From Akkermansia sp. (GTDB lineage Bacteria; Verrucomicrobiota; Verrucomicrobiia; Verrucomicrobiales; Akkermansiaceae), in assembly GCA_017517385.1 (NCBI GenBank), contig JAFWZG010000003.1, positions 1-64,000 on the forward strand: 64,000 nucleotides of DNA, written 5' to 3'. Of the stretch, positions 1-64,000 are shown piece by piece. A program made the translations under genes and the position numbers. Each line of letters opens with the position of its first letter. The first letter of the stretch is position 1. Below the pieces are notes generated by a model. That model searched no databases, was not told where the DNA came from, and saw only the letters and a list, made by a program, of their open reading frames with translations.

Positions 1-239
1 CTCCGCTCGCGCCTTGCCTCCAGCGCCACCTCTACGGCTTTTTCAAAACTCACCGTTTTCTCCTGTCGCCGCAGTTCTTCCTCTCCCGCCGCTATACACC
101 GCAGCGCCCTCCTCACCCTGCCACGACCCGCCCTCAGCGCCGCTCCCGCCACCTGCGCGGCTTCCAATACATTCACCCCCGTTTGTTTCAGCACTACCAA
201 CGCCGCCAGTTCTTCTTCTGTTATTTCAGTCACGTTCAT
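1..239 (-). CDS. 5' part of an unidentified gene, possibly an integrase N-terminus
   Basis: An open minus-strand frame starts at an ATG (237-239) and runs off the left edge after 79 codons without a stop. An AAGG sequence lies 9 bases before the start. The visible part is a helical, Arg/Glu/Ala-rich protein beginning MNVTEITEEELAALVVL and ending in VEVALEARRER. The alternating hydrophobic/charged pattern resembles the N-terminal helical region of some tyrosine recombinases, where a core-binding domain would follow, but no catalytic part is visible. The proline-rich frame on the opposite strand is its shadow. Existence of the gene is fairly likely; the function is a guess. Confidence 0.45.
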   Translation of the reverse strand, partial: MNVTEITEEELAALVVLKQTGVNVLEAAQVAGAALRAGRGRVRRALRCIAAGEEELRRQEKTVSFEKAVEVALEARRER

Positions 240-346
240 GATAACTCGCCTTTCAAAACCGCAAGTCAAGCATAAAGCAGGTATAAAAGCAAAAAGAAAA
301 CAGCTTCGCCGCGATGTCGCAAACAAAAGGAAGTTACATTTTGATA

Positions 347-376
347 TTGCCAGAGTGTTAAAAGTTTAGTTATTCT
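347..376 (+). promoter_or_regulatory. Possible promoter of the Pmp-like gene
   Basis: TTGCCA (347-352) is followed after 17-18 bases by an AT-rich hexamer (TTATTC/TATTCT, 370-376). The leader to the ATG at 428 would be about 45 bases. The -10 match is weak. Confidence 0.35.
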
Positions 377-427
377 AATGTGCGGTTTTGAAAAGCGTAG
401 AGTATGAAAAGCTCTTGATTTTCCATT

Positions 428-3400
428 ATGAAATTACATCTACCTATCACACTGTTAACTGCCGTTCTGGCAGCTGTTATCGCCCTGCCAACCCAAGCCG
501 TAGAGGCTCCGAAAGATTATACTACCACTTACCTGAATAGCCCCGGTACTCTGGAAAACTATTCCACACTTACATCATCTGAGCGCATAGCATTTATACT
601 AGAAGACTCACAGGAAATCACTCCCACCGGTGCAGACTACTGGACTTCATCCACCCCTCTCATCAGCGGGGGGCATGTATTCTTTGGCTCCTACAATTCA
701 GACTCCCCCGTTGCCCTGAGTTTCAAAGACGGATACGGCCCGGCTTTCTACGACCAAAGCGCTTTAACTTTCGATACCTTAAGCAACCTGACGTTCTCGA
801 CGATAACGGGAAACAGTGCTGCCATCCGTGTAAGAAACGGCACTTTAACTATCACCAATGTTAATGATGGCCAAAGTGACACTGTGGACGTACTGTTTAA
901 AGATATAGAGAATACCTACTCCTACTACTCCGAGGGCGGCGCTATCGATGCTTCCACTGTAACCATCAGCAACAATGGCGATGTTTCTTTCTCCAGAAAT
1001 TCTACCACCGCCACCTCCGCCTACTCCTACTCCGAGGGCGGCGCTATCGATGCTTCCACTGTAACCATCAGCGATAATGGCGATGTTTCTTTCTCCGGAA
1101 ACTCGGCCGGCATTGGCGGCGCTATCTATGCTGACGGCGGTGCTGTTACCATCAGCCATAATGGCGATGTTACTTTCTCCGATAACTCAGCCTCCTCCAG
1201 CAAGTACACCTGTGGCGGCGCTATCTATGCTGACGGCGGTGCTGTTACCATCAGCCAGAATGGCGATGTTACCTTCTCCGATAACTCAGCCGCCTCCAGC
1301 GAGTACACCTGTGGCGGCGCTATCTATGCTACGGGCGGTCTTAACATCTGCAATAATGGAGATATAACCTTCACAGAAAACTCCGTATACAGCAACCTTC
1401 CCGAAGTTTCCCTCGCCCCCTCCGGTGGCGCTATCTATGCTACGGGCGGTCTTACCATCAGTTACAATGGAGATGTTTCTTTCTCCGGAAATTCTGCCAC
1501 CCACGAAACCACCGACATGGACGCCTACTCCTCCGGTGGCGCTATCTATGCTACGGGCGGTCTTACCATCAGTTACAATAGAGATGTTACTTTCTTCGGA
1601 AATTCCGCCTCCGACACCGACACCCCCAACCCCATAATAAACCAATCCCATGGCGGTGCTATCTATGCTACGGGCGGTCTTACCATCAGTTACAATAGAG
1701 ATGTTACTTTCTCCGGTAACTCGGTTTCCTCCTGCACCAACTCCCATGGCGGCGCTATCTGTGCTGGTGATGTGATTATCAGCAATAATGCCAATGTTTC
1801 ATTCTCCGGAAACTCTTCTAGCACTATCGGCTCCGGAGAAAGCTTCTTCCGCTCTTATGGCGGTGCTATCTATGCGGACGATGTGACCATCAGCAATAAT
1901 GCCAATGTTTCATTCTCCGGAAACTCCTCCTCCGCCGACGCCTCCTCTCGCGGTGGTGCTATCTATGCGGACGATGTGACCATCAGCAATAATGCCAATG
2001 TTACTTTCTCCGGAAACTCCTCCTCCGCCAACTACTCCTTCGTCAACAACCCCTCTGGCGGTGGTGCTATCTATGCTTCCACTGTGACCATCAGCAATAA
2101 TGGCAATGTTTCTTTCTCAGGTAACTCAGCCTCCTCTGGCGGTGGTGCTATCTATGCTTCCACTGTGACCATCAGCAATAATGGCAATGTTTCTTTCTCA
2201 GGTAACTCATCCTCCTACAACGGCGGCGCTATCTATGCTGACGGCGGCCATACCATCAGCTTGAGCGGAAATAGGAGTCTGACCTTTCAAGACAATACTT
2301 CATCTAGCTTTGGTGGTGCAATATATTCCGATGATGGCAAAATCATTATAAGCGACAATGATTGCGTATCTTTCCGTAGAAATTCCACGGGTGAATCCGG
2401 CGGTGCTGTTGGCGGACATTATAGTGCCTGCACCGAAATAAGTAACAATACATACGTTGAGTTCTGTGAAAATTCGGCCAGTTACGGTGCTGCTCTTTAC
2501 CAACGTGGACTCATCGCCCCCACATACATCAAAGTTATTGAAAATGGCGACGTCATATTTTCTAAAAACACAACATCTATGTATGGCGGTGCTATTTTCT
2601 GCGGTGTTGGAGTTCAGATTATATTGAACGATAATAAGGGCTTGTACTTCAACGACAATACTTCCACATACGGTGGTGCCGTTTATGGTGACGAAGACGA
2701 CATCGTTAATCTTATCGGTAATGGCGAAGTCAGTTTTGTCGGGAACAAGGCTTACAGCTTAGGTGGCGCAATAGGTGGTTATGTAAACAGTACAATCAAC
2801 CTAGCAAATAATGAGAGCGTGATTTTCAGAATGAATAGTGCCCCATCAGGTGGTGCAATTCATACCGAAGGTAACCTGCATATCCAAAATAATGAATCCG
2901 TTCTTTTTGAAAAGAATGTCGAAAGAGCCGGTGACTCTTATCGCTTACGAAGCATCCACGCAGGAGGGGGAGGAGACACTGTCTCTTTATCTGCGTCCGC
3001 TGAAAAAAGCATAGAGTTCCGCGATTCCATTTATATTGCGAACAATACGTCGTTCTCTCTGAATGCAGATTATGTAGATGAAGCAGGGCAAACTCACAAG
3101 CAAACCGGCGATATCATCTTCACCGGTGCTACGACGGAGGCTGACTTACTGGCAGTGAAAGGCAGTGCCGGCACGGCAGAGGAAATCCTCGCCAGCCGCA
3201 CGAGCGAGGTATATGCCATGACGAACCTCTGTGGTGGCCGCCTGAGAATTGAGGATGGCGCCATTTACAAAGGTAATGGTATCACCGTTGCGGAGGGGGC
3301 AAATGCCACACTTCTGCTGAAGGACGGTGAGCTGAGCCATGATGGGTACGATATCACTATCAGCTCCGGCAGCACGCTGAGCGCCGTGGGTGAAAATACA

Positions 3401-5032
3401 ATCACCGCCTCTACTCTGGCCATTCAGGATGGCGGCACGATGCATCTGGCGCTGGATATGTCCCAAGCAGATAGCGCAGCCGTGCTGACCACGACGGGCA
3501 ACCTGAGCATGGGCAACATCTCTTTCGACCTGACCGGTACGGAATACTTGCTGACGGGTGAATACAAGCTGCTCACCCGCACCGAGGGCGTGGATTACGA
3601 CATCTCCGGCTGGACGCTCAATGGGGTGACCTCTGAGCAGCTGCGCTGGGAAAACGGCACGTTGTACTACACCGCCAATCATGATTGGAACCACGGCGTG
3701 ACGGATGATGACGACATCAGCGATTTGGAGGAAATAATCGGCAACCTCGTTATCAACGGCGGCGACATTACGCTTGATGATGTGGTTCAGGCCATTCAGG
3801 ATGCCGTGGATGCCGGCTTTGGTCATGGCCAAGGTCATATCGTTATCAACCGTGGCGGTATTCACATTTCCGGCGCGGGTGATTTAGACGGCCACATCAT
3901 TTTCAATGGCGACCTCAAGGACATCCGTAAGCTCTTCATTGAAAAAGACATCACGAGCATTAAAATTGAGCTCGGTGGCAGCACTGAGGCTGAGAACATT
4001 GTAGCAGTCGGCGAGGAATACACCGTCGAAATCGACGAGCTTTCCGGCGATGGCGGCATGAGCAAGACTGGCCAGGGCGAGATGGTCGTTCATGGCAATG
4101 GTCATAAAGTGGGTGGCACCGTGGCGGTACAAGAAGGCGCCCTCACATTCACAGTGGGCAATCAACCCGCCGGTGGCGAGAATCCGAACAGCACCGAGGT
4201 TCATGAGCTCGTCGTGGGTAACGATGACGACAAAGATGCCCGCGTACAAGTGAACGAAGGCGCACAGGTGGCAGGCGATAAGCTGCATGTAAATGGCAAG
4301 CACTCCGTGGTGACCAACGACGGCAGCATGGAGTTCACCGAGGAAGTAAGAGTGAAAGGCGGTCGCCTGAACAACAATGGCGCCATCAGCCGAGTGACGC
4401 TGGAAGGCGGCAAGGTAACCGGCTCCGGTTCCTTTGACGGCTTGGAAATGCTCGGCGGCGAACTGGTGGTGGGTAACTCCCCCGGCCTGCAGACCTACAC
4501 GGATGACGTGGAGCTCACAGAAGGTATAGTCACATTCTCCTTGGCGGATGCCGCCACGGCCGCCACGGCGGACACCTATGGCTGGAGTGCTGCGGCTTAC
4601 TCCACCATCGACATGAACGGAAACGCCCTGACCATAGGTGCGGATGTTCGCTTTGCGCTGGAGATTGGTGGCGGCGCTCTGGAAGCCCTCACCGCCTCCG
4701 ATGATGCCACGCTCACCTTCAGCCTCAGCCTGATTCAGAACATCGCTACCGAATCCCTGACGCTGAACAGCGAGGCCCTCGCCGAACTCCTGAGCAACAC
4801 CTCCATCATCATCACCTCTGATGCCGAGGGATTAACCGCCGGCACCCTCTTCCTTGCCGGCAGAGATATTACCTCCATGCTGAGCAATGGAGAGTATAGC
4901 TATGAAGGTAATACCCTCGTATTCACAGGCACCGTCACCAACGACGGCTCACTGAACGTTCCCGAGCCCACCACGGCGACGCTGAGCCTTCTGGCACTGG
5001 CGGCTTTGGCATCCCGCCGCCGCCGTCGCTAA
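428..5032 (+). CDS. Pmp-like repeat surface protein with PEP-CTERM-type tail
   Basis: A 1534-residue exported protein. Residues 1-24 form a signal peptide (MKLHLPITLLTAVLAAVIA, cleavage near TQA-VEA). Residues about 165-840 hold some 21 repeats with a GGAI/GGAV motif, a TISNNG-like strand and an F-x-x-N motif (FSGN, FSDN, FSRN). That GGAI plus FxxN pairing is the signature of chlamydial polymorphic membrane proteins, whose passengers form a beta-helix. A less repetitive Gly/Asp-rich, probably beta-helical region follows to about residue 1490. The last 25 residues, NVPEPTTATLSLLALAALAS plus five Arg, are a PEP-CTERM-type sorting signal: Pro-Glu-Pro, hydrophobic helix, basic end. There is no C-terminal autotransporter barrel, so surface delivery would use the sorting signal. 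Role in adhesion or surface coat is inference. A hairpin terminator follows. Confidence 0.85.
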   Translation: MKLHLPITLLTAVLAAVIALPTQAVEAPKDYTTTYLNSPGTLENYSTLTSSERIAFILEDSQEITPTGADYWTSSTPLISGGHVFFGSYNSDSPVALSFKDGYGPAFYDQSALTFDTLSNLTFSTITGNSAAIRVRNGTLTITNVNDGQSDTVDVLFKDIENTYSYYSEGGAIDASTVTISNNGDVSFSRNSTTATSAYSYSEGGAIDASTVTISDNGDVSFSGNSAGIGGAIYADGGAVTISHNGDVTFSDNSASSSKYTCGGAIYADGGAVTISQNGDVTFSDNSAASSEYTCGGAIYATGGLNICNNGDITFTENSVYSNLPEVSLAPSGGAIYATGGLTISYNGDVSFSGNSATHETTDMDAYSSGGAIYATGGLTISYNRDVTFFGNSASDTDTPNPIINQSHGGAIYATGGLTISYNRDVTFSGNSVSSCTNSHGGAICAGDVIISNNANVSFSGNSSSTIGSGESFFRSYGGAIYADDVTISNNANVSFSGNSSSADASSRGGAIYADDVTISNNANVTFSGNSSSANYSFVNNPSGGGAIYASTVTISNNGNVSFSGNSASSGGGAIYASTVTISNNGNVSFSGNSSSYNGGAIYADGGHTISLSGNRSLTFQDNTSSSFGGAIYSDDGKIIISDNDCVSFRRNSTGESGGAVGGHYSACTEISNNTYVEFCENSASYGAALYQRGLIAPTYIKVIENGDVIFSKNTTSMYGGAIFCGVGVQIILNDNKGLYFNDNTSTYGGAVYGDEDDIVNLIGNGEVSFVGNKAYSLGGAIGGYVNSTINLANNESVIFRMNSAPSGGAIHTEGNLHIQNNESVLFEKNVERAGDSYRLRSIHAGGGGDTVSLSASAEKSIEFRDSIYIANNTSFSLNADYVDEAGQTHKQTGDIIFTGATTEADLLAVKGSAGTAEEILASRTSEVYAMTNLCGGRLRIEDGAIYKGNGITVAEGANATLLLKDGELSHDGYDITISSGSTLSAVGENTITASTLAIQDGGTMHLALDMSQADSAAVLTTTGNLSMGNISFDLTGTEYLLTGEYKLLTRTEGVDYDISGWTLNGVTSEQLRWENGTLYYTANHDWNHGVTDDDDISDLEEIIGNLVINGGDITLDDVVQAIQDAVDAGFGHGQGHIVINRGGIHISGAGDLDGHIIFNGDLKDIRKLFIEKDITSIKIELGGSTEAENIVAVGEEYTVEIDELSGDGGMSKTGQGEMVVHGNGHKVGGTVAVQEGALTFTVGNQPAGGENPNSTEVHELVVGNDDDKDARVQVNEGAQVAGDKLHVNGKHSVVTNDGSMEFTEEVRVKGGRLNNNGAISRVTLEGGKVTGSGSFDGLEMLGGELVVGNSPGLQTYTDDVELTEGIVTFSLADAATAATADTYGWSAAAYSTIDMNGNALTIGADVRFALEIGGGALEALTASDDATLTFSLSLIQNIATESLTLNSEALAELLSNTSIIITSDAEGLTAGTLFLAGRDITSMLSNGEYSYEGNTLVFTGTVTNDGSLNVPEPTTATLSLLALAALASRRRRR
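926..2260 (+). repeat. Coding tandem repeats of the Pmp-like protein
   Basis: Degenerate direct repeats of roughly 70-140 bp, each containing ggcggcgctatctatgc or a close variant followed by accatcagcaataatgg. The best local pair is a 102-bp (34-codon) direct repeat whose copies start at 926 and 1028. Period changes between units because the Ser/Thr/Tyr-rich spacer after FxxN differs in length. Such arrays can vary in copy number by slippage or recombination. Confidence 0.8.
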
Positions 5033-5076
5033 AGCGACTTTGGCGTAGCGCTCAAATAAGGGCGCATACTATTAAC

Positions 5077-5110
5077 AAAGAACCGCTACTCTCCGGAGCA
5101 GCGGTTCTTT
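5077..5110 (+). terminator. Terminator after the Pmp-like gene
   Basis: An 11-bp perfect stem (5077-5087 with 5100-5110) and a 12-base loop; the right arm ends in TTCTTT. It lies 45 bp after the stop codon. Confidence 0.7.
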
Positions 5111-5230
5111 GTATCTCTCGCCGAAGGCGGACAAAAGGATATAAGAAAGCTTCTGCATCTATTTCGTAACTGGGGCATTTTATAACTCATCGGAATACTC
5201 TTAGAGAATCAGCAGATTGGAATGCCCCCC

Positions 5231-5266
5231 AAAAAAACGCGCCACCGAAGTGGCGCGTTTAAAAAA
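5231..5266 (-). terminator. Terminator of the small exported protein gene (minus)
   Basis: An 11-bp perfect GC-rich stem (5235-5245 with 5250-5260) with loop CGAA. A run of seven A on the left gives a U-run for minus-strand transcripts. Six A on the right make it symmetrical, but rightward transcripts are already terminated at 5110. Confidence 0.8.
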
Positions 5267-5294
5267 GTTTCAATAAACGAAAAGTGGCAAGCTT

Positions 5295-5729
5295 TTACTC
5301 ATCAGCACCGCCCAGGACAGCCTTCAGGGCCTCGCTGCCGTAGAAATTATTCTCCACGATGCGAGCGCTGGCAGCCTCCATGCGGGGACCAACGGTCATG
5401 ATGACGGGGAAGAGCTTCTGAAGAAGCATCATCTGAGACTCCTCGTCCAGGTTCTCACCCATAGCCTCAAGCTTACCCTGAGTAGCCTCAAGATTTTCAG
5501 CAAGAGCAACGAGCTTAACGGCAGCGGCATCAGCAGAGGCAGTGTCCGTCACGCTCTCAAGAATGGAGACGGAATCATTCATAGCCGTGACAATCTCGTT
5601 AACGAGGGCCTCAAGCTCAGCAGCAGAAGGAGCAGCGGCGGGAGCGGGTGCAGGAGCAGCGTCCTGAGCGGACAGAACGGGGCAGCAGAAAAGAGCGGCT
5701 GCAAGAATAGCGGATTTCTTCATATTCAT
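5295..5729 (-). CDS. Small exported helical protein, unknown
   Basis: A 144-residue protein whose N-terminus MNMKKSAILAAALFCCPVLS is a signal peptide (cleavage near LSA-QDA), followed by an Ala/Pro stretch (residues about 22-35). The rest is an Ala/Glu/Leu-rich helical domain that could form coiled coils (ELEALVNEIVTAMNDSV, AENLEATQGKLEAMGENL). The start was placed at 5729 because the signal peptide begins there; an in-frame upstream ATG at 5801 would add 24 residues before it. A good promoter (5792-5820) and a strong terminator make it a single-gene unit. I do not recognise the family. A periplasmic or outer-membrane-associated role is inferred from the signal peptide only. Confidence 0.75.
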   Translation of the reverse strand: MNMKKSAILAAALFCCPVLSAQDAAPAPAPAAAPSAAELEALVNEIVTAMNDSVSILESVTDTASADAAAVKLVALAENLEATQGKLEAMGENLDEESQMMLLQKLFPVIMTVGPRMEAASARIVENNFYGSEALKAVLGGADE

Positions 5730-5791
5730 GATATGGGGGTTAGTGTTTACCCTCGGATGCAAGCAAGCATCTGAGGAAACTCTCGCCACAA

Positions 5792-5820
5792 GCATTAGCA
5801 CAGAATACGCGCCATGTCAA
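5792..5820 (-). promoter_or_regulatory. Promoter of the small exported protein gene
   Basis: On the minus strand TTGACA (5815-5820), 17-bp spacer, TAATGC (5792-5797). The start of transcription would fall near 5785, giving a leader of about 55 bases. Confidence 0.7.
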
Positions 5821-5881
5821 TCAGTAGGACACAGAAAAGGCTGAAAATGCCACAGAAGAAATCGAAAAGAGCTGATTTGGC

Positions 5882-5909
5882 TTGCCATTCATGGTAAATC
5901 AGATATAAT
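5882..5909 (+). promoter_or_regulatory. Promoter of the asd-ispA-tatC operon
   Basis: TTGCCA (5882-5887), 16-bp spacer, perfect TATAAT (5904-5909). The leader to the asd ATG is about 58 bases. No other convincing promoter is seen before the end of the run at 11910. Confidence 0.7.
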
Positions 5910-5973
5910 ACCGCGTGCGTGCCTGCGGTAAGTTGCACACGCACAGCAGAACATAGAAACCAGAATCGACAAC

Positions 5974-6987
5974 ATGATGACAAATCCCCGAGTCGCAATC
6001 GTTGGCGCTACCGGTGCGGTAGGCGTCGAGCTCCTTTCCTGCCTGGAGAGCCGCAATTTCCCCCTCGCCTCTCTTAAACTTCTGGCTTCCAAACGTTCTG
6101 CCGGTAAACAGGTGGCGTTCCGTGGCGAAATGCTTACGGTAGAAGAGCTCACGAAGGATTCCTTTGCTGATGTGGACCTGGCACTTTTCGCTGCCGGTGG
6201 CGACATCTCCCGTGAGTACGCACCCATCGCCGGAGCAGCCGGTTGCGTGGTAGTGGACAATTCCTCCGCTTTCCGTCAGGATGACGATGTACCGCTTGTA
6301 GTGCCTGAGATTAACCCGGAGGCTGCTTTCAATCACCCCCGCAACATTATTGCGAACCCGAACTGCACCACCATCATCACCTTGATGGCCCTCTTCCCGC
6401 TTCACCAGAAATACGGCCTGAAGACCATCATCGCCAGCAGCTATCAGGCTGTGAGCGGCAGCGGCCAGCACGGTATCACCGAGCTGGAGAATCAGGTACG
6501 CGCTATCTCCAACGGCCACCCCGTGGAAATCTCCACTTATCCCCGCCAGATTGCCTTCAACGTGCTGCCGCAGATTGACAAGTTCGCGGACAACGGCTAT
6601 ACCAAGGAAGAGCTTAAGATGCTCAACGAAGGCCGCAAGATTATGAGCCTGCCGGAGCTGAAGGTGACCTGCACCTGCGTCCGCGTGCCGGTATACCGCA
6701 GCCACTCCATTTCCTGCGTGGCCCAGTTCGAGCAGCCTGTGGACGTGGAGGGAGCCCGCGCTTGCTACGAGGGCAAGCCCGGCGTAGCTCTCATGGATGA
6801 TCCTGCCGCTAACGTGTGGCCCACTCCTCTGGATTCCACCAATGGTGACACCTGCTTCGTAGGCCGTATTCGCAAGGATATCGCCATTGACAACGCCCTG
6901 AACCTCTGGGTGGTGGGTGATCAGGTACGCAAGGGTGCCGCTCTGAATGCTGTACAGATTGCAGAACTGCTGGTGAACGGCAAGTAA
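5974..6987 (+). CDS. asd: Aspartate-semialdehyde dehydrogenase
   Basis: Reduces L-aspartyl-4-phosphate to L-aspartate-4-semialdehyde with NADPH, the branch point to lysine, meso-diaminopimelate, methionine and threonine; cytoplasmic. At 337 residues it has the usual length. The N-terminal Rossmann motif VGATGAVGVELL is present. The catalytic Cys sits in NPNCTTI, the active-site region reads SSYQAVSGSGQHG, and the C-terminus carries VVGDQVRKGAALNAVQIAE. Two ATGs are adjacent at 5974 and 5977; the first was taken. It is first in a tight operon, with ispA beginning 9 bp after its stop. Diaminopimelate and isoprenoid synthesis side by side both feed cell-wall building. Confidence 0.95.
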   Translation: MMTNPRVAIVGATGAVGVELLSCLESRNFPLASLKLLASKRSAGKQVAFRGEMLTVEELTKDSFADVDLALFAAGGDISREYAPIAGAAGCVVVDNSSAFRQDDDVPLVVPEINPEAAFNHPRNIIANPNCTTIITLMALFPLHQKYGLKTIIASSYQAVSGSGQHGITELENQVRAISNGHPVEISTYPRQIAFNVLPQIDKFADNGYTKEELKMLNEGRKIMSLPELKVTCTCVRVPVYRSHSISCVAQFEQPVDVEGARACYEGKPGVALMDDPAANVWPTPLDSTNGDTCFVGRIRKDIAIDNALNLWVVGDQVRKGAALNAVQIAELLVNGK

Positions 6988-6996
6988 GCTCCGGTT

Positions 6997-7881
6997 ATGG
7001 ACATTAAGTCTCTTATTAAAAATGGCGTAGAGCTCACGGAGCAGCGCCTGAACGAGCTGCTTCCCGGTGAGGATGTATCCCCCGCCACGCTGCACAAGGC
7101 CATGCGCTACAGCGTGTTTGCCGGAGGCAAGCGCATACGCCCCCTGCTCTGCATTGAGGCAGCCAAAGCTGTGTGCGGAGATGCGGAGCCGGCACTGAAT
7201 GCCGCCTGTGCGCTGGAGGTGCTGCACACCTACACGCTCATCCATGATGACCTGCCCAGCATGGACAATGACGACCTGCGCCGCGGCCGCCCCACGAACC
7301 ACAAGGTATTCGGTGAGGGCATAGCCATTCTCGCAGGTGATGCCCTGCTGACGGAAGCCTTTGCCATGCTGGCAAAAGTTCCCGCCAATGAGCGCTACAA
7401 CGTGGGAGACTATGTAACGGAGCTCGCTTACCAGACCGGCAGCCTCACGCTCGTGGGTGGTCAGGTGCTGGACCTTGAGGGGGAGGGCCGCAAGCTTACC
7501 CTAGAGGAGCTGCGTGCCATTCACAATGGTAAAACCACCGCTCTCATCACGGCAGCCGTTCGTCTGGGTGCCATGGCTGCAGCGGCCACTGCTGAGCAGC
7601 TGGAAGCTCTCACCACTTATGGCCGCTGCCTCGGCCTCGCCTTCCAGATTATTGATGATATTCTGGATGTCACCTCCACTCCGGAGGTATTGGGCAAGAG
7701 CATCGGCAAAGATGCGAAAGTGGCCAAGGCTACCTATCCGGCCATGGTGGGCATGGAAGCCGCCCGTGCGGAAGCTCGCCAGCTGACGGAAGCCGGCCGC
7801 GCCGCTCTGGATGTGTTCCCGGCCGAGCGCCGTGCCGCCCTTCTCGCTATCAGCGATTACCTGCTAAACCGAGACTATTAA
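6997..7881 (+). CDS. ispA: Polyprenyl synthetase (farnesyl diphosphate synthase type)
   Basis: A 294-residue trans-prenyltransferase that condenses isopentenyl diphosphate with allylic diphosphates, most likely to farnesyl or geranylgeranyl diphosphate, for quinones and undecaprenyl carrier lipid. The first Asp-rich motif is HDDLPSMDND and the second is QIIDDILDVT; both bind Mg-diphosphate. GGKRIRPLL near residue 42 and GKTTALI are also family hallmarks. Length and motif spacing fit the short-chain IspA group; product length cannot be read reliably by eye. It lies 9 bp after asd and 20 bp before the ABC ATPase gene. Confidence 0.92.
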   Translation: MDIKSLIKNGVELTEQRLNELLPGEDVSPATLHKAMRYSVFAGGKRIRPLLCIEAAKAVCGDAEPALNAACALEVLHTYTLIHDDLPSMDNDDLRRGRPTNHKVFGEGIAILAGDALLTEAFAMLAKVPANERYNVGDYVTELAYQTGSLTLVGGQVLDLEGEGRKLTLEELRAIHNGKTTALITAAVRLGAMAAAATAEQLEALTTYGRCLGLAFQIIDDILDVTSTPEVLGKSIGKDAKVAKATYPAMVGMEAARAEARQLTEAGRAALDVFPAERRAALLAISDYLLNRDY

Positions 7882-7901
7882 ACTCAAAATCCACCACCGC
7901 G

Positions 7902-8918
7902 ATGGAAGGCAATATTCTTGAGGTCTCCAAGCTCTGCATGCACTTTCCCGTAAGGAATGGCCTGCTGGGCCGCAAAAAGAGTATAGTGAAAGCGGTGGAT
8001 GACGTCTCTTTCTCCATAGCTCCCGGTGAGACCCTGGGGCTGGTGGGAGAAAGTGGCTGCGGCAAGAGCACCATCGGCCGTTGTATCGTGCGCTTGCTGG
8101 AGCCTACCTCCGGTTGCATCCACCTCATGGGGCGAGATGTCACACGCCGCTCCCAGTGGAGACTGGGAGCCATGCGCCGCAATGTGCAAATGGTTTTTCA
8201 GGATCCCTCCGCCTCGTTGGATCCCCGCATGACAGTGCGCCACATCCTCTCTGAGCCACTGGATGTACAGAGGACGTGCACCCGCATGTTCCGAAGAGAG
8301 CGAGTGCGTACTCTGCTGGACCTCGTGGGCCTTCCCCAGACCGCCGCAGATAAGTTCCCGCACGAGTTCTCCGGCGGTCAGAAGCAGCGCATCGGTATTG
8401 CTCGCGCACTAGCTCAAAGCCCTAAGCTTCTTGTGCTGGATGAACCGGTGAGTGCTCTGGATGTTTCCGTGCAGTCACAGGTACTGAATCTCCTGCTGGA
8501 TCTTCAGAAAGAGCTCGGGCTCGCGTACCTTTTCATCTCGCATGACTTGTCCGTAGTACGCCACATGGCGGACCGCGTGGCGGTGATGTATCTGGGCAAA
8601 ATCGTAGAAATGGCTGATAGTGACCTCATCTATCACGACCCGCGCCACGCCTACACCCGCGCACTCATCTCCGCCATCCCCATGCCGGACCCCACGCACA
8701 TCAATCACTCCGCAGTACTGCCCGGTGATGTGCCTTCACCCATAGACCCGCCCCCCGGCAGCGCCTTCGGTCGCCGCATCAACCACCCCTATCTGGAAGC
8801 CACCTACGGCATGGATCTCACCCCGGTGGAAATTGAGCCGGGCCATTGGGTAGCCCCGGACCCCTGCGCCATCTCGCTGGGTGACCTTGCCAGACTGGGC
8901 ATTGACATTTACCAATAA
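7902..8918 (+). CDS. Oligopeptide/dipeptide-type ABC transporter ATPase (OppF-like)
   Basis: A 338-residue ATP-binding subunit. Walker A is GESGCGKST, the signature is FSGGQKQRIGIARAL, Walker B is LLVLDEPVSALD and the switch His lies in FISHDLSVV. The C-terminal extension, PGDVPSPIDPPPGSAF, is the oligo/dipeptide-type tail of the DppF/OppF group. It would energise peptide uptake at the inner membrane. No permease, binding protein or partner OppD is nearby, so it must work with subunits encoded elsewhere. The usual Cys-containing C-terminal sequence is altered (GRRINHPYLEA), and GHWVAPDPCA ends the domain. tatC begins 6 bp downstream. Confidence 0.9.
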   Translation: MEGNILEVSKLCMHFPVRNGLLGRKKSIVKAVDDVSFSIAPGETLGLVGESGCGKSTIGRCIVRLLEPTSGCIHLMGRDVTRRSQWRLGAMRRNVQMVFQDPSASLDPRMTVRHILSEPLDVQRTCTRMFRRERVRTLLDLVGLPQTAADKFPHEFSGGQKQRIGIARALAQSPKLLVLDEPVSALDVSVQSQVLNLLLDLQKELGLAYLFISHDLSVVRHMADRVAVMYLGKIVEMADSDLIYHDPRHAYTRALISAIPMPDPTHINHSAVLPGDVPSPIDPPPGSAFGRRINHPYLEATYGMDLTPVEIEPGHWVAPDPCAISLGDLARLGIDIYQ

Positions 8919-8924
8919 TCCGCT

Positions 8925-10037
8925 ATGTTCTGGCTGCGGCAGATATTCCGCGTACGAGAGCGCCTGCAGGTATCACCCGAGCAAGAAACGGGCGAGATGA
9001 GCCTCATAGAGCACTTGGAAGAACTGCGTGGCACCATCATACGCATGGCACTCACTTTGCTGATATCCATGATGCTCTGCTTCAGTTTCTCCGGCAGCAT
9101 GATGAATGTACTCCGCCACCCGGTGGACCGCGTCTGGGCCCAGCATGAGAGCAGCCGCCTGCCTGACACCGTATTCGTGGACGACTGGATAAGTGCCAAA
9201 AGCCTGGCAGCCGTGCGCTCCACCCTCCCGGCGGAGGCCCGACATCAGCTAGAATCCCGCTTTTCCCCTGCTGTGCACGAGCTGGCGGACATCGTGCCGC
9301 TACTGCATGCAGCTTCCCTTCTGCCGGAAAACGAACGCGAAGCCTACCTCCGCGATACCACTACAGAGGGAGCGCAGCGAACCCTCGCACTGGCTCTGCA
9401 GGAAATGGGTGCCGAACTGAAAGAAGGGCGCGGACGCGAAGCACTGAAACTCATGGGGGCCTTCCGCCCCGGCGAAGCCTTCATGCTCTCGCTACAGCTC
9501 TCCTTCTTCTGCGGGCTCATCATCTCCTTTCCTCTGCTGATGTACTTCCTGCTGCGCTTCATTGTGCCCGGGCTACTGGAGCATGAGAAACGCCTGCTCT
9601 ACAAAAGCGTGGCCTTCGGCTTCGGGCTCTTTCTGGGAGGATGCGCCTTTGCCTACTTCGCTGTGCTACCAAGAGTACTGAGCTTCTTCTACACATACTC
9701 GCTGGATATGGGGATTGAGAACGACTGGCGTATCGGCTATTACCTCACCTTTGCCGCCAAGCTGGTGTTTGTGTTCGGCGCTGTCTTTGAGCTACCGGTC
9801 ATCATCATTCCGCTCATTAAGCTGGGTATTCTTAATTACGCGCGCATGCGCGTAACGCGAGGCTACGCGCTCATCGGTTGCTTTGGTGCGGCTCTTTTCC
9901 TCGCGCCGGCGCCAGACCCGGCGACCATGTTCATCATGGCCCTGCCCATGTACGGGCTCTATGAACTCTGTATTATTTTCGCTTGGATAGAACAACGTAA
10001 ACACAGAACAACACCGCATGCTCCCAGTGAATCCTAA
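8925..10037 (+). CDS. tatC: Sec-independent translocase subunit TatC with enlarged periplasmic loop
   Basis: The core receptor of the twin-arginine pathway, which exports folded proteins. Family landmarks are the cytoplasmic N-terminal MSLIEHLEELRGTIIR (residues 25-40), TM1 (41-60), RPGEAFMLSLQLSFFCG leading into TM2 (181-210), IVPGLLEHEKR (213-223) and a C-terminal hydrophobic region with APAPDPATMF. It is 370 residues against about 250 in typical TatC. The excess is mostly a roughly 120-residue segment (61-184) between TM1 and TM2, which should face the periplasm and is usually about 30 residues long. tatA/tatB are not in the window. The gene end overlaps the next by 20 bp. Confidence 0.9.
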   Translation: MFWLRQIFRVRERLQVSPEQETGEMSLIEHLEELRGTIIRMALTLLISMMLCFSFSGSMMNVLRHPVDRVWAQHESSRLPDTVFVDDWISAKSLAAVRSTLPAEARHQLESRFSPAVHELADIVPLLHAASLLPENEREAYLRDTTTEGAQRTLALALQEMGAELKEGRGREALKLMGAFRPGEAFMLSLQLSFFCGLIISFPLLMYFLLRFIVPGLLEHEKRLLYKSVAFGFGLFLGGCAFAYFAVLPRVLSFFYTYSLDMGIENDWRIGYYLTFAAKLVFVFGAVFELPVIIIPLIKLGILNYARMRVTRGYALIGCFGAALFLAPAPDPATMFIMALPMYGLYELCIIFAWIEQRKHRTTPHAPSES

Positions 10038-10458
10038 TTCAACCGCCAGCATCTACGCGCGACGACACCTCGTGCGTTGGGGAGTTGGCATCTGCGCCGG
10101 GCTTTACCTTATCGGGCAAGCTATCGGTTGGTACCGCTTGGGCTTGCCAAATGATGCACTCGCTATTCTTATCACTACCGCAGAGGCACTCTTGTTTCTC
10201 CCGCTGCCCTTCATCATGCTCCTTCTCCCCGTGCGTAGCACTTGCGGCAGCATGATGCAGCTTATTGGCCTCATATTCCCGCTATTAAATGCTGCGACCT
10301 CTTGCTTATTCTGCTGGGCCGACGCCGGAACTCTCGCATCGTTAACCTTTTTCTTAATCTGCTGTTGGGTGGCTATTCTAAGTGTAGTGGCCTATTTTGC
10401 CCTGTTCCTGCTGGGGATTGGTATTCACCGCATCATTCGATACAACCATGAAACCTAA
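10018..10458 (+). CDS. Small four-helix membrane protein, unknown
   Basis: A 146-residue protein with four hydrophobic segments (about 22-40, 47-70, 78-98 and 108-135). Its ATG lies inside the last codons of tatC, 20 bp overlap, in another frame. The central sequence RSTCGSMMQLIGLIFPLLNA matches RTSRGSLLQLIGLALPLLVA in the next protein, so these two adjacent genes are paralogues. I know no family for it. The start overlap implies translational coupling with tatC. Confidence 0.75.
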   Translation: MLPVNPNSTASIYARRHLVRWGVGICAGLYLIGQAIGWYRLGLPNDALAILITTAEALLFLPLPFIMLLLPVRSTCGSMMQLIGLIFPLLNAATSCLFCWADAGTLASLTFFLICCWVAILSVVAYFALFLLGIGIHRIIRYNHET

Positions 10459-11014
10459 AGAACGGCAATCACAACCAGCTTCACCGCGCAAACTCCGTGT
10501 ACCGGGCAAGTTAGTTATTTTGCCGCCACCGCCGGTGACAGCATCAGCGGAGCCGCCGCCACCACCGCCACCGTGTGTTAAACCGAGGCAGAGGTTCATA
10601 AAATGGTTTCTGGCAATCACTGGGCTGATTACTCTGCTGGGAAACGTAATTTTCTATTATCATTGTGAGGCCGCCTCACCCGAACCGGAGATGAATATCT
10701 TTCTCTGGATTGCTGGGCTCTTCATGTTTCTCGGCACATTAGGCATGTTCGAAGCCCCCGTTTTTGCGCTATTGACCATACCGGCGCGCACGAGTCGCGG
10801 TAGCTTGTTACAGCTCATCGGGCTGGCGCTTCCTCTCCTAGTAGCAGTCTTTGTCTTCTGGGGTTCGTTCTGGGACATTGACCCAACTACCGCATGGGGT
10901 TATGGCGCATTCATCACCATGCTCTGCGGGGGCGGAATACTCTACTTCTATCTACCGGGCTACCTGCTTCACTTAGGGATAACGCTCATCAGCAAACACC
11001 GCAACCGTTCATGA
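10448..11014 (+). CDS. Membrane protein with proline-rich N-terminus, paralogue of its neighbour
   Basis: 188 residues from the ATG at 10448, which overlaps the preceding stop by 11 bp; an in-frame upstream ATG at 10397 is deeper inside the previous gene and less likely. Residues 1-50 are basic and proline-rich with a run of seven prolines, probably a cytoplasmic tail. Three or four hydrophobic segments follow (about 52-70, 83-105, 118-137 and 148-172). The LLQLIGLALPLL block shows homology to the upstream protein. Function unknown. Confidence 0.72.
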   Translation: MKPKERQSQPASPRKLRVPGKLVILPPPPVTASAEPPPPPPPCVKPRQRFIKWFLAITGLITLLGNVIFYYHCEAASPEPEMNIFLWIAGLFMFLGTLGMFEAPVFALLTIPARTSRGSLLQLIGLALPLLVAVFVFWGSFWDIDPTTAWGYGAFITMLCGGGILYFYLPGYLLHLGITLISKHRNRS

Positions 11015-11910
11015 CGCTCATCCGCAAAATACTGATTTTCTGCGCTGTTGCCACATTCACCGCGCTTATAGCCTGTACCATACGGCATCCCGGTACATGG
11101 TTAGCGCTGCTGACATTTTACGGTCCGCCACTCATTCCGCCCTTTATCCTGCTTGCCTTCACCAAACAAAACCGATTGGCTACCAACATGCAAAAGGTGT
11201 TGCTCATTGCCCCCATCGGCATTGCACTGGGCTGCTGGCTAATGTTCCTTGCCCCCACCGGTAATCCGGATGGCGTGCTCATGGCAACCGCCCTCCTCAC
11301 CGTACTCTGGGCCATAGTTACCACCCCCTTCTGCATCATTCCCCTTCTTCTCAAAAATCTCCCGCCAGTTCCCACCATGAACAACCTCACCTTCCGTAAG
11401 GCCACTCCCTTTGACCTACCCACCCTGCGCCGCCTGTACAATGATGTGATAGATGGCATGGAGGGCGCTGCCTCCCACGCACAATGGCACCGCGGAGGAT
11501 ACCCCACGGATGCCTTTCTGCAGTCCCGCGCTGCACTGGGCGAGCTGTGGGTGGCTGAGATGAATACAAAAATGGTGGGAGCTATGATTCTCAATGCCGA
11601 GTGCAATCCCGGCTATGCTCAGGCAGACTGGCAGGTGAAGTGTAAACCGCACGAAGTCATGGCCATTCACACACTGGGCGTGAGCCCTAGCGTTCAGGGA
11701 CAAGGCGTTGGCAAAGCGATGGTACAAAAAGCTATTGAAATAGCCCGAGAAAAAGGCTGCAAAAGCATGCGCCTAGACGTCATTGATACCAACCCCGCAG
11801 CCTGTGACTTTTACGTCCGCCTCGGCTTCATCAGCCACGGCATGTATGTGCTGGATTATCCCGGGGCCGTTTGTACCAACTTTACCCTCTGCGAGCTGCC
11901 GCTCGTATAA
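11011..11910 (+). CDS. Membrane domain fused to a GNAT acetyltransferase
   Basis: 299 residues. The start at 11011 forms an ATGA overlap with the previous stop and directly begins a hydrophobic protein; a longer frame from 10894 lies inside the neighbour. Residues 1-118 contain four membrane segments resembling the two preceding proteins. From about residue 123 (MNNLTFRKATPFDLPTLRRLY) a complete GNAT domain follows, with IHTLGVSPSVQGQGVGKAMV as the acetyl-CoA binding motif A and LGFISHGMYV near the end. It should acetylate an amine on the cytoplasmic face. The ATG at 11377 could also give a soluble GNAT by internal initiation. Substrate unknown. Confidence 0.8.
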   Translation: MTLIRKILIFCAVATFTALIACTIRHPGTWLALLTFYGPPLIPPFILLAFTKQNRLATNMQKVLLIAPIGIALGCWLMFLAPTGNPDGVLMATALLTVLWAIVTTPFCIIPLLLKNLPPVPTMNNLTFRKATPFDLPTLRRLYNDVIDGMEGAASHAQWHRGGYPTDAFLQSRAALGELWVAEMNTKMVGAMILNAECNPGYAQADWQVKCKPHEVMAIHTLGVSPSVQGQGVGKAMVQKAIEIAREKGCKSMRLDVIDTNPAACDFYVRLGFISHGMYVLDYPGAVCTNFTLCELPLV

Positions 11911-11941
11911 GGCAAGCCACATTATCTCTCATAAAAGCAAG

Positions 11942-11974
11942 CGCGCTGTCTCAGCTATGAACTGAGACAGCGCG
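11942..11974 (-). terminator. Terminator between the convergent GNAT and porin genes
   Basis: A 13-bp perfect GC-rich stem (11942-11954 with 11962-11974) and a 7-base loop. It can serve both strands: TAAAAGT follows on the right, and ATAAAAGC on the left gives a short U-rich tract for the minus strand. Confidence 0.7.
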
Positions 11975-12012
11975 TAAAAGTAAACTCACGCCGGATTTCC
12001 GGCATTCGGTCA

Positions 12013-13212
12013 TCAGAAGCTGATACCCACCTGAACACCGGCAGCGGAAGCGAAGTCCTTATCGCGGTAGGCGGCGTCCATAATCATGTGGTAATAGATG
12101 GAGCTGTACATGTAATCGTTAATCTGCACGCTGTACATGAGCTCCAGAATCTTCTCAAACTCGTTGACAAGCGGAGAGGAACCGGTATCTGCCCCCTTGA
12201 ACATACCATAGCCAATGCCGAAGTAATCGTTCGGGCGAGAAGGACAGAGCTTAAGTGTGGCACCGGCAGAGAATTCAGCCGTGCAGCGCTGATAATCGCC
12301 AGAGGCCCAACCAGCACGGGCATACACCTTCGCGGCATCACACACCTGATATTCCACACTACCGAAGATACCTACGGCATTGCGGTCATGCAGCGCGCCA
12401 TCCTTACCCAAGCCATCCTGACTGCAGAAGAAGGGGCTCACGCGCACGCGGCCTTTGCCATCACCGAAAATATGACCATATTCACCCACCACGGCCCAAC
12501 CATTAGCATGGTCAGGGTTGAAGGGGTTCATGCCCCAGCGAGTGCCCATGCGAGTCACAGCTGCGGTTACCCAGTTACGGCTATCAAGCTCGTACTGCAT
12601 GACCAGAGCAAGGTTATTATAAGGCAGAGGCAGCACGCCGGAACTCTCAAAGTTATCGTTCGTGAAACGCGCGTGACCCACGCGGTCAAAGTAGTTATTC
12701 AGCTTAATCATACCGGCAGCAATCATACCACGACGGCCGGCGAAGAAGTGCTTCACGGAAACTTCCAGCAGAGCGGCATCATGAGCATCAAGAACGTCCG
12801 TATGCAGGCCGGAGCACATACCCATGGCGTTTGCATAGAAAGTGGAGGGATCATCAGACTCATTATTCAGGCCCCAGGAACCGGCAACATCCACTCGCAG
12901 CCATGTACCGCCGTTCACACTATCCTCAATAAGGCGCTGATTCAGAATCGCGTACAAAATGGCGATGTGCTCGTTCTCATTGTAGCCGTCCATGGCGTTA
13001 TCCAGCGCCCAGTAGCCATACACTAAGTCCACATACCACTGTGTGCCATAGCGTTCATTTGCCACGCGCTTGTACTCAGGCGCATTTGCACCGGGAGTAA
13101 ACATATTACCATTATACACTATACTGCCGGGAGTGGCATCCTGTGCTTCAGCTGTTACAGGTGCAGCCAGAAGCCCCAGTACTGATAAAAGAGAGAGGAT
13201 TCGCTTTTTCAT
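12013..13212 (-). CDS. Outer-membrane porin-like beta-barrel protein
   Basis: 399 residues. The start was placed at 13212, where the signal peptide MKKRILSLLSVLGLLAAPVT begins (cleavage near AEA-QDA); a longer in-frame extension upstream has no signal-like character and covers the promoter. The mature part alternates hydrophobic and polar residues with many aromatic belts (NNYFDRVGHARF, YGYWALDNAMDGY) and ends in a C-terminal Phe after VGISF, as expected for a BAM-assembled barrel. Length and style recall carbohydrate-selective (OprB-like) porins, but I cannot assign the substrate. It is monocistronic, with a promoter at 13278-13306 and a terminator at 11942-11974. Confidence 0.75.
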   Translation of the reverse strand: MKKRILSLLSVLGLLAAPVTAEAQDATPGSIVYNGNMFTPGANAPEYKRVANERYGTQWYVDLVYGYWALDNAMDGYNENEHIAILYAILNQRLIEDSVNGGTWLRVDVAGSWGLNNESDDPSTFYANAMGMCSGLHTDVLDAHDAALLEVSVKHFFAGRRGMIAAGMIKLNNYFDRVGHARFTNDNFESSGVLPLPYNNLALVMQYELDSRNWVTAAVTRMGTRWGMNPFNPDHANGWAVVGEYGHIFGDGKGRVRVSPFFCSQDGLGKDGALHDRNAVGIFGSVEYQVCDAAKVYARAGWASGDYQRCTAEFSAGATLKLCPSRPNDYFGIGYGMFKGADTGSSPLVNEFEKILELMYSVQINDYMYSSIYYHMIMDAAYRDKDFASAAGVQVGISF

Positions 13213-13277
13213 ATTGCTCGTATCGTTTGTCCTGCTAGCAGACTTCCTCATTCTCAGGAATTCTGCTGCTGGAGCGT

Positions 13278-13306
13278 ATTCTACCATAACTGCTTTACTC
13301 TTACAA
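13278..13306 (-). promoter_or_regulatory. Promoter of the porin-like gene
   Basis: On the minus strand TTGTAA (13301-13306), 17-bp spacer, TAGAAT (13278-13283). Transcription should start near 13271, giving a leader of about 58 bases before the ATG at 13212. Confidence 0.72.
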
Positions 13307-13330
13307 GAATAATTATTTTTCAAAAAAGTC

Positions 13331-13359
13331 TTGACTTAACTCTAGCTTTTCGTTAACAT
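13331..13359 (+). promoter_or_regulatory. Promoter of the DUF2147 gene
   Basis: TTGACT (13331-13336), 17-bp spacer, TAACAT (13354-13359). It diverges from the porin promoter about 25 bp away. Related TTGA/TAACTCTA sequences recur to 13388 and could bind a regulator. Confidence 0.65.
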
Positions 13360-13430
13360 CAGCCTTGAGCTAACTCTAACTTAGAGATAACAGCTCGAGA
13401 AACAACCAAACACTAACTCCAAGACACGAC

Positions 13431-13886
13431 ATGAAAAAGTTCCTTATGACAGCCGTGGCAGTTGCAGTCTGCCTGATAAGCCAAGTAAGCGCCAACGTTA
13501 TCGGTTACTGGACAACAATCGACGACGAAACAAACGAAGCCAAGAGCGTCGTGCAGATTTACGAGTACAACGGTGCCATTTATGGCCGTGTAGTAAAGTT
13601 GCTGCAAAATCCCAGTGCCCGTGCAGACATCCCGGGCAATCCTCCTGTTCTGAACATGGATATCATCTGGGGTCTTAAGAAGGATGACGACACCTATAGC
13701 GGGGGCCACGTGCTGGATCCGCAGAAGGGCCGTGTATACCGCTGCGAGATGTGGCGTGAGGGCAATACGCTGGTAATGCGTGGTAAGCTCGGCATTTTCT
13801 GGCGCGACCAGAGATGGCAGCTGAACACCAGCTACCGCCCGACAAGCACTGCGACTCCCACGCCGAGAATTCCCAGGGTAGACTGA
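13431..13886 (+). CDS. Exported DUF2147-family protein
   Basis: 151 residues with signal peptide MKKFLMTAVAVAVCLISQVS (cleavage near SA-NVIG). The mature part has the DUF2147 pattern: IGYWTTIDDETNEAKSVV, IYEYNGAIYGRVVKLL, IIWGLKKDDDTYSGGHVLDP, GRVYRCEMW and MRGKLGIFWRDQRW. The family is small, periplasmic, beta-rich and of unknown biochemical role. The C-terminal 20 residues are Thr/Pro-rich and probably disordered. Own promoter and terminator. Confidence 0.88.
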   Translation: MKKFLMTAVAVAVCLISQVSANVIGYWTTIDDETNEAKSVVQIYEYNGAIYGRVVKLLQNPSARADIPGNPPVLNMDIIWGLKKDDDTYSGGHVLDPQKGRVYRCEMWREGNTLVMRGKLGIFWRDQRWQLNTSYRPTSTATPTPRIPRVD

Positions 13887-13910
13887 AGAATAATCCCTGA
13901 TATAGTGAGA

Positions 13911-13942
13911 AAAGGCCGGTCTCGGAAGAGATCGGCTTTTTT
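13911..13942 (+). terminator. Terminator of the DUF2147 gene
   Basis: A stem of about 11 bp (13913-13923 with 13928-13938, two G-T pairs) with loop GGAA, ending in a run of T. Confidence 0.75.
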
Positions 13943-13958
13943 ATGGCTCAAAAGAGGC

Positions 13959-13986
13959 TTGAAAAACGGGGTAGAAGGTGTAGAAT
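13959..13986 (+). promoter_or_regulatory. Promoter predicting a leaderless pdxA-operon mRNA
   Basis: TTGAAA (13959-13964), 16-bp spacer, TAGAAT (13981-13986). Only 6 bp separate the -10 box from the ATG at 13993, so transcription would start at or next to the A of the start codon. Confidence 0.65.
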
Positions 13987-13992
13987 ATTGGC

Positions 13993-14241
13993 ATGAAGAC
14001 CTGTTTGGGTAGTTTGTTGCTGATACCCACGCTGGCAGCAGTGGTGCTGACAGTGATATATCATGCGTCAGTAAATGGCGAGCTACGCTTTGAACAAAGG
14101 GACACCCACACAGAATACATTAACACGACTCGTTCATACCGCCCTCCCATTCCGCAACAGGAGCGCCCGCGCCCTGTCGTTACAGAGGCACCTCTGCCCA
14201 CTATGCAGGATGACGAAGCTGCAGAGGAGGTAGAACCATGA
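13993..14241 (+). CDS. Small membrane-anchored protein upstream of pdxA
   Basis: 82 residues. One hydrophobic segment (about 5-24, GSLLLIPTLAAVVLTVIY) is followed by a polar, Pro/Glu-rich tail ending in DDEAAEEVEP, so a signal-anchored or exported peptide. Its TGA overlaps the pdxA ATG as ATGA, indicating translational coupling. I recognise no family. Confidence 0.65.
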   Translation: MKTCLGSLLLIPTLAAVVLTVIYHASVNGELRFEQRDTHTEYINTTRSYRPPIPQQERPRPVVTEAPLPTMQDDEAAEEVEP

Positions 14242-15113
14242 AAACTGAGAAACCGGTTATCGGCTATACCTTGGGTGACCAAGCCGGCATAGGCCCGGAA
14301 GTCATCCGCGCCGCGTTGCAACAAGTCTCCCCTCAGGCTGAGTACCGCCTGATAGGCCGTGAAGTTCCCTGTACTCCCGGACTGCCTACAGAGCAGACAG
14401 CACAGGCTGCTCTGGAGCACTTAGAAGTGGCTGCAGAAGCACTGCGCAGCGGCATGATTGACGCCGTCGTCACTGCGCCCATCTGTAAAGAGGCTCTTCA
14501 CCGCCTCGGTTTTGCCTATCCCGGCCAGACAGAATTCTTTGCAGACCGCTTAGGCGTGAAAGACTTTGCAATGTGCCTGACAGGCCGCCACCTTACTGTG
14601 GCATTGTGCACCACCCATGTAGCAATAGCGGATGTGCCACGCCTGCTGCGCACGGAAGAAATTGTACGAGTAGGCAGTCTACTGGCACGATTCCTAAAGC
14701 GCACCGGCAAAGCTCGTCCACGCATCGCCCTTGCGGGGTTGAACCCGCATAATGGAGAAAACGGCGCTTTCGGTAGTGAAGAGGAAACACTCATCACCCC
14801 TGCCCTGAATGCGCTGCGCCTCGCCATACCGAAGGCTGAGTTCCATGGCCCGTGCGTGCCAGATTGCGTGTACCGAGATGCCGCACAAGGCATATATGAT
14901 GGCATCGTGGCCCCCTACCATGACCAGGCTCTCATCCCACTGAAGCTTATTGACTTCGATAACGCCGTGAATGCCACCATCGGCCTACCCCGCCTCAGGG
15001 TCAGTCCGGATCACGGTACTGCATTCGGTATAGCCGGCAAAGGCATAGCCTCTGCGGCCAGCACATTGCGTGCGTTTGAGGTGGCACTCAGCAGTGTTTA
15101 CCGAGTGGATTAA
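14238..15113 (+). CDS. pdxA: 4-hydroxythreonine-4-phosphate dehydrogenase
   Basis: Oxidises 4-phosphohydroxy-L-threonine in the DXP-dependent pathway to pyridoxal 5'-phosphate; NAD and divalent metal dependent, cytoplasmic. 291 residues, slightly shorter than the usual 320-330 because the N-terminal part is compact. Visible motifs are TLGDQAGIGPEV near the N-terminus, APICKEALHRLGF, CTTHVAIADVPRLL (metal His), GLNPHNGENGAFG, PYHDQALIPLK (metal His) and SPDHGTAFGIAGKG (metal His). All three metal-binding histidines are present. It is translationally coupled to the small gene upstream. Confidence 0.93.
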   Translation: MKTEKPVIGYTLGDQAGIGPEVIRAALQQVSPQAEYRLIGREVPCTPGLPTEQTAQAALEHLEVAAEALRSGMIDAVVTAPICKEALHRLGFAYPGQTEFFADRLGVKDFAMCLTGRHLTVALCTTHVAIADVPRLLRTEEIVRVGSLLARFLKRTGKARPRIALAGLNPHNGENGAFGSEEETLITPALNALRLAIPKAEFHGPCVPDCVYRDAAQGIYDGIVAPYHDQALIPLKLIDFDNAVNATIGLPRLRVSPDHGTAFGIAGKGIASAASTLRAFEVALSSVYRVD

Positions 15114-15138
15114 ATGCTCAGTTTGAGCCAATTCCTGT

Positions 15139-15167
15139 TTGACTCAAGCGGATATTTATGATAGACT
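15139..15167 (+). promoter_or_regulatory. Promoter of the acyltransferase fusion gene
   Basis: TTGACT (15139-15144), 17-bp spacer, TAGACT (15162-15167). The GTG start at 15194 is 26 bp downstream of the -10 box. Confidence 0.6.
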
Positions 15168-15193
15168 GTATGAAATAACACGCAGATACCGCA

Positions 15194-16972
15194 GTGAGTA
15201 CTTCCAAGCGAGAAAAGATTACCGACCTTACTAAGCTCATCAAGGGTGGAGACAAGTTACCTAAGTGGCTCGTACTCTGGGCAGAGAAACGCTTGGGGCT
15301 GCATGCGCTGAATGTAGCACATGCGCATATTGAAGATGATTGGGAGGCAGGAAGTAAAGAAAACTTCTTTAAGCTCGCCTGTAAATACCTCAACCTGAAT
15401 TATGACCTCACCGGCTTGGAAAACATTCCGAAAGAAGGGCCCTGCGTCATTGTATGCAACCACCCCCACGGCATGTCCGATGGCCTGATGTTCGGTGATG
15501 TTGTCATGCGTGTGCGAGAAGATATCAGAATTGTGGTGAATGAGTTCCTGCAATGCGTGCGCGGCATGGTGCCATACGAGATTATGGTGGACGTGTACGG
15601 TGGCGAAGCTGCCAAACGCGCGAACATGGCGGGCATGCGCGAGATTCTGCGCTGGCTGAAGGGTGGGCACTGCATTCTCGTGTTCCCCAGCGGCTCAGCC
15701 GCCACGTACTCTCACCAAGACCGCCGCGTGATTGATGACCCTTGGCAGGCAAATATCTCCAGCATCATCCGCAAGACCGGGGCCACGGTCGTCCCCATGC
15801 ACATCTCCGGTCGCACCGGCATCTTCTTCCAGCTTATTTCCATTATCAATAAAGGCATCCGCTCAAACTTTCTGGCTCGCGAAATTCTGCGTGATGGGCG
15901 TATGCGCCATACCATTAGGCTTGGGCGAGCCATATCTCCCGCCACCATCGCTATGACTCAGAATGACGACTCTCTCTCCGATTATCTCCGCCTCAGCAGC
16001 ATGCTACAACGCTATCCGCGCAAGGAAGAACAAGCTGCTACAGCCCCCCGAGAAATGCAGGAAATCGAATTAAGCGCTCCTGCAGAAACCCTAAAAGCTG
16101 AAATTAACGCTCTGCCAGCAGATTGCCTATATGCGGAGACCTCCGGCGGCCTTAAAGTATATGCCGCACAGGCTGAGCAGATTCCGCACATGATGCGGGA
16201 AATCGGCATTCAGCGCGAGCATACATTCCGCGCCGTCGGCGAAGGCTCCGGCACCTCCTGCGATTTGGACGAATTTGACAAGACGTACACCCACCTTATC
16301 ATGTGGGACTCAAATGCCAACCGACTCGCCGGTGCCTATCGCATGGGCCGAACGGACAAAATACTGAAGTCTCAGGGCGTCAAGGGCGTATACAACTCTC
16401 AATTTTTCCGCTTCGGCGATAAATTTCAATCCATCATAGCTCACGGTCTGGAAATGGGCAGAGCTTTCATCTGTAAGGATTACCAGCGCCACCCTGCCTC
16501 ACTAGACACTCTCTGGATGGGTATTGGCCATTATCTGGCCCGCCACAAAGAATACCGTTATCTGTACGGCACCGTGAGCATTTCCGGCGAATATCAGCCG
16601 GCCTCCCGTGCGTTGATGCTTTCCTACCTGAAAGCCCACTGCATGAATACTGAGCTGACCGGTGACGTTCAAGCCCTTTACCCTCCCACAGGCACCGAGC
16701 TACTCAGCGAGGATGCCCGCCTTGTACCCACCGCTCTCTCCGAGCTGCGCTTGCTTTCCTCCATGGTGGCAGACTTGGAACCGGATGGCAAGAGCATACC
16801 TGTGCTACTGCGCCAGTACCTGCGCCTCGGTGGCAAAATGCTTTCCTTTGGTATTGACAATGATTTCGGTGGCACGCTAGATTGCCTCGTTCTTGTGGAT
16901 ATGAAGGAAAGCCCGCGCCGCATTCAGGACCGCTACTGCGGCAAAGACTACATAGCCCCCGGTGCTGAGTAA
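15194..16972 (+). CDS. Lysophospholipid acyltransferase fused to OlsB-like N-acyltransferase
   Basis: 592 residues from a GTG start; no better in-frame ATG is nearby. The N-terminal half (about 50-290) is a PlsC-type acyltransferase. Its active-site block is CNHPHGMSDG (NH at 89-90, Asp 96), with the spacing of the haemolysin-like subgroup, and VFPSGSAATY is the glycerophosphate-binding region. After a Glu/Ala-rich linker (about 285-310), the C-terminal half carries the haemolysin/OlsB N-acyltransferase pattern: REHTFRAVGEGSG, DLDEFDKTYTHLIMWD and FFRFGDKF. Split OlsB/OlsA or GlsB/GlsA pairs make ornithine or glycine aminolipids: the GNAT part forms the lyso-aminolipid and the PlsC part adds the second acyl chain. 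One protein here could do both steps. Headgroup unknown. Confidence 0.85.
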   Translation: MSTSKREKITDLTKLIKGGDKLPKWLVLWAEKRLGLHALNVAHAHIEDDWEAGSKENFFKLACKYLNLNYDLTGLENIPKEGPCVIVCNHPHGMSDGLMFGDVVMRVREDIRIVVNEFLQCVRGMVPYEIMVDVYGGEAAKRANMAGMREILRWLKGGHCILVFPSGSAATYSHQDRRVIDDPWQANISSIIRKTGATVVPMHISGRTGIFFQLISIINKGIRSNFLAREILRDGRMRHTIRLGRAISPATIAMTQNDDSLSDYLRLSSMLQRYPRKEEQAATAPREMQEIELSAPAETLKAEINALPADCLYAETSGGLKVYAAQAEQIPHMMREIGIQREHTFRAVGEGSGTSCDLDEFDKTYTHLIMWDSNANRLAGAYRMGRTDKILKSQGVKGVYNSQFFRFGDKFQSIIAHGLEMGRAFICKDYQRHPASLDTLWMGIGHYLARHKEYRYLYGTVSISGEYQPASRALMLSYLKAHCMNTELTGDVQALYPPTGTELLSEDARLVPTALSELRLLSSMVADLEPDGKSIPVLLRQYLRLGGKMLSFGIDNDFGGTLDCLVLVDMKESPRRIQDRYCGKDYIAPGAE

Positions 16973-16995
16973 AATCACTTACTTTTCTCTCTCTT

Positions 16996-17033
16996 ACCCG
17001 CCATGCCTTAATCAGCATGGCGGGTTTCTCTTT
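16996..17033 (+). terminator. Terminator of the acyltransferase fusion gene
   Basis: An 11-bp perfect stem (16996-17006 with 17015-17025), 8-base loop, followed by TTCTCTTTT. Confidence 0.8.
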
Positions 17034-17060
17034 TATGCAATCTCTGCGCCCTGATTTGCA

Positions 17061-17095
17061 TAAAAAAATGAGGTGAGGCCGAAAGACCCCACCTC
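17061..17095 (-). terminator. Terminator of the outer-membrane barrel gene (minus)
   Basis: A 6-bp outer stem (17070-17075 with 17090-17095) continues past one mismatch. A run of seven A just left of the stem gives a U-run on the minus strand. It lies 26 bp after the stop codon. Confidence 0.65.
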
Positions 17096-17120
17096 GTATT
17101 GTTTTATGATGTTTAGAGCA

Positions 17121-17789
17121 TTAGAACTGCCAACCAAGGCCGGCGCTCACGCTTACACCGAACTGCTGATCAGAGCGAGGGTCATCCTCCCAGTTGGGGG
17201 TTGTCCACATGCCGCGCACGCCCACAGCGCCGGTGGCATAGACCTTCGGGGTGATGTTATACTTAAGACCCACCTCAGCGGAGTAGGAGAGACCGATATC
17301 ATCAGCATCCCATTTACCGGCTTCGTCCGGATAAATCTCACTGCCATAAGTATAGCTCATCTCGGTACGGCCCCAGCCAAGATTAGCACCGGCATACCAA
17401 GAGAGCTTCTCAGTAATAGGAGCGGTGTAGCGCACACCGGCAGTGATGGACCAATTGGTGATATCAAGCTTATCTACCTCAGTCTCGTTGGGACCATAAT
17501 CAGCGAAATAGCGGCCGCTGCCCTGAGACCAGGAGAAGCGAAGAGTGGTGGCCCAATTGCTGTTCACATTGTATACAGCAGTCACGTCAACACCCCAAGA
17601 GTTGATATTGTGGAACAGGTCCTCGGCATCAGCCATGGCCCATGTGTGTACACCGGCCACCTCCAAAGCCCACTGACCGGAAACGGCAGGAGCTGCGGTG
17701 GGAGCCTCAATCAGAGTCATCGGTACGGGAGCCTCGCCGGCCATTACAGGGGCGGCAAGAATAAGTGCGAGAATGGTGTTTTTTTTCAT
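17121..17789 (-). CDS. Outer-membrane beta-barrel protein, small
   Basis: 222 residues from the ATG at 17789, where the signal peptide MKKNTILALILAAPVM begins (cleavage near MAG-EAP); an in-frame ATG at 17801 would add four residues. The mature protein alternates aromatic and polar residues in strands (WALEVAGVHTWAMADA, WSITAGVRYTAPITEKLSWY, YSAEVGLKYNITPKVYATG) and ends in GLGWQF with a terminal Phe, as in eight-stranded OmpX/OmpA-type barrels. It lacks an OmpA peptidoglycan-binding domain. The precise role is unknown. Confidence 0.75.
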   Translation of the reverse strand: MKKNTILALILAAPVMAGEAPVPMTLIEAPTAAPAVSGQWALEVAGVHTWAMADAEDLFHNINSWGVDVTAVYNVNSNWATTLRFSWSQGSGRYFADYGPNETEVDKLDITNWSITAGVRYTAPITEKLSWYAGANLGWGRTEMSYTYGSEIYPDEAGKWDADDIGLSYSAEVGLKYNITPKVYATGAVGVRGMWTTPNWEDDPRSDQQFGVSVSAGLGWQF

Positions 17790-17827
17790 AATTCTGAACA
17801 TTGGTTGGTTAAAACCAAATTTTTAAT

Positions 17828-17856
17828 ATCAAACTTTTCTTAATAATTCAAGTCAA
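17828..17856 (-). promoter_or_regulatory. Probable promoter of the small outer-membrane barrel gene
   Basis: On the minus strand TTGACT (17851-17856), 17-bp spacer, TTTGAT (17828-17833). The leader contains an inverted repeat TTGGTT-AA-AACCAA (17805-17818). Confidence 0.5.
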
Positions 17857-17926
17857 AAGATTGCAAACACAGAAAATTAACGCACTTTTCTAGTTATTAT
17901 CAAACAGAACAGACAAGAAAAGAAAA

Positions 17927-17951
17927 ACCCGCCGACGAAAAATCGGCGGGG
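17927..17951 (-). terminator. Terminator of tRNA-Ser
   Basis: An 8-bp GC-rich stem (17928-17935 with 17943-17950) and 7-base loop. An A-rich tract (AGAAAAGAAAAA) on its left gives the U-run on the minus strand. Confidence 0.75.
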
Positions 17952-17962
17952 TTTAGAGGAAG

Positions 17963-18049
17963 CGGATGGGGTGAGATTCGAACTCACGGAAGGGATAAAC
18001 CTTCGGCGGTTTTCAAGACCGCTGCATTAAACCACTCTGCCACCCATCC
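17963..18049 (-). tRNA. tRNA-Ser (anticodon UGA)
   Basis: An 87-nt cloverleaf on the minus strand. The acceptor stem GGATGGG/CCCATCC is perfect, with discriminator G. The anticodon arm is GCGGT-CTTGAAA-ACCGC, giving anticodon UGA. The long variable arm expected of tRNA-Ser is present, and the T arm reads GTGAG-TTCGAAT-CTCAC. CCA is not encoded. Confidence 0.97.
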
Positions 18050-18081
18050 CTGATGACGGCACACAGAATGTGCATGACATT

Positions 18082-18110
18082 ATGCTACCGCAGAGCTCCG
18101 GTGTACGCAA
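18082..18110 (-). promoter_or_regulatory. Promoter of tRNA-Ser
   Basis: On the minus strand TTGCGT (18105-18110), 17-bp spacer, TAGCAT (18082-18087), about 32 bp before the mature 5' end. Confidence 0.55.
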
Positions 18111-18185
18111 GTTTTTTTTGCAAGCATGACACAAAACCGTTTTTTTTCTTTATTTCAGCGGAAAATTGACACACACAGTGGGCTC

Positions 18186-18214
18186 TTGACAACAGATGAT
18201 TTTTGGCATATCAT
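18186..18214 (+). promoter_or_regulatory. Promoter of khpA-priA
   Basis: TTGACA (18186-18191), 17-bp spacer, TATCAT (18209-18214). The leader to the khpA ATG would be about 22 bases. Confidence 0.75.
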
Positions 18215-18242
18215 CGGTACGAGTTAACACCGAGCACTATTC

Positions 18243-18524
18243 ATGCAGAAGCTTACCGAATCCATCAGCAAATATCTCCTCGCCGTTGTCTGCCCGCTAA
18301 TCAAGTCCCCGGAGCAGGCCCAGCTGCGCGTCGCCGCCAATGAGGAAGAAAAGCTGCTGAGATTCCGTTTGGTACTGGAGCCCGGTGACATAGCCCGCAT
18401 CATCGGCCGCAATGGCATGACAGCGTCCGCCATCCGTTCGCTGGCGAAAGCCGCCGGAGAAAAAGCCGGCGCAAAGGTTGTCGTGCATATACTCTCTTCT
18501 GAAGAACTGGATGAAGAGAGCTGA
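18243..18524 (+). CDS. khpA: KH-domain RNA-binding protein
   Basis: A 93-residue single-KH protein of the KhpA (YlqC) type. The RNA-binding GxxG loop is in IARIIGRNGMTASAIRSLA (residues about 55-73), preceded by the predicted helix SISKYLLAVVCPLI. KhpA binds many RNAs and, with KhpB in Gram-positives, affects cell division and elongation; in this lineage the role is unstudied as far as I know. The acidic tail SSEELDEES is probably flexible. It precedes priA by 23 bp in the same transcript; rpsP or trmD, often linked elsewhere, are not here. Confidence 0.85.
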   Translation: MQKLTESISKYLLAVVCPLIKSPEQAQLRVAANEEEKLLRFRLVLEPGDIARIIGRNGMTASAIRSLAKAAGEKAGAKVVVHILSSEELDEES

Positions 18525-18547
18525 GTTCCTCTGAACCCCGATAGGCC

Positions 18548-20800
18548 ATGCAGCAGGCCCTCTTTCAGGATGATAGCATGCGCCGGGCCGCCCGAGTTCT
18601 GGTGGACGGTATGAATGATATGGTGCTGGACTACGCCATACCGGAAAGCATGCAGGGCGTGACGCGTGGCAGCCGCGTTGAAGTACCGCTGCGAAGCCGT
18701 TCCACCACGGGTACTGTCATTAATCTTACCCAGCCGGACGCCGAATGGAGCCACCGACTGAAACCACTCTCCCGCCTGATAGATGACACCCCGGCAGTGA
18801 GCCCAGTGTTAATGGATCTCGCAGAATGGGCCGCGCGATATTACGCGGTACCCGTGGAGCAGATGATACGCTGCATCGTGCCCGAGCCCGTGCGCCGCGA
18901 ACGCCATGAGGAAAAAACGAGAAAAGTAGCAGTACTCCTTAAGTGGCCGGATGACGACACTTTGAACAAAATCAACGCCAGGGCTCCGCGTCAGGCCGCC
19001 GTTCTGCGGTACCTGCATGCAGGCGAAAGCAAGCGAGAGCCCGTGGCGGACCTCGGTGGCTCAGCCGTTCTGAACGCATGCCATGCACTGGAGAACAAAG
19101 GATTCATCCGTATCGAGGAAGAAGCCGTACACCGAGACCCCGCGGGCAATGAAGAGTTTGTCCAATCATCCCCGCTGAATCTGAATGAGGAACAAGAAGC
19201 AGCTCTCTCTGATATTATCTCTGCCTGTGACAGCGAGCACAGCAAGCCCCTCCTGCTCCAGGGAGTAACCGGTTCCGGTAAGACGGAGGTGTACTTGCAG
19301 GCGGCAGCACATGTAATGAAAAGCGGCCGGGGCGTTCTAATCCTCGTGCCGGAAATCTCACTCACGCCTCAAACCATGGCACGCTTCAAGAGCCGTTTTG
19401 CGGACGCTCCGGGAGCGGTAGCCATTTTACACAGTGCCATGAGTGATGGTGAGCGCTTTGATGAATGGCACGCCATCCACCGGGGAAAAGCAAGAATAGC
19501 TATTGGCCCCCGCTCCGCCCTCTTTGCTCCCGTGCAGAATCTTGGCCTCATCATCGTGGATGAGGAGCACGATTCCTCATACAAACAGGAAAATGCGCCC
19601 CGCTACCACGGACGCGACCTCGCCGTGCTGCGGGCTCACATGGAAGGGGCCGCCGTGGTGCTGGGCTCCGCCACGCCTTCACTGGAAAGCCTACACAACG
19701 TCAACTGCGGCAAATATAAAATGCTGCGCATGGACAAGCGCGCAGACGGCCAGCGCCTGCCCCTCACCCGCGTGCTGGACATGCGCACGGAGCCCAAAGA
19801 CAAGCGTAATCTCGGCATACTCTCAGAGCGCTTGAGAATGGCCATCGAAGACCGCTTGCACAAGGGAGAGCAGACCATACTTCTGCTGAACCGCCGCGGC
19901 TTTGCCCGTGCCCTGCAGTGCCCGGATTGCGGTCACGTGGTTACCTGTGAGCACTGCGCACTGCCCCTCACCTACCACGCCACAGAAAATCGCCTCATCT
20001 GTCATCTCTGCGGCTTCCGCGCCGTGGTACCACGCCGCTGCCCCGAATGCAGTGAGAACAACATTCTGCTGGAAGGCTACGGCACCCAAAAAGTGGAACG
20101 CGTGCTGCGCAATTGTTTCCCCAAAGCACGGCTGCAGCGAGTGGATGCTGACGTGGCAGCAAGAAAGAATGCCCTGCGTGACATTCTGGCTGACTTCCGC
20201 GCACACCGCATTGATATCCTTCTAGGTACACAAATGATTTCCAAGGGCTTGGATTTCCCAGGAGTCACCCTTGTGGGTGTGCTTAATGCGGACCTCGGCC
20301 TCTGCATACCTGATCCTCGCGCCGCCGAGCGCACCTTCCAGCTGCTCACACAAGTGGCAGGACGGGCGGGGCGCGGCGATATCGATGGTGAGGTAATTAT
20401 TCAAACCTTCACCCCGCATGCCGCCGCCATTCAATATGCCCGTCGACATGACACGGACGGATTCGCTGAAAACGAGCTAGGCCTGCGCAGGCAGTTCAAC
20501 TTCCCTCCCTTCCGCCACCTCGCTGTACTCACGGTACGCTCACAGCAGGAAGAACTGGCAGATTTTTCCCTGCGCACCTTGCACAAACGGTTGCTGGCAG
20601 TTCTACCGCAAGGTGTGGAAATGACAGAACCGGCACCGGCTCCCATTGCAAAAGCACATGGTCAATTTCGCTACCAGTGCACCCTGAATGCGCTCAGTGC
20701 CCGCACCGTGGCAGATATCGTCTCTCGAGAAATTGCGGCTTTGAATGCAGGAGAAGATATCACCATCACGCTGGATATTGATGCCTACAGCTTTATGTGA
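18548..20800 (+). CDS. priA: Primosomal replication restart helicase PriA
   Basis: 750 residues, the usual length. PriA recognises stalled forks and D-loops and reloads the replicative helicase. The N-terminal 3'-end binding domain is followed by a superfamily-2 helicase core: Walker A GVTGSGKTE near residue 239-247, a DEEH box (IIVDEEHDSSYKQ), and LGSATPS. Zinc-binding cysteines follow in paired form (CPDCGHVVTCEHC, CHLCGF, CPEC). The C-terminal motifs include GTQMISKGLDFPGVTLVGVLNAD and QVAGRAGRG. All motifs look intact. Confidence 0.96.
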   Translation: MQQALFQDDSMRRAARVLVDGMNDMVLDYAIPESMQGVTRGSRVEVPLRSRSTTGTVINLTQPDAEWSHRLKPLSRLIDDTPAVSPVLMDLAEWAARYYAVPVEQMIRCIVPEPVRRERHEEKTRKVAVLLKWPDDDTLNKINARAPRQAAVLRYLHAGESKREPVADLGGSAVLNACHALENKGFIRIEEEAVHRDPAGNEEFVQSSPLNLNEEQEAALSDIISACDSEHSKPLLLQGVTGSGKTEVYLQAAAHVMKSGRGVLILVPEISLTPQTMARFKSRFADAPGAVAILHSAMSDGERFDEWHAIHRGKARIAIGPRSALFAPVQNLGLIIVDEEHDSSYKQENAPRYHGRDLAVLRAHMEGAAVVLGSATPSLESLHNVNCGKYKMLRMDKRADGQRLPLTRVLDMRTEPKDKRNLGILSERLRMAIEDRLHKGEQTILLLNRRGFARALQCPDCGHVVTCEHCALPLTYHATENRLICHLCGFRAVVPRRCPECSENNILLEGYGTQKVERVLRNCFPKARLQRVDADVAARKNALRDILADFRAHRIDILLGTQMISKGLDFPGVTLVGVLNADLGLCIPDPRAAERTFQLLTQVAGRAGRGDIDGEVIIQTFTPHAAAIQYARRHDTDGFAENELGLRRQFNFPPFRHLAVLTVRSQQEELADFSLRTLHKRLLAVLPQGVEMTEPAPAPIAKAHGQFRYQCTLNALSARTVADIVSREIAALNAGEDITITLDIDAYSFM

Positions 20801-20847
20801 GCCAGAAATATGCCACAAAAATAGGCTCAGACTGACACGCCAACTGC

Positions 20848-20876
20848 TTGCTATCAGCTCCGCCCAGGCATATTAT
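20848..20876 (+). promoter_or_regulatory. Promoter of the uracil-DNA glycosylase gene
   Basis: TTGCTA (20848-20853), 17-bp spacer, TATTAT (20871-20876). The leader would be about 30 bases. Confidence 0.6.
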
Positions 20877-20912
20877 AAGCCCGCCACAAAACTTTATCAG
20901 TAAGCTAACAGC

Positions 20913-21749
20913 ATGCCAACATTACGCCAGCTGGCCACCGAGGCCCTCAGTCACCTGCCCGAGCGTGGGCAGACCACCATCATGGTGGATGAGAACGCCC
21001 GAGCCATTCTGCGCAGCTGGATGCAGGCAGCTCGCACAGGCTCACCCCCTAAGCCTGTGCAAGCCGCCCCCCCGGAAACTCCATTAACCGCAGCTGCCGC
21101 ACCCGCATCATCAGCGGCGCCCGTACTACAAACAGTGGAGGAAAAATTAGCTTGGCTAAAGGAAAGAGCACTCACTTGGCGCGCCGCACGCGCCCTCGGT
21201 ACCCTGCGAGACACCATGGTATTTGCCACCGGCTCCCCCCACGCCCGTCTTATGCTCGTAGGAGAAGCACCCGGCTATGAAGAAGAGCTGCAACAGGAGC
21301 CCTTCGTAGGCCCCGCCGGCCAAAAGCTCACCCAAATTCTCAGAGCAATGGGCCTCAGCCGCTCAGAGGTCTACATCTCCAACATCTGCAAGTTTCGCCC
21401 TTCCCTCGGCCCGCAGCAGCACACCGCCAACCGTGCTCCAAGCGATGAGGAAATCGCGGCATGTCTTCCCATCATTCAGGCTGAAATCCGGGCCATTCGT
21501 CCGGCCATCATTCTGTGTCTGGGCGGAACGGCCGCGAGAGGACTGCTGGGAAATGCCTCCAGCGTAGCAAGCCAGCGTGGGCGCTGGTTTGACTGCCAAG
21601 GTATCCCCACTCGCGTGACATACCACCCTAGCTACCTACTGCGGAATGACACCATTACAGCCAGACGCGCCGTGTGGGAAGACATGCTCGCCATTATGGA
21701 AAAGCTGGCCATGAATATCACAGCAAAACAGCGCCGCTACTTCACATGA
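20913..21749 (+). CDS. Family-4-like uracil-DNA glycosylase lacking most cluster cysteines
   Basis: 278 residues. The catalytic domain starts near residue 70 after a Pro/Ala-rich, probably disordered N-terminal segment. Motifs are GEAPGYEEELQQEPFVGPAGQKL (from about residue 117; motif A and substrate loop), VYISNICKFRP, and THPSYLLR-type TYHPSYLLRN (motif B His). It should excise uracil from DNA. Family-4 enzymes normally hold a 4Fe-4S cluster by four cysteines. Here the first pair (CxxC) is replaced by WRAA, and the Lys-Cys-Arg-Pro Cys is Phe. One Cys (AACLPI) aligns, and another lies two residues off. The cluster may be absent or different. The stop overlaps the next gene. Confidence 0.85.
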   Translation: MPTLRQLATEALSHLPERGQTTIMVDENARAILRSWMQAARTGSPPKPVQAAPPETPLTAAAAPASSAAPVLQTVEEKLAWLKERALTWRAARALGTLRDTMVFATGSPHARLMLVGEAPGYEEELQQEPFVGPAGQKLTQILRAMGLSRSEVYISNICKFRPSLGPQQHTANRAPSDEEIAACLPIIQAEIRAIRPAIILCLGGTAARGLLGNASSVASQRGRWFDCQGIPTRVTYHPSYLLRNDTITARRAVWEDMLAIMEKLAMNITAKQRRYFT

Positions 21750-22366
21750 ACATCTCGAGAAAACTTTTCCTGTTTGCCCTAGTAGCCTCTGGTATTGCCG
21801 TGCTGTCCTGCGGCTGCAGTAGCCGCAAAAGTACAGAAGAGCTGGCCACGTTAGCCAACACAGGGGATGCAAAATCTTGCTATGAATACGGCGTGCGCCT
21901 CCTGCTTGGCAGAGATGCGGCGCGAAACCACCGGGCAGCATTTCACTGGCTTCTCCTTGCAGCAGAAAAAGGAGAAATACGAGCAGCGGCAGCCATCGGT
22001 GCCTGCTATGCAAATGGACTCGGCACCCAACCCAATTCGGAAAATGCCCGAAAATGGTACAGAAAAGCGGCAGACGCCGGCCACATGCACGCCCAGCTTG
22101 AGCTCGGTGAGCATTATCTGAACAAATCACCCAGAGACGCCCGCGAAGCCGTCACCTACATCCGCTATGCTGCCATGCAGGGTTCCGCCGAGGCTGCTTA
22201 TCGCCTCTCCCTCTGCTTTGCTGAAGGCACCGGTGTGCCGGCTCACCCTGCACTGGCGCGCGGCTGGCTTATCAACGCAGCAGAACTTGGCCACCCTAGG
22301 GCCCGTACCATCCTCGGCATGCCCGCAATCACCCAGCTCAATACTGAAATTGACCTAATTTTGTAA
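21746..22366 (+). CDS. Sel1-repeat lipoprotein
   Basis: 206 residues from the ATG at 21746, which overlaps the preceding stop as ATGA; a frame from 21674 would begin inside the neighbour and delay the signal peptide. The N-terminus MNISRKLFLFALVASGIAVLSC is a lipoprotein signal with the lipobox Cys at about 22. Four Sel1-like (TPR-related) repeats follow, with patterns such as AAFHWLLLAAEKGEIRAAAAIG, ARKWYRKAADAGHMHAQLELG and ARGWLINAAELGHPRARTILG. Such proteins scaffold protein interactions at the envelope. The stop codon lies in a perfect AT palindrome. Confidence 0.82.
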   Translation: MNISRKLFLFALVASGIAVLSCGCSSRKSTEELATLANTGDAKSCYEYGVRLLLGRDAARNHRAAFHWLLLAAEKGEIRAAAAIGACYANGLGTQPNSENARKWYRKAADAGHMHAQLELGEHYLNKSPRDAREAVTYIRYAAMQGSAEAAYRLSLCFAEGTGVPAHPALARGWLINAAELGHPRARTILGMPAITQLNTEIDLIL

Positions 22367-22390
22367 AAAAAATCACTTTTTTACAAAATT
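22357..22390. repeat. Perfect AT-rich palindrome over the Sel1-gene stop
   Basis: A perfect 14-bp inverted repeat (22357-22370 with 22377-22390) with loop AATCAC and almost no G/C. It contains the TAA of the Sel1 gene and ends 4 bp before the -35 box of the initiator tRNA. It may be a weak terminator for both directions or a protein-binding site. Confidence 0.6.
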
Positions 22391-22393
22391 TGC

Positions 22394-22422
22394 TTGACAT
22401 TCACAAAAAAATAAGCTAACAT
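22394..22422 (+). promoter_or_regulatory. Promoter of initiator tRNA
   Basis: TTGACA (22394-22399), 17-bp spacer, TAACAT (22417-22422), 37 bp before the mature 5' end. Confidence 0.8.
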
Positions 22423-22459
22423 TGCCTCGCACCCTACTGGGAGCAAGAATAAACAAAAT

Positions 22460-22533
22460 CGCGGGATGGAGCAGTCTGGTAGCTCGTCAGGCTCATAACC
22501 TGAAGGCCGTAGGTTCAAATCCTACTCCCGCAA
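22460..22533 (+). tRNA. Initiator tRNA-Met (CAU)
   Basis: A 74-nt cloverleaf. C1 cannot pair with A at the end of the acceptor stem (CGCGGGA/TCCCGCA), the hallmark of bacterial initiator tRNA. The anticodon loop is CTCATAA. The anticodon stem is TCAGG/CCTGA, so the usual three G-C pairs next to the loop are reduced to two with an A-T. The T arm is GTAGG-TTCAAAT-CCTAC. CCA is not encoded. Confidence 0.95.
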
Positions 22534-22537
22534 CTCG

Positions 22538-22568
22538 AAAACCTCAGCTCGATGAGCTGAGGTTTTTT
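22538..22568 (+). terminator. Terminator of initiator tRNA
   Basis: A 13-bp perfect stem (22538-22550 with 22554-22566) and a very short loop, followed by a run of T. Confidence 0.85.
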
Positions 22569-22572
22569 GTTC

Positions 22573-22601
22573 TTGCCGTTACGGTCAAAATATGCTAGCA
22601 T
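22573..22601 (+). promoter_or_regulatory. Promoter of the UvrD-like helicase gene
   Basis: TTGCCG (22573-22578), 17-bp spacer, TAGCAT (22596-22601), about 28 bases of leader to the ATG at 22637. Confidence 0.6.
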
Positions 22602-22636
22602 AGCCAGCCGCTTCATGGCAGCAAAATGGTACAATT

Positions 22637-24637
22637 ATGGCAGAGAAATTTGACATCAATAGCTTAAATGCAGCACAGCGACAGGCTGTGCAGACGCTGA
22701 ACGGCCCCGTGCTCATCCTTGCAGGTGCAGGCACAGGGAAAACTCGTACCGTTACCTGCCGCATCGCAAATATGATAGACAAAGGCGTGAACCCCGCCGG
22801 CATTCTCGCGCTCACCTTCACAAACAAGGCCGCAAATGAAATGGCAGACCGAGTGGCGGGCCTAGTGGACCGCAAGGCAGCCCGAAAGATGACGGTGTGC
22901 ACCTTCCACTCACTCTGCGTGCGCATCCTGCGCCAAGACATCGGCAGACTCGGCTATAAAGAAAACTTCTCCATCTATACAGGCAGCGACCAGAGCGGCC
23001 TGCTTAAACGCCTCATCATGGAATATGGTGCCCGCCGCGAAAAGTTGGAACCGGCACAAGTCATCACGGAATACTCTCGGGTGCGCAATCTCGGGCTGGA
23101 TCACAATGCCATAGAAGATTCTCTCATTTCCGCCGTGGCCGGAGCCTATCAGCGGGAGCTCAAAGCGCAGAACGCTGTAGACTTTGATGACCTGCTTATC
23201 CTCACCGAGCGCCTACTGCGCTGCTACCCGGATGTGCATGATAAATGGAACAGGCGCTTCTCATACATCACCGTGGATGAGTTCCAGGACACAAACTCCC
23301 TGCAGATGAGCCTTCTGCGCCAGCTAGTTGGCCCAGAGCACAATGTATGCGTGGTGGGTGATGATGATCAATCCATCTACGGCTGGCGAGGTGCACAAAT
23401 TTCGAACATTCTGGATTTCGAGAGCTTCTTCCCGAACCCCACCGTCATTAAGCTGGAAGAAAACTACCGCTGTACCAAACAGGTGCTAGACTGCGCGAAC
23501 ATTCTCATCCGTAACAATGCCGGCCGCCGCGACAAAACACTCCGTACGAACAAGGTGGGCGAATACCCCGTGCGCCTGCTCGCCATGCCCGGCCCGGAAG
23601 AGGAATCCGAGTTCATGGCGGACGAGATTGAGCAGATTCACCTGCGCGACCGCCTGCCGTGGGAGGCCTTCGCCGTGCTCTTCCGCGCCAATGCCCAAAG
23701 CAGAGCTCTGGAAATGGCCCTGCGCGAACGCCATATTCCCTATCGTATGGTCGGCACCAAGAGCTTCTTTGATAGGCGAGAGGTGAAAGACCTTATCAGC
23801 TATCTGCAAATGATGGATAACCCGGATGCGGACCTCCACCTTCTGCGCGTACTGAACACGCCGCCCCGTGGCATCAGCGCTAACACCGCTTCCTTTGCTA
23901 TTGACTGGAGCCGTGATAACAAAAAAAGCATCTGGGCCACCCTGCTGGATATCTCTTTCCTTGCCGAATGTTCCACCCGCTCCCAGAACAGTATTGAGGC
24001 CTTCACCGAGCTCGTCACTCGCTATGGTACTGAGTTCTCACTGAGTGAGCGCCCCTTCGTGGACATCCTTTCCGATTTCCTCAAGGAAACCCAGTACGAG
24101 GAATACATCTCCAAAAACTGCAAGACCGAGGAAGAAAAGAACCGCCGGCAATCCGCCATTGATGACATCAAGAGCGCGCTGCGCCAATTCTGGCTTCCCG
24201 GAGCAAAACTCACGGATTTTCTTTCCAAGATAAACCTTGATAATGAGCGTGATGATGACGACATCGAAGCCAAAAGCGGCGTGTGCCTCATCACCATGCA
24301 TGCAGCCAAGGGGCTGGAGTTCCCGCAGGTATACATCGTCGGTGTGGAGGAAGGACTCCTTCCACACACACGCTCCGTGGATGAAGGCAATCTGGACGAA
24401 GAGCGCCGCCTCTTCTACGTGGGTATCACTCGCGCCCGTGAGCGCCTCACCATGACCTACTGCGCCCACCGCACCCGCTACGGCCAGCAGGAGCGCTGCC
24501 AGCCTTCCTGCTTCATCGGTGAAATTCCTCAGCGTCTTTATGAGTTCGTAGACTACGATAAGCTCATGAAAACGCCTCTCACAGAAGACCAGTGTGAGGA
24601 TGCTATCGCCTCTTTCCGTGCCCTTCTGGATGATTGA
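22637..24637 (+). CDS. UvrD/PcrA/Rep-type DNA helicase
   Basis: A 666-residue superfamily-1A 3'-5' helicase. The Q motif (LNAAQRQAV) and Walker A (AGAGTGKT, residues 29-36) open the protein. VDEFQDTNSLQ is motif II, VVGDDDQSIYGWRGA motif III, KLEENYRCT motif IV, VCLITMHAAKGLEFPQVYI motif V and VGITRARERL motif VI. It works in mismatch or excision repair and in removing recombination filaments. At 666 residues it is shorter than PcrA or UvrD (720-760) and lacks their extended C-terminal tail, so it could be Rep-like; orthology cannot be settled by eye. Confidence 0.92.
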   Translation: MAEKFDINSLNAAQRQAVQTLNGPVLILAGAGTGKTRTVTCRIANMIDKGVNPAGILALTFTNKAANEMADRVAGLVDRKAARKMTVCTFHSLCVRILRQDIGRLGYKENFSIYTGSDQSGLLKRLIMEYGARREKLEPAQVITEYSRVRNLGLDHNAIEDSLISAVAGAYQRELKAQNAVDFDDLLILTERLLRCYPDVHDKWNRRFSYITVDEFQDTNSLQMSLLRQLVGPEHNVCVVGDDDQSIYGWRGAQISNILDFESFFPNPTVIKLEENYRCTKQVLDCANILIRNNAGRRDKTLRTNKVGEYPVRLLAMPGPEEESEFMADEIEQIHLRDRLPWEAFAVLFRANAQSRALEMALRERHIPYRMVGTKSFFDRREVKDLISYLQMMDNPDADLHLLRVLNTPPRGISANTASFAIDWSRDNKKSIWATLLDISFLAECSTRSQNSIEAFTELVTRYGTEFSLSERPFVDILSDFLKETQYEEYISKNCKTEEEKNRRQSAIDDIKSALRQFWLPGAKLTDFLSKINLDNERDDDDIEAKSGVCLITMHAAKGLEFPQVYIVGVEEGLLPHTRSVDEGNLDEERRLFYVGITRARERLTMTYCAHRTRYGQQERCQPSCFIGEIPQRLYEFVDYDKLMKTPLTEDQCEDAIASFRALLDD

Positions 24638-24694
24638 TTATCCGTCATTTATCAATCATTATTACAAAAAGTTAGTCTTTTCTTACTTTTATGC

Positions 24695-26050
<1,356 letters not shown>

Positions 26051-26075
26051 AACAATCAAACAAACTACACAACAG

Positions 26076-26118
26076 CCTCCTTTGTGCACTAATGACACAA
26101 AGGAGGTATTTTTTTTAT
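26076..26118 (+). terminator. Terminator of enolase gene
   Basis: An 11-bp perfect stem (26076-26086 with 26096-26106), 9-base loop, followed by TA and eight T. Confidence 0.9.
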
Positions 26119-26208
26119 ATTCATTTCAACAAAACGGGTAGAAGCCGTGTCATTAGAAATAATGACGTTTTTCCCCATAGATAAGGATCTTCACGTCAGG
26201 CAAAAAGC

Positions 26209-26237
26209 TTTACAGAGGGTATAAAGTATGGTAACAT
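26209..26237 (+). promoter_or_regulatory. Promoter of the kinase-ankyrin operon
   Basis: TTTACA (26209-26214), 17-bp spacer, TAACAT (26232-26237). It would drive the three kinase genes and the first exported ankyrin gene, up to the hairpin at 38661. Confidence 0.55.
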
Positions 26238-26243
26238 GACCGA

Positions 26244-26403
26244 GGTCAGAGAAAATGGCATCACTCAGTGTTTTTCATCTCCTCCACACCAAGCAAAATC
26301 ATTCATATATTATAAGATTATATAACCGATACGACAAAATCACAAGTCAACACACAAAGAGCTCCAATCCCACATAATCATCTGATACACAAACTTTGCT
26401 TAT
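26244..26403 (+). other. Long AT-rich leader of the kinase-ankyrin operon
   Basis: About 160 bases lie between the predicted transcription start and the first kinase ATG. The middle is AT-rich (TATATTATAAGATTATATAAC, about 26308-26328) and could hide a second promoter. I see no gene, strong hairpin, known riboswitch or Shine-Dalgarno sequence in it. Confidence 0.4.
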
Positions 26404-28032
26404 ATGAATAAGACGTCCCCAGGAATAAACAACGGCATCTCTCTCCCGCTTGGAATGGAAATTGGGACGTACCGCATCATACATAAACTTGGACAAGGTG
26501 GATTCGGCATTACTTACCGAGCGCATGACCCTGAGAACAATCAGGTGGTAGTCATCAAAGAGAATCTCCCCTGCGCCTTTGCTCATCGTAGGGACATCAC
26601 TATGAAGATAGAACCCAACGATGACGGAGAAGCTTCTCGAAACTATAACTGGGCGCTGGATAGCTTCATTGAGGAAGCAAAGACGATTGCATCATTATCA
26701 CACCCGAACATTGTTAAGGTAATCAGAGCCTTCAAGGCATTGGGAACGGCTTACTATGTGATGCCGGAAATTGAGGGAGCGCCGCTGCACAAGGCCTGCC
26801 CGATACCGGAAAAACTGACTGAAGTGTGGCTACTTCCGGTATTGCGCGAATTGTTGGATGCTCTGGCGTACCTCCACAACAGAAAAATCCTGCATCGGGA
26901 CATTAAGCCGCATAATATTCTCTTACAAAGAGATAAAACACCCATCCTGATTGATTTTGGCGCTGCTCGTTCTTTCGTTAGTGAACAGTCATGCACTCGA
27001 GTAGGCACACCGGGCTACTCACCACTTGAGCAGTCTGCCACGAAGGGAAGAATTGGACCGTGGACAGACATATACGCACTTGCCGCCACCTGTTATAGAA
27101 TTATCACAGGAAATACGCCGCCTGACTCCTTGAACCGCGTGCAAAGGAACGACCCTTACGTACCTCTCGCCTCCATGCGAGAACTGCGTGATCGTTTCTC
27201 CCTCCACTTCCTTAAATGTATTGATAAGGGGCTGAAGAAAAAGGAAAAGCAGCGCTGGCAAACCGCTGAAGCTTGGCTGGCAGCCCTCAGTAAAGAAAAT
27301 CCTGCCGGTGAACCCTCCGGAGGACGTTTTCTGGCAACATCCGCTGTCACCATTAGTGCGATTGCACTAATGGGCGCAGGATACTGGTATTACCATACAT
27401 GGAAACAGCCTAGCTCTACTACATCACCCGACGATATAGTTGCCCCCTCTATTTCAGGCGATGATTCCGTTACAAATACTGATTCCAATACAAGCATAGA
27501 AAGCGCCCGTGCTGAGCTTACACGAAAGGGATATCAAGAATCCATGTACGTTGAAAGCTTGATTCGAGCGATACAGAGAGACGAATTGAACATGGTAAAA
27601 CTGTTCATCGCGGCAGGTGTGGACATCAACACACAGACCCCCGATGGGCAGAATCTTATCATTACAGCTATTAATAATCAAAAGCTTGAAGTTCTTGAAT
27701 ACCTACTCTCCATCAGTGGGATACCCCCTAAGATTTATGGAGAGGCCATGATTGTAGCCATTCAGTCAAGCAAACTGGATTGCCTACGGGTTCTACTGAA
27801 TGCAGAAGGAGTGGACGTCAACTATAGGACTTCTAACAATGACACACCGCTCATTCTCGCAGCCAGTATGGGATATAAGGAAGCAGTAGAATTACTACTG
27901 GCTAAACCGGGCATAGATATCAACGCCGAATCAGATAATGGCCAAAACGCGCTTAACTGGGCTGAGTCTAACGGCTGTGAGGAATGCGCAGCCCTTCTCC
28001 GCCAATTCGCAGACAGACAGAGTGCAAACTAA
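26404..28032 (+). CDS. Membrane Ser/Thr kinase with ankyrin ectodomain (kinase A)
   Basis: 542 residues. The Hanks-type kinase domain (about 20-295) is complete: Gly loop LGQGGFGITY (29-38), Lys52 in VVIKENLP, HRDIKPHN (164-171), DFG (184-186), activation segment ending GTPGYSPLEQ, and DIYALAATCY. One transmembrane helix follows (about 309-330, SAVTISAIALMGAGYWYY). The C-terminal 200 residues hold about five ankyrin repeats (VKLFIAAGVDIN, CLRVLLNAEGVDVN, AVELLLAKPGIDIN). By the usual topology the kinase is cytoplasmic and the ankyrins extracytoplasmic. PASTA, the usual ectodomain of bacterial PknB, is absent. First of seven ankyrin genes; the next starts 51 bp downstream. Confidence 0.9.
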   Translation: MNKTSPGINNGISLPLGMEIGTYRIIHKLGQGGFGITYRAHDPENNQVVVIKENLPCAFAHRRDITMKIEPNDDGEASRNYNWALDSFIEEAKTIASLSHPNIVKVIRAFKALGTAYYVMPEIEGAPLHKACPIPEKLTEVWLLPVLRELLDALAYLHNRKILHRDIKPHNILLQRDKTPILIDFGAARSFVSEQSCTRVGTPGYSPLEQSATKGRIGPWTDIYALAATCYRIITGNTPPDSLNRVQRNDPYVPLASMRELRDRFSLHFLKCIDKGLKKKEKQRWQTAEAWLAALSKENPAGEPSGGRFLATSAVTISAIALMGAGYWYYHTWKQPSSTTSPDDIVAPSISGDDSVTNTDSNTSIESARAELTRKGYQESMYVESLIRAIQRDELNMVKLFIAAGVDINTQTPDGQNLIITAINNQKLEVLEYLLSISGIPPKIYGEAMIVAIQSSKLDCLRVLLNAEGVDVNYRTSNNDTPLILAASMGYKEAVELLLAKPGIDINAESDNGQNALNWAESNGCEECAALLRQFADRQSAN

Positions 28033-28083
28033 TTCTGCCGTTCATCACCACTTTTCTCCAAATTATTTAAAACTCAAATCATC

Positions 28084-31000
28084 ATGAACAAAGGCGCCAC
28101 GGAAATGGTCAACAGTATGGCTCTTCCTTCAGGAACAGAGCTGGGAGAGTATACCATCATCCGCAAGCTCGGTCAGGGAGGCTTCGGTATCACCTACCTT
28201 GCACGAGACAACTTCAACAACTGCGATGTTGTCATCAAAGAAAACCTCCCCTCTGTATTCGCTTTCCGAACAGATACTTCTCTGTACATTCGTCCACATG
28301 GAGATGGAGAACCCGAAGAAAATTACCTCTGGGCGCTTCAGCGGTTCTGTGATGAAGCTCAAACCATCAATAAACTCTCTCACCCGAATATCGTGAAGAT
28401 TCTCCGTGCGTTCAAGGCACTGGGAACAGCCTACTATGTAATGCCGTATGTAAAGGGTGAGTCACTTTCCAACGTATTCAAAACCTCATCACAGATTAAC
28501 GCAAAAAAACTTCTGTCCATTCTTCGGCAGATACTTTCCGCACTTTCATACCTGCACTCACAGGGCGTGATGCACCGCGACCTGAAGCCCGCGAACATCC
28601 TTATAAAAGATGATGAAACCCCTATTCTCATAGATTTCGGAGCGGCTCGCTCATACATCAGCGAACGCTCTGCGACACTAGTAGGAACACCAGGCTACAG
28701 CCCCATCGAACAGGTAACACCAAACGGAACTTGTGGTCCGTGGACAGATTTGTACGCCCTCGGAGCAACCTGCTACAAACTCCTCAGGGAGGAAACTGTA
28801 CCGGATTCACTCAACCGTGTGTATAACACGGATCCGTACATACCGCTCAGCACAGACGCCTCGCTGCGCAAACGTTTTCCCCGCGAACTACTCAAGACCA
28901 TCGACAAGGCTCTGCGCATGGACATTAGCAAACGCTGGCAGACTGCAGATGAATGGTTAGCAGCAATTTCACCGGAGCGCATGAAAAAAAGCTCTTCCGG
29001 AGGCACATTTGCTGCGACAGCGGCGATTGCTGCGCTGATTGCCACAGCAGGCGGCGGCGCATGGTACTACTATGGCCAACTGGCAGACAAAGTCAAAGAG
29101 CCGCCCACCGAGCCGGCTGAGCCACAGCCTGCACCAAAACCACAAGAAGAACAGATTAAAACCGCCGCCAGAGAAAGGCTTGCCGAGCTGGGCATAAGTG
29201 AAGAGGACTATAACACAAAGCTCGGAGAAGCGGCAAGAAGTAACGACAACGAAGTCCTAGGCTTATTGATTGCTGCGGGTGCGGATGTAAACTATGATAT
29301 GAGGAATAGGTGGACACCACTCACCTATGTCTGTTCAAACAAAAATCTCACCGGGCTTCAATTACTGCTGAACGCTCCGGGAATAGATGTGAACAAACAG
29401 AACCGGCATGGAGACACCGCCGTCATCTGGGCAGCGTTCCGTGGCCATCTCGAAGGCTTGCGACTCCTGCTGGCGGTGCCTGGCATCAACGTCAACTTCA
29501 TTGATAAAGAAGGAAAGACGGCCTATGATTGGGCCGTTGAGAATAATCATGAAGAATGCGCGCAGCTCCTCCTCAACAATGGTGGCAAAACAGCTAACGA
29601 CGTTCGAGGCGGCTGTGAGCTGATTTCTGCGGATGAAGCTAAAGCACAATTGCAGGAAGCAGGAATTACTGAAAGCAATTACACCGATGAACTCGGCTTA
29701 GCGACTATGCGCTCAGACAACGAAAAACTTCGTCTTCTTATTAGTGCAGGAGCGGATGTAAACTGTGATTTAGGCAATGGCCAGACCCCCCTCACCATAG
29801 TCTGTTCAAGGCGAAATATCGACGGGTTGCGATTACTGCTGACAGCTCAGGGAATAAATGTGAACAAACCGAACCGGCGAGGAGACACCGCTATCATCTG
29901 TGCAGCGTTCAATGGCGATGCCGATGGCTTACGACTCCTACTGGCTACGCCTGGCATCAACGTCAACTTCATTGATGGTGAAGGAAAGACAGCCTATGAT
30001 TGGGCCGTTATGAACAATCATACTGAATGTGTGCAGCTCCTCCGCAACAATGGTGGAAAGACGGCCTCCAATGACCAAGACAGCAACGAGCAGACTTCAG
30101 CAGATGAAGCCAAAGCAAAGCTACTGGAAGCAGGAATTACTGAAAGCAATTACAACGCCGAACTCTGTAAAGCCACAGATAACTCCGACAACGAAAAAAT
30201 TCGCCTACTTATTAGCGCCGGGGCAGATGTAAACTGTTATGGAGAAGACGGTTGGACGCCTCTCACAAACGTATGTCTGCTAGACAATTCTGAAGGCCTG
30301 CGCCTGCTGCTGGCAGCTCCTAACATTAAAATTAACCAGCCCAACAAATCTGGTGATACAGCCATTATCTGGGCGGCTGTGAAAGGACACACAGAATGCC
30401 TGCGCCTGCTGCTGGCAGTGCCCGGCATCGAGGTAAACTTCATTGACAGCGATAACAAAACAGCCTATGATTGGGCCACTATAAACAACCATGAGGAATG
30501 CGCTGAGCTTCTTCGTGCAGCAGGTGGACAAAGAACAACTCCGCCTGCCATTAATGCAGAACTAATCAACTGCGATAGAGATGAGGCCCGGAGAAGACTG
30601 CAAAATATGGGGATTTCACCGAGCCAGTACAATGAGGCCATCTGCAAAGCCGCTAACAGCAGTGACAACGAGAAACTAGCCCTGCTCATCAACGCCGGAG
30701 CAGATGTCAACAGCAGAGCAAGTGACGGCTGGATACCGCTGACAAAACTCTGCCTCTACGATAATCTACAAGGCTTGAGGCTTATTCTGAATGCGCCTAA
30801 TCTCAACGTGAATGCCTCGGATGGTCAGGGCAATAGCGCACTATCAATAGCCGCGGTTAAAGGACATGCTGATTGCCTACGCCTGCTGCTCTCTCACCCC
30901 GGCATCCGAGTAAACGAATGTGATGACAAAGGCAGCTTGGCGCTCATACATGCCATAGCCAACAGACATGAAGACTGCGTTCTCCTGCTGCTGGAGGCCC

Positions 31001-31773
31001 CCGGAATAAATGTCAATAGCAGAAATAGTGCAGGTCACACCCCCCTCATATGGGCAGCAGCAAATGGAAATGCAGAAGCGCTGCAAGCTCTGTTGAGAGT
31101 ACCAAGCATTAAACTGGACTTCATTAGCGAAAACGGAAAAACTGCATACGACTGGGCTTTAGAGAATAACCATAACGAATGCGCCATACTTCTCCGCAAC
31201 GCCGGGGCCCACACCGCTGAAGAGGTGCTTGCCTCACATAAAACTAGAACATCGTCAGCAAATAACGCAGCAGCAAATACAATGCTCTGCACCGCCACTG
31301 ATAACGGTGATAATAACAAGATTCGCCAAGCCATCACGAACGGAGCAGATGTTAACTGTGACGCAGAAGACGGCTGGACGCCCCTCACAAACGTGGCCTA
31401 CTATGGCCATAGGGAGAGCATGCGCCTTCTGCTGGCAGCGCCCGGAATTGATGTTAACAAATTAAATCAAAAGGGATACAGTGCGCTGAGCATTGCCGCT
31501 CAGAAAGGGCACACAGACTGCGTACGCATGCTACTGGAGGCGCCGGGAATTAATGTCAATCTCGAGAATAAAAGTGGTGACTCCCCTCTCTGCTGGGCAG
31601 CATCAAGGGGCTCAGCTGAGTGCATTCGTCTACTGCTGAATGCCCCTGAAATAAATATCAATTATGTGGATAGCAACGGCAAAACCGCACTGGATTGGGC
31701 AGAAAGCACAAATAACACCGTATGTGCTCAACTTCTTCGCGAAGCAGGAGCCAAACGGGCTAACCAGTTGTAA
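28084..31773 (+). CDS. Membrane Ser/Thr kinase with long ankyrin ectodomain (kinase B)
   Basis: 1229 residues. The kinase domain (20-295) mirrors kinase A: LGQGGFGITY, Lys52 in VVIKENLP, HRDLKPAN (163-170), DFG (183-185), GTPGYSPIEQ. A Glu/Pro-rich stretch follows the transmembrane helix (about 307-330). The rest is an ankyrin array of roughly 24 repeats grouped in five modules. Each module starts with a cap of the form A-x-x-x-L-x-x-x-GI-x-x-x-x-Y and goes on with LLISAGADVN, WTPLTNVC, LLLAAPGIDVN, GDTAIIWAA and KTAYDWA. Modules 1-3 are about 155 residues each and very similar, so they arose by internal duplication. It may sense through the array or display it. Confidence 0.9.
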   Translation: MNKGATEMVNSMALPSGTELGEYTIIRKLGQGGFGITYLARDNFNNCDVVIKENLPSVFAFRTDTSLYIRPHGDGEPEENYLWALQRFCDEAQTINKLSHPNIVKILRAFKALGTAYYVMPYVKGESLSNVFKTSSQINAKKLLSILRQILSALSYLHSQGVMHRDLKPANILIKDDETPILIDFGAARSYISERSATLVGTPGYSPIEQVTPNGTCGPWTDLYALGATCYKLLREETVPDSLNRVYNTDPYIPLSTDASLRKRFPRELLKTIDKALRMDISKRWQTADEWLAAISPERMKKSSSGGTFAATAAIAALIATAGGGAWYYYGQLADKVKEPPTEPAEPQPAPKPQEEQIKTAARERLAELGISEEDYNTKLGEAARSNDNEVLGLLIAAGADVNYDMRNRWTPLTYVCSNKNLTGLQLLLNAPGIDVNKQNRHGDTAVIWAAFRGHLEGLRLLLAVPGINVNFIDKEGKTAYDWAVENNHEECAQLLLNNGGKTANDVRGGCELISADEAKAQLQEAGITESNYTDELGLATMRSDNEKLRLLISAGADVNCDLGNGQTPLTIVCSRRNIDGLRLLLTAQGINVNKPNRRGDTAIICAAFNGDADGLRLLLATPGINVNFIDGEGKTAYDWAVMNNHTECVQLLRNNGGKTASNDQDSNEQTSADEAKAKLLEAGITESNYNAELCKATDNSDNEKIRLLISAGADVNCYGEDGWTPLTNVCLLDNSEGLRLLLAAPNIKINQPNKSGDTAIIWAAVKGHTECLRLLLAVPGIEVNFIDSDNKTAYDWATINNHEECAELLRAAGGQRTTPPAINAELINCDRDEARRRLQNMGISPSQYNEAICKAANSSDNEKLALLINAGADVNSRASDGWIPLTKLCLYDNLQGLRLILNAPNLNVNASDGQGNSALSIAAVKGHADCLRLLLSHPGIRVNECDDKGSLALIHAIANRHEDCVLLLLEAPGINVNSRNSAGHTPLIWAAANGNAEALQALLRVPSIKLDFISENGKTAYDWALENNHNECAILLRNAGAHTAEEVLASHKTRTSSANNAAANTMLCTATDNGDNNKIRQAITNGADVNCDAEDGWTPLTNVAYYGHRESMRLLLAAPGIDVNKLNQKGYSALSIAAQKGHTDCVRMLLEAPGINVNLENKSGDSPLCWAASRGSAECIRLLLNAPEININYVDSNGKTALDWAESTNNTVCAQLLREAGAKRANQL

Positions 31774-31854
31774 ACAACAATCAAAGCAACTGTTATCAAC
31801 TCATTTTAGAAAACAAACAGCCTTTCGCTGACACAAACTTCATACAAACATAAA

Positions 31855-34800
31855 ATGCGAGATTCAGCCCATAGTGCAGTTAATGGAGCAGCCCTTGCTC
31901 CGGATACGCAACTTGGCTCATATGTCATCATAAGACAACTGGGCCAAGGAGGTTTTGGCATCACTTATCTGGCATACGACAAAGAGAGTCATCATGACGT
32001 GGTAATAAAGGAGAACATGCCCACATGCTTCGCCGTAAGAAACAGTACCAATTACCACGTCGTACCTGCCGGTACCGGAGAGATAGAGAAAAACTTCAAT
32101 TGGGCGCTTGAGCGCTTCATTGATGAAACTCAGACCATATCCAACCTGCAGCACCCCAATATCGTAAAGATAGAGAAAGCATTCCGAGCGCTGGGTACCG
32201 CCTACTACGTGATGCCCCTTATAGAAGGGACAGAGCTTCACTATGCCGCTCCATCACCGGAGCAAATGTCGGAAGGCTGGCTGAGGCCGATACTCCTGAA
32301 CCTTCTACAGGCACTTTCTTATGTGCATTCCTGCAACATTCTGCACAGAGATATCAAACCGGCAAACATCATTCTAAGGAATGACTCCACGCCTATATTG
32401 ATTGACTTCGGAGCAGCCCGTTCGTTCATCAGCGAGCGCTCAGCAACTCGAATGGGAACTGAAGGATATACCCCCATTGAACAGGTTTCCTCATTAGGCA
32501 AACTCGGTCCATGGTCAGACATATACGCACTGGCTGCCACTTGTTATGCCCTAATTACCGGCCAAGCTCCCCCGGACTGCATTAGCCGAGTGGGCGACAC
32601 AGATCCCTACCAGCCACTGACGTCAATTCCCTATCTGGAATCACGCTACTCTCAGCAGATGCTCAAAAGCATTGATAAAGCACTTAGTGTAGACCCAACA
32701 CACCGCTGGCAAAGTGCCAACGAATGGCTGAAAGCGCTGACTGAGACAGAACAAAAGAATCTCAGCACACGGCTTCTGGCTAGTGGGGTGTGCATTCTGG
32801 GCTGCGCCGCAATAGCTCTCGGAACATACCACTATTTAAATCCAGCACCGCAGCACGCCGTGGCAGCGGAGGCGGCCCCTGCACTGCCTTCCCTTCCCGT
32901 TATCCCCCCGGACTCAGCAACCACCCAACTGCAGGCAGATGGTATCAGCCGCGAGAATTATGACGCTGAATTACTCCGAGCGGTTATGGAAAAGAACGCC
33001 CACAGAGCCGCTCTTCTCATAGCAGCTGGGGCCAACGTCAATCAGGTCAACGAACAAGGCACCCCCCTTCTCCATATCGCCTCCACACAAGGGGATACAG
33101 AAATCATACACAGGCTTATTTCAGCACCCGGTATAGAGCTAAACAAAGTGGACTCAAACTCATGCACTGCTGTTTATGCCGCTGCTGAAACAGGAAACGC
33201 CGAGAGCCTGCGCTACCTGCTCGCTGCTCCCGGAGTGAATATAAACCAGCCGAATGTGAATGGCGCTACACCGCTTTTCATCGCTACACAGGCAGGCCAT
33301 GCCGAGTGCGTACGTACATTGTTGGCCGCGCCGGGAATAGACGTAAACATGGCAAGAAGCGGTAATGTGACCCCCATGTACATTGCAGCACAGAGCGGCC
33401 ATACGGAGTGCATGCAGCATCTCGTAGCTGCCCATGGCATTAATCTCAACCCGGTGAGTGACAGCGGAGATACTCCGCTCATACGAGCTGCCTGCAACGG
33501 CCACATTGAAACTCTGCGCTTATTGCTTAATACAGAAGGAGTAGATCTCAACCGTGTGGATAATGACGGAAAAACAGCCATGGAATGTGCTATGGCTCAC
33601 GGGCGGCCGGAATGTGCAGAGCTGCTTCGCCAAGCATTTTCTGCAGGAGCCCCCATGCCAACAGCCTCCGAGGCTCGCACCCGGCTGAACGAGCTGGGAA
33701 TTGAACATACAGGGTACGACTCTGCCATCTGCACCGCCGCGACTAATCGTCAATATGGCATATTACGCCTACTCATTGCTGCAGGCGCTGACGTGAACGT
33801 CCAAAATTCCGAGAACCGCAGCCCCCTACACTTGGCTTGCGAACAACAGGATGCAGACTGCCTGAAACTTCTGCTGGCAGCTCCCAATATTGATGTGAAC
33901 ATCGGGGACGAGGCCACCGGCACCACTCCTCTCATCCAAGCCGCGGAGAACGGCCATACCACCAGCCTGCAGATTCTGCTGCAAGCCCGAGGAATCGATG
34001 TGAACCGGGCGCGTAAGGACGGTGGGACGCCGCTTTTCTTAGCATGCCAAGCCAATCAGACCGAGTGTGTACAACAGCTCTTGGAAGCACAAGGGATTGA
34101 CCCGAACCGTCCCGGCAATAACGATGGCGCCACTGCACTGTACCAATCCTGCCTCAGTAATCACGAGGCTTGCGTACGCATGCTACTGGCAGCCCGTGGT
34201 ATAGATGTTAACAAAACCAATACTAATGGCGACACTCCGCTGAGTATTGCCGCTGAAAAAGGCCACAACGACTGCCTGAGTATGCTGCTGGCCATGCCAC
34301 AGCTCAAGGTAAATGCTCAGGATAATGATGGCAACAGCGCTCTCTATCTGGCAGCTGAGGCAAAACTCACGGATACCATACGCCTGTTGCTGGAAGCGGA
34401 CGGCATAGAGGTAAACATTGCTACGAATAATGGAAGGACCCCGCTCATGGCCGCAGCAGCCTCCGGCAGCACGGATTGTGTTCGCCTGCTACTCGGACAC
34501 CAGGGCGTTAATCCCAGTCAGACCGATAATAACGGAGCCACGGCTGTACAAATTGCACGTGAGGCAAACCATATAGCCTGTGCCAATATGATAGAACTCC
34601 CCTCTGCAGAAGCCGCCAGACGTCAGCTGAGAGAAATGGGTATCAAGCCGGAAAATTATCATCAGGTACTCTGTGATGCTGCGGATCAGAACAAGCCGGA
34701 TCTCATCAGCCTGATTATCGCAGCCGGAGCAGATGTAAACGCAACATTTGAAGATTACACACCTGCTTTCAATGCTGCATTTTTCGGGCATGAGGAATGC

Positions 34801-35241
34801 TTAGCTCTTCTGCTGGAAGCACCGGGAATAGATGTTAACAAGTTATCAGATTCATCCCGCACGCCCCTGTTTGGCGCGGCACACAACAACAAACCGGAAA
34901 GCGTTCGTATGCTACTGGCAGAACCGGGAATAGACGTTAACCTCCCTTCATTGGAAAATGTCAGCCCGCTTTATGCAGCTGCCTCTAAAGGCCACACTGA
35001 AGTTGTACAGCTGCTACTGGCTGCGCCCGGCATTGATGTCAACCATCAGGCCACGAGCCGAGATACGCCTCTCAGCATTGCAGCCGGTGAAGGCCACATA
35101 GAAATTGTGCGCCTCCTGCTGGCACATCCGGATACTAATGTAAACCAAATTACAGCAGACGGCAAGACCCCGCTCTTCTGGGCTACCCACAAAGGCCACA
35201 GAGAGTGTGCCCGCCTCATCCGTGAAGCCGGCGGCCGATGA
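31855..35241 (+). CDS. Membrane Ser/Thr kinase with ankyrin ectodomain (kinase C)
   Basis: 1128 residues. The kinase domain (20-295) has LGQGGFGITY, Lys52 in VVIKENMP, HRDIKPAN (163-170), DFG (183-185) and a variant activation segment GTEGYTPIEQ in place of GTPGY. The transmembrane helix is at about 306-326 (LLASGVCILGCAAIALGTYHYL). The ectodomain is a more continuous and more diverse ankyrin array than in kinase B, some 20 repeats in three blocks, with only three cap motifs (QLQADGISRENY, RLNELGIEHTGY, QLREMGIKPENY). Repeats end in LLLAAPGIDVN, with an extra Pro relative to the eukaryotic 33-residue consensus. The spacing of 81 and 36 bp to its neighbours suggests one transcript. Confidence 0.9.
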   Translation: MRDSAHSAVNGAALAPDTQLGSYVIIRQLGQGGFGITYLAYDKESHHDVVIKENMPTCFAVRNSTNYHVVPAGTGEIEKNFNWALERFIDETQTISNLQHPNIVKIEKAFRALGTAYYVMPLIEGTELHYAAPSPEQMSEGWLRPILLNLLQALSYVHSCNILHRDIKPANIILRNDSTPILIDFGAARSFISERSATRMGTEGYTPIEQVSSLGKLGPWSDIYALAATCYALITGQAPPDCISRVGDTDPYQPLTSIPYLESRYSQQMLKSIDKALSVDPTHRWQSANEWLKALTETEQKNLSTRLLASGVCILGCAAIALGTYHYLNPAPQHAVAAEAAPALPSLPVIPPDSATTQLQADGISRENYDAELLRAVMEKNAHRAALLIAAGANVNQVNEQGTPLLHIASTQGDTEIIHRLISAPGIELNKVDSNSCTAVYAAAETGNAESLRYLLAAPGVNINQPNVNGATPLFIATQAGHAECVRTLLAAPGIDVNMARSGNVTPMYIAAQSGHTECMQHLVAAHGINLNPVSDSGDTPLIRAACNGHIETLRLLLNTEGVDLNRVDNDGKTAMECAMAHGRPECAELLRQAFSAGAPMPTASEARTRLNELGIEHTGYDSAICTAATNRQYGILRLLIAAGADVNVQNSENRSPLHLACEQQDADCLKLLLAAPNIDVNIGDEATGTTPLIQAAENGHTTSLQILLQARGIDVNRARKDGGTPLFLACQANQTECVQQLLEAQGIDPNRPGNNDGATALYQSCLSNHEACVRMLLAARGIDVNKTNTNGDTPLSIAAEKGHNDCLSMLLAMPQLKVNAQDNDGNSALYLAAEAKLTDTIRLLLEADGIEVNIATNNGRTPLMAAAASGSTDCVRLLLGHQGVNPSQTDNNGATAVQIAREANHIACANMIELPSAEAARRQLREMGIKPENYHQVLCDAADQNKPDLISLIIAAGADVNATFEDYTPAFNAAFFGHEECLALLLEAPGIDVNKLSDSSRTPLFGAAHNNKPESVRMLLAEPGIDVNLPSLENVSPLYAAASKGHTEVVQLLLAAPGIDVNHQATSRDTPLSIAAGEGHIEIVRLLLAHPDTNVNQITADGKTPLFWATHKGHRECARLIREAGGR

Positions 35242-35277
35242 TAAATCTCTTTTAACCTAAAATAATACTCACAAATC

Positions 35278-38200
35278 ATGAACAAAAACACCATACCTAC
35301 CATTCTATTCTCAGCAGGTTTCCTTGCCGTAGGAAGCTCCGCTATGTGCAACGGCCAGAGCTTACAAAACACACTGGCATCCATGCCAATAGCTGCGGCA
35401 CCATCTCCTTCCGCAAATACTTCAGGAAAGAGTAAAAGCCCTCAGGGTACGGCTAGCAACAACGCCGCGGATCAACTCCGAGCAATGGGAATAGCCCCAG
35501 CCCAATACAGCGAAGAAATCTGTAAAGCCTCTGATAATAGCGACAACGAAAAGCTTGCACTTCTCATTGCCGCCGGGGCTGATGTAAATGCCTATTCCCC
35601 GGAGGATGGGTACACACCGCTCATCAATGTGTGCGTATACGAAAATATAGAGGGTCTGCGCATGTTGCTTGCGGCTCCCGGCATCCAAGTAAATCAGCCG
35701 AACAGACAAGGCGACACCGCCATCATATTCACTGCTATCCGAGGCAACGTAGAGGGAACCAATCTTCTCATCGCCGCCGGAAGTGATGTCAACTTCATCG
35801 ATAGCGATAACAAGACGGCACTGGATTGGGCTGCAGAGAATAATCATGAGAACGTGGTAAACATTCTTCGCGCCGCAGGAGGTAAAAGCGTAAACGAGCT
35901 GCGTGGCGGCACCGGTAACACGACACGGCCCACAGACGATGGCAACAGCGACGCCGCTGCGAGCCTGCAAGCAAGCGGCATCACTCCTGACATGTACACT
36001 CAGGCTCTCTGTGACGCCACGGATAATCAGAACAATGCTCTGATTGGCCGTCTCATTGCCGCTGGGGCTGATGTAAATGTGCGAGGCCGAGATGGCTGGA
36101 CGCCGCTCACCAACTGCTGCTTGTATGAAAACATAGAGGGCATACGCCTGCTGCTGGCTGCTCCCGGCATAGACGTCAACTTCCCGAACGCAGATGGTGA
36201 CACGCCGCTTCAGATTGCTACTACAAAGCGAAACAACGGCATCATCAGCATGCTGCGCCAAGCAGGCGCTGGTGCCACAACAAGTAGCACGGCTTCTCCT
36301 CGCCCCTCTCAGGATATGAACACAGCCCAGGCTGAACTTAGGTCCAGAGGGATTTCTCCTGACGGCTACAATCAGGCCATCTGTGATGCCACGGATAATA
36401 AGAATAACGAGCTTCTTCGCCTGCTCATCGATGCCGGCGCGGATGTAAATGCAACCGGCACTGATGGCTGGACTCCGCTCACTAACAGCTGCCTGTACGA
36501 AAATGTGGAAGGCGTACGCCTCCTACTGGCCGCTCCCGGCATTGATGTCAACAAGCCCAACAATAGCGGAGACACACCGCTTCAGATTGCCGCTAGTAAG
36601 ACGAACACGGAAATTATGCGCCTGCTCCATGCAGCTGGTGCAGCAGCTGCTACGGATAACGCTGCCGCCCCTGCTAACGGTGACAGAAATGCACAGGCAC
36701 AGCTCCGTGAGATGGGTATTACCCCGAGCAACTACAATCAGGCTATCTGTACTGCCACGGATAATAAGAACAATGAGCTTCTGAGCTTGCTCATCGCCGC
36801 AGGGGCTGATGTGAACGCCATCGGCAATGATGGATGGACTCCCCTCACCAACTGCTGTCTGTATGAAAACATAGATGGTGTACGCCTCCTGCTGGCCGCT
36901 CCCGGCATTCAGGTCAACAAGCCCAACAATGGCGGAGACACCCCGCTGCAGGTAGCCACAAGGCAATCCAACACTGAAATCATCCGTCTGCTCAACCAAG
37001 CCGGTGCGACCTCAGCTCCGGATAACACTCCCGCTCCTGCCAATGCTGACAGAGCTGCACAGAATCAGCTCAGAGAGAGAGGTATTACCCCGAGTAACTA
37101 CAGTCAGGCTATCTGCGATGCCACGGATAATAAGAATAACGAGCTTCTCCGCCTTCTCATCGCCGCCGGCGCTGATGTGAACAGCGTAGGCACGGATGGC
37201 TGGACACCGCTCACCAACTGCTGCCTGTACGAAAATGTGGAAGGTGTACGCCTTCTACTGGCTGCTCCCGGCATTGATGTCAACAAGCCCAACGGAAGTG
37301 GAACCACCCCCCTCCAAGTCGCAGGAAGGCAGTCCAACGAGGAAATTTTACGCCTCCTCAACAGAGCCGGCGCGACCGCCGCTCCGGATAGCACTCCCGC
37401 ACCTGCCAATGGTGACAGAACTTCGCAGAATCAACTCCGAGAGAGAGGCATTACTCCGGGCCAATACAATCAGGCCATCTGTAACGCTACCGATCAGCAG
37501 AACAATGACCTACTCCGCCTGCTCATCGCCGCCGGTGCGGATGTGAACGCTACTGGCGCGGATGGCTGGACGCCGCTCACCAACTGCTGCCTGTACGGAA
37601 ATGTGGAAGGTGTACGCATCCTACTGGAAACTCCCGGCATCGATGTCAACAAGCCCAACAATGACGGCAAAACACCGCTTCAGATAGCATCAGAAAAAGC
37701 CAACCAAGAAATTGTACGCATGCTCAACAGAGCCGGTGCAACCGCGGCTCCGGATAGCACTCCTGCTCCTGCTAATGGTGACAGAGCTGCGCAGAATCAG
37801 CTCCGTGAGATGGGTATTACCCCGAGCAACTACAATCAGGCTCTCTGTAACGCTACAGACAACCAAAACAATGAGCTCCTCCGCCTGCTCATCGCCGCCG
37901 GTGCGGATGTGAACGCTACCGGCGCGGATGGCTGGACGCCGCTCACCAACTGCTGCCTGTACGGAAATGTGGAAGGTGTACGCATCCTACTGGAAACTCC
38001 CGGCATCGATGTCAACAAGCCCAACAATGACGGCAAAACCCCGCTTCAGATTGCATCAGAAAAAACCAACCAAGAAATTGTACGCATGCTCAACAGAGCC
38101 GGTGCAACTACCACATCAAGCAACGCCGCGGCTTCCTCTGGCAGTAACAGAAGTGCGCAGGAGCAGCTCCGAGAGAGAGGTATCAGCCCGAGCAACTACA

Positions 38201-38607
38201 ATCAGGCAATCTGCGAAGCCTCTGATAATAAGAACAACGAGCTCCTGCGCCTTCTCATCGAAGCCGGAGCGGATGTAAATGCCACCGGCGATGATGGATG
38301 GACACCGCTCACCAACAGCTGCCTCTACGAAAACGAGGAAGGAGTACGCCTCCTGCTGGCGGCACCGGGAATTCAGGTTAACAAGCCGAACCGTATCGGT
38401 GACACGGCCATCATCTGGGCTGCTGTGAAAGGTAATATTGTTTGCCTCCGTCTGCTCATGAACATGCCAGGCATCGATATCAACTTTATCGACAGCGATG
38501 GTAAAACCGCTCTGGAATGGGCTCAGCAGAATGACCACGATGCGTGTGCAGACCTGCTCCGCCGTGCCGGTGCCAAAACAGCCGCGCAGGTACGAAACCG
38601 TCGTTGA
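35278..38607 (+). CDS. Exported ankyrin-module protein 1 (eight modules)
   Basis: 1109 residues with an N-terminal export signal (MNKNTIPTILFSAGFLAVGS, possible cleavage near SSA or CNG) and no kinase or other enzymatic domain. Eight ankyrin modules follow. The first and last are long (about 155 residues, four ankyrins); the middle six are short, mostly 122 residues: cap QLREMGITPSNYNQAICNATDN, LLRLLIAAGADVN, DGWTPLTNCCLY, VRLLLAAPGIDVN, GDTPLQIA, then a linker ending in TPAPANGD. Cysteines recur in AICNATD and TNCCLY and could form disulfides after export. It sits 36 bp after kinase C, so it is probably co-expressed. A periplasmic or surface ligand, partner or decoy for the kinases is inference. 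Confidence 0.85.
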   Translation: MNKNTIPTILFSAGFLAVGSSAMCNGQSLQNTLASMPIAAAPSPSANTSGKSKSPQGTASNNAADQLRAMGIAPAQYSEEICKASDNSDNEKLALLIAAGADVNAYSPEDGYTPLINVCVYENIEGLRMLLAAPGIQVNQPNRQGDTAIIFTAIRGNVEGTNLLIAAGSDVNFIDSDNKTALDWAAENNHENVVNILRAAGGKSVNELRGGTGNTTRPTDDGNSDAAASLQASGITPDMYTQALCDATDNQNNALIGRLIAAGADVNVRGRDGWTPLTNCCLYENIEGIRLLLAAPGIDVNFPNADGDTPLQIATTKRNNGIISMLRQAGAGATTSSTASPRPSQDMNTAQAELRSRGISPDGYNQAICDATDNKNNELLRLLIDAGADVNATGTDGWTPLTNSCLYENVEGVRLLLAAPGIDVNKPNNSGDTPLQIAASKTNTEIMRLLHAAGAAAATDNAAAPANGDRNAQAQLREMGITPSNYNQAICTATDNKNNELLSLLIAAGADVNAIGNDGWTPLTNCCLYENIDGVRLLLAAPGIQVNKPNNGGDTPLQVATRQSNTEIIRLLNQAGATSAPDNTPAPANADRAAQNQLRERGITPSNYSQAICDATDNKNNELLRLLIAAGADVNSVGTDGWTPLTNCCLYENVEGVRLLLAAPGIDVNKPNGSGTTPLQVAGRQSNEEILRLLNRAGATAAPDSTPAPANGDRTSQNQLRERGITPGQYNQAICNATDQQNNDLLRLLIAAGADVNATGADGWTPLTNCCLYGNVEGVRILLETPGIDVNKPNNDGKTPLQIASEKANQEIVRMLNRAGATAAPDSTPAPANGDRAAQNQLREMGITPSNYNQALCNATDNQNNELLRLLIAAGADVNATGADGWTPLTNCCLYGNVEGVRILLETPGIDVNKPNNDGKTPLQIASEKTNQEIVRMLNRAGATTTSSNAAASSGSNRSAQEQLRERGISPSNYNQAICEASDNKNNELLRLLIEAGADVNATGDDGWTPLTNSCLYENEEGVRLLLAAPGIQVNKPNRIGDTAIIWAAVKGNIVCLRLLMNMPGIDINFIDSDGKTALEWAQQNDHDACADLLRRAGAKTAAQVRNRR
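36300..38110 (+). repeat. 366-bp tandem coding repeats in exported protein 1
   Basis: Successive copies are exactly 366 bp apart: the AAT-G-GTGACAGA linker start occurs at 37041, 37407 and 37773. The two copies at about 37517-37743 and 37883-38109 differ at only a handful of bases, so they duplicated or were converted recently. Confidence 0.85.
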
Positions 38608-38660
38608 AGATAACCATCCATTCTTCTCAATATAAATGCTTCTCACATAAAGACAAAATT

Positions 38661-38695
38661 GCCCTCTTACCTCTTCCAGCCGGAGGTAAGAGGGC
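38661..38695 (+). terminator. Terminator after exported ankyrin gene 1
   Basis: A 13-bp perfect stem (38661-38673 with 38683-38695, arm GCCCTCTTACCTC). It is followed by CTTTACTACTTTC rather than a clean T-run. A near copy follows the next gene. Confidence 0.65.
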
Positions 38696-38801
38696 TTTAC
38701 TACTTTCTATTTTTATCTCAAAGACGTTATTTTCAACCTAACGCAGCTAATCCACACCAAACAAAGAACAGCTGAGCAGCACCTGAACAATTTTACAAGC
38801 C

Positions 38802-41693
38802 ATGAAAAGATTCGCATTACCAATAATTACCTTATCAACAGGAGTTCTTGCAATCGCAAGCACCCATTTCCCGACCTTGAGTAAACAGATATCAGGGGCC
38901 ATGTTCCTGCCCGCTTCCGCATCGAACAGAGAAAGCCTCATAGCTTCAGCAAACTCAGGTGAAAATGAAGCTCAGAGGCTTGAAGCGCTTAGGGAAGAAT
39001 TCTCAGAAATGGGGTATGACGAAAACAGCTATGGAGTATTGCTTGTAGAATCTGTATTAAAGAATAATATCGAGCGAGTGCGCGCGTTGATTGCCCTGAA
39101 CACAGATGTCAATTCCTTGGCTTTTGGTGGCTACAGTGCCCTAAGCGCAGCAGTGCAGCTTGGGCATACAGACATCGTACGCTTCCTCGTAACAGTAGAA
39201 AATATCGATTTGGATTACGTGGATTGTGCAGGACGCTCAGCATTACGCTGGGCAGAGGAGAAAGAACTCTCCGAATGTGCAGAAATACTGCGCCAAGCCG
39301 GAGCCCACAGCATACAGCGCGCACCTAAAAACACTAATCGGAGAGCTCAGGAAGAAGCCACCGCTCGCCTACAGGTGATGGGCATTTGGCCAAATTCTTA
39401 CAACTCGGCCATTTGTAACGCAACGGATAAAGGGGACAACAGCGTCCTCCGCGACCTCATTACTGCCGGGGCAGATGTGAACGCAGTTGCAGAGGACGGC
39501 TGCACACCGCTTACCAACGTTTGTATTTATGGTAACACCGATGGCCTATTCCTCCTGCTAAACGCCCCCGGCATCGAGGTCAACCGAAAGAACGAGAATG
39601 GAGACACCGCCCTCATCTGCGCAGCAACAAACGGCAAACTCAATTGTCTGAGCTTACTGCTAAGCGCCCCCGGCATCGATACCAGTCTAGTCGATAACGA
39701 AGGCAAAACCGCAACCGAACGGGCAAGAGAAAACGAACACAGAGCCTGCCTCGTACTCCTAAAAGCAGTTGGTATGATTTCACCTGATATCAGATTAGGC
39801 TATGATGCGAATACTGCTCAGAATATTCTCAACGCCTTAGGTATTCCCAGAGAAGGCTACAATCAGCTTGTCGGCATCTGTGCAGAGCTAAAGGACAACG
39901 TAATCCTCCGCCTGCTCCTCGCTGCCGGGGCAAATGCGAACACTGTTATGAATAATGGATGGACACCTCTTACTTTTAGCTGCCAACTTGGAAACACAGA
40001 AGGTGTACGCCTCCTGCTGGCAGCGCCCGGCATCGAGGTCAACAAGCCAAACAATGACTGTCAAACCCCGCTCCTGATAGCCACTCGCAAGGGCAACACG
40101 GAAATTCTACGCCTGCTCAACGAAGCAGGTGCAAAGGTAACTCAGCCTACCCTGAACAACAATGACAGAGCTGCCCAGGAACAGCTCAGAGCGATGGGCA
40201 TTACCCCGGACAAATACAATCAGGCTATCTGTAACGCCACAGATACCAATAACAACACACTACTCCGCCTGCTCATCAACGCCGGTGCAGATGTGAACGC
40301 CTTTGGCTCTGATGGCTGGACACCGCTTACCAACTGCTGCGTCAAAGGAAACGAGCAAGGTGTACGCCTACTACTGGCAGCGCCCGGCATCGATGTCAAC
40401 CTACAGAACAAGATTGGGACTACTCCCGTCATCACTGCAGCAATAAAAGGCAACATTACTTGCCTGCGCCTCCTGCTAAACGCCCCTGGCATCGATATCA
40501 ACCGGGGCTGTGCAGATGGCACCACCTCCTACAACATTGCACACGAGAACAGGCAGTTTAAATGTGCCAAACTCCTAGAAGCAGTTGCCCTGATTTCACC
40601 CGATAACAGATTAGGCTATGATGCGAATACTGCTCAGGAGATTCTCTCCGCCTTAAGTGTTCCCACGGAAGCGTACAATCAGTTCATCTGTTTTATATCG
40701 AGCGAAAACGACAACGTATTACTCCGCCTACTCATCGCCGCCGGTGCGGATGTGAACGCCACAGGCGCCGATGGTTGGACGCCGCTTACCAACTGCTGCC
40801 TACTTGGAAACACAGAAGGTGTACGCCTCCTACTGGCAGCGCCCGGCATCGATGTCAACAAGCCTAACAATAACGGCCAAACCCCGCTTCAAATAGCCTC
40901 TGACAATGGCTACACGGAAATTGTACGCTTGCTCAACAGAGACGATGCAAATGCAACTCCGGATAGCACGCCTGCTCCGGCCAATGGAGACAAAGCAGCT
41001 CAAGAGCAGCTCAGAGAGCAGGGAATTACCCCGGACAAATACAATCAGGCTATCTGTAACGCCACAGATACCAATAACAACACACTCCTCCGCCTACTCA
41101 TCGCCGCCGGTGCGGATGTGAACGCCACAGGAGATGATGGATGGACACCTCTTGCCAATTGCTGCTATTACCATAACGTGGAAGGTGTACGCCTCCTGCT
41201 GGCCGCTCCCGGTATAGATATCAACAAAGCTATCAACGACGGCACAACCCCGCTTCAGATAGCCGAGAGCAAGGGCTACACAGAAATTGTACGCATGCTC
41301 AACGAATTCAGTGTAAATATTCTGGATGGCACGCCTGCTCCGGCCAATGGAGACAAAGCAGCTCAAGAGCAGCTCAAAGAGATGGGTATCTACCCGTTCT
41401 CCTACAGACACTTGCTCTGCATGGCCGCACTCCATAAGGGCAACGAACGGCAACTCAGCCTGCTCATCGCAGCCGGTGCGGATGTAAACTGCGTTCTAGG
41501 AGGATGGACGCCGCTTACTCTCAGCAGTGCAGCAGGAAACGTGGAAGGCGTACGCCTCCTGCTGGCAGCGCCCGGCATCGAGGTCAACAAGCCTAACAAT
41601 GACGGTCAAACTCCGCTTCAGTTAGCCACTCGCGAGGGCTACACGGAAATTGTACGCATGCTCAATGAAGCCGGTGCGACAGCTGCCGAATAA
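38802..41693 (+). CDS. Exported ankyrin-module protein 2 (seven modules)
   Basis: 963 residues. N-terminal signal or anchor MKRFALPIITLSTGVLAIAS, then FLPASAS, a possible later cleavage site. A diverged first module (EFSEMGYDENSYGVLLVES, LALNTDVN, DYVDCAGRSALRWAEE) is followed by six modules of long and short types. The short ones share the TPAPANGD linker and the cap with protein 1 (QLREQGITPDKYNQAICNATD). Two modules have the variant cap DANTAQ-ILNALGIP, preceded by SPDIRLGYD or SPDNRLGYD, so part of the array was duplicated as a pair. The gene lies between two near-identical hairpins and probably has its own promoter, which I could not locate. It shares a leader and N-terminus with the next gene. 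Confidence 0.85.
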   Translation: MKRFALPIITLSTGVLAIASTHFPTLSKQISGAMFLPASASNRESLIASANSGENEAQRLEALREEFSEMGYDENSYGVLLVESVLKNNIERVRALIALNTDVNSLAFGGYSALSAAVQLGHTDIVRFLVTVENIDLDYVDCAGRSALRWAEEKELSECAEILRQAGAHSIQRAPKNTNRRAQEEATARLQVMGIWPNSYNSAICNATDKGDNSVLRDLITAGADVNAVAEDGCTPLTNVCIYGNTDGLFLLLNAPGIEVNRKNENGDTALICAATNGKLNCLSLLLSAPGIDTSLVDNEGKTATERARENEHRACLVLLKAVGMISPDIRLGYDANTAQNILNALGIPREGYNQLVGICAELKDNVILRLLLAAGANANTVMNNGWTPLTFSCQLGNTEGVRLLLAAPGIEVNKPNNDCQTPLLIATRKGNTEILRLLNEAGAKVTQPTLNNNDRAAQEQLRAMGITPDKYNQAICNATDTNNNTLLRLLINAGADVNAFGSDGWTPLTNCCVKGNEQGVRLLLAAPGIDVNLQNKIGTTPVITAAIKGNITCLRLLLNAPGIDINRGCADGTTSYNIAHENRQFKCAKLLEAVALISPDNRLGYDANTAQEILSALSVPTEAYNQFICFISSENDNVLLRLLIAAGADVNATGADGWTPLTNCCLLGNTEGVRLLLAAPGIDVNKPNNNGQTPLQIASDNGYTEIVRLLNRDDANATPDSTPAPANGDKAAQEQLREQGITPDKYNQAICNATDTNNNTLLRLLIAAGADVNATGDDGWTPLANCCYYHNVEGVRLLLAAPGIDINKAINDGTTPLQIAESKGYTEIVRMLNEFSVNILDGTPAPANGDKAAQEQLKEMGIYPFSYRHLLCMAALHKGNERQLSLLIAAGADVNCVLGGWTPLTLSSAAGNVEGVRLLLAAPGIEVNKPNNDGQTPLQLATREGYTEIVRMLNEAGATAAE

Positions 41694-41769
41694 CTCCGAT
41701 TCCCTGACCAAAGGTAACACTCCCCCTCCATTCTCACAGTAGAATGATTCACTCATAAAAACAGGATTT

Positions 41770-41802
41770 CCCTCTTACCTCCGCTAAGCAGAGGTAAGAG
41801 GG
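41770..41802 (+). terminator. Terminator after exported ankyrin gene 2
   Basis: A 12-bp perfect stem (41770-41781 with 41791-41802, arm CCCTCTTACCTC), almost identical in both arms to the hairpin at 38661; only the loops differ. No immediate T-run follows (GCCCTGCTCC), so efficiency is uncertain. Confidence 0.6.
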
Positions 41803-41923
41803 CCCTGCTCCATGAGATTTTTCGTCTCATCTGCATTATTCTTTCAACATAACACGGGTTATCTGCATCAAACAAAAAAGCGACAGAGTTCCCACAGAAA
41901 ACTCACAAACAGTTTCGCAAGCC

Positions 41924-43411
41924 ATGAAAAAATACGCATTACCGGTTATTGCCTTATCTACGAGTGTTCTTGCTATCATGGGCACCCATTCCCCGAACCT
42001 GAGCAATCAGTTATCAGGGGCCATGTTCCTGCCGGCTTCCGCATCGAGCGCTAAAAATCTCATGGCCTCGGCAAAGACAGGGACCTCAGAAAATCTGACT
42101 CCTGAGCAACTTGATACTCTTTTAGAAGAATTGTCGGAACAGGGGTTTGACCAGAACTCCTACGGGCTGTATCTCATTCATTCTGCTAAAAATAATAATC
42201 TCGCGCACGTGAGAATTATGCTTAGCCTTAACGCTGATGTCAATACCACGGATGTTCACGGTGACAATGCCCTCATCTGGGCGGCGCACAATGGGCACAC
42301 AGACATCGTGCGCTTCCTCGTGACAGTGGAAAATATCAATCTGGACTACGTGGATAATGACGGCTGTTCAGCTTTACGCTGGGCCGAACAGAGAGGACAC
42401 ACCGAATGCGCAGAGATACTGAGGAGGGCCGGAGCTCACAGCATACAGCGCACATCCGAGGCCGCTGCCGCCCTCTCTCAGGAAGAGGCCGCCACTCGCC
42501 TGCAGCTACTGGGCATCAGCCCGAATGCTTACAACGCGGCCATTTGCAGTGCGACAGATGAAAGCAATAACAACTTACTCCGTTACCTCATTATTGCCGG
42601 GGCGGATGTGAATAGCGTAGCAGATGACGGCTTCACCCCGATTACCAATGTTTGCCTTTATGGTAACACCGATGGCCTGCGCCTCCTGTTGGCCGCGCCC
42701 GGCATCGATATCAACCGACCGAACGGGAATGGAGACACCGCCGTCATCTGGGCCGCGGTAAAAGGTAACACGGACTGCCTGCGCCTCCTGCTGAACACTC
42801 CCGGAATTGATATTAACCACATCGACAATGATGGAAAAACAGCCTACCTCTGGGCAATAGAAAACGGACATGAAGCATGCGCGGAACTCCTGAGAGCGGC
42901 TGGAGGATTCACCTCAGATAACAGAAACACGGCACGTCCGGACGCCGCCGATTCTAATACCCCGCAGGAGCGCCTCCTCGCCATGGGTATTACTCCGAAC
43001 AGGTACAATCAAGCTATCTGCATTGCTACAGATAACAAGAACAACGGGCTACTCAGTCTACTCATCGCAGCAGGAGCGGATGTGAACACCGATACCTATG
43101 ATGGATGGACGCCACTCACCAACTGCTGCATGTACGAAAACGTGGAAGGTGTACGCATCCTGCTGGCTGCACCCGGCATTGATGTCAACAAGCCGAACCG
43201 CATCGGTGACACAGCCATCATCTGGGCCGCAGTAAGAGGAAATGCTACCTGTCTCCGCATGCTCATGGACATGCCCGGCATCGATATCAACTTTATCGAC
43301 AGTGATGGTAGAACCGCTCTGGACTGGGCTCAGCAAAAGGGGCATAATACCTGTGCCAGAATGCTGCGCCAAGCCGGGGCTAAAACCGCGGCACAGCTTC
43401 GCCGCCATTAA
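41924..43411 (+). CDS. Exported ankyrin-module protein 3 (three modules)
   Basis: 495 residues. The N-terminus MKKYALPVIALSTSVLAIMG and the following FLPASAS are close to those of protein 2, and the diverged first module matches too (ELSEQGFDQNSYGLYL, LDYVDNDGCSALRWAE). Two long modules follow; the last carries DGWTPLTNCCMY, NRIGDTAIIWAA and FIDSDGRTALDWAQQ, almost as at the end of protein 1. It looks like a short version of proteins 2 and 4, either ancestral or reduced. The gene for protein 4 starts 43 bp downstream, probably on the same transcript. Confidence 0.85.
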   Translation: MKKYALPVIALSTSVLAIMGTHSPNLSNQLSGAMFLPASASSAKNLMASAKTGTSENLTPEQLDTLLEELSEQGFDQNSYGLYLIHSAKNNNLAHVRIMLSLNADVNTTDVHGDNALIWAAHNGHTDIVRFLVTVENINLDYVDNDGCSALRWAEQRGHTECAEILRRAGAHSIQRTSEAAAALSQEEAATRLQLLGISPNAYNAAICSATDESNNNLLRYLIIAGADVNSVADDGFTPITNVCLYGNTDGLRLLLAAPGIDINRPNGNGDTAVIWAAVKGNTDCLRLLLNTPGIDINHIDNDGKTAYLWAIENGHEACAELLRAAGGFTSDNRNTARPDAADSNTPQERLLAMGITPNRYNQAICIATDNKNNGLLSLLIAAGADVNTDTYDGWTPLTNCCMYENVEGVRILLAAPGIDVNKPNRIGDTAIIWAAVRGNATCLRMLMDMPGIDINFIDSDGRTALDWAQQKGHNTCARMLRQAGAKTAAQLRRH

Positions 43412-43454
43412 CACATGATTTTTCTCAGTTTAAACAACAATACTTAAACAAATT

Positions 43455-46400
43455 ATGAAAAAATATACTCTGCCTATCGTAGCTATCTCCACTGGCCTCA
43501 TTGCAGCCGGTGGAGTAAGCACTTGGGATTGGCATAAGCGCCCAATGTCACTCCCCGGCGCTAGCCATCTGTTCCATCCGGCCTCAGCTGCAAGCCTGAC
43601 AAATGTCATGGCTGCATTGAACGAGCAAAACGCTGAAAGCACCTCAGCTCTTGATCCTGACACTATCCGGCAGGAGCTGGAAGCAATGGGATTCGGTCCG
43701 AACACATACGGTACCGTTCTTGTACTTGCAGCCAGTCAGAATAACATCCACCTTGCGAAAGGCGTGCTCGGCCTGACCCCGGATGTAAACACCACGGATG
43801 AATCTGGCAACAGCGCGCTCATCTGGGCTGCATACAATGGTTCCGCAGAGCTGGTTCGCCTCCTCGTGGCAGTGGATGGTATTAATCTGGATTATGTGGA
43901 TAGTGATGGCAAATCAGCCCTCCGCTGGGCGGAAGACAGAGGCCACACAGAATGTGCTCAGATCCTACGTGAAGCCGGTGCTCAAAGCATATATACAACA
44001 CCGTCTGAAAGTACTTCCTCTGAACTCACGCAGGAGGAAGCCGCAGCCAAACTGCAGCAAATGGGAATCTCCCCGAGCGCCTATGATGAGGCACTCTGCG
44101 CCGCTACGGACGATTCAGACAACGAAAAAATCCGCCTGCTCATCATTGCCGGTGCTAACGTGAACTGCGATGCGGAGGACGACTGGACACCGCTCACTAA
44201 CTGCTGCCTTTATGGCAACGCTGAAGGTCTTCGTCTCCTACTGGCCGCTCCCGGTATTGATGTCAACAGGCCCAATGCTAAAGGTGACAATGCCATCATC
44301 TGGGCAGCAGTGAAGGGTGAAGCTGAATGTCTGCGCCTTCTGCTGGCAGTGCCCGGTATTAATGTGAACTTCATTGATGGTGACGGCAAAACTGCCTTGG
44401 AATGGGCCCAAGAAAATGGCCATATGGAGTGCGTACAAATTCTGAGTGCCGCAGGTGGTGTCACCGCTGAACAGGCTCGTAACAACGAGGCCCCTGTAAC
44501 CACTCCCAGCCCCACCACCACAACCACTCCGACCACCGCTCCGGCAATTGATAGTTCTGAGGCCGCAGCTCAGTTGCAGCAGATGGGAATCTCCCCGGAC
44601 TCCTATAATGAAGCCCTCTGCGCCGCTACGGACAATAACGAGAATGATAAAATCCGCCTACTCGTGGCTGCCGGTGCTGACGTGAACTGCGCAGCAGAAG
44701 ACGGCTGGACGCCCATTACCAACGTGTGCATTTACGGCAACGCTGAAGGCCTGCGCCTCCTGCTGGCCGCTCCCGGCATTGATGTCAATAGGCCCAATGC
44801 TAAAGGTGATAACGCCATCATCTGGGCCGCTGTAAAGGGTGAAGAAGAATGCCTGCGTCTCCTACTGGCAGTGCCCGGCATCAATGTGAACTTCATTGAT
44901 GGTGATGGCAGAACCGCCTATGAATGGGCTCAGAGAAATGACCATCAGGAGTGTGCGGAACTGCTGCGCGCTGCAGGCGGTGTCACCGCTAATCAGGCTC
45001 GTGGCAGTGAAGCCCAGGTGAGTGCCCCCACCGCCACCGCTCCGACCGGTGATTCTGACGCTGCAGCTCAGCTGCAGCAAAAGGGTATCACCCCGGATAA
45101 CTATAACAGAGAGCTTTGCGCCGCCACGGACAATAATGACAATGAGATGATTCAGCTGCTCATTGCCGCCGGGGCTGACGTGAACCACATGGCAGAAGAT
45201 GGCTTCACTCCGCTCACGAATTGCTGCCTTTATGGCAACGCTGAAGGCGTGCGAATGCTGCTGGCGGCTCCCGGCATTGATGTCAACCTCCCCAACCGAA
45301 AGGGAGACTCCGCTATCATCTGGGCCGCAGTAAGAGGCGAAGCCGAGTGCCTGCGCCTTCTGCTGGCAGCGCCCGGCATTAATGTGAACGTCATTGATAG
45401 CGATGGTAAGACTGCCTTTGAATGGGCTATGGAGCATGACCTCGATGACTGCATCGAACTTCTGCGCGCAGCAGGTGGCCTTCTGGCAGAAGAAGTCCGC
45501 AATGGCTCCAACGGCGCTGCAACACCTGACACGCCTGAAGCCGAGGCAACAGCACAGCTCGCGCGAATGGGCATTTCTCGCAGCAGATTCAACCAGGCCC
45601 TCTGCGACGCTACGGATAGATCAGATAACGAACGCATTCGCCTGCTCATCATTGCAGGGGCAGATGTGAATGCACAAGGCGAAGACGGCTGGACACCGCT
45701 CACCAATGTTTGCCTGTACGAAAATATCGAAGGTCTACGAATGCTGCTGGCCGCTCCCGGCATTGATATCAATAAGCCGAATAAAGAAGGGAATATTCCT
45801 CTTGTAGTAGCCGCTCGCAACAATAACGAACAGATTAAGAGCATGTTGCAAGAGGCCGGTGCAAGCCTGCCCGTTGATACCACCCCAGCCCCGGAGAATG
45901 GGGACGCTGCCGCCCAGCAGCGGCTGTACGAGCTTGGCATTACCCCCAGCCGTTACAATCAAGCTCTCTGCGAAGCCACGGACAATAGTGACAATGAGAA
46001 GATTCAGCTACTCATCGCTGCTGGCGCGGACGTCAATACACAGGCAGAAGACGGTTGGACTCCGCTCACCAACGTTTGCCTGTACGGCAACATTGAGGGC
46101 CTGCGCCTCCTGCTGGCTGCTCCCGGTATTGATATGTACAAGACAAACCGCGGTGGTGAAACGCCTTATCAGGTAGCCATCCGCAAGATGAATCAGCAAG
46201 TCATCCAAGTACTGCGTGAAGCAGGCTATGACATTCCTGTAGATAACACGCCCGCCCCGGAGAATGGGGATCGTGAAGCTCAGGAAAAGCTGCTTGAGAT
46301 GGGCATTACCCCAAGCCATTACGGGCAGGCCCTCTGTAATGCCACGGACAACTCCGATAATGAAAAAATCCGCCTTCTCATCGCCGCCGGCGCTGATGTA

Positions 46401-49400
46401 AACCACCAGGGGCTCGATGGCTGGACGCCGCTTACCAACTGCTGCGTCACCCGGAATGTTGAGGGCTTGCGCCTCCTGCTGGCCGCTCCAGGCATTGACG
46501 TGAACAAGGTCAATGCCAACGGTGATACCGCCTTTGCCGTGGCTTCTGAGCGTAATGTCACAGAATGCCTCCGCGTACTGCGTCAGGCCGGTGTCACTGA
46601 AAGTGTGGATAACACCCCCGCTCCCGCTAACGGTGACCCCGAGGCCCAGCAGCGGCTGAGAGACATGGGAATTACCCCCGGCCGTTACAACCGAGCCCTC
46701 TGTGATGCCACAGACAATGACGATAACAATAAAATCCGTCTGCTTATTGCCGCAGGGGCTGATGTAAACTGCAACGGCCCTGATGGCTGGACACCGCTCA
46801 CCAACTGCTGTCTGAGTAACAACCCGGAAGGCCTGCGCCTCCTGCTGGCCGCTCCCGGCATTGATGTCAACAAACCGAACCGCAGCGGCAACACCCCGCT
46901 TCAGGTAGCGGCTGAAAAAGGCAGCATGGAATGCGTACGCCTCCTGCGTGAAGCCGGGGCAACCATTCCTGAGGATAACACCCCTGCCCCCGCTCATGGT
47001 GACAGTGAAGCTCAGCAGCAGCTGCGAGAAATGGGCATCACCCCCGGCCGTTACAATGAAGCTCTCTGTAGAGCCACCGATAATCGTCGGAACGAGCTCA
47101 TCCGCCTCCTCGTAGCCGCCGGGGCTGATGTAAACTGCCGCGCTTCTGATGGCTGGACTCCGCTTACCAACGTCTGCTTGAATAACAACCCGGAAGGCCT
47201 GCGCCTCCTGCTGGCTGCCCCCGGTATTGACGTCAACAAGCAGAACGACAGCGGTAATACACCAATTCAGGTTGCCCTAGAAAAAGGCAGCATGGAATGC
47301 GTACGCCTCCTGCGTGAAGCCGGAGCACCCCTTCCTGTGGATAACACGCCAGCTCCCGCTAATGGTGACCGCGAAGCTCAGCAGCAGCTGCTCGAAATGG
47401 GCATTACCCCCAGCCGTTACAATCAGCGCCTCTGCGATGCCACAGACAACGACGATAACAATCAAATCCGCCTGCTTATTGCCGCCGGGGCTGATGTAAA
47501 CTACCAAGGGAGTGATGGCTGGACTCCGCTCACCAACTGCTGTCTGAGTAACAACCCGGAAGGCCTGCGCCTCCTACTGGCTGCTCCCGGCATTGATGTC
47601 AACAAACCGAACCAAGGCGGTGATACCCCGCTTCAAGTGGCGTCCACGAGAGGCCATACCGAATGCGTTCGCCTCCTTCGTGAAGCCGGCGTGGCCATTC
47701 CTGAGGATAAAACGCCTCCTCCCGCAAATGGTGACAGAGAGGCTCAGCAGCAGCTGCGCGAAATGGGCATCACCCCCAGCCGTTACAATGAAGCCCTCTG
47801 CGAAGCCACGGACAATCGTAGGAACAATCTCATCCGCCTCCTCGTTGCCGCCGGGGCTGATGTAAACAGTCGGGGCTCCGATGGCTGGACTCCGCTCACA
47901 AACTGCTGCCTTTTTGGCAATGCTGAAGGCCTGCGCCTCCTGCTGGCTGCTCCCGGCATTGATATCAACCGGCCGAACAGAGGAGGCGACACCCCGCTTC
48001 AGGTGGCCCTAGAAAAAGGCAACTTCGAGTGCGTGCGCCTCCTGCGTGCAGCCGGAGCTACCATTCCAGAGGATAGCACCCCCGCTCCCGCTAACGGTAA
48101 CAGTGAGGCTCAGCAGCAGCTGCGAGAAATGGGAATTACCCCCAGCCATTATAATCAGGCCCTCTGTGATGCCACGGATAATCATAAAAACGACCTCATC
48201 CGCCTGCTCATTGCAGCAGGGGCTGATGTGAACATCCAAGGCTCCGATGGCTGGACCCCGCTCACCAACTGCTGCCTTTATGACAATGCTGAAGGAGTGC
48301 GCCTCCTGCTGGCTGCTCCCGGCATTGATATCAATCGGCCGAACAGAGGAGGCGACACCCCGCTTCAGGTGGCCCTAGAAAAAGGTAATACCGAATGCGT
48401 ACGCCTCCTGCGCGAAGCCGGAGCTACCATTCCAGAGGATAACACCCCCGCTCCCGCTAACGGTGACAGTGAGGCTCAGCAGCAGCTGCGAGAAATGGGA
48501 ATTACCCCCAGCCGCTACAATCAGGCGCTCTGTGATGCCACGGATAATCGCAAGAACGACCTCATCCGCCTGCTCATTGCAGCAGGGGCTGATGTAAACT
48601 ATCAGGGTTCTGATGGTTGGACTCCGCTCACCAACTGCTGCCTTTATGGCAATGCTGAAGGCCTGCGACTCCTGCTGGCTGCTCCCGGCATTGACGTCAA
48701 CAAACCGAATAGCAATGGTGCCACCCCGATTCAGGTTGCTACGGAAAAAAACAGCTTCGAGTGCTTACATATTCTGCGTGTCGCCAGTGGCCTCGCCCCC
48801 GTGGAAGATAACACTCCGGCACCCGCCAATGGTGACAGAGAGGCACAAAATCAGCTCCGAGAGAGAGGCATCACACCGAGCCACTACAATCAGGCTATCT
48901 GTAACGCCACGGATAATAATAACAACGAGCTTCTCCGCCTGCTCATCGCCGCCGGAGCGGATGTGAACGCCACCGGTTCCGATGGCTGGACTCCGCTCAC
49001 AAACTGCAGCCTGTACGAAAACGCGGAAGGCATACGCCTCCTGCTTGCTGCTCCCGGCATTGATGTGAACAAACCCAACAGCAGCGGAGAAACTCCGCTT
49101 GAGGTTGCATCCAAAAAGGGCAATGAAGAATGCGTTCGCCTCCTGCGTGCTGCCGTTGAGGCCTCCCCCGTTCCGGAGGATAGCACCCCTGCCCCCGCTA
49201 ACGGTGACAACGAGGCCCAGCAGCAGCTGCGCGAAATGAGAATTACTCCCAGCCGTTACAATCAGACCCTCTGCGATGCCGCGGATAATGACAGGAACGA
49301 GCTCATCCGCCTGCTGATTGCTGCCGGAGCCGATGTAAACGCCTTCTCTGACTCGGACGGTTACACCCCGCTCACGAATGTGTGCGTACGCGGTAATACC

Positions 49401-49661
49401 GAAGGCCTGAGGCTCCTGCTGGCAGCCCCCGGCATTGAGGTGAATAAGCCGAACACCACTGGTGACACCGCCATCATCTTTGTCGCGATTCGCGGTCATG
49501 TCGAGAATCTTCGCATGCTGATGGCTGTACCCGGTATCGACATTAACTTCATTGACAGTGATAACAAAACCGCACTGGACTGGGCCACAGAAAACGGCCA
49601 CACGGAGTGCGTGAACATCCTGCGTGAAGCCGGTGCCAAGAGTGTACAAGAGCTCCGTTAA
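43455..49661 (+). CDS. Giant exported ankyrin-module protein 4 (about 15 modules)
   Basis: 2068 residues, the largest protein in the window. After an export signal (MKKYTLPIVAISTGLIAAGG) come one diverged module, three long four-ankyrin modules of about 155 residues (TNCCLYGNAEGLRLLLAAPG, NAKGDNAIIWAAVKGE), ten short modules of mostly 122 residues ending in a TPAPANGD-type linker, and one long terminal module (INFIDSDNKTALDWATE, then EAGAKSVQELR). By eye this is about 50 ankyrin repeats. Every short module has its own cap (QLREMGITPSRYNQALCDATDN), so the chain is probably a string of small bundles rather than one continuous solenoid. No enzymatic domain. A palindromic terminator follows. A surface or periplasmic binding role is inference. 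Confidence 0.87.
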   Translation: MKKYTLPIVAISTGLIAAGGVSTWDWHKRPMSLPGASHLFHPASAASLTNVMAALNEQNAESTSALDPDTIRQELEAMGFGPNTYGTVLVLAASQNNIHLAKGVLGLTPDVNTTDESGNSALIWAAYNGSAELVRLLVAVDGINLDYVDSDGKSALRWAEDRGHTECAQILREAGAQSIYTTPSESTSSELTQEEAAAKLQQMGISPSAYDEALCAATDDSDNEKIRLLIIAGANVNCDAEDDWTPLTNCCLYGNAEGLRLLLAAPGIDVNRPNAKGDNAIIWAAVKGEAECLRLLLAVPGINVNFIDGDGKTALEWAQENGHMECVQILSAAGGVTAEQARNNEAPVTTPSPTTTTTPTTAPAIDSSEAAAQLQQMGISPDSYNEALCAATDNNENDKIRLLVAAGADVNCAAEDGWTPITNVCIYGNAEGLRLLLAAPGIDVNRPNAKGDNAIIWAAVKGEEECLRLLLAVPGINVNFIDGDGRTAYEWAQRNDHQECAELLRAAGGVTANQARGSEAQVSAPTATAPTGDSDAAAQLQQKGITPDNYNRELCAATDNNDNEMIQLLIAAGADVNHMAEDGFTPLTNCCLYGNAEGVRMLLAAPGIDVNLPNRKGDSAIIWAAVRGEAECLRLLLAAPGINVNVIDSDGKTAFEWAMEHDLDDCIELLRAAGGLLAEEVRNGSNGAATPDTPEAEATAQLARMGISRSRFNQALCDATDRSDNERIRLLIIAGADVNAQGEDGWTPLTNVCLYENIEGLRMLLAAPGIDINKPNKEGNIPLVVAARNNNEQIKSMLQEAGASLPVDTTPAPENGDAAAQQRLYELGITPSRYNQALCEATDNSDNEKIQLLIAAGADVNTQAEDGWTPLTNVCLYGNIEGLRLLLAAPGIDMYKTNRGGETPYQVAIRKMNQQVIQVLREAGYDIPVDNTPAPENGDREAQEKLLEMGITPSHYGQALCNATDNSDNEKIRLLIAAGADVNHQGLDGWTPLTNCCVTRNVEGLRLLLAAPGIDVNKVNANGDTAFAVASERNVTECLRVLRQAGVTESVDNTPAPANGDPEAQQRLRDMGITPGRYNRALCDATDNDDNNKIRLLIAAGADVNCNGPDGWTPLTNCCLSNNPEGLRLLLAAPGIDVNKPNRSGNTPLQVAAEKGSMECVRLLREAGATIPEDNTPAPAHGDSEAQQQLREMGITPGRYNEALCRATDNRRNELIRLLVAAGADVNCRASDGWTPLTNVCLNNNPEGLRLLLAAPGIDVNKQNDSGNTPIQVALEKGSMECVRLLREAGAPLPVDNTPAPANGDREAQQQLLEMGITPSRYNQRLCDATDNDDNNQIRLLIAAGADVNYQGSDGWTPLTNCCLSNNPEGLRLLLAAPGIDVNKPNQGGDTPLQVASTRGHTECVRLLREAGVAIPEDKTPPPANGDREAQQQLREMGITPSRYNEALCEATDNRRNNLIRLLVAAGADVNSRGSDGWTPLTNCCLFGNAEGLRLLLAAPGIDINRPNRGGDTPLQVALEKGNFECVRLLRAAGATIPEDSTPAPANGNSEAQQQLREMGITPSHYNQALCDATDNHKNDLIRLLIAAGADVNIQGSDGWTPLTNCCLYDNAEGVRLLLAAPGIDINRPNRGGDTPLQVALEKGNTECVRLLREAGATIPEDNTPAPANGDSEAQQQLREMGITPSRYNQALCDATDNRKNDLIRLLIAAGADVNYQGSDGWTPLTNCCLYGNAEGLRLLLAAPGIDVNKPNSNGATPIQVATEKNSFECLHILRVASGLAPVEDNTPAPANGDREAQNQLRERGITPSHYNQAICNATDNNNNELLRLLIAAGADVNATGSDGWTPLTNCSLYENAEGIRLLLAAPGIDVNKPNSSGETPLEVASKKGNEECVRLLRAAVEASPVPEDSTPAPANGDNEAQQQLREMRITPSRYNQTLCDAADNDRNELIRLLIAAGADVNAFSDSDGYTPLTNVCVRGNTEGLRLLLAAPGIEVNKPNTTGDTAIIFVAIRGHVENLRMLMAVPGIDINFIDSDNKTALDWATENGHTECVNILREAGAKSVQELR
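45880..49190 (+). repeat. 366-bp tandem coding repeats in exported protein 4
   Basis: Ten short modules lie in tandem. The linker Asn/Lys/Ser codon occurs at 46611, 46977, 47343, 47709, 48075 and 48441, exactly 366 bp apart, then at 48810 (369) and 49182 (372). Neighbouring copies share long identical runs around the Pro/Ala linker and the cap, which favours unequal recombination. Confidence 0.9.
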
Positions 49662-49713
49662 GCTATAAGGGGGCATTCGCCCCCCTCTCCCTCCGCGTAT
49701 CGCGTAGGTCAAA

Positions 49714-49749
49714 AAATCCCCGCTCCGATTCATATCGGAGCGGGGATTT
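49714..49749. terminator. Bidirectional terminator between ankyrin locus and metG
   Basis: A 16-bp perfect stem (49714-49729 with 49734-49749) with a 4-base loop, ending in ATTT on both strands and flanked by A on the left. It closes protein 4 (plus) and metG (minus). Confidence 0.85.
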
Positions 49750-49771
49750 AACATTTTATAAGGAAAGAGGC

Positions 49772-51403
49772 TTACTTCTGCTGTTCAGCAGCCTTACGAG
49801 CAGCCTTGGCCGCGGCCTTGGCTGCCTTCTCAGCCATCTTCTGCTTTTCCTCTTCAGAGAGGATACGCGGGAACACCGGGCTGGGAGCCTGCACCTGATG
49901 GCCATCCTTCAGGATGCCCCAGCTGAGCGTCTGCGGCGTAAGTGCGGCACCGTCCACCTGCAGCTGGCTGAGGATGCGGGCAGAGGCATCCGGCAGCACA
50001 CAGCCAATGAGGTAACCTACCTGCACACAACTCTCCAGCAGGTGAGCGAGCACGCTCTGCAGCTCAGCCACACGAGTTTCATCCTTGGCAAGCATGAAGG
50101 GCTGAGTCTTCTCGATGAAGGCATTGCACTGCCCCACATGGGCATTCAGAGCAGCGAGGGCTTCTGAGGTATTATATGCGTTCATGCACTCCGTAAAACG
50201 GGCAACAGTATCAGCCATACTCTGGCGAAGAGCGACGGAAAGCTCATCCGCTGCGAGCTCGGAGGGAACGGTCACGATACCCCCCAGATAACGGGTGCAC
50301 ATGTTAAGAGAACGGTTACAGAGGTTACCGAGGTCATTAGCAAGCTCGGTGTTGTAAATCATCTTCATGCGCTCGGCGTCGTAGTCGCTGTCATAACCGG
50401 TCTTCGTGTCACGCACCAAGTAGTAGCGCACAGCCTCGGGGCCGAACACATCACAGAGGTCGTTCGGGTTCACGATATTGCCGAGGGACTTGGACATTTT
50501 CTCGCCTTTGATGTTCAACCAGCCGTGTACCAGCAGGCGCGGCATCTCATCATCAGAGAAGCCCATAGCGTGCAGCATGCAGAACCAGTAAATGCCGTGA
50601 GCAGGCACCAGAATGTCCTTACCAATCACCTCGCAGGCAGCGGGCCACAGCTTAGCAAAGTCCGGCAGCGTGGGATCCCCCTCAGACAGATAGCCGGCGA
50701 AGGAAATATAGTTGATGAGAGCATCAAACCAGACGTAGGTCACAAAATCCGGGTCAAAGGGAAGCGGGATACCCCAGCTGAGGCGGTCCTTCGGGCGGGA
50801 AATGCAGAGGTCATTCGTAGCGCGGTCAATAGCCTGCAGGAGGTCCTGACGGCGGAAATCCGGGGTAACGCACTCGGGGTGCGTGGTAACGAACTCGCGC
50901 AGCCAAGCGGTGTGGGCCGTGAGGTTGAAGTACCAGTTCTCCTCCTCCAGCTCAATCACCTGCCCCCACTCGGGGCCGAAATTACCATCCTCGCCGCGCT
51001 CCTTGTCCGTAAGGAACTGCTCCTGACGCACGGAGTAGAAGCCCTTGTAAGCCTTCTTGTACAAGCAGCCCTTCTCTTTCATGTTCGTAAGGATTTTCTG
51101 CACGCAGGCCTTGTGGCGATCGTCCGTTGTGGCAGCCCAGCCATCATAGCTGATGCCGAGGCGCTCCCAGAGAGCGATGAAGCGCTTGGTAACGGTATCA
51201 GCATACTCCTGCGGAGAGATACCGGCTTCCTCAGCCTTCTGCTGCACCTTCTGACCGTGCTGGTCTACACCTGTCAGCAGGAAGGTCTCCTCGCCACACA
51301 TTCGGTGCCAACGAGCCAATACGTCCGCAAGGACCTTCTCATAAGCATGCCCAATGTGGGGTGAACCATTCGTATAATCAATTGCTGTAGTAATGTAGAA
51401 CAT
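49772..51403 (-). CDS. metG: Methionyl-tRNA synthetase
   Basis: 543 residues. Charges tRNA-Met with methionine; class I synthetase. The HIGH motif is in SPHIGHAYEKVLADV near residue 15-25, and the KMSKS motif is in GEKMSKSLGN. GVDQHGQKV, GFYSVRQEQFLTDKER and YVWFDALINYIS fit the bacterial MetG group with a connective peptide lacking the zinc-binding CxxC pairs. The C-terminal tRNA-binding EMAP-like domain of some family members is absent. In its place is a Lys/Ala-rich tail (EKAAKAAAKAARKAAEQQK) that could be a basic helix helping tRNA binding. Its promoter predicts a very short leader. Confidence 0.95.
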   Translation of the reverse strand: MFYITTAIDYTNGSPHIGHAYEKVLADVLARWHRMCGEETFLLTGVDQHGQKVQQKAEEAGISPQEYADTVTKRFIALWERLGISYDGWAATTDDRHKACVQKILTNMKEKGCLYKKAYKGFYSVRQEQFLTDKERGEDGNFGPEWGQVIELEEENWYFNLTAHTAWLREFVTTHPECVTPDFRRQDLLQAIDRATNDLCISRPKDRLSWGIPLPFDPDFVTYVWFDALINYISFAGYLSEGDPTLPDFAKLWPAACEVIGKDILVPAHGIYWFCMLHAMGFSDDEMPRLLVHGWLNIKGEKMSKSLGNIVNPNDLCDVFGPEAVRYYLVRDTKTGYDSDYDAERMKMIYNTELANDLGNLCNRSLNMCTRYLGGIVTVPSELAADELSVALRQSMADTVARFTECMNAYNTSEALAALNAHVGQCNAFIEKTQPFMLAKDETRVAELQSVLAHLLESCVQVGYLIGCVLPDASARILSQLQVDGAALTPQTLSWGILKDGHQVQAPSPVFPRILSEEEKQKMAEKAAKAAAKAARKAAEQQK

Positions 51404-51412
51404 AGCGCGGTG

Positions 51413-51441
51413 ATTTTACTACTGTGCCCGCGCGCACGCAA
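51413..51441 (-). promoter_or_regulatory. Promoter of metG with very short leader
   Basis: On the minus strand TTGCGT (51436-51441), 17-bp spacer, TAAAAT (51413-51418). Only 9 bp separate the -10 box from the ATG (51403), so the leader would be 0-3 bases. Confidence 0.65.
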
Positions 51442-51524
51442 GCACAATCTCCGCCAGCTGACAGGAAAAGCGCCTTTTATCAGCACTATCCGGCGCTTTC
51501 AGAAGACATTCCCAGAGACGAACG

Positions 51525-51558
51525 AAAAAAGCAAGCGGCTCTCACTCGGAGCCGCTTG
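51525..51558 (-). terminator. Terminator of rtcB
   Basis: A 10-bp perfect stem (51532-51541 with 51549-51558) with a 7-base loop. Six A on the left give the U-run on the minus strand, 9 bp after the rtcB stop. Confidence 0.8.
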
Positions 51559-51566
51559 TATAAACA

Positions 51567-52784
51567 TTAACGCTTCTTCTTAAAGTGAGGCTCAGCCTCC
51601 TCGGCTTTGAAGTTATAAAGCGGTTTGAAAATATCCGCTACATCTACCGTAGGCCCGATATGCTTCAGGATAGCGTCCACTCCCTTGTAAGCCATGGGTG
51701 ACTCGTCCAGCGTACGCTGAGTCACGGACGTGGTGTAGATGCCCTTCATCTGCTCCTGAAATTCCGCGAGAGAAAGCTGCTTAAGAGCCTGAGTGCGGCT
51801 CAGGATTCGGCCAGCCCCGTGAGGTGCGGACTGGTTCCAGTCATCATTTCCCTTGCCGGTTCCGTAAATGCAGCCATCACGCATGTTGATGGGGATGAGC
51901 AGTTTCTCTCCGGCGCGGGCAGAGATGGCGCCCTTTCGTACGATATTGCTCTCGTGGTCAATATAGTTATGCGTGGTATGGAACATATCCTGCACATCCA
52001 GACCTAGACCACGGATAATGATATCAGCCATTACCTCACGATTTCTCAGGGCAAAGAGCTGGCATATTTTCATATCATGCAGATAATTTTCGCGGTCTAC
52101 TCCCTCCAGATAACAGAGGTCGGCAGGAGTATCAGGCTCCAGCTCGCTCCAATTCTTACGTAAGTCTTTAATGGCAGCCTGAATCTCACGCTGGCGCCCC
52201 TGCTCCTTCAGCTCAGCAATGAGAGAGGCCTCCAGTTGGCCACGGTCTCCGATACCGGAACGGCGGTCAATAGCCACTTGCTGATAAATATCGCACACCT
52301 GCTTACCGAGATTACGGGAACCGGAATGGATGATGAGATAGTAGTTTCCCTGCGTATCCGCATCCACCTCCACAAAGTGGTTACCCCCACCAAGGGAGCC
52401 CAGAGAACGCAGAAGGCGCTCATGGTGTGAAAGCGCTTCCCGGCATCGCAATGCATCAAAGGGTTCAAACGGCTCCACGGCTTCTCGGTGCACATCCATA
52501 CCGCTCGGAATATCACGGTGCATGAGATCATCCAGTGCGGCAAAATCCGGCTTCTGCTTACCCAGATTAACGGTGAGCATACCGCAACCGATATCCACGC
52601 CCACGATGTTCGGGATAACTTTGTCTCCCAAATCCGCGGTAAATCCAATCACGCAGCCCTTACCGGCATGAACATCCGGCATGATACGCACCTTAGCATC
52701 TGCAAATGCAGGCTGTGCCAACAAGCGCGAAATCTGTTTACGCGCCAGTTCATCCACCTCATCGGTGTATATTTTTAGATTCAT
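51567..52784 (-). CDS. rtcB: RtcB-type RNA ligase
   Basis: 405 residues from the ATG at 52784. RtcB joins 2',3'-cyclic phosphate or 3'-phosphate RNA ends to 5'-OH ends with GTP and Mn, in RNA repair. Motifs: MPDVHAGKGCVIGFTA, VGVDIGCGM (metal Cys), GSLGGGNHFVEV (metal His), IIHSGSRNLGK, MFHTTHNYIDHE and SAPHGAGRILSR (guanylylated His region). The length fits the shorter RtcB2-like group. No archease or rtcA is adjacent. The start is uncertain: an in-frame ATG at 52844 has an ideal GGAGGTG site and would add 20 residues, whereas homologues normally begin near MNLKIYTDE. Confidence 0.92.
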   Translation of the reverse strand: MNLKIYTDEVDELARKQISRLLAQPAFADAKVRIMPDVHAGKGCVIGFTADLGDKVIPNIVGVDIGCGMLTVNLGKQKPDFAALDDLMHRDIPSGMDVHREAVEPFEPFDALRCREALSHHERLLRSLGSLGGGNHFVEVDADTQGNYYLIIHSGSRNLGKQVCDIYQQVAIDRRSGIGDRGQLEASLIAELKEQGRQREIQAAIKDLRKNWSELEPDTPADLCYLEGVDRENYLHDMKICQLFALRNREVMADIIIRGLGLDVQDMFHTTHNYIDHESNIVRKGAISARAGEKLLIPINMRDGCIYGTGKGNDDWNQSAPHGAGRILSRTQALKQLSLAEFQEQMKGIYTTSVTQRTLDESPMAYKGVDAILKHIGPTVDVADIFKPLYNFKAEEAEPHFKKKR

Positions 52785-52814
52785 GATATTATCGTTGTTA
52801 TGTTGTTTTCTGTG

Positions 52815-52855
52815 TTCTGTCTCCCGACAGAATGCGACTGTCATTCATCACCTCC
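52815..52855 (-). promoter_or_regulatory. Strong ribosome-binding site and hairpin upstream of rtcB
   Basis: On the minus strand GGAGGTG (52849-52855) lies 4 bases before an in-frame ATG (52842-52844), one of the best Shine-Dalgarno sites in the window. A 7-bp perfect hairpin (52815-52821 with 52826-52832, TTCTGTC/GACAGAA) follows about 10 bases inside. Either the protein starts here or the site serves a regulatory leader. Confidence 0.5.
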
Positions 52856-53005
52856 AATTTACTTCCACAGGGTTTACAAATGATACAGTTTACGCAGTGC
52901 GTCACCCCTTGCGTGATTCCGAGCCTATCACAGCCCATCACGGCGTCAATCATAAAAAATAATTATGACAATATTTTTTTTCATAAAAAAACCTCTCTGC
53001 GCCTC

Positions 53006-53033
53006 TTGACATTGCATTTGCTTGTGCTAATGT
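53006..53033 (+). promoter_or_regulatory. Promoter predicting a leaderless mRNA (unknown 228-residue gene)
   Basis: TTGACA (53006-53011), 16-bp spacer, TAATGT (53028-53033). The ATG at 53041 is 7 bp past the -10 box, so transcription should begin at or beside it. Confidence 0.65.
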
Positions 53034-53040
53034 GAAGGCT

Positions 53041-53727
53041 ATGACCATTACCCCTGAAACAACTCCTGACCACCCATCATATCCATCTAATACACAGGCC
53101 ATTTCCCCCGCTCGCTTGCCAGATGAGTACAAGCTTGCAGGCGCCATCATAAATCCATTCACACCGCCGACAGCAAAAGAATACCCACTAGCCGGCAGAA
53201 AGCCCCTTTGCCGCCACAACGTGTCGGAAAAAGAAAAAGAGTTACTTGGCTCATTCCTAATAATTGCCTTAGCCGGTGTTATATCTAGGGAATACTACCC
53301 CACCCACATCACGAAAGAAGAGCTGTGCTTCTTGCCCGAACATGTCTTTACCAAAAAGGACCGTTTAATTGCCAGAGCCATACACGACCATACATGGCCG
53401 GAAATTGTTGCACTCCTTGCCCCGGTTACACCTCAGGAGCCTATTGAGCGACAAAAGTTTCTGGATGATTACCGCCGTATTTATGAAAAACTCCAGGAAT
53501 ATAACATTGACTTTGATGGCTACAGCAACCTGTACAACGTGCTCAAAGGCTTAAAAGTCAGCGAAGTGCTCATGGTTCACAGCATCCTCACACATGGCCT
53601 CAAAAAAGCACATGAACAGCATCTACCTCCGACTCCTGCAACTGATGCAGAGCTGATGCACCATGCAGAGAAGTGGGCGCGCATTATTGAAAAACTGAAA
53701 CGCAATAGAATTGACATCCCCGAATGA
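53041..53727 (+). CDS. Unknown cytoplasmic protein
   Basis: 228 residues from the ATG at 53041; a GTG three codons earlier lies partly in the -10 box and was rejected. No signal peptide or transmembrane helix. The first 60 residues are Pro-rich and low in structure (MTITPETTPDHPSYPSNTQ). The rest is helical and charged, with LPEHVFTKKDRLIARAIHDH, YRRIYEKLQEYNIDFDGYS and EKWARIIEKLKRNRIDIPE. I do not recognise a family. The promoter of the next gene lies in its last codons. Confidence 0.65.
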   Translation: MTITPETTPDHPSYPSNTQAISPARLPDEYKLAGAIINPFTPPTAKEYPLAGRKPLCRHNVSEKEKELLGSFLIIALAGVISREYYPTHITKEELCFLPEHVFTKKDRLIARAIHDHTWPEIVALLAPVTPQEPIERQKFLDDYRRIYEKLQEYNIDFDGYSNLYNVLKGLKVSEVLMVHSILTHGLKKAHEQHLPPTPATDAELMHHAEKWARIIEKLKRNRIDIPE

Positions 53728-53739
53728 TATTGGTAGAAT
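53711..53739 (+). promoter_or_regulatory. Promoter of lipoprotein gene inside the preceding gene's end
   Basis: TTGACA (53711-53716), 17-bp spacer, TAGAAT (53734-53739), 10 bp before the ATG at 53750. Predicted leader about 3-4 bases. Confidence 0.7.
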
Positions 53740-53749
53740 CTGCCGCAGC

Positions 53750-54106
53750 ATGAATAACCACATTTCAAATAAACTTTTCTCCATACTCTACGCATTAGGC
53801 CTGCTTGCCGTGGCGCTGCCCCTCACCTCCTGCGAGAATGAAGAAGATAGTCAGGAAGCTCCCACAGGTATCTACAAAGCACCAGAGCCGGAGGCTGTTA
53901 CCACCTCCACTAACACCAGACCCCAGAACGTAAACGCCCCACAGATTCAGACTCCATCCATGACAGAGTCTGGGCAGCATAACCTCACGCTGGATGCCTT
54001 TATGCCCGCACCGAATATATCCGCCCCTGAAGGTTTCATGCAGAATGACGAAGAGGGCACCGCTCCCGTGCAGTTTGGCGAAGGGCTTCCTTATACCCTG
54101 TATTGA
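53750..54106 (+). CDS. Small lipoprotein, unknown
   Basis: 118 residues from the ATG at 53750. The N-terminus MNNHISNKLFSILYALGLLA ends in the lipobox LPLTSC, so it is probably lipid-anchored, with Glu-Asn-Glu next to the Cys. The mature part is low-complexity (Pro/Thr/Asn/Glu-rich) and ends DEEGTAPVQFGEGLPYTLY. The last part resembles the ends of gene 54261 (QLGGDVPYVPE, DGDIPFTSE), so the two may be related. Own promoter and terminator. Function unknown. Confidence 0.65.
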   Translation: MNNHISNKLFSILYALGLLAVALPLTSCENEEDSQEAPTGIYKAPEPEAVTTSTNTRPQNVNAPQIQTPSMTESGQHNLTLDAFMPAPNISAPEGFMQNDEEGTAPVQFGEGLPYTLY

Positions 54107-54121
54107 GCTTATTTTCTTCTC

Positions 54122-54156
54122 AATCCCGGGAACTCAACTGAGTTTCCGGGATTTTT
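54122..54156 (+). terminator. Terminator of the small lipoprotein gene
   Basis: A 14-bp stem with one G-T pair (54122-54135 with 54140-54153) and 4-base loop, ending in a T-run. Confidence 0.85.
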
Positions 54157-54221
54157 ATCTACTTCATTTCCCAACTATCAAAAAATCCACCCAAATATGT
54201 GAATTAGAAAACGCAGCTGCA

Positions 54222-54251
54222 TTGACATTCAGGATTGATATATGGTAAAAT
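54222..54251 (+). promoter_or_regulatory. Promoter of the lipoprotein-ruvB-helicase run
   Basis: TTGACA (54222-54227), 18-bp spacer, TAAAAT (54246-54251), 9 bp before the ATG at 54261, which again predicts a leader of only a few bases. Confidence 0.65.
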
Positions 54252-54260
54252 AATGGCAAC

Positions 54261-54797
54261 ATGAAAATCTCCCCTTCAAAGAAAGGTATCCCTTCATATC
54301 CGGTGCTAATGAAGGCTATAGGACTCGCCGCGGCCGCGGCTTCTCTGATGTCCTGTGACAAAGCAGAGCGCAAGCGGCAGCTTGGTGGCCTTGTAGAAAA
54401 TCAGCAGGTGACCAGCCAGCAATCCCAGCGAACAGGCGGTGTAGAGCTCCTGGAGGAAGAGCCGCTCCAGCTGGGCGGCGATGTTCCTTATGTACCTGAG
54501 GATAACGAAACGCAGACGCTCCCAGAGCTCCCACCCCTCCCAGAGTCAGAAGATCTCCGTGAGCCCCAGTGCACACTCGGGGTAGTGGCCCCGGCACCAA
54601 CCGACGAACATACAATCCAGCAGGGTGACGATGGTTCTAACGTACCAGAGGAACCCCAAACGCAGCCCTCCCCAACGCCAGAATATCTTCGTGAGCTACA
54701 GAGCGTAGGCGGTTTAATGGCCCCGGTACAAACCGACGAGTTTCAGCCGGATGGCGATATTCCATTCACATCCGAAAATAACGTAGACGAGGAATGA
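54261..54797 (+). CDS. Lipoprotein, Pro/Glu/Gln-rich, unknown
   Basis: 178 residues. The N-terminal MKISPSKKGIPSYPVLMKAI precedes a hydrophobic Ala/Leu stretch ending in a lipobox (AASLMSC, Cys about 32). The remainder is Pro/Glu/Gln-rich, probably disordered, with two related blocks (LQLGGDVPYVPEDNETQTLP and FQPDGDIPFTSENN). The N-terminal pattern MKISP-K-YP is shared with the next two proteins (MNISPENKQEAKYP), so the three form a small paralogous family. The next gene starts with an ATGA overlap. Confidence 0.65.
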   Translation: MKISPSKKGIPSYPVLMKAIGLAAAAASLMSCDKAERKRQLGGLVENQQVTSQQSQRTGGVELLEEEPLQLGGDVPYVPEDNETQTLPELPPLPESEDLREPQCTLGVVAPAPTDEHTIQQGDDGSNVPEEPQTQPSPTPEYLRELQSVGGLMAPVQTDEFQPDGDIPFTSENNVDEE

Positions 54798-55108
54798 ACA
54801 TTTCACCGGAAAATAAACAAGAGGCAAAGTACCCGAGAATGCTGACCGCAGCCGTTGTGACTGCGGCCGCAGCAGCCGTAGCCTCCTGCCAGCAACAACG
54901 CGAGCCCCAAGGGGAAATAGAAAGCGTGGGAAGTTCCTTATCCCCGATCTTCCCCACTAGCCAACAGCAGCAAGCCCCCCAAGGGCTCATGGGGGTTAGA
55001 ATGTCCGAGATTTTCCAGTACCAAACACGCTGGGAAAACAGGTTCTACCATAGGCCAGAATCCGAAGATAATACGAAAAAAGCCCCAGACGTTCAGTCAG
55101 ATAGGTAA
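54794..55108 (+). CDS. Small lipoprotein, paralogue 2
   Basis: 104 residues. MNISPENKQEAKYPRMLTAA, then an Ala-rich hydrophobic stretch ending in the lipobox AAVASC, followed by a Gln-rich polar tail (CQQQREPQGE, TSQQQQAPQG). It overlaps the preceding stop by four bases. The start is nearly identical in DNA to that of the third paralogue. Function unknown; likely an anchored, disordered tether. Confidence 0.6.
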   Translation: MNISPENKQEAKYPRMLTAAVVTAAAAAVASCQQQREPQGEIESVGSSLSPIFPTSQQQQAPQGLMGVRMSEIFQYQTRWENRFYHRPESEDNTKKAPDVQSDR

Positions 55109-55148
55109 GTCAAGGAAGATTATGTATACAGTCGCATGACAGAAACAA
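55098..55148 (+). pseudogene. Decayed copy of the ruvB 5' end
   Basis: This stretch aligns base for base with 55337-55387, the junction between lipoprotein paralogue 3 and ruvB (239 bp offset). It includes the end of the lipoprotein frame (CAGATAG-TAAG), the ruvB start region and GTATACAG-CGCATG-CAGAAACAA. The ruvB ATG is changed to AAG here and an in-frame stop follows. It marks a tandem duplication of a lipoprotein gene plus the ruvB start. Confidence 0.7.
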
Positions 55149-55158
55149 AAAACGACAA

Positions 55159-55347
55159 ATGAACATTTCACCGGAAAATAAACAAGAGGCGAAGTACCCA
55201 AGAATTCTGGCTGCTGCCGTTGTGACTGCGGCCGCAGCTGCTGTAGCCTCCTGCCAGCAGCAACAACAGCAGCAACGCCCAACATTGTCGGGTGTCCCTA
55301 TGCCGCCCATGCAGCAGGAATCTTCCGAAGTTCCGGCAGATAGATAA
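55159..55347 (+). CDS. Small lipoprotein, paralogue 3, with polyglutamine tract
   Basis: 62 residues, almost identical to paralogue 2 up to the lipobox AAVASC, then seven Gln encoded mostly by CAG/CAA and a short Pro/Met-rich tail (GVPMPPMQQESSEVPADR). It is about 42 residues shorter than paralogue 2, consistent with loss of the middle after duplication. The stop is 3 bp before the ruvB ATG, so ruvB is likely translated from the same mRNA. Confidence 0.6.
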   Translation: MNISPENKQEAKYPRILAAAVVTAAAAAVASCQQQQQQQRPTLSGVPMPPMQQESSEVPADR

Positions 55348-55350
55348 GCC

Positions 55351-56367
55351 ATGGCAGATTCCGTATACAGCCGCATGGCAGAAACAACGGGCAGCTATGA
55401 TGTATCGCTGCGCCCGCCGGCATTCAGTGAGTTCTGCGGACAAGACAAGGTGAAAGAGCGCCTGCTACTCATGGTGGAGGCTGCTCGCATGCGCGGCGAT
55501 GTGCTGGATCACGTTCTACTCAGCGGCCCGCCCGGACTGGGCAAGACTACGCTGGCCAACATCATTGCGAATGCCGTGGGGCGCCGCCTGCATACCACCT
55601 CCGGCCCGCAGATAGACAAGGCCGGAGACCTCGCCGGCATTCTCACGAATGTGGAGAAAGGAGACGTGCTCTTCATTGATGAGATTCACCGCCTGCACCC
55701 TGCCATTGAGGAATATCTTTATCCCGCCATGGAGGATTTCCGGCTGGATATCATCATTGACCAAGGGCCGAATGCCCGTTCCATCCAGCTGAATCTCCCC
55801 AAATTCACCCTCGTAGGTGCCACCACACGCGCCGGCATGCTCACCGGCCCGTTGCGCTCGCGCTTCGGCCTCATTAACCGCTTGGATTACTACTCCGCTG
55901 ATGAGTTGTGCCAGATTCTCCACCGCTCCGCCGGTCTGCTGGACATTGATTTGAAGCGAGGCGGCGCACTTTCCATCGCGAGGCGTTCTCGCGGCACTCC
56001 CCGTGTGGCGAATGCCCTGCTGCGCTGGGTGCGTGACTACGCACAGGTGAAAAGTGACGGCTGCATCACGGATGCCGTGGCGGAAGCCGCGCTCGGCATG
56101 ATTGACATTGATGAAGACGGACTGGATGAGATGGACAAGCGCCTGCTCGAAACGATGATTTACAAGTTCGGAGGCGGCCCGGTAGGTCTAGCTTCACTCG
56201 CAGTGGCAGTGGGTGAGGATGAAAGCACCATCGAAGATGTCCACGAACCCTTCCTCATCATGCAGGGTTACATTAAGCGCACTCCTCGTGGCCGTGAGGC
56301 TCTGCCCGCAGCCTACGCTAAAATTGGCGCCACGCCCACCCGCGCACAGGGAGAGCTTCCTCTTTAA
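55351..56367 (+). CDS. ruvB: Holliday junction branch-migration ATPase RuvB
   Basis: 338 residues, standard length. AAA+ motor that drives branch migration with RuvA. Landmarks: [19 protein letters not shown], Walker [27 protein letters not shown] (Walker B), [18 protein letters not shown] (sensor 1, arginine finger) and [17 protein letters not shown] (sensor 2). The C-terminal winged helix ends in [12 protein letters not shown]. ruvA and ruvC are not adjacent. The start ATG is followed by a second in-frame ATG eight codons on; the first agrees with the duplicated junction. Confidence 0.96.
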
Positions 56368-56383
56368 TCCCCCTTACCTTACC

Positions 56384-57205
56384 ATGAATATGAAGAATCT
56401 TTTTCTTGCCGTCCTCGGCGGCATCACCCTGCTCTGCAGCTCCTGCGTACAGCAGCAGATGCAGCAGATAGCCTATAACTCCAAAGTGGTCGTGCTGGAT
56501 ATCGGCCACTATTTCGAACCCACTAGAGGCGGTCAGGGAGCCCGGACACCGGACGCCCGCCATGGCGGCATCATCGAGGAAACGGAGTTCTGGTACCGCT
56601 ATGCCGGAGAGGTCAAGAAAACCATCGAGGCAGCCGGGTATACCTGCCTCATCTGCAACCGCGGTGACATGCCGCGCGATGCCCGCCTCGCGGAAGCCGC
56701 TCGCCGCGCCGGAGTACATCACGTGAAGAGCCCTCAGCCCACAGCTATCTATCGCTCCACACACCACCCGCACCGCATAGCTGTGGGCATGCTCAGTACC
56801 AACTACGCGCTGGATCAGCAGCCGGGGGCTGTCGTCTATCTCCATCATAATAGCAACTCCGAAACATGGCGCGTGTTCAATAAAGGCGCCTTCTACTGCA
56901 ATGAAAGAGGCGTGCGCTTGGCACAGACCATGGCACAAGTCATGAGCCGGGATATTCTGGATAATCCTGATAAGGGCATGCCGAATCACGGCGTTCCCTG
57001 CGGCGTGGTGCTCCGCACGGATGGCCGCCGCGGCGGCGGTGACTGGCTGAACGCATGCAATGAATCTTTCGTCCCCGCCGTCATCACCGAAGTGGCGTTC
57101 CTCTCCAACCCGGAGCACGCCCGCTACCTTTCTTCCCACGAGAACGCCGTTAAGTTTGCTCAGGCCATCGGCCGCGGTGTCGTGGAATATATGAACGCAC
57201 GCTAA
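56384..57205 (+). CDS. N-acetylmuramoyl-L-alanine amidase-like lipoprotein
   Basis: 273 residues from the ATG at 56384, where the lipoprotein signal begins (MNMKNLFLAVLGGITLLCSSC); a longer frame from 56213 lies within ruvB. The mature part fits the Amidase_3 fold. VVLDIGHYFEP carries the first zinc His. EETEFWYRYAGEVKKTIEAA supplies the Glu-helix. VVYLHHNSNS has the second His, and VITEVAFLSNPEHARYL holds the catalytic Glu. It would cut the bond between MurNAc and the stem peptide in the periplasm. The spacing is 16 bp after ruvB and 15 bp before the helicase gene. Confidence 0.82.
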   Translation: MNMKNLFLAVLGGITLLCSSCVQQQMQQIAYNSKVVVLDIGHYFEPTRGGQGARTPDARHGGIIEETEFWYRYAGEVKKTIEAAGYTCLICNRGDMPRDARLAEAARRAGVHHVKSPQPTAIYRSTHHPHRIAVGMLSTNYALDQQPGAVVYLHHNSNSETWRVFNKGAFYCNERGVRLAQTMAQVMSRDILDNPDKGMPNHGVPCGVVLRTDGRRGGGDWLNACNESFVPAVITEVAFLSNPEHARYLSSHENAVKFAQAIGRGVVEYMNAR

Positions 57206-57220
57206 CCAACTCTTCCTCCC

Positions 57221-60200
57221 ATGGGCCTTTCCCTTTTACCCACATTCAGCACCTATACCTCCGTTGTATACCTGAACAACAACAAGCCTCTTTTTGATGC
57301 TGTTCTTCTGCAAAGCGATACAAAGCTTGAAGATCTTGAGCTTACCGTAAGCTATTTTCCGGACTACGTAGAGCCCCAAGAGTTTCCCATTCCGAAACTC
57401 TACCCGGCGGAGCCTCTTTGCATAAAATCCAACAAACCGGACTATGACCTCTCTCGCATAATGGCCATCACTGAGGAGGAACCGGGGCAAATGACATTTA
57501 CCCTAACCTGCAACGGCGAAATACTGCACAAACAGAGCTTCAACTTCATCTGGCTACCGAGTAATGCTTGGGTAACGGATAAATACTGCGCACACCCGGA
57601 GCTACTGGCCGCCCTCGTTCAACCAAATGACCCTGCCGTAGACCGCATCCTGCATAATGCAGGCAAATTGTTGGCAGAAGATGGTAAAAGCCCCTCGTGG
57701 TCTGGATACACGAAAGACGCCAACGATATTATTAACAAGCTGAAAGCTATTTGGGCCGTCCTGAAAAGTTATAACATCAATTACGCCCTGCCGCCCGAAA
57801 GTAATATCGATATAGTAAATGGAATTAGGCAAAAAATCCGCACACCCTCTCAGATTATTCAGGGCGGCTGCGCCACGTGTCTGGATTCCACCATGCTGAT
57901 GGCAGCCGTCATGGGGCAAGCCCAATTCAATCCCATTGTCATCATCGTTGATGGGCACGCTTTCATCGGCGTCATGCATGAGAATGAAACTCTCACCAAA
58001 CCCGTTATCGGCAGTATTTCTGAACTTCAATATCTCGCCGAACAGAATAAACTTATTCTGCTGGAAACTACAACACTCACGAGAGGTAAGGATACAAGCT
58101 TTGAAGAAGCATGCGAAATCGGCAAAAATAATCTTAAGAGAATGCCTCTGCACTATGCTTTGGACATCAGGCAGATTTGGAATATCGGAATCAAATCTCT
58201 GTACCAGCATACAGACCAAGAGGATATCCCCCCGGCCATTGATGACCAGACGGCTGAAGCACAGAAACCTGAGTTTCTCCCGGAAAAAACACCAGCGGAA
58301 TTAGAAGAAGAGCAATCACTTGTCACAGCCCGTAAGCGCACACGCATGGAGAACTGGCAGCTTAAGCTGCTGGATTTATCCATGAGGAACAACCTGCTAA
58401 ACAGCAAGGCAGACAAAGCTCAGCTGCAACTTATATTGGACAGTCCCGCAAAGCTGGAAGATGAGCTTGTTCAGGGCAAAAGCTTCCATATCAAAAGCAT
58501 AGAGCTAATCATGCCGCTTAAAGAGGCTATTAAGCAGGATAATCAGGATGAAATTAATCGCATTATTCATGAGCAGGTTACAACGGCCTACAATAAAGGC
58601 GCACTTATCGCACTGGCCCACAATAATAACTATGACGCCGATGATTTAGAGAAAAAGATTTACAAGCTCTACCTCGCTGCCCGCAAGGATATGGAAGAAA
58701 GCGGCTATAACACGCTTTACATAGCCTGCGGTTTCCTGAAGTGGGTACGCCGCGACAAAGGCAAGCAGACGCTGATGGCCCCCCTTCTTCTCATTCCTGT
58801 ACGCCTGACGCGCAAGACGGTGAAGAGTGGCTTCCGCCTGCAAACTACGGACGAAGATCCGCGCATCAACCTCACCCTGCTGGAGCTACTCAAAACAGAA
58901 TACAATCTTCGCATACCGGAGCTGGAAGGAGAGTTACCTACGGACGCCTCCGGACTGGACGTAGCGGGTATCTTCAACATCGTACGCCGCGCCATTAAGG
59001 ATTTTGATGGCTGGGAAGTCTGCGACCTCTGCACGCTGGGCATCTTCTCCTTTGCCAAATACCTGATGTGGAAGGACATGTGCGACCGTGAGGCCGAGTT
59101 GAAAGCCAATCCGATAGTAAGCCATCTCGCTGCGGATGAACGCGCTCCCTTCCCGGCTCAGGTAGGCTTCCCGCAACCGGCCACGCTTGATAATGAAGCG
59201 AACGCAGCAGAGATATACACGCCCCTCTCCTCAGATTCCTCCCAGCTTTCCGCCATTCTGGCAGCAGGCCTCGGGAAAAACTTCGTGCTAATCGGCCCCC
59301 CCGGCACAGGTAAGAGCCAAACCATCGCGAACATGATAGCCCACTGCCTCGGGCACGGCAAAACCGTGCTCTTCGTGGCAGAAAAATCCGCGGCTCTCAC
59401 CGTGGTGTATAACCGCCTTAAGCGCATCGGGCTCGGAGATTTCTGTTTGGAGCTACACTCCAACAAGGCCGTCAAGAAGGACGTCATCGCCCAGTTCAAA
59501 GCCTCGCTGGACGCTCTGGAGCAGCCTGAGAAAAAATCCACTTGGGCTCGCAGCGTCAGCAGCATGCTGCAGGTACGTTTTGGGCTGAATCTCATGCCTT
59601 GGGAGCTTCATCACCTTTATCCGGATGGCACCAGCCTGTATGATGACATCTGCCTTCTGGCAGGCGCACCGGAGGTGCCTCTCCTCCCCCCACCATCGGA
59701 TAGCCTCCTAACCATAAGCGCAGAAGAAAAAGCAGCCACGGCTGAGCACACGCATGAACTGTGCAATCACTTTGCGGTGGTGGCGCACCTCTTCCCCGGA
59801 GCGGCGGAAGCCATCGGAGCCACGCACTACTCCATGCAGTGGGAAGATGATTTAGCTGCGCTTCTGCCGCGTTTCAGGCAAGCCGCTGAGCGAAGGGAGG
59901 CCGCCATGAGAGCGCTCATGAGTGAGCTCAAGCTGCCCGAACAGGATTACACCGGAAAGCGCGCTCAGCTGATACGCCTCTTCATTCTCGCAGCTCGCAC
60001 ATACGGGCAGGACAACACTCCTTTGCTACCTTCACAAGCAGCAGATGCCATCAAGAGTTTGCAAGAGCTTGTGCGACAGGCAAAGGAATACTGCCTGTGC
60101 CGCAATAACCTCTCATTACCCTACCCGGAAAATCTGGAGGAAGAACCTAGCATTCCCAGCCTCTATACCGAATGGAGAGAAGCTCAATTCGCCAACTTCA

Positions 60201-62377
60201 TCAGCAGGTTCTTTACCAATCGTCGTATACGCAAAGCGCTGCAGATACATGCCTTCAGCCGAAAAACGCCCGATGTCGGAACTGATTTGGAGCGCCTCAT
60301 GACGATGCGCCGCCTTAAGGCCACCAAGGAAATGCAGGAAACCTCGCTGCCACACTTCCGTAAAGGTATCAAAACACAACAAAGCGATGTGGATGAAGCG
60401 CAGGCTATCGCGGATGTACTCAGCACCCTTCCTGATATTCAACAACTCTGCCACCAGTACCTTACTCCATCGGGGAATCCCTTTACGCCGGGCTCAAGCG
60501 CAACCGGTCAGATTGCCGCGCTGAAAGCCTGTGCCGAAGAATACGACAAGCTTGCAGCCGAGCTTACTATTCTTCTGGGATGCCCCATCAGCCAGCTCGA
60601 GAGAAGCGGAAACGCCGCACAAAAAGCCACGGATCTGCTGAGCATCCGCCGGGAATGGCGCCACGTCGTGCTGTGGAATGAATGCGCAGCAAAGGCAGCT
60701 AATCCCACCACCAAAGCAGTCGTGGAAAAACTGAAGAGAGGCGAGCTGACGCCGGACAACGCAGAAGATGCCGTCAGCATTAACTTCTCTCGTAGCAGAC
60801 TTCGTGCCGCGGTGGATGCTAACGACACCCTCACCCGCTTCAGTGCACCCACGCACGAGCAGCAGATTACGGACTTCAGGAAAAAGGACGAAAAACTCCT
60901 CTCTGCCGCCGGCCTGCACCTGCAGAACCTACTGCGCACGCAAGCATTGGGCCATACTCATTACGCAAAAGAACTCGCAGAGCTGCAGCACGAAATCGGC
61001 AAACAGCGCGCACACAAGGCTATTCGCAAACTGCTGTCACTCACACCGAATGTCAGCCGCATGCTGAAGCCCTGCATGCTCATGAGCCCGCTCTCTGTGG
61101 CTCAGTATCTCACACCTGAGGACCAACCATTTGACGTAGTCATCTTTGACGAGGCCTCCCAGATTCCCGTGTGGGATGCCATTGGCGCCATCGCCCGTGG
61201 TAAGAGTGCCGTCATTGTAGGTGACCCGCGCCAGATGCCGCCCACCAGCTTCTTCTCTCGCGGAAAGACCAGCGAAGGAGATGAAGAGGATGATGAAGTG
61301 GAGGTGGATTTGGAAAGCATTCTTGATGAATGCCTCGCCTGCGGAATCCCCCAGATGAACCTCACCTGGCACTACCGCAGTAAATCTGAAAGCCTTATCG
61401 CCTACTCCAACAGGAATTACTACGAAAACAAGCTCGTGACCTTCCCTGCCCCTGTAGCAAAAGATACGGCCCTACAGTACCATTATGTGGCGGGCACCTA
61501 CGAGCGCGGTGGCAGCAAGCGATACAACAAGAAGGAAGCTGTGGCCCTAGTGGAAAACGTGCTATCCGTGCTTCGCAGCCCGGGCTTTAAGTACAATGAG
61601 ATGACCAGCATAGGCATCGTGACCTTCAACACCCAGCAGCAAGCGCTCATACTGGATCTCTTGGAAAAGGCACGCGCAGAGGATGACTCCCTTGAGCCCT
61701 TCTTCGATGAAGAAAATCCAGAGGCTATTTTCGTGAAGAATCTGGAAAATGTGCAGGGTGATGAGCGCGGCGTCATTTACTTCTCCACCACCTACGGCCC
61801 GGATGAAAAGGGGAACATCTCGATGAACTTCGGCCCTCTGAACCAGACCGGCGGTGAGCGCCGCCTAAACGTGGCCATCACGCGAGCCCGAACAGGTATG
61901 CGTGTGTTCAGCTCGATGAAGCCGGAGGATATTGATTTGAACCGCACCCGTGCACGTGGAGCCAAAGATTTGCGAGGCTTCCTCGAGTGTGCCCGCATGG
62001 GTGCAAATGCCTACTTCATCAATACGACTGCTACAGGAAAAGCCGTAGAAAGCGGCCTGCAACGCGCCATCTGCACTGCCCTCGCTCAGTACGGCTGGAA
62101 GTGCGTAAGCAATCTCGGCGTATCCGGATTCCGCGTGGACATCGCCATTGCCCATCCGAACCAGCCCGGCAACATGCTTGCCGGCATCGTGCTGGATGGC
62201 CCCGGATATGCCGGAGCAGCCACCGCGCGTGACCGCGACGTGCTGAGAGAAAACGTCCTGCAATCTCTCGGCTGGAAGCTCTGCCACATATGGGCTCTGG
62301 ACTGGTGGCGAGACCCGAAGGGCTATGCTGACACCATCAACGGCCAGCTTAACACCATTCTCAAAGCCGCAAAATAA
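57221..62377 (+). CDS. DUF4011-type superfamily-1 helicase with C-terminal nuclease domain
   Basis: 1718 residues. The N-terminal region (about 1-340) has a transglutaminase-like core with GGCATCLDSTMLMAAV (Cys217/Cys220) and VDGHAFIGVM (His246). Next is the DUF4011 signature WQLKLLDLSMRNNLLN (about 380). An SF1 helicase follows: Walker A LIGPPGTGKSQT near 691, Walker B VIFDEASQIP near 1307, VGDPRQMPPTSF, and VQGDERGVIYFSTT with NVAITRAR at the end. The last 120 residues (GVSGFRVDIAIAHP, LDGPGYAGAATARDRD, LGWKLCHIWALDWW) resemble the Vsr-like nuclease domain found at the end of such proteins. Single-protein anti-phage helicase-nucleases have this order. Its neighbours are housekeeping genes, so defence is inference. 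Confidence 0.88.
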   Translation: MGLSLLPTFSTYTSVVYLNNNKPLFDAVLLQSDTKLEDLELTVSYFPDYVEPQEFPIPKLYPAEPLCIKSNKPDYDLSRIMAITEEEPGQMTFTLTCNGEILHKQSFNFIWLPSNAWVTDKYCAHPELLAALVQPNDPAVDRILHNAGKLLAEDGKSPSWSGYTKDANDIINKLKAIWAVLKSYNINYALPPESNIDIVNGIRQKIRTPSQIIQGGCATCLDSTMLMAAVMGQAQFNPIVIIVDGHAFIGVMHENETLTKPVIGSISELQYLAEQNKLILLETTTLTRGKDTSFEEACEIGKNNLKRMPLHYALDIRQIWNIGIKSLYQHTDQEDIPPAIDDQTAEAQKPEFLPEKTPAELEEEQSLVTARKRTRMENWQLKLLDLSMRNNLLNSKADKAQLQLILDSPAKLEDELVQGKSFHIKSIELIMPLKEAIKQDNQDEINRIIHEQVTTAYNKGALIALAHNNNYDADDLEKKIYKLYLAARKDMEESGYNTLYIACGFLKWVRRDKGKQTLMAPLLLIPVRLTRKTVKSGFRLQTTDEDPRINLTLLELLKTEYNLRIPELEGELPTDASGLDVAGIFNIVRRAIKDFDGWEVCDLCTLGIFSFAKYLMWKDMCDREAELKANPIVSHLAADERAPFPAQVGFPQPATLDNEANAAEIYTPLSSDSSQLSAILAAGLGKNFVLIGPPGTGKSQTIANMIAHCLGHGKTVLFVAEKSAALTVVYNRLKRIGLGDFCLELHSNKAVKKDVIAQFKASLDALEQPEKKSTWARSVSSMLQVRFGLNLMPWELHHLYPDGTSLYDDICLLAGAPEVPLLPPPSDSLLTISAEEKAATAEHTHELCNHFAVVAHLFPGAAEAIGATHYSMQWEDDLAALLPRFRQAAERREAAMRALMSELKLPEQDYTGKRAQLIRLFILAARTYGQDNTPLLPSQAADAIKSLQELVRQAKEYCLCRNNLSLPYPENLEEEPSIPSLYTEWREAQFANFISRFFTNRRIRKALQIHAFSRKTPDVGTDLERLMTMRRLKATKEMQETSLPHFRKGIKTQQSDVDEAQAIADVLSTLPDIQQLCHQYLTPSGNPFTPGSSATGQIAALKACAEEYDKLAAELTILLGCPISQLERSGNAAQKATDLLSIRREWRHVVLWNECAAKAANPTTKAVVEKLKRGELTPDNAEDAVSINFSRSRLRAAVDANDTLTRFSAPTHEQQITDFRKKDEKLLSAAGLHLQNLLRTQALGHTHYAKELAELQHEIGKQRAHKAIRKLLSLTPNVSRMLKPCMLMSPLSVAQYLTPEDQPFDVVIFDEASQIPVWDAIGAIARGKSAVIVGDPRQMPPTSFFSRGKTSEGDEEDDEVEVDLESILDECLACGIPQMNLTWHYRSKSESLIAYSNRNYYENKLVTFPAPVAKDTALQYHYVAGTYERGGSKRYNKKEAVALVENVLSVLRSPGFKYNEMTSIGIVTFNTQQQALILDLLEKARAEDDSLEPFFDEENPEAIFVKNLENVQGDERGVIYFSTTYGPDEKGNISMNFGPLNQTGGERRLNVAITRARTGMRVFSSMKPEDIDLNRTRARGAKDLRGFLECARMGANAYFINTTATGKAVESGLQRAICTALAQYGWKCVSNLGVSGFRVDIAIAHPNQPGNMLAGIVLDGPGYAGAATARDRDVLRENVLQSLGWKLCHIWALDWWRDPKGYADTINGQLNTILKAAK

Positions 62378-62391
62378 ATCGCTTTGAACCT

Positions 62392-62877
62392 ATGGCATGC
62401 AGAACTCTCACCCTCTTTGCAGCAGCTGTCGGCATCCTTTCGGCAGCTGACTGCGCCTCATATTTCCCACATTTCGGCCAGCTCAACGGCCGGGTGGAAA
62501 TCCTCACCCGGTCAGATTTGAGGCATTACGATGATTATGGGCGTTATCTAGGGAAAACGGAGGCAGAATCGGGAGGAGAATTGTACTTCTACGATAACTA
62601 CGGCAGAAGACTCGGCAAGGCAAGCTATGAACGAGGTGAACTTCGCTTCTATGACGATTACGGCCGCTACCTCGGTAAGATAGAGTTTGAACACGATGGT
62701 TCCTCCACCTACTATGATTCTTACGGGCGCAGGCTAGGCAAGGCCGAGACGGATAATGACACCACAAGCTATTACGATGATTACGGCCGTAGGCGAGGTA
62801 AATCAGAGCGTGAAAATGGCAGCATCACCTTTTATGATGACTATGGCCGCCGCTTAGGACGCTCAGAGCGAGACTGA
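62392..62877 (+). CDS. Exported protein of YDDYGRRLGK repeats
   Basis: 161 residues with a signal peptide (MACRTLTLFAAAVGILSAA, possibly cleaved near DCA). After about 40 residues, six tandem repeats of 20-22 residues follow, each with F/Y-Y-D-x-Y-G-R-x-x-G-K and a Glu/Lys-rich, Gly-containing turn. The regular Tyr/Arg pattern suggests a beta-hairpin repeat or a short solenoid for binding a polyanion or glycan. It starts 14 bp after the helicase gene and is probably on the same transcript. Its end overlaps the convergent patatin gene by 15 bp. I know no family name. Confidence 0.7.
   Translation: MACRTLTLFAAAVGILSAADCASYFPHFGQLNGRVEILTRSDLRHYDDYGRYLGKTEAESGGELYFYDNYGRRLGKASYERGELRFYDDYGRYLGKIEFEHDGSSTYYDSYGRRLGKAETDNDTTSYYDDYGRRRGKSERENGSITFYDDYGRRLGRSERD
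62524..62874 (+). repeat. Six tandem coding repeats of 60-66 bp
   Basis: Units begin with TAC/TAT-GAT-GAT/AAC-TAT/TAC-GG-CG and encode the 20-22-residue unit. The repeat is clear at protein level; at DNA level synonymous sites differ, so the array is old. Confidence 0.8.
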
Positions 62878-63741
62878 TTCCAGAAAGGTTCGCACCTCCT
62901 CCAGGCGCTTCATTGCCATCTGTCGGCCAATATCGTAGGTCGCCTTCAGGCGCTCAGGCTTCTTTTCCACACGGCTTACCGGCAGCAGGGCATCCGGACG
63001 AATCACAAGCACATCACCGGATTTCTCGCGCTCTTCTATATAACGCAGCGTCTCATTGTACACCACATGGCGCTGCTCCATGGCACGCACGAGGTGCGGA
63101 TATTTGCGGTACTTCATGCGCACGAAAAATAGCAGGCCATTCTCCTTCTTTTCAAACATGGGCGGCTGGGTGAGAATCACGACATTGCGCTTGTAGCCAA
63201 TGCTCTCAAAATAGCGCAGAGGAATGGAATCAGATATTCCCCCATCCAACAGTTTGCGCCCTTCTATCTCCACCATCTGTGAAACAAGCGGCATGGAGGA
63301 TGAGGCACGAATCCAATCAAACCCGTGGTCTTCATAGCCGCCAAATTCATGGTAAACAGGCTCCCCCGTCTCCACATCCGTACACACCAAATAAAAAGGC
63401 ATAGGATTCTGGCTATAGGCGTCAAAATCAAAGATATCATGCTTCAGCGGCACTTCACCATAACAGAAATCTGTACTGTAAATATTGCCATCCCTCAGCA
63501 GTGCCCATAATCCGCAATAACGCTTATCCCGGCAAAAACGCATATTGTACCGGATAGCACGCCCTATCTGGCCAGTCTTATAGTTCACGCCGAATGCCGC
63601 TCCGGCGGATACACCGATGGTGGCATCAAAGCTTATCCCCTTCTCCATGAATACATCCAGTATGCCCGCTGTGAACATACCGCGCATAGCACCACCCTCT
63701 AAAACTAAGCCCGTTTTCATGATGTGCGGGGAGTCTATCAT
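62863..63741 (-). CDS. Patatin-like phospholipase
   Basis: 292 residues from the ATG at 63741, which is preceded by an ideal GGAGGT site 7 bases upstream; an in-frame ATG at 63780 has no such site. The patatin catalytic dyad is visible: oxyanion loop GLVLEGGAMRGMFTAGIL, nucleophile elbow IGVSAGAAFG (Ser) and DGGISDSIP (Asp). It resembles the bacterial patatin group of about 290 residues. It would hydrolyse acyl esters of membrane lipids or glycolipids in the cytoplasm; no signal peptide is seen. The 3' end overlaps the convergent repeat-protein gene. Confidence 0.9.
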   Translation of the reverse strand: MIDSPHIMKTGLVLEGGAMRGMFTAGILDVFMEKGISFDATIGVSAGAAFGVNYKTGQIGRAIRYNMRFCRDKRYCGLWALLRDGNIYSTDFCYGEVPLKHDIFDFDAYSQNPMPFYLVCTDVETGEPVYHEFGGYEDHGFDWIRASSSMPLVSQMVEIEGRKLLDGGISDSIPLRYFESIGYKRNVVILTQPPMFEKKENGLLFFVRMKYRKYPHLVRAMEQRHVVYNETLRYIEEREKSGDVLVIRPDALLPVSRVEKKPERLKATYDIGRQMAMKRLEEVRTFLESVSL

Positions 63742-63773
63742 AATTACACCTCCAAGGCAAGACGATAAAAACC

Positions 63774-63802
63774 TTGCCACCGAAGCAAGGACATGTTAGT
63801 AT
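63774..63802 (+). promoter_or_regulatory. Promoter predicting a leaderless mRNA at the right edge
   Basis: TTGCCA (63774-63779), 17-bp spacer, TAGTAT (63797-63802). The ATG at 63809 is 6 bp after the -10 box. Confidence 0.65.
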
Positions 63803-63808
63803 GGCAGC

Positions 63809-64000
63809 ATGAAATTATTTCTCATTCTTTACGCTATCATCCAACTTATCCTGAGCGCTTGTGTTCTTTCGCTCCTCACGCTCGGTGGCTGTGGCGTAGA
63901 GCATGTACCAGCCCTACAGTTGCATTACCCCATGTGGGCTGTCATGAGCATCGCCGCGCTTTCTATCGGCGTCAAAAAAGCGAGCGCCTACATCATCCTT
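63809..64000 (+). CDS. Start of a small membrane protein (truncated by window)
   Basis: 64 codons open to the window edge. The first segment MKLFLILYAIIQLILSACVL is strongly hydrophobic and is followed by LSLLTLGGCGVEHVPALQLH. A second hydrophobic stretch, MWAVMSIAALSIGV, begins near residue 42. It is probably a polytopic inner-membrane protein; the family cannot be named from this fragment. Confidence 0.6.
   Translation, partial: MKLFLILYAIIQLILSACVLSLLTLGGCGVEHVPALQLHYPMWAVMSIAALSIGVKKASAYIIL

Follow-up and report, generated by a model that had tools for sequence, protein, structure and literature searches.

A gene in the window, the whole 64,000-nucleotide stretch of Akkermansia sp. DNA analysed here, likely encodes a passenger of the chlamydial polymorphic membrane protein (Pmp) family in which an exosortase sorting signal has taken the place of the C-terminal barrel, with processing and delivery predicted. 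Somewhat less firmly, comparison with its relatives leads us to propose that one passenger family alternates, within a single genus, between its own barrel and a tag read by an exosortase, with swaps in both directions, and that such passengers are usable without a barrel. Pmp repeats in Akkermansia have already been published; the sorting-tail variant and the swapping of tails appear unreported, and our literature search found no PEP-CTERM protein with a Pmp passenger.

Architecture of the gene product

The features of the gene and its product are listed in Table 1. Within the genus, the leader motif is common to proteins ending in a PEP-CTERM tail (PEP-type) and to those ending in a barrel (barrel-type). 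The loops between each FxxN and the next GGA are variable. The stalk is also found in paralogues encoded on contigs C107 and C75 of the same genome, both of which break off within repeats, and partly in one on C61; the window protein ends in VPEPTTATLSLLALAALASRRRRR. The inverted repeat downstream of the stop codon is a possible, weak candidate terminator. Clusters of proteins of about 700 residues that share only residues 1310–1490 of the stalk occur on G001:C20, G438:C53, G040:C27 and G003:C13; those examined, on G438:C53 and G040:C27, have PEP-CTERM ends.

Table 1 Features of the Pmp-repeat gene and its product (positions in the window)
Feature	Positions	Strand	Basis or remark
Pmp-repeat / PEP-CTERM protein gene	428..5032	+	ATG 428, stop 5032, 1534 aa
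N-terminal signal sequence, leader MKLHLP, aa 1-25	428..502	+	sequence
N-terminal region upstream of first repeat, aa 26-169	503..934	+	
Pmp (POMP) repeat region, aa 170-836, about 21-22 rungs GGA[ILV]...FxxN	935..2935	+	
Pmp middle-type region (region A), aa 861-1110	3008..3757	+	chlamydial middle-region HMM
Asp 866 in SIEFRDSIYI, counterpart of rung-0 Asp (chlamydial SIxFYDP[IV])	3023..3025	+	alignment; PMC10715098
Extra C-terminal stalk, aa 1111-1505	3758..4942	+	common to own-genome paralogues
PEP-CTERM sorting signal, aa 1511-1534: VPEP, hydrophobic helix, Arg5	4958..5029	+	
Inverted repeat GAACCGCT...AGCGGTTC, then TT(T)	5080..5112	+	sequence; absent from consensus-scan list

Repeats of the chlamydial type

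The preliminary description, made from the sequence, had counted some 21 units with both GGAI and FxxN, and this count stands. There are 23 GGA[ILVM] sites in the protein (22 inside the repeat region, 18 exactly GGAI) and 23 FxxN sites, and about 21 units contain both GGA and FxxN; 20 units, with a spacing of 14–17, conform to the core pattern published for chlamydiae, GGA[ILV]-x(14,18)-FxxN (PMC11166332). In shuffled sequences of the same composition, GGAI occurs on average 0.17 times (maximum 3) and FxxN 3.9 times (maximum 12). Both repeat models, PF02415 (E 1.2e-58, 17 stretches) and TIGR01376 POMP_repeat (E 1.4e-60, 19 stretches), match the protein above cut-off.

PF02415 alone is not specific for Pmps, because less than one third of its members are chlamydial (PMC11166332) and it is present in more than 100 non-chlamydial species, in archaea and in Trichomonas (PMC10715098, PMC11166332); it also matches in our E. 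coli control. We therefore fetched 29 chlamydial Pmp ORFs and built three HMMs. The repeat-unit HMM, made from 143 units of these ORFs, gives the window protein 365 bits (E 1e-113), more than any of the 29 chlamydial Pmps; its top relative is a barrel-type protein, L111, with 610 bits. Reversed and shuffled decoys had no match to this HMM. Among PF02415 proteins of other verrucomicrobial families most had no match either, and the best reached 70 (the full ORF L173) and 30 bits. The independent Pmp HMM of PMC11166332 led to the same result, with an Akkermansia glycaniphila autotransporter reported as its top non-chlamydial match. The search with Pmp repeat models that the preliminary description had proposed thus supports a likeness specific to Pmps and beyond that of generic beta-helices, which further comparisons extend to the rung-0 Asp and, probably, the middle region.

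Middle region and rung-0 aspartate

Region A, aligned over 57 sequences, comes after the repeats in nearly all relatives. Of the 29 chlamydial Pmps, the majority have a match to an HMM of this region, and the top matches, like the majority of the weaker ones, lie directly after the repeats; reversed decoys score similarly, with a maximum of 22 bits, elsewhere in the model. Region A and the chlamydial Pmps have in common a motif order, S-I-x-F-x-D-[PS]-[IV] ... G-x-I-x-F-S-G ... T-S ... L-x-x-G-x-L, of which F-x-D-[PS] is present in all 29 chlamydial Pmps. The segment SIEFRDSIYI of the window protein aligns with SIxFYDP[IV] in 29 of 29, and the rung-0 Asp is found in every chlamydial Pmp (PMC10715098); the corresponding motif in the window protein is clear from the alignment.

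Conversely, the chlamydial middle HMM matches residues 853–980 of the window protein, about the first 120 residues of the region, with E 6.8e-7. The lowest values for each type are 9.6e-16 (PEP-type L101) and 7.4e-24 (barrel-type L097), and the best reversed decoy has 0.037. The curated middle-domain model PF07548 (ChlamPMP_M) gives the window protein 18.5 bits against a cut-off of 25 and stays below cut-off in all family members, so that homology of the middle region is drawn from HMMs built on the fetched chlamydial loci. Because of the PF07548 score and the decoy matches of the region-A HMM, we regard the middle domain as probable.

For residues 497–1110, single-sequence AlphaFold gave a strand-rich model of low confidence (pLDDT 54), for which Foldseek found weak matches to beta-helix passengers such as antigen 43 and to tailspikes. 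The corresponding model of residues 1090–1534 was uninformative. A sequence search of the PDB returned only a meaningless weak L-ring match for the window protein and none for region A.

Sorting tail and exosortase

The C terminus had been described as a PEP motif, a hydrophobic stretch and five arginines in place of an autotransporter barrel, and profile searches bear this out. PF07589 scores 21.3 bits (cut-off 20.7) and TIGR02595 16.5, barely above its cut-off of 16; the barrel model PF03797 has no match in the protein. VPEP, hydrophobic stretch and Arg cluster are the elements known from PEP-CTERM/exosortase substrates (Haft et al. 2006, 2012, as cited in PMC4960237). The exosortase that the preliminary description had suggested looking for is present: the genome encodes one, with 156 bits to PF09721 and 115.7 to TIGR02602 (cut-off 105.6), in which the Cys (GGCSG), Arg (NAFR) and His (WHDW) positions are visible and whose gene adjoins an EpsI-like gene. 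The same genome encodes about 28 PEP-CTERM proteins. The presence of an EpsH, the large number of tails per genome and the co-occurrence of the two are likewise as in known PEP-CTERM/exosortase systems; the EpsH of A. muciniphila is Amuc_1470 (PMC3048395).

An exosortase is present in 45 of 59 genomes of the genus. Thirteen of the 14 genomes lacking one have zero PEP-CTERM tails, the exception being G012, which is 71% complete. These counts show that, in terms of gene content, PEP tails depend on the presence of an exosortase within the genus. Pmp repeats follow the same division (31 of 45 exosortase-positive versus 2 of 14 negative genomes; p 0.0005, kinship not corrected for). The two negative genomes with repeats are the incomplete G012 and G015, the only near-complete one, in which the repeat protein (L114) is barrel-ended.

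We propose that the passenger forms a long right-handed beta-helix of GGA[ILV]/FxxN rungs, seeded by the rung-0 Asp and the middle region. After presumed Sec passage directed by the signal sequence, the C-terminal hydrophobic segment and Arg cluster would keep the protein anchored in the inner membrane; the exosortase would then cleave at VPEP and transfer the protein to the envelope or surface of the cell. The exosortase step follows the known PEP-CTERM/exosortase model and is supported here by gene co-occurrence. The folded passenger would be a rod with protruding variable loops, which, by analogy with chlamydial Pmps, would serve adhesion or cell contact; the window protein is thus probably an adhesin or contact protein.

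Two sequence patterns accompany these proteins in the window's own genome. Searched as a DNA pattern, the leader MK[LPFI][HRKQS][LIF]P has 18 matches, against 2 for the reversed pattern. It lies at 428–445 in the window and also on C33, C128, C61, C47, C131, C109, C67, C74 and others. Its carriers include both large PEP-CTERM proteins and barrel proteins, and the about 15 small PEP-CTERM proteins (<365 aa) all lack it. The motif is a possible sign of an export route that large beta-helix proteins share. Among the PEP-CTERM tails (L036–L063), most large proteins end in ...LLALAALAARRRR and most small ones in ...LLALAGLAARRRR, a one-residue difference that tracks protein class.

Two tail types within one genus

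Among 55 distinct 3'-complete repeat proteins from loci of the genus, 41 have a PEP-CTERM tail and 8 a barrel. Scores with the chlamydial Pmp barrel HMM are 143–191 bits for barrel-type proteins such as L111, L157, L114, L097, L116, L155, L091 and L092 and 95–105 bits for L115 and L095, compared with 11–69 bits for barrels that unrelated proteins of the window's own genome carry. PF03797 is above cut-off in L097, L114, L157, L091 and L092. By these profile matches the genus contains complete Pmps with barrels, sometimes alongside PEP-type proteins in one genome, and the division first suggested, with barrels in Chlamydia and PEP-CTERM tails in Verrucomicrobia, breaks down.

In a tree of the middle region, which has few columns and long branches, six barrel-type rows group with the chlamydial rows, and nearly all PEP-type rows fall into a single large clade (95/89) that also contains three barrel rows. 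A single barrel clade is rejected (p-AU 0.0004). Barrel-type L150 clusters with PEP-type L087 and L108 (support 100/99), to which it is 40–45% identical across repeats and middle; L108 and L150 are in one genome, G030. Beyond its middle region L150 has a barrel that shares 35% identity with the one in L090. With the chlamydial Pmp barrel HMM these two barrels and that of L162 score 13–25 bits and are thus not of the chlamydial Pmp type; for this reason these three look like a second swap, from a sorting tail to a common verrucomicrobial barrel. Tails were swapped more than once in the genus, apparently in both directions.

Several other gene variants were seen among these loci. In L086, L096, L102, L107 and L108 the repeats plus middle block are duplicated within single proteins of 1500–3600 residues. 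The barrel-type Pmp gene at L091:974–5719 (minus strand) has one in-frame stop after six repeat units, which may reflect a broken gene, a sequencing error or readthrough.

Origin of the family and alternative readings

Of 234 Chlamydiota genomes, 20 have a PF02415 match; all 20 are 1.0–1.3 Mb in size and are taken to be Chlamydiaceae. None of 27 sampled environmental chlamydiae has such a match, and Rhabdochlamydia has almost none of these repeat motifs (PMC6490308). Among 388 sampled Verrucomicrobiota genomes PF02415 occurs in 29 (E <= 1e-4), six of this genus and 23 outside it. None of 20 PF02415 loci fetched from other verrucomicrobial families has a PEP-CTERM end, and none has a clear Pmp middle region. 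Repeat proteins of other verrucomicrobial families at L173, L175, L176, L180 and L184 have neither PEP-CTERM tail nor barrel but an N-terminal motif like F-x-LEDRVLFEA[AG]A (L175: YFLEERIYFDGAAA), a candidate further export class. The survey indicates that complete Pmps are common to Chlamydiaceae and one verrucomicrobial genus and are missing from most other chlamydiae, which bears on the origin of the main chlamydial adhesin family.

Since PF02415 is patchy in Chlamydiota and present in few other Verrucomicrobiota, the distribution agrees better with lateral transfer, or with very wide loss of an old gene, than with plain inheritance. The chances seem evenly balanced that whole Pmp genes were transferred laterally between the ancestors of Chlamydiaceae and those of the genus, and that within the genus a sorting tail later replaced the barrel. 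The complete architecture is seen in Chlamydiaceae-sized genomes and in this genus; it was absent from the 27 further chlamydial genomes and from those PF02415 proteins that were sampled in other Verrucomicrobiota. In the tree, barrel-type members adjoin chlamydial ones. However, the branch joining them is modest (94/64, in a tree with few columns), wide loss of an old gene yields the same pattern, and transfer could have run in either direction. Such a transfer concerns origin and is compatible with our preferred reading of the gene as a Pmp passenger with an exosortase tail.

We think it improbable that the PEP-tailed copies are periplasmic or inner-membrane leftovers, a silent archive that recombines with barrel-type genes. 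The genes are repeat-rich and modular and exchange tails between paralogues, and in A. muciniphila intracellular fractions contain more of the PEP-CTERM proteins than outer-membrane fractions do (PMC4960237). Yet complete copies with a PEP tail far outnumber those with a barrel, their long ORFs are intact, leader and tail are conserved, and the mass spectrometry of the same study detected 9 of 23 PEP-CTERM proteins, three of them in the outer-membrane fraction.

A shade more doubtful still is the proposal of the preliminary description, an old passenger of the PVC superphylum inherited vertically and delivered by a barrel in Chlamydiae and by a PEP-CTERM tail in Verrucomicrobia. Both groups do belong to the superphylum and the homology of the passenger is real, but both delivery types occur in one genus, even in the single genome G030, and the distribution is very patchy. 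Vertical ancestry is therefore not supported, and its two-phyla form is largely refuted. Least credible of all, and rejected on the middle-region and barrel HMM results, is convergence of a generic beta-helix whose GGAI/FxxN rungs arose independently of Chlamydia: repeats alone can converge and PF02415 is spread widely, as noted above, but other verrucomicrobial families reach only 70 and 30 bits against 365 with the unit HMM, homology extends into the middle region, and the barrels of barrel-type relatives outscore other barrels of the window's own genome.

Comparison with known systems and implications

With the chlamydial Pmps (PF02415, PF07548, PF03797; TIGR01376) the window protein shares the repeat unit and its spacing, the rung-0 Asp motif, probably the start of the middle region, and membership of a family of several paralogues; it differs in having a PEP-CTERM tail in place of the C-terminal barrel and an extra stalk of 400 residues between middle region and tail. 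The Pmp-like autotransporter A0A1C7PBX1 of A. glycaniphila, probably of the same genus, has chlamydial-type repeats as well, but is predicted to be a classical autotransporter with a barrel, and the available excerpt of PMC11166332 describes no sorting tail. Trichomonas Pmp proteins (PMC6701047) also combine a GGA/FxxN passenger with another C-terminal anchor in place of the barrel; theirs, however, is a eukaryotic single transmembrane helix with a cytoplasmic tail, and they have neither middle region nor exosortase.

If the two delivery devices do alternate, a Pmp passenger can be produced and put to use in the absence of a barrel, and the exosortase pathway would be for large beta-helix adhesins a counterpart of type V secretion. 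The genus would then offer a natural experiment, in a free-living gut-type bacterium, in which the same passenger occurs with and without a barrel and in exosortase-positive and -negative genomes. Two questions would become open to test: does a Pmp passenger depend on its barrel and on C-to-N folding in order to fold, and do bacterial exosortases bring large beta-helix proteins to the surface of the cell?

Finally, the window's own genome encodes, on C52 (L075:2767–5079, minus strand), a 771-residue autotransporter with 69 bits to the chlamydial Pmp barrel HMM, a weak middle-region match (7e-4) and one sub-threshold repeat, which is possibly a degenerate full Pmp.
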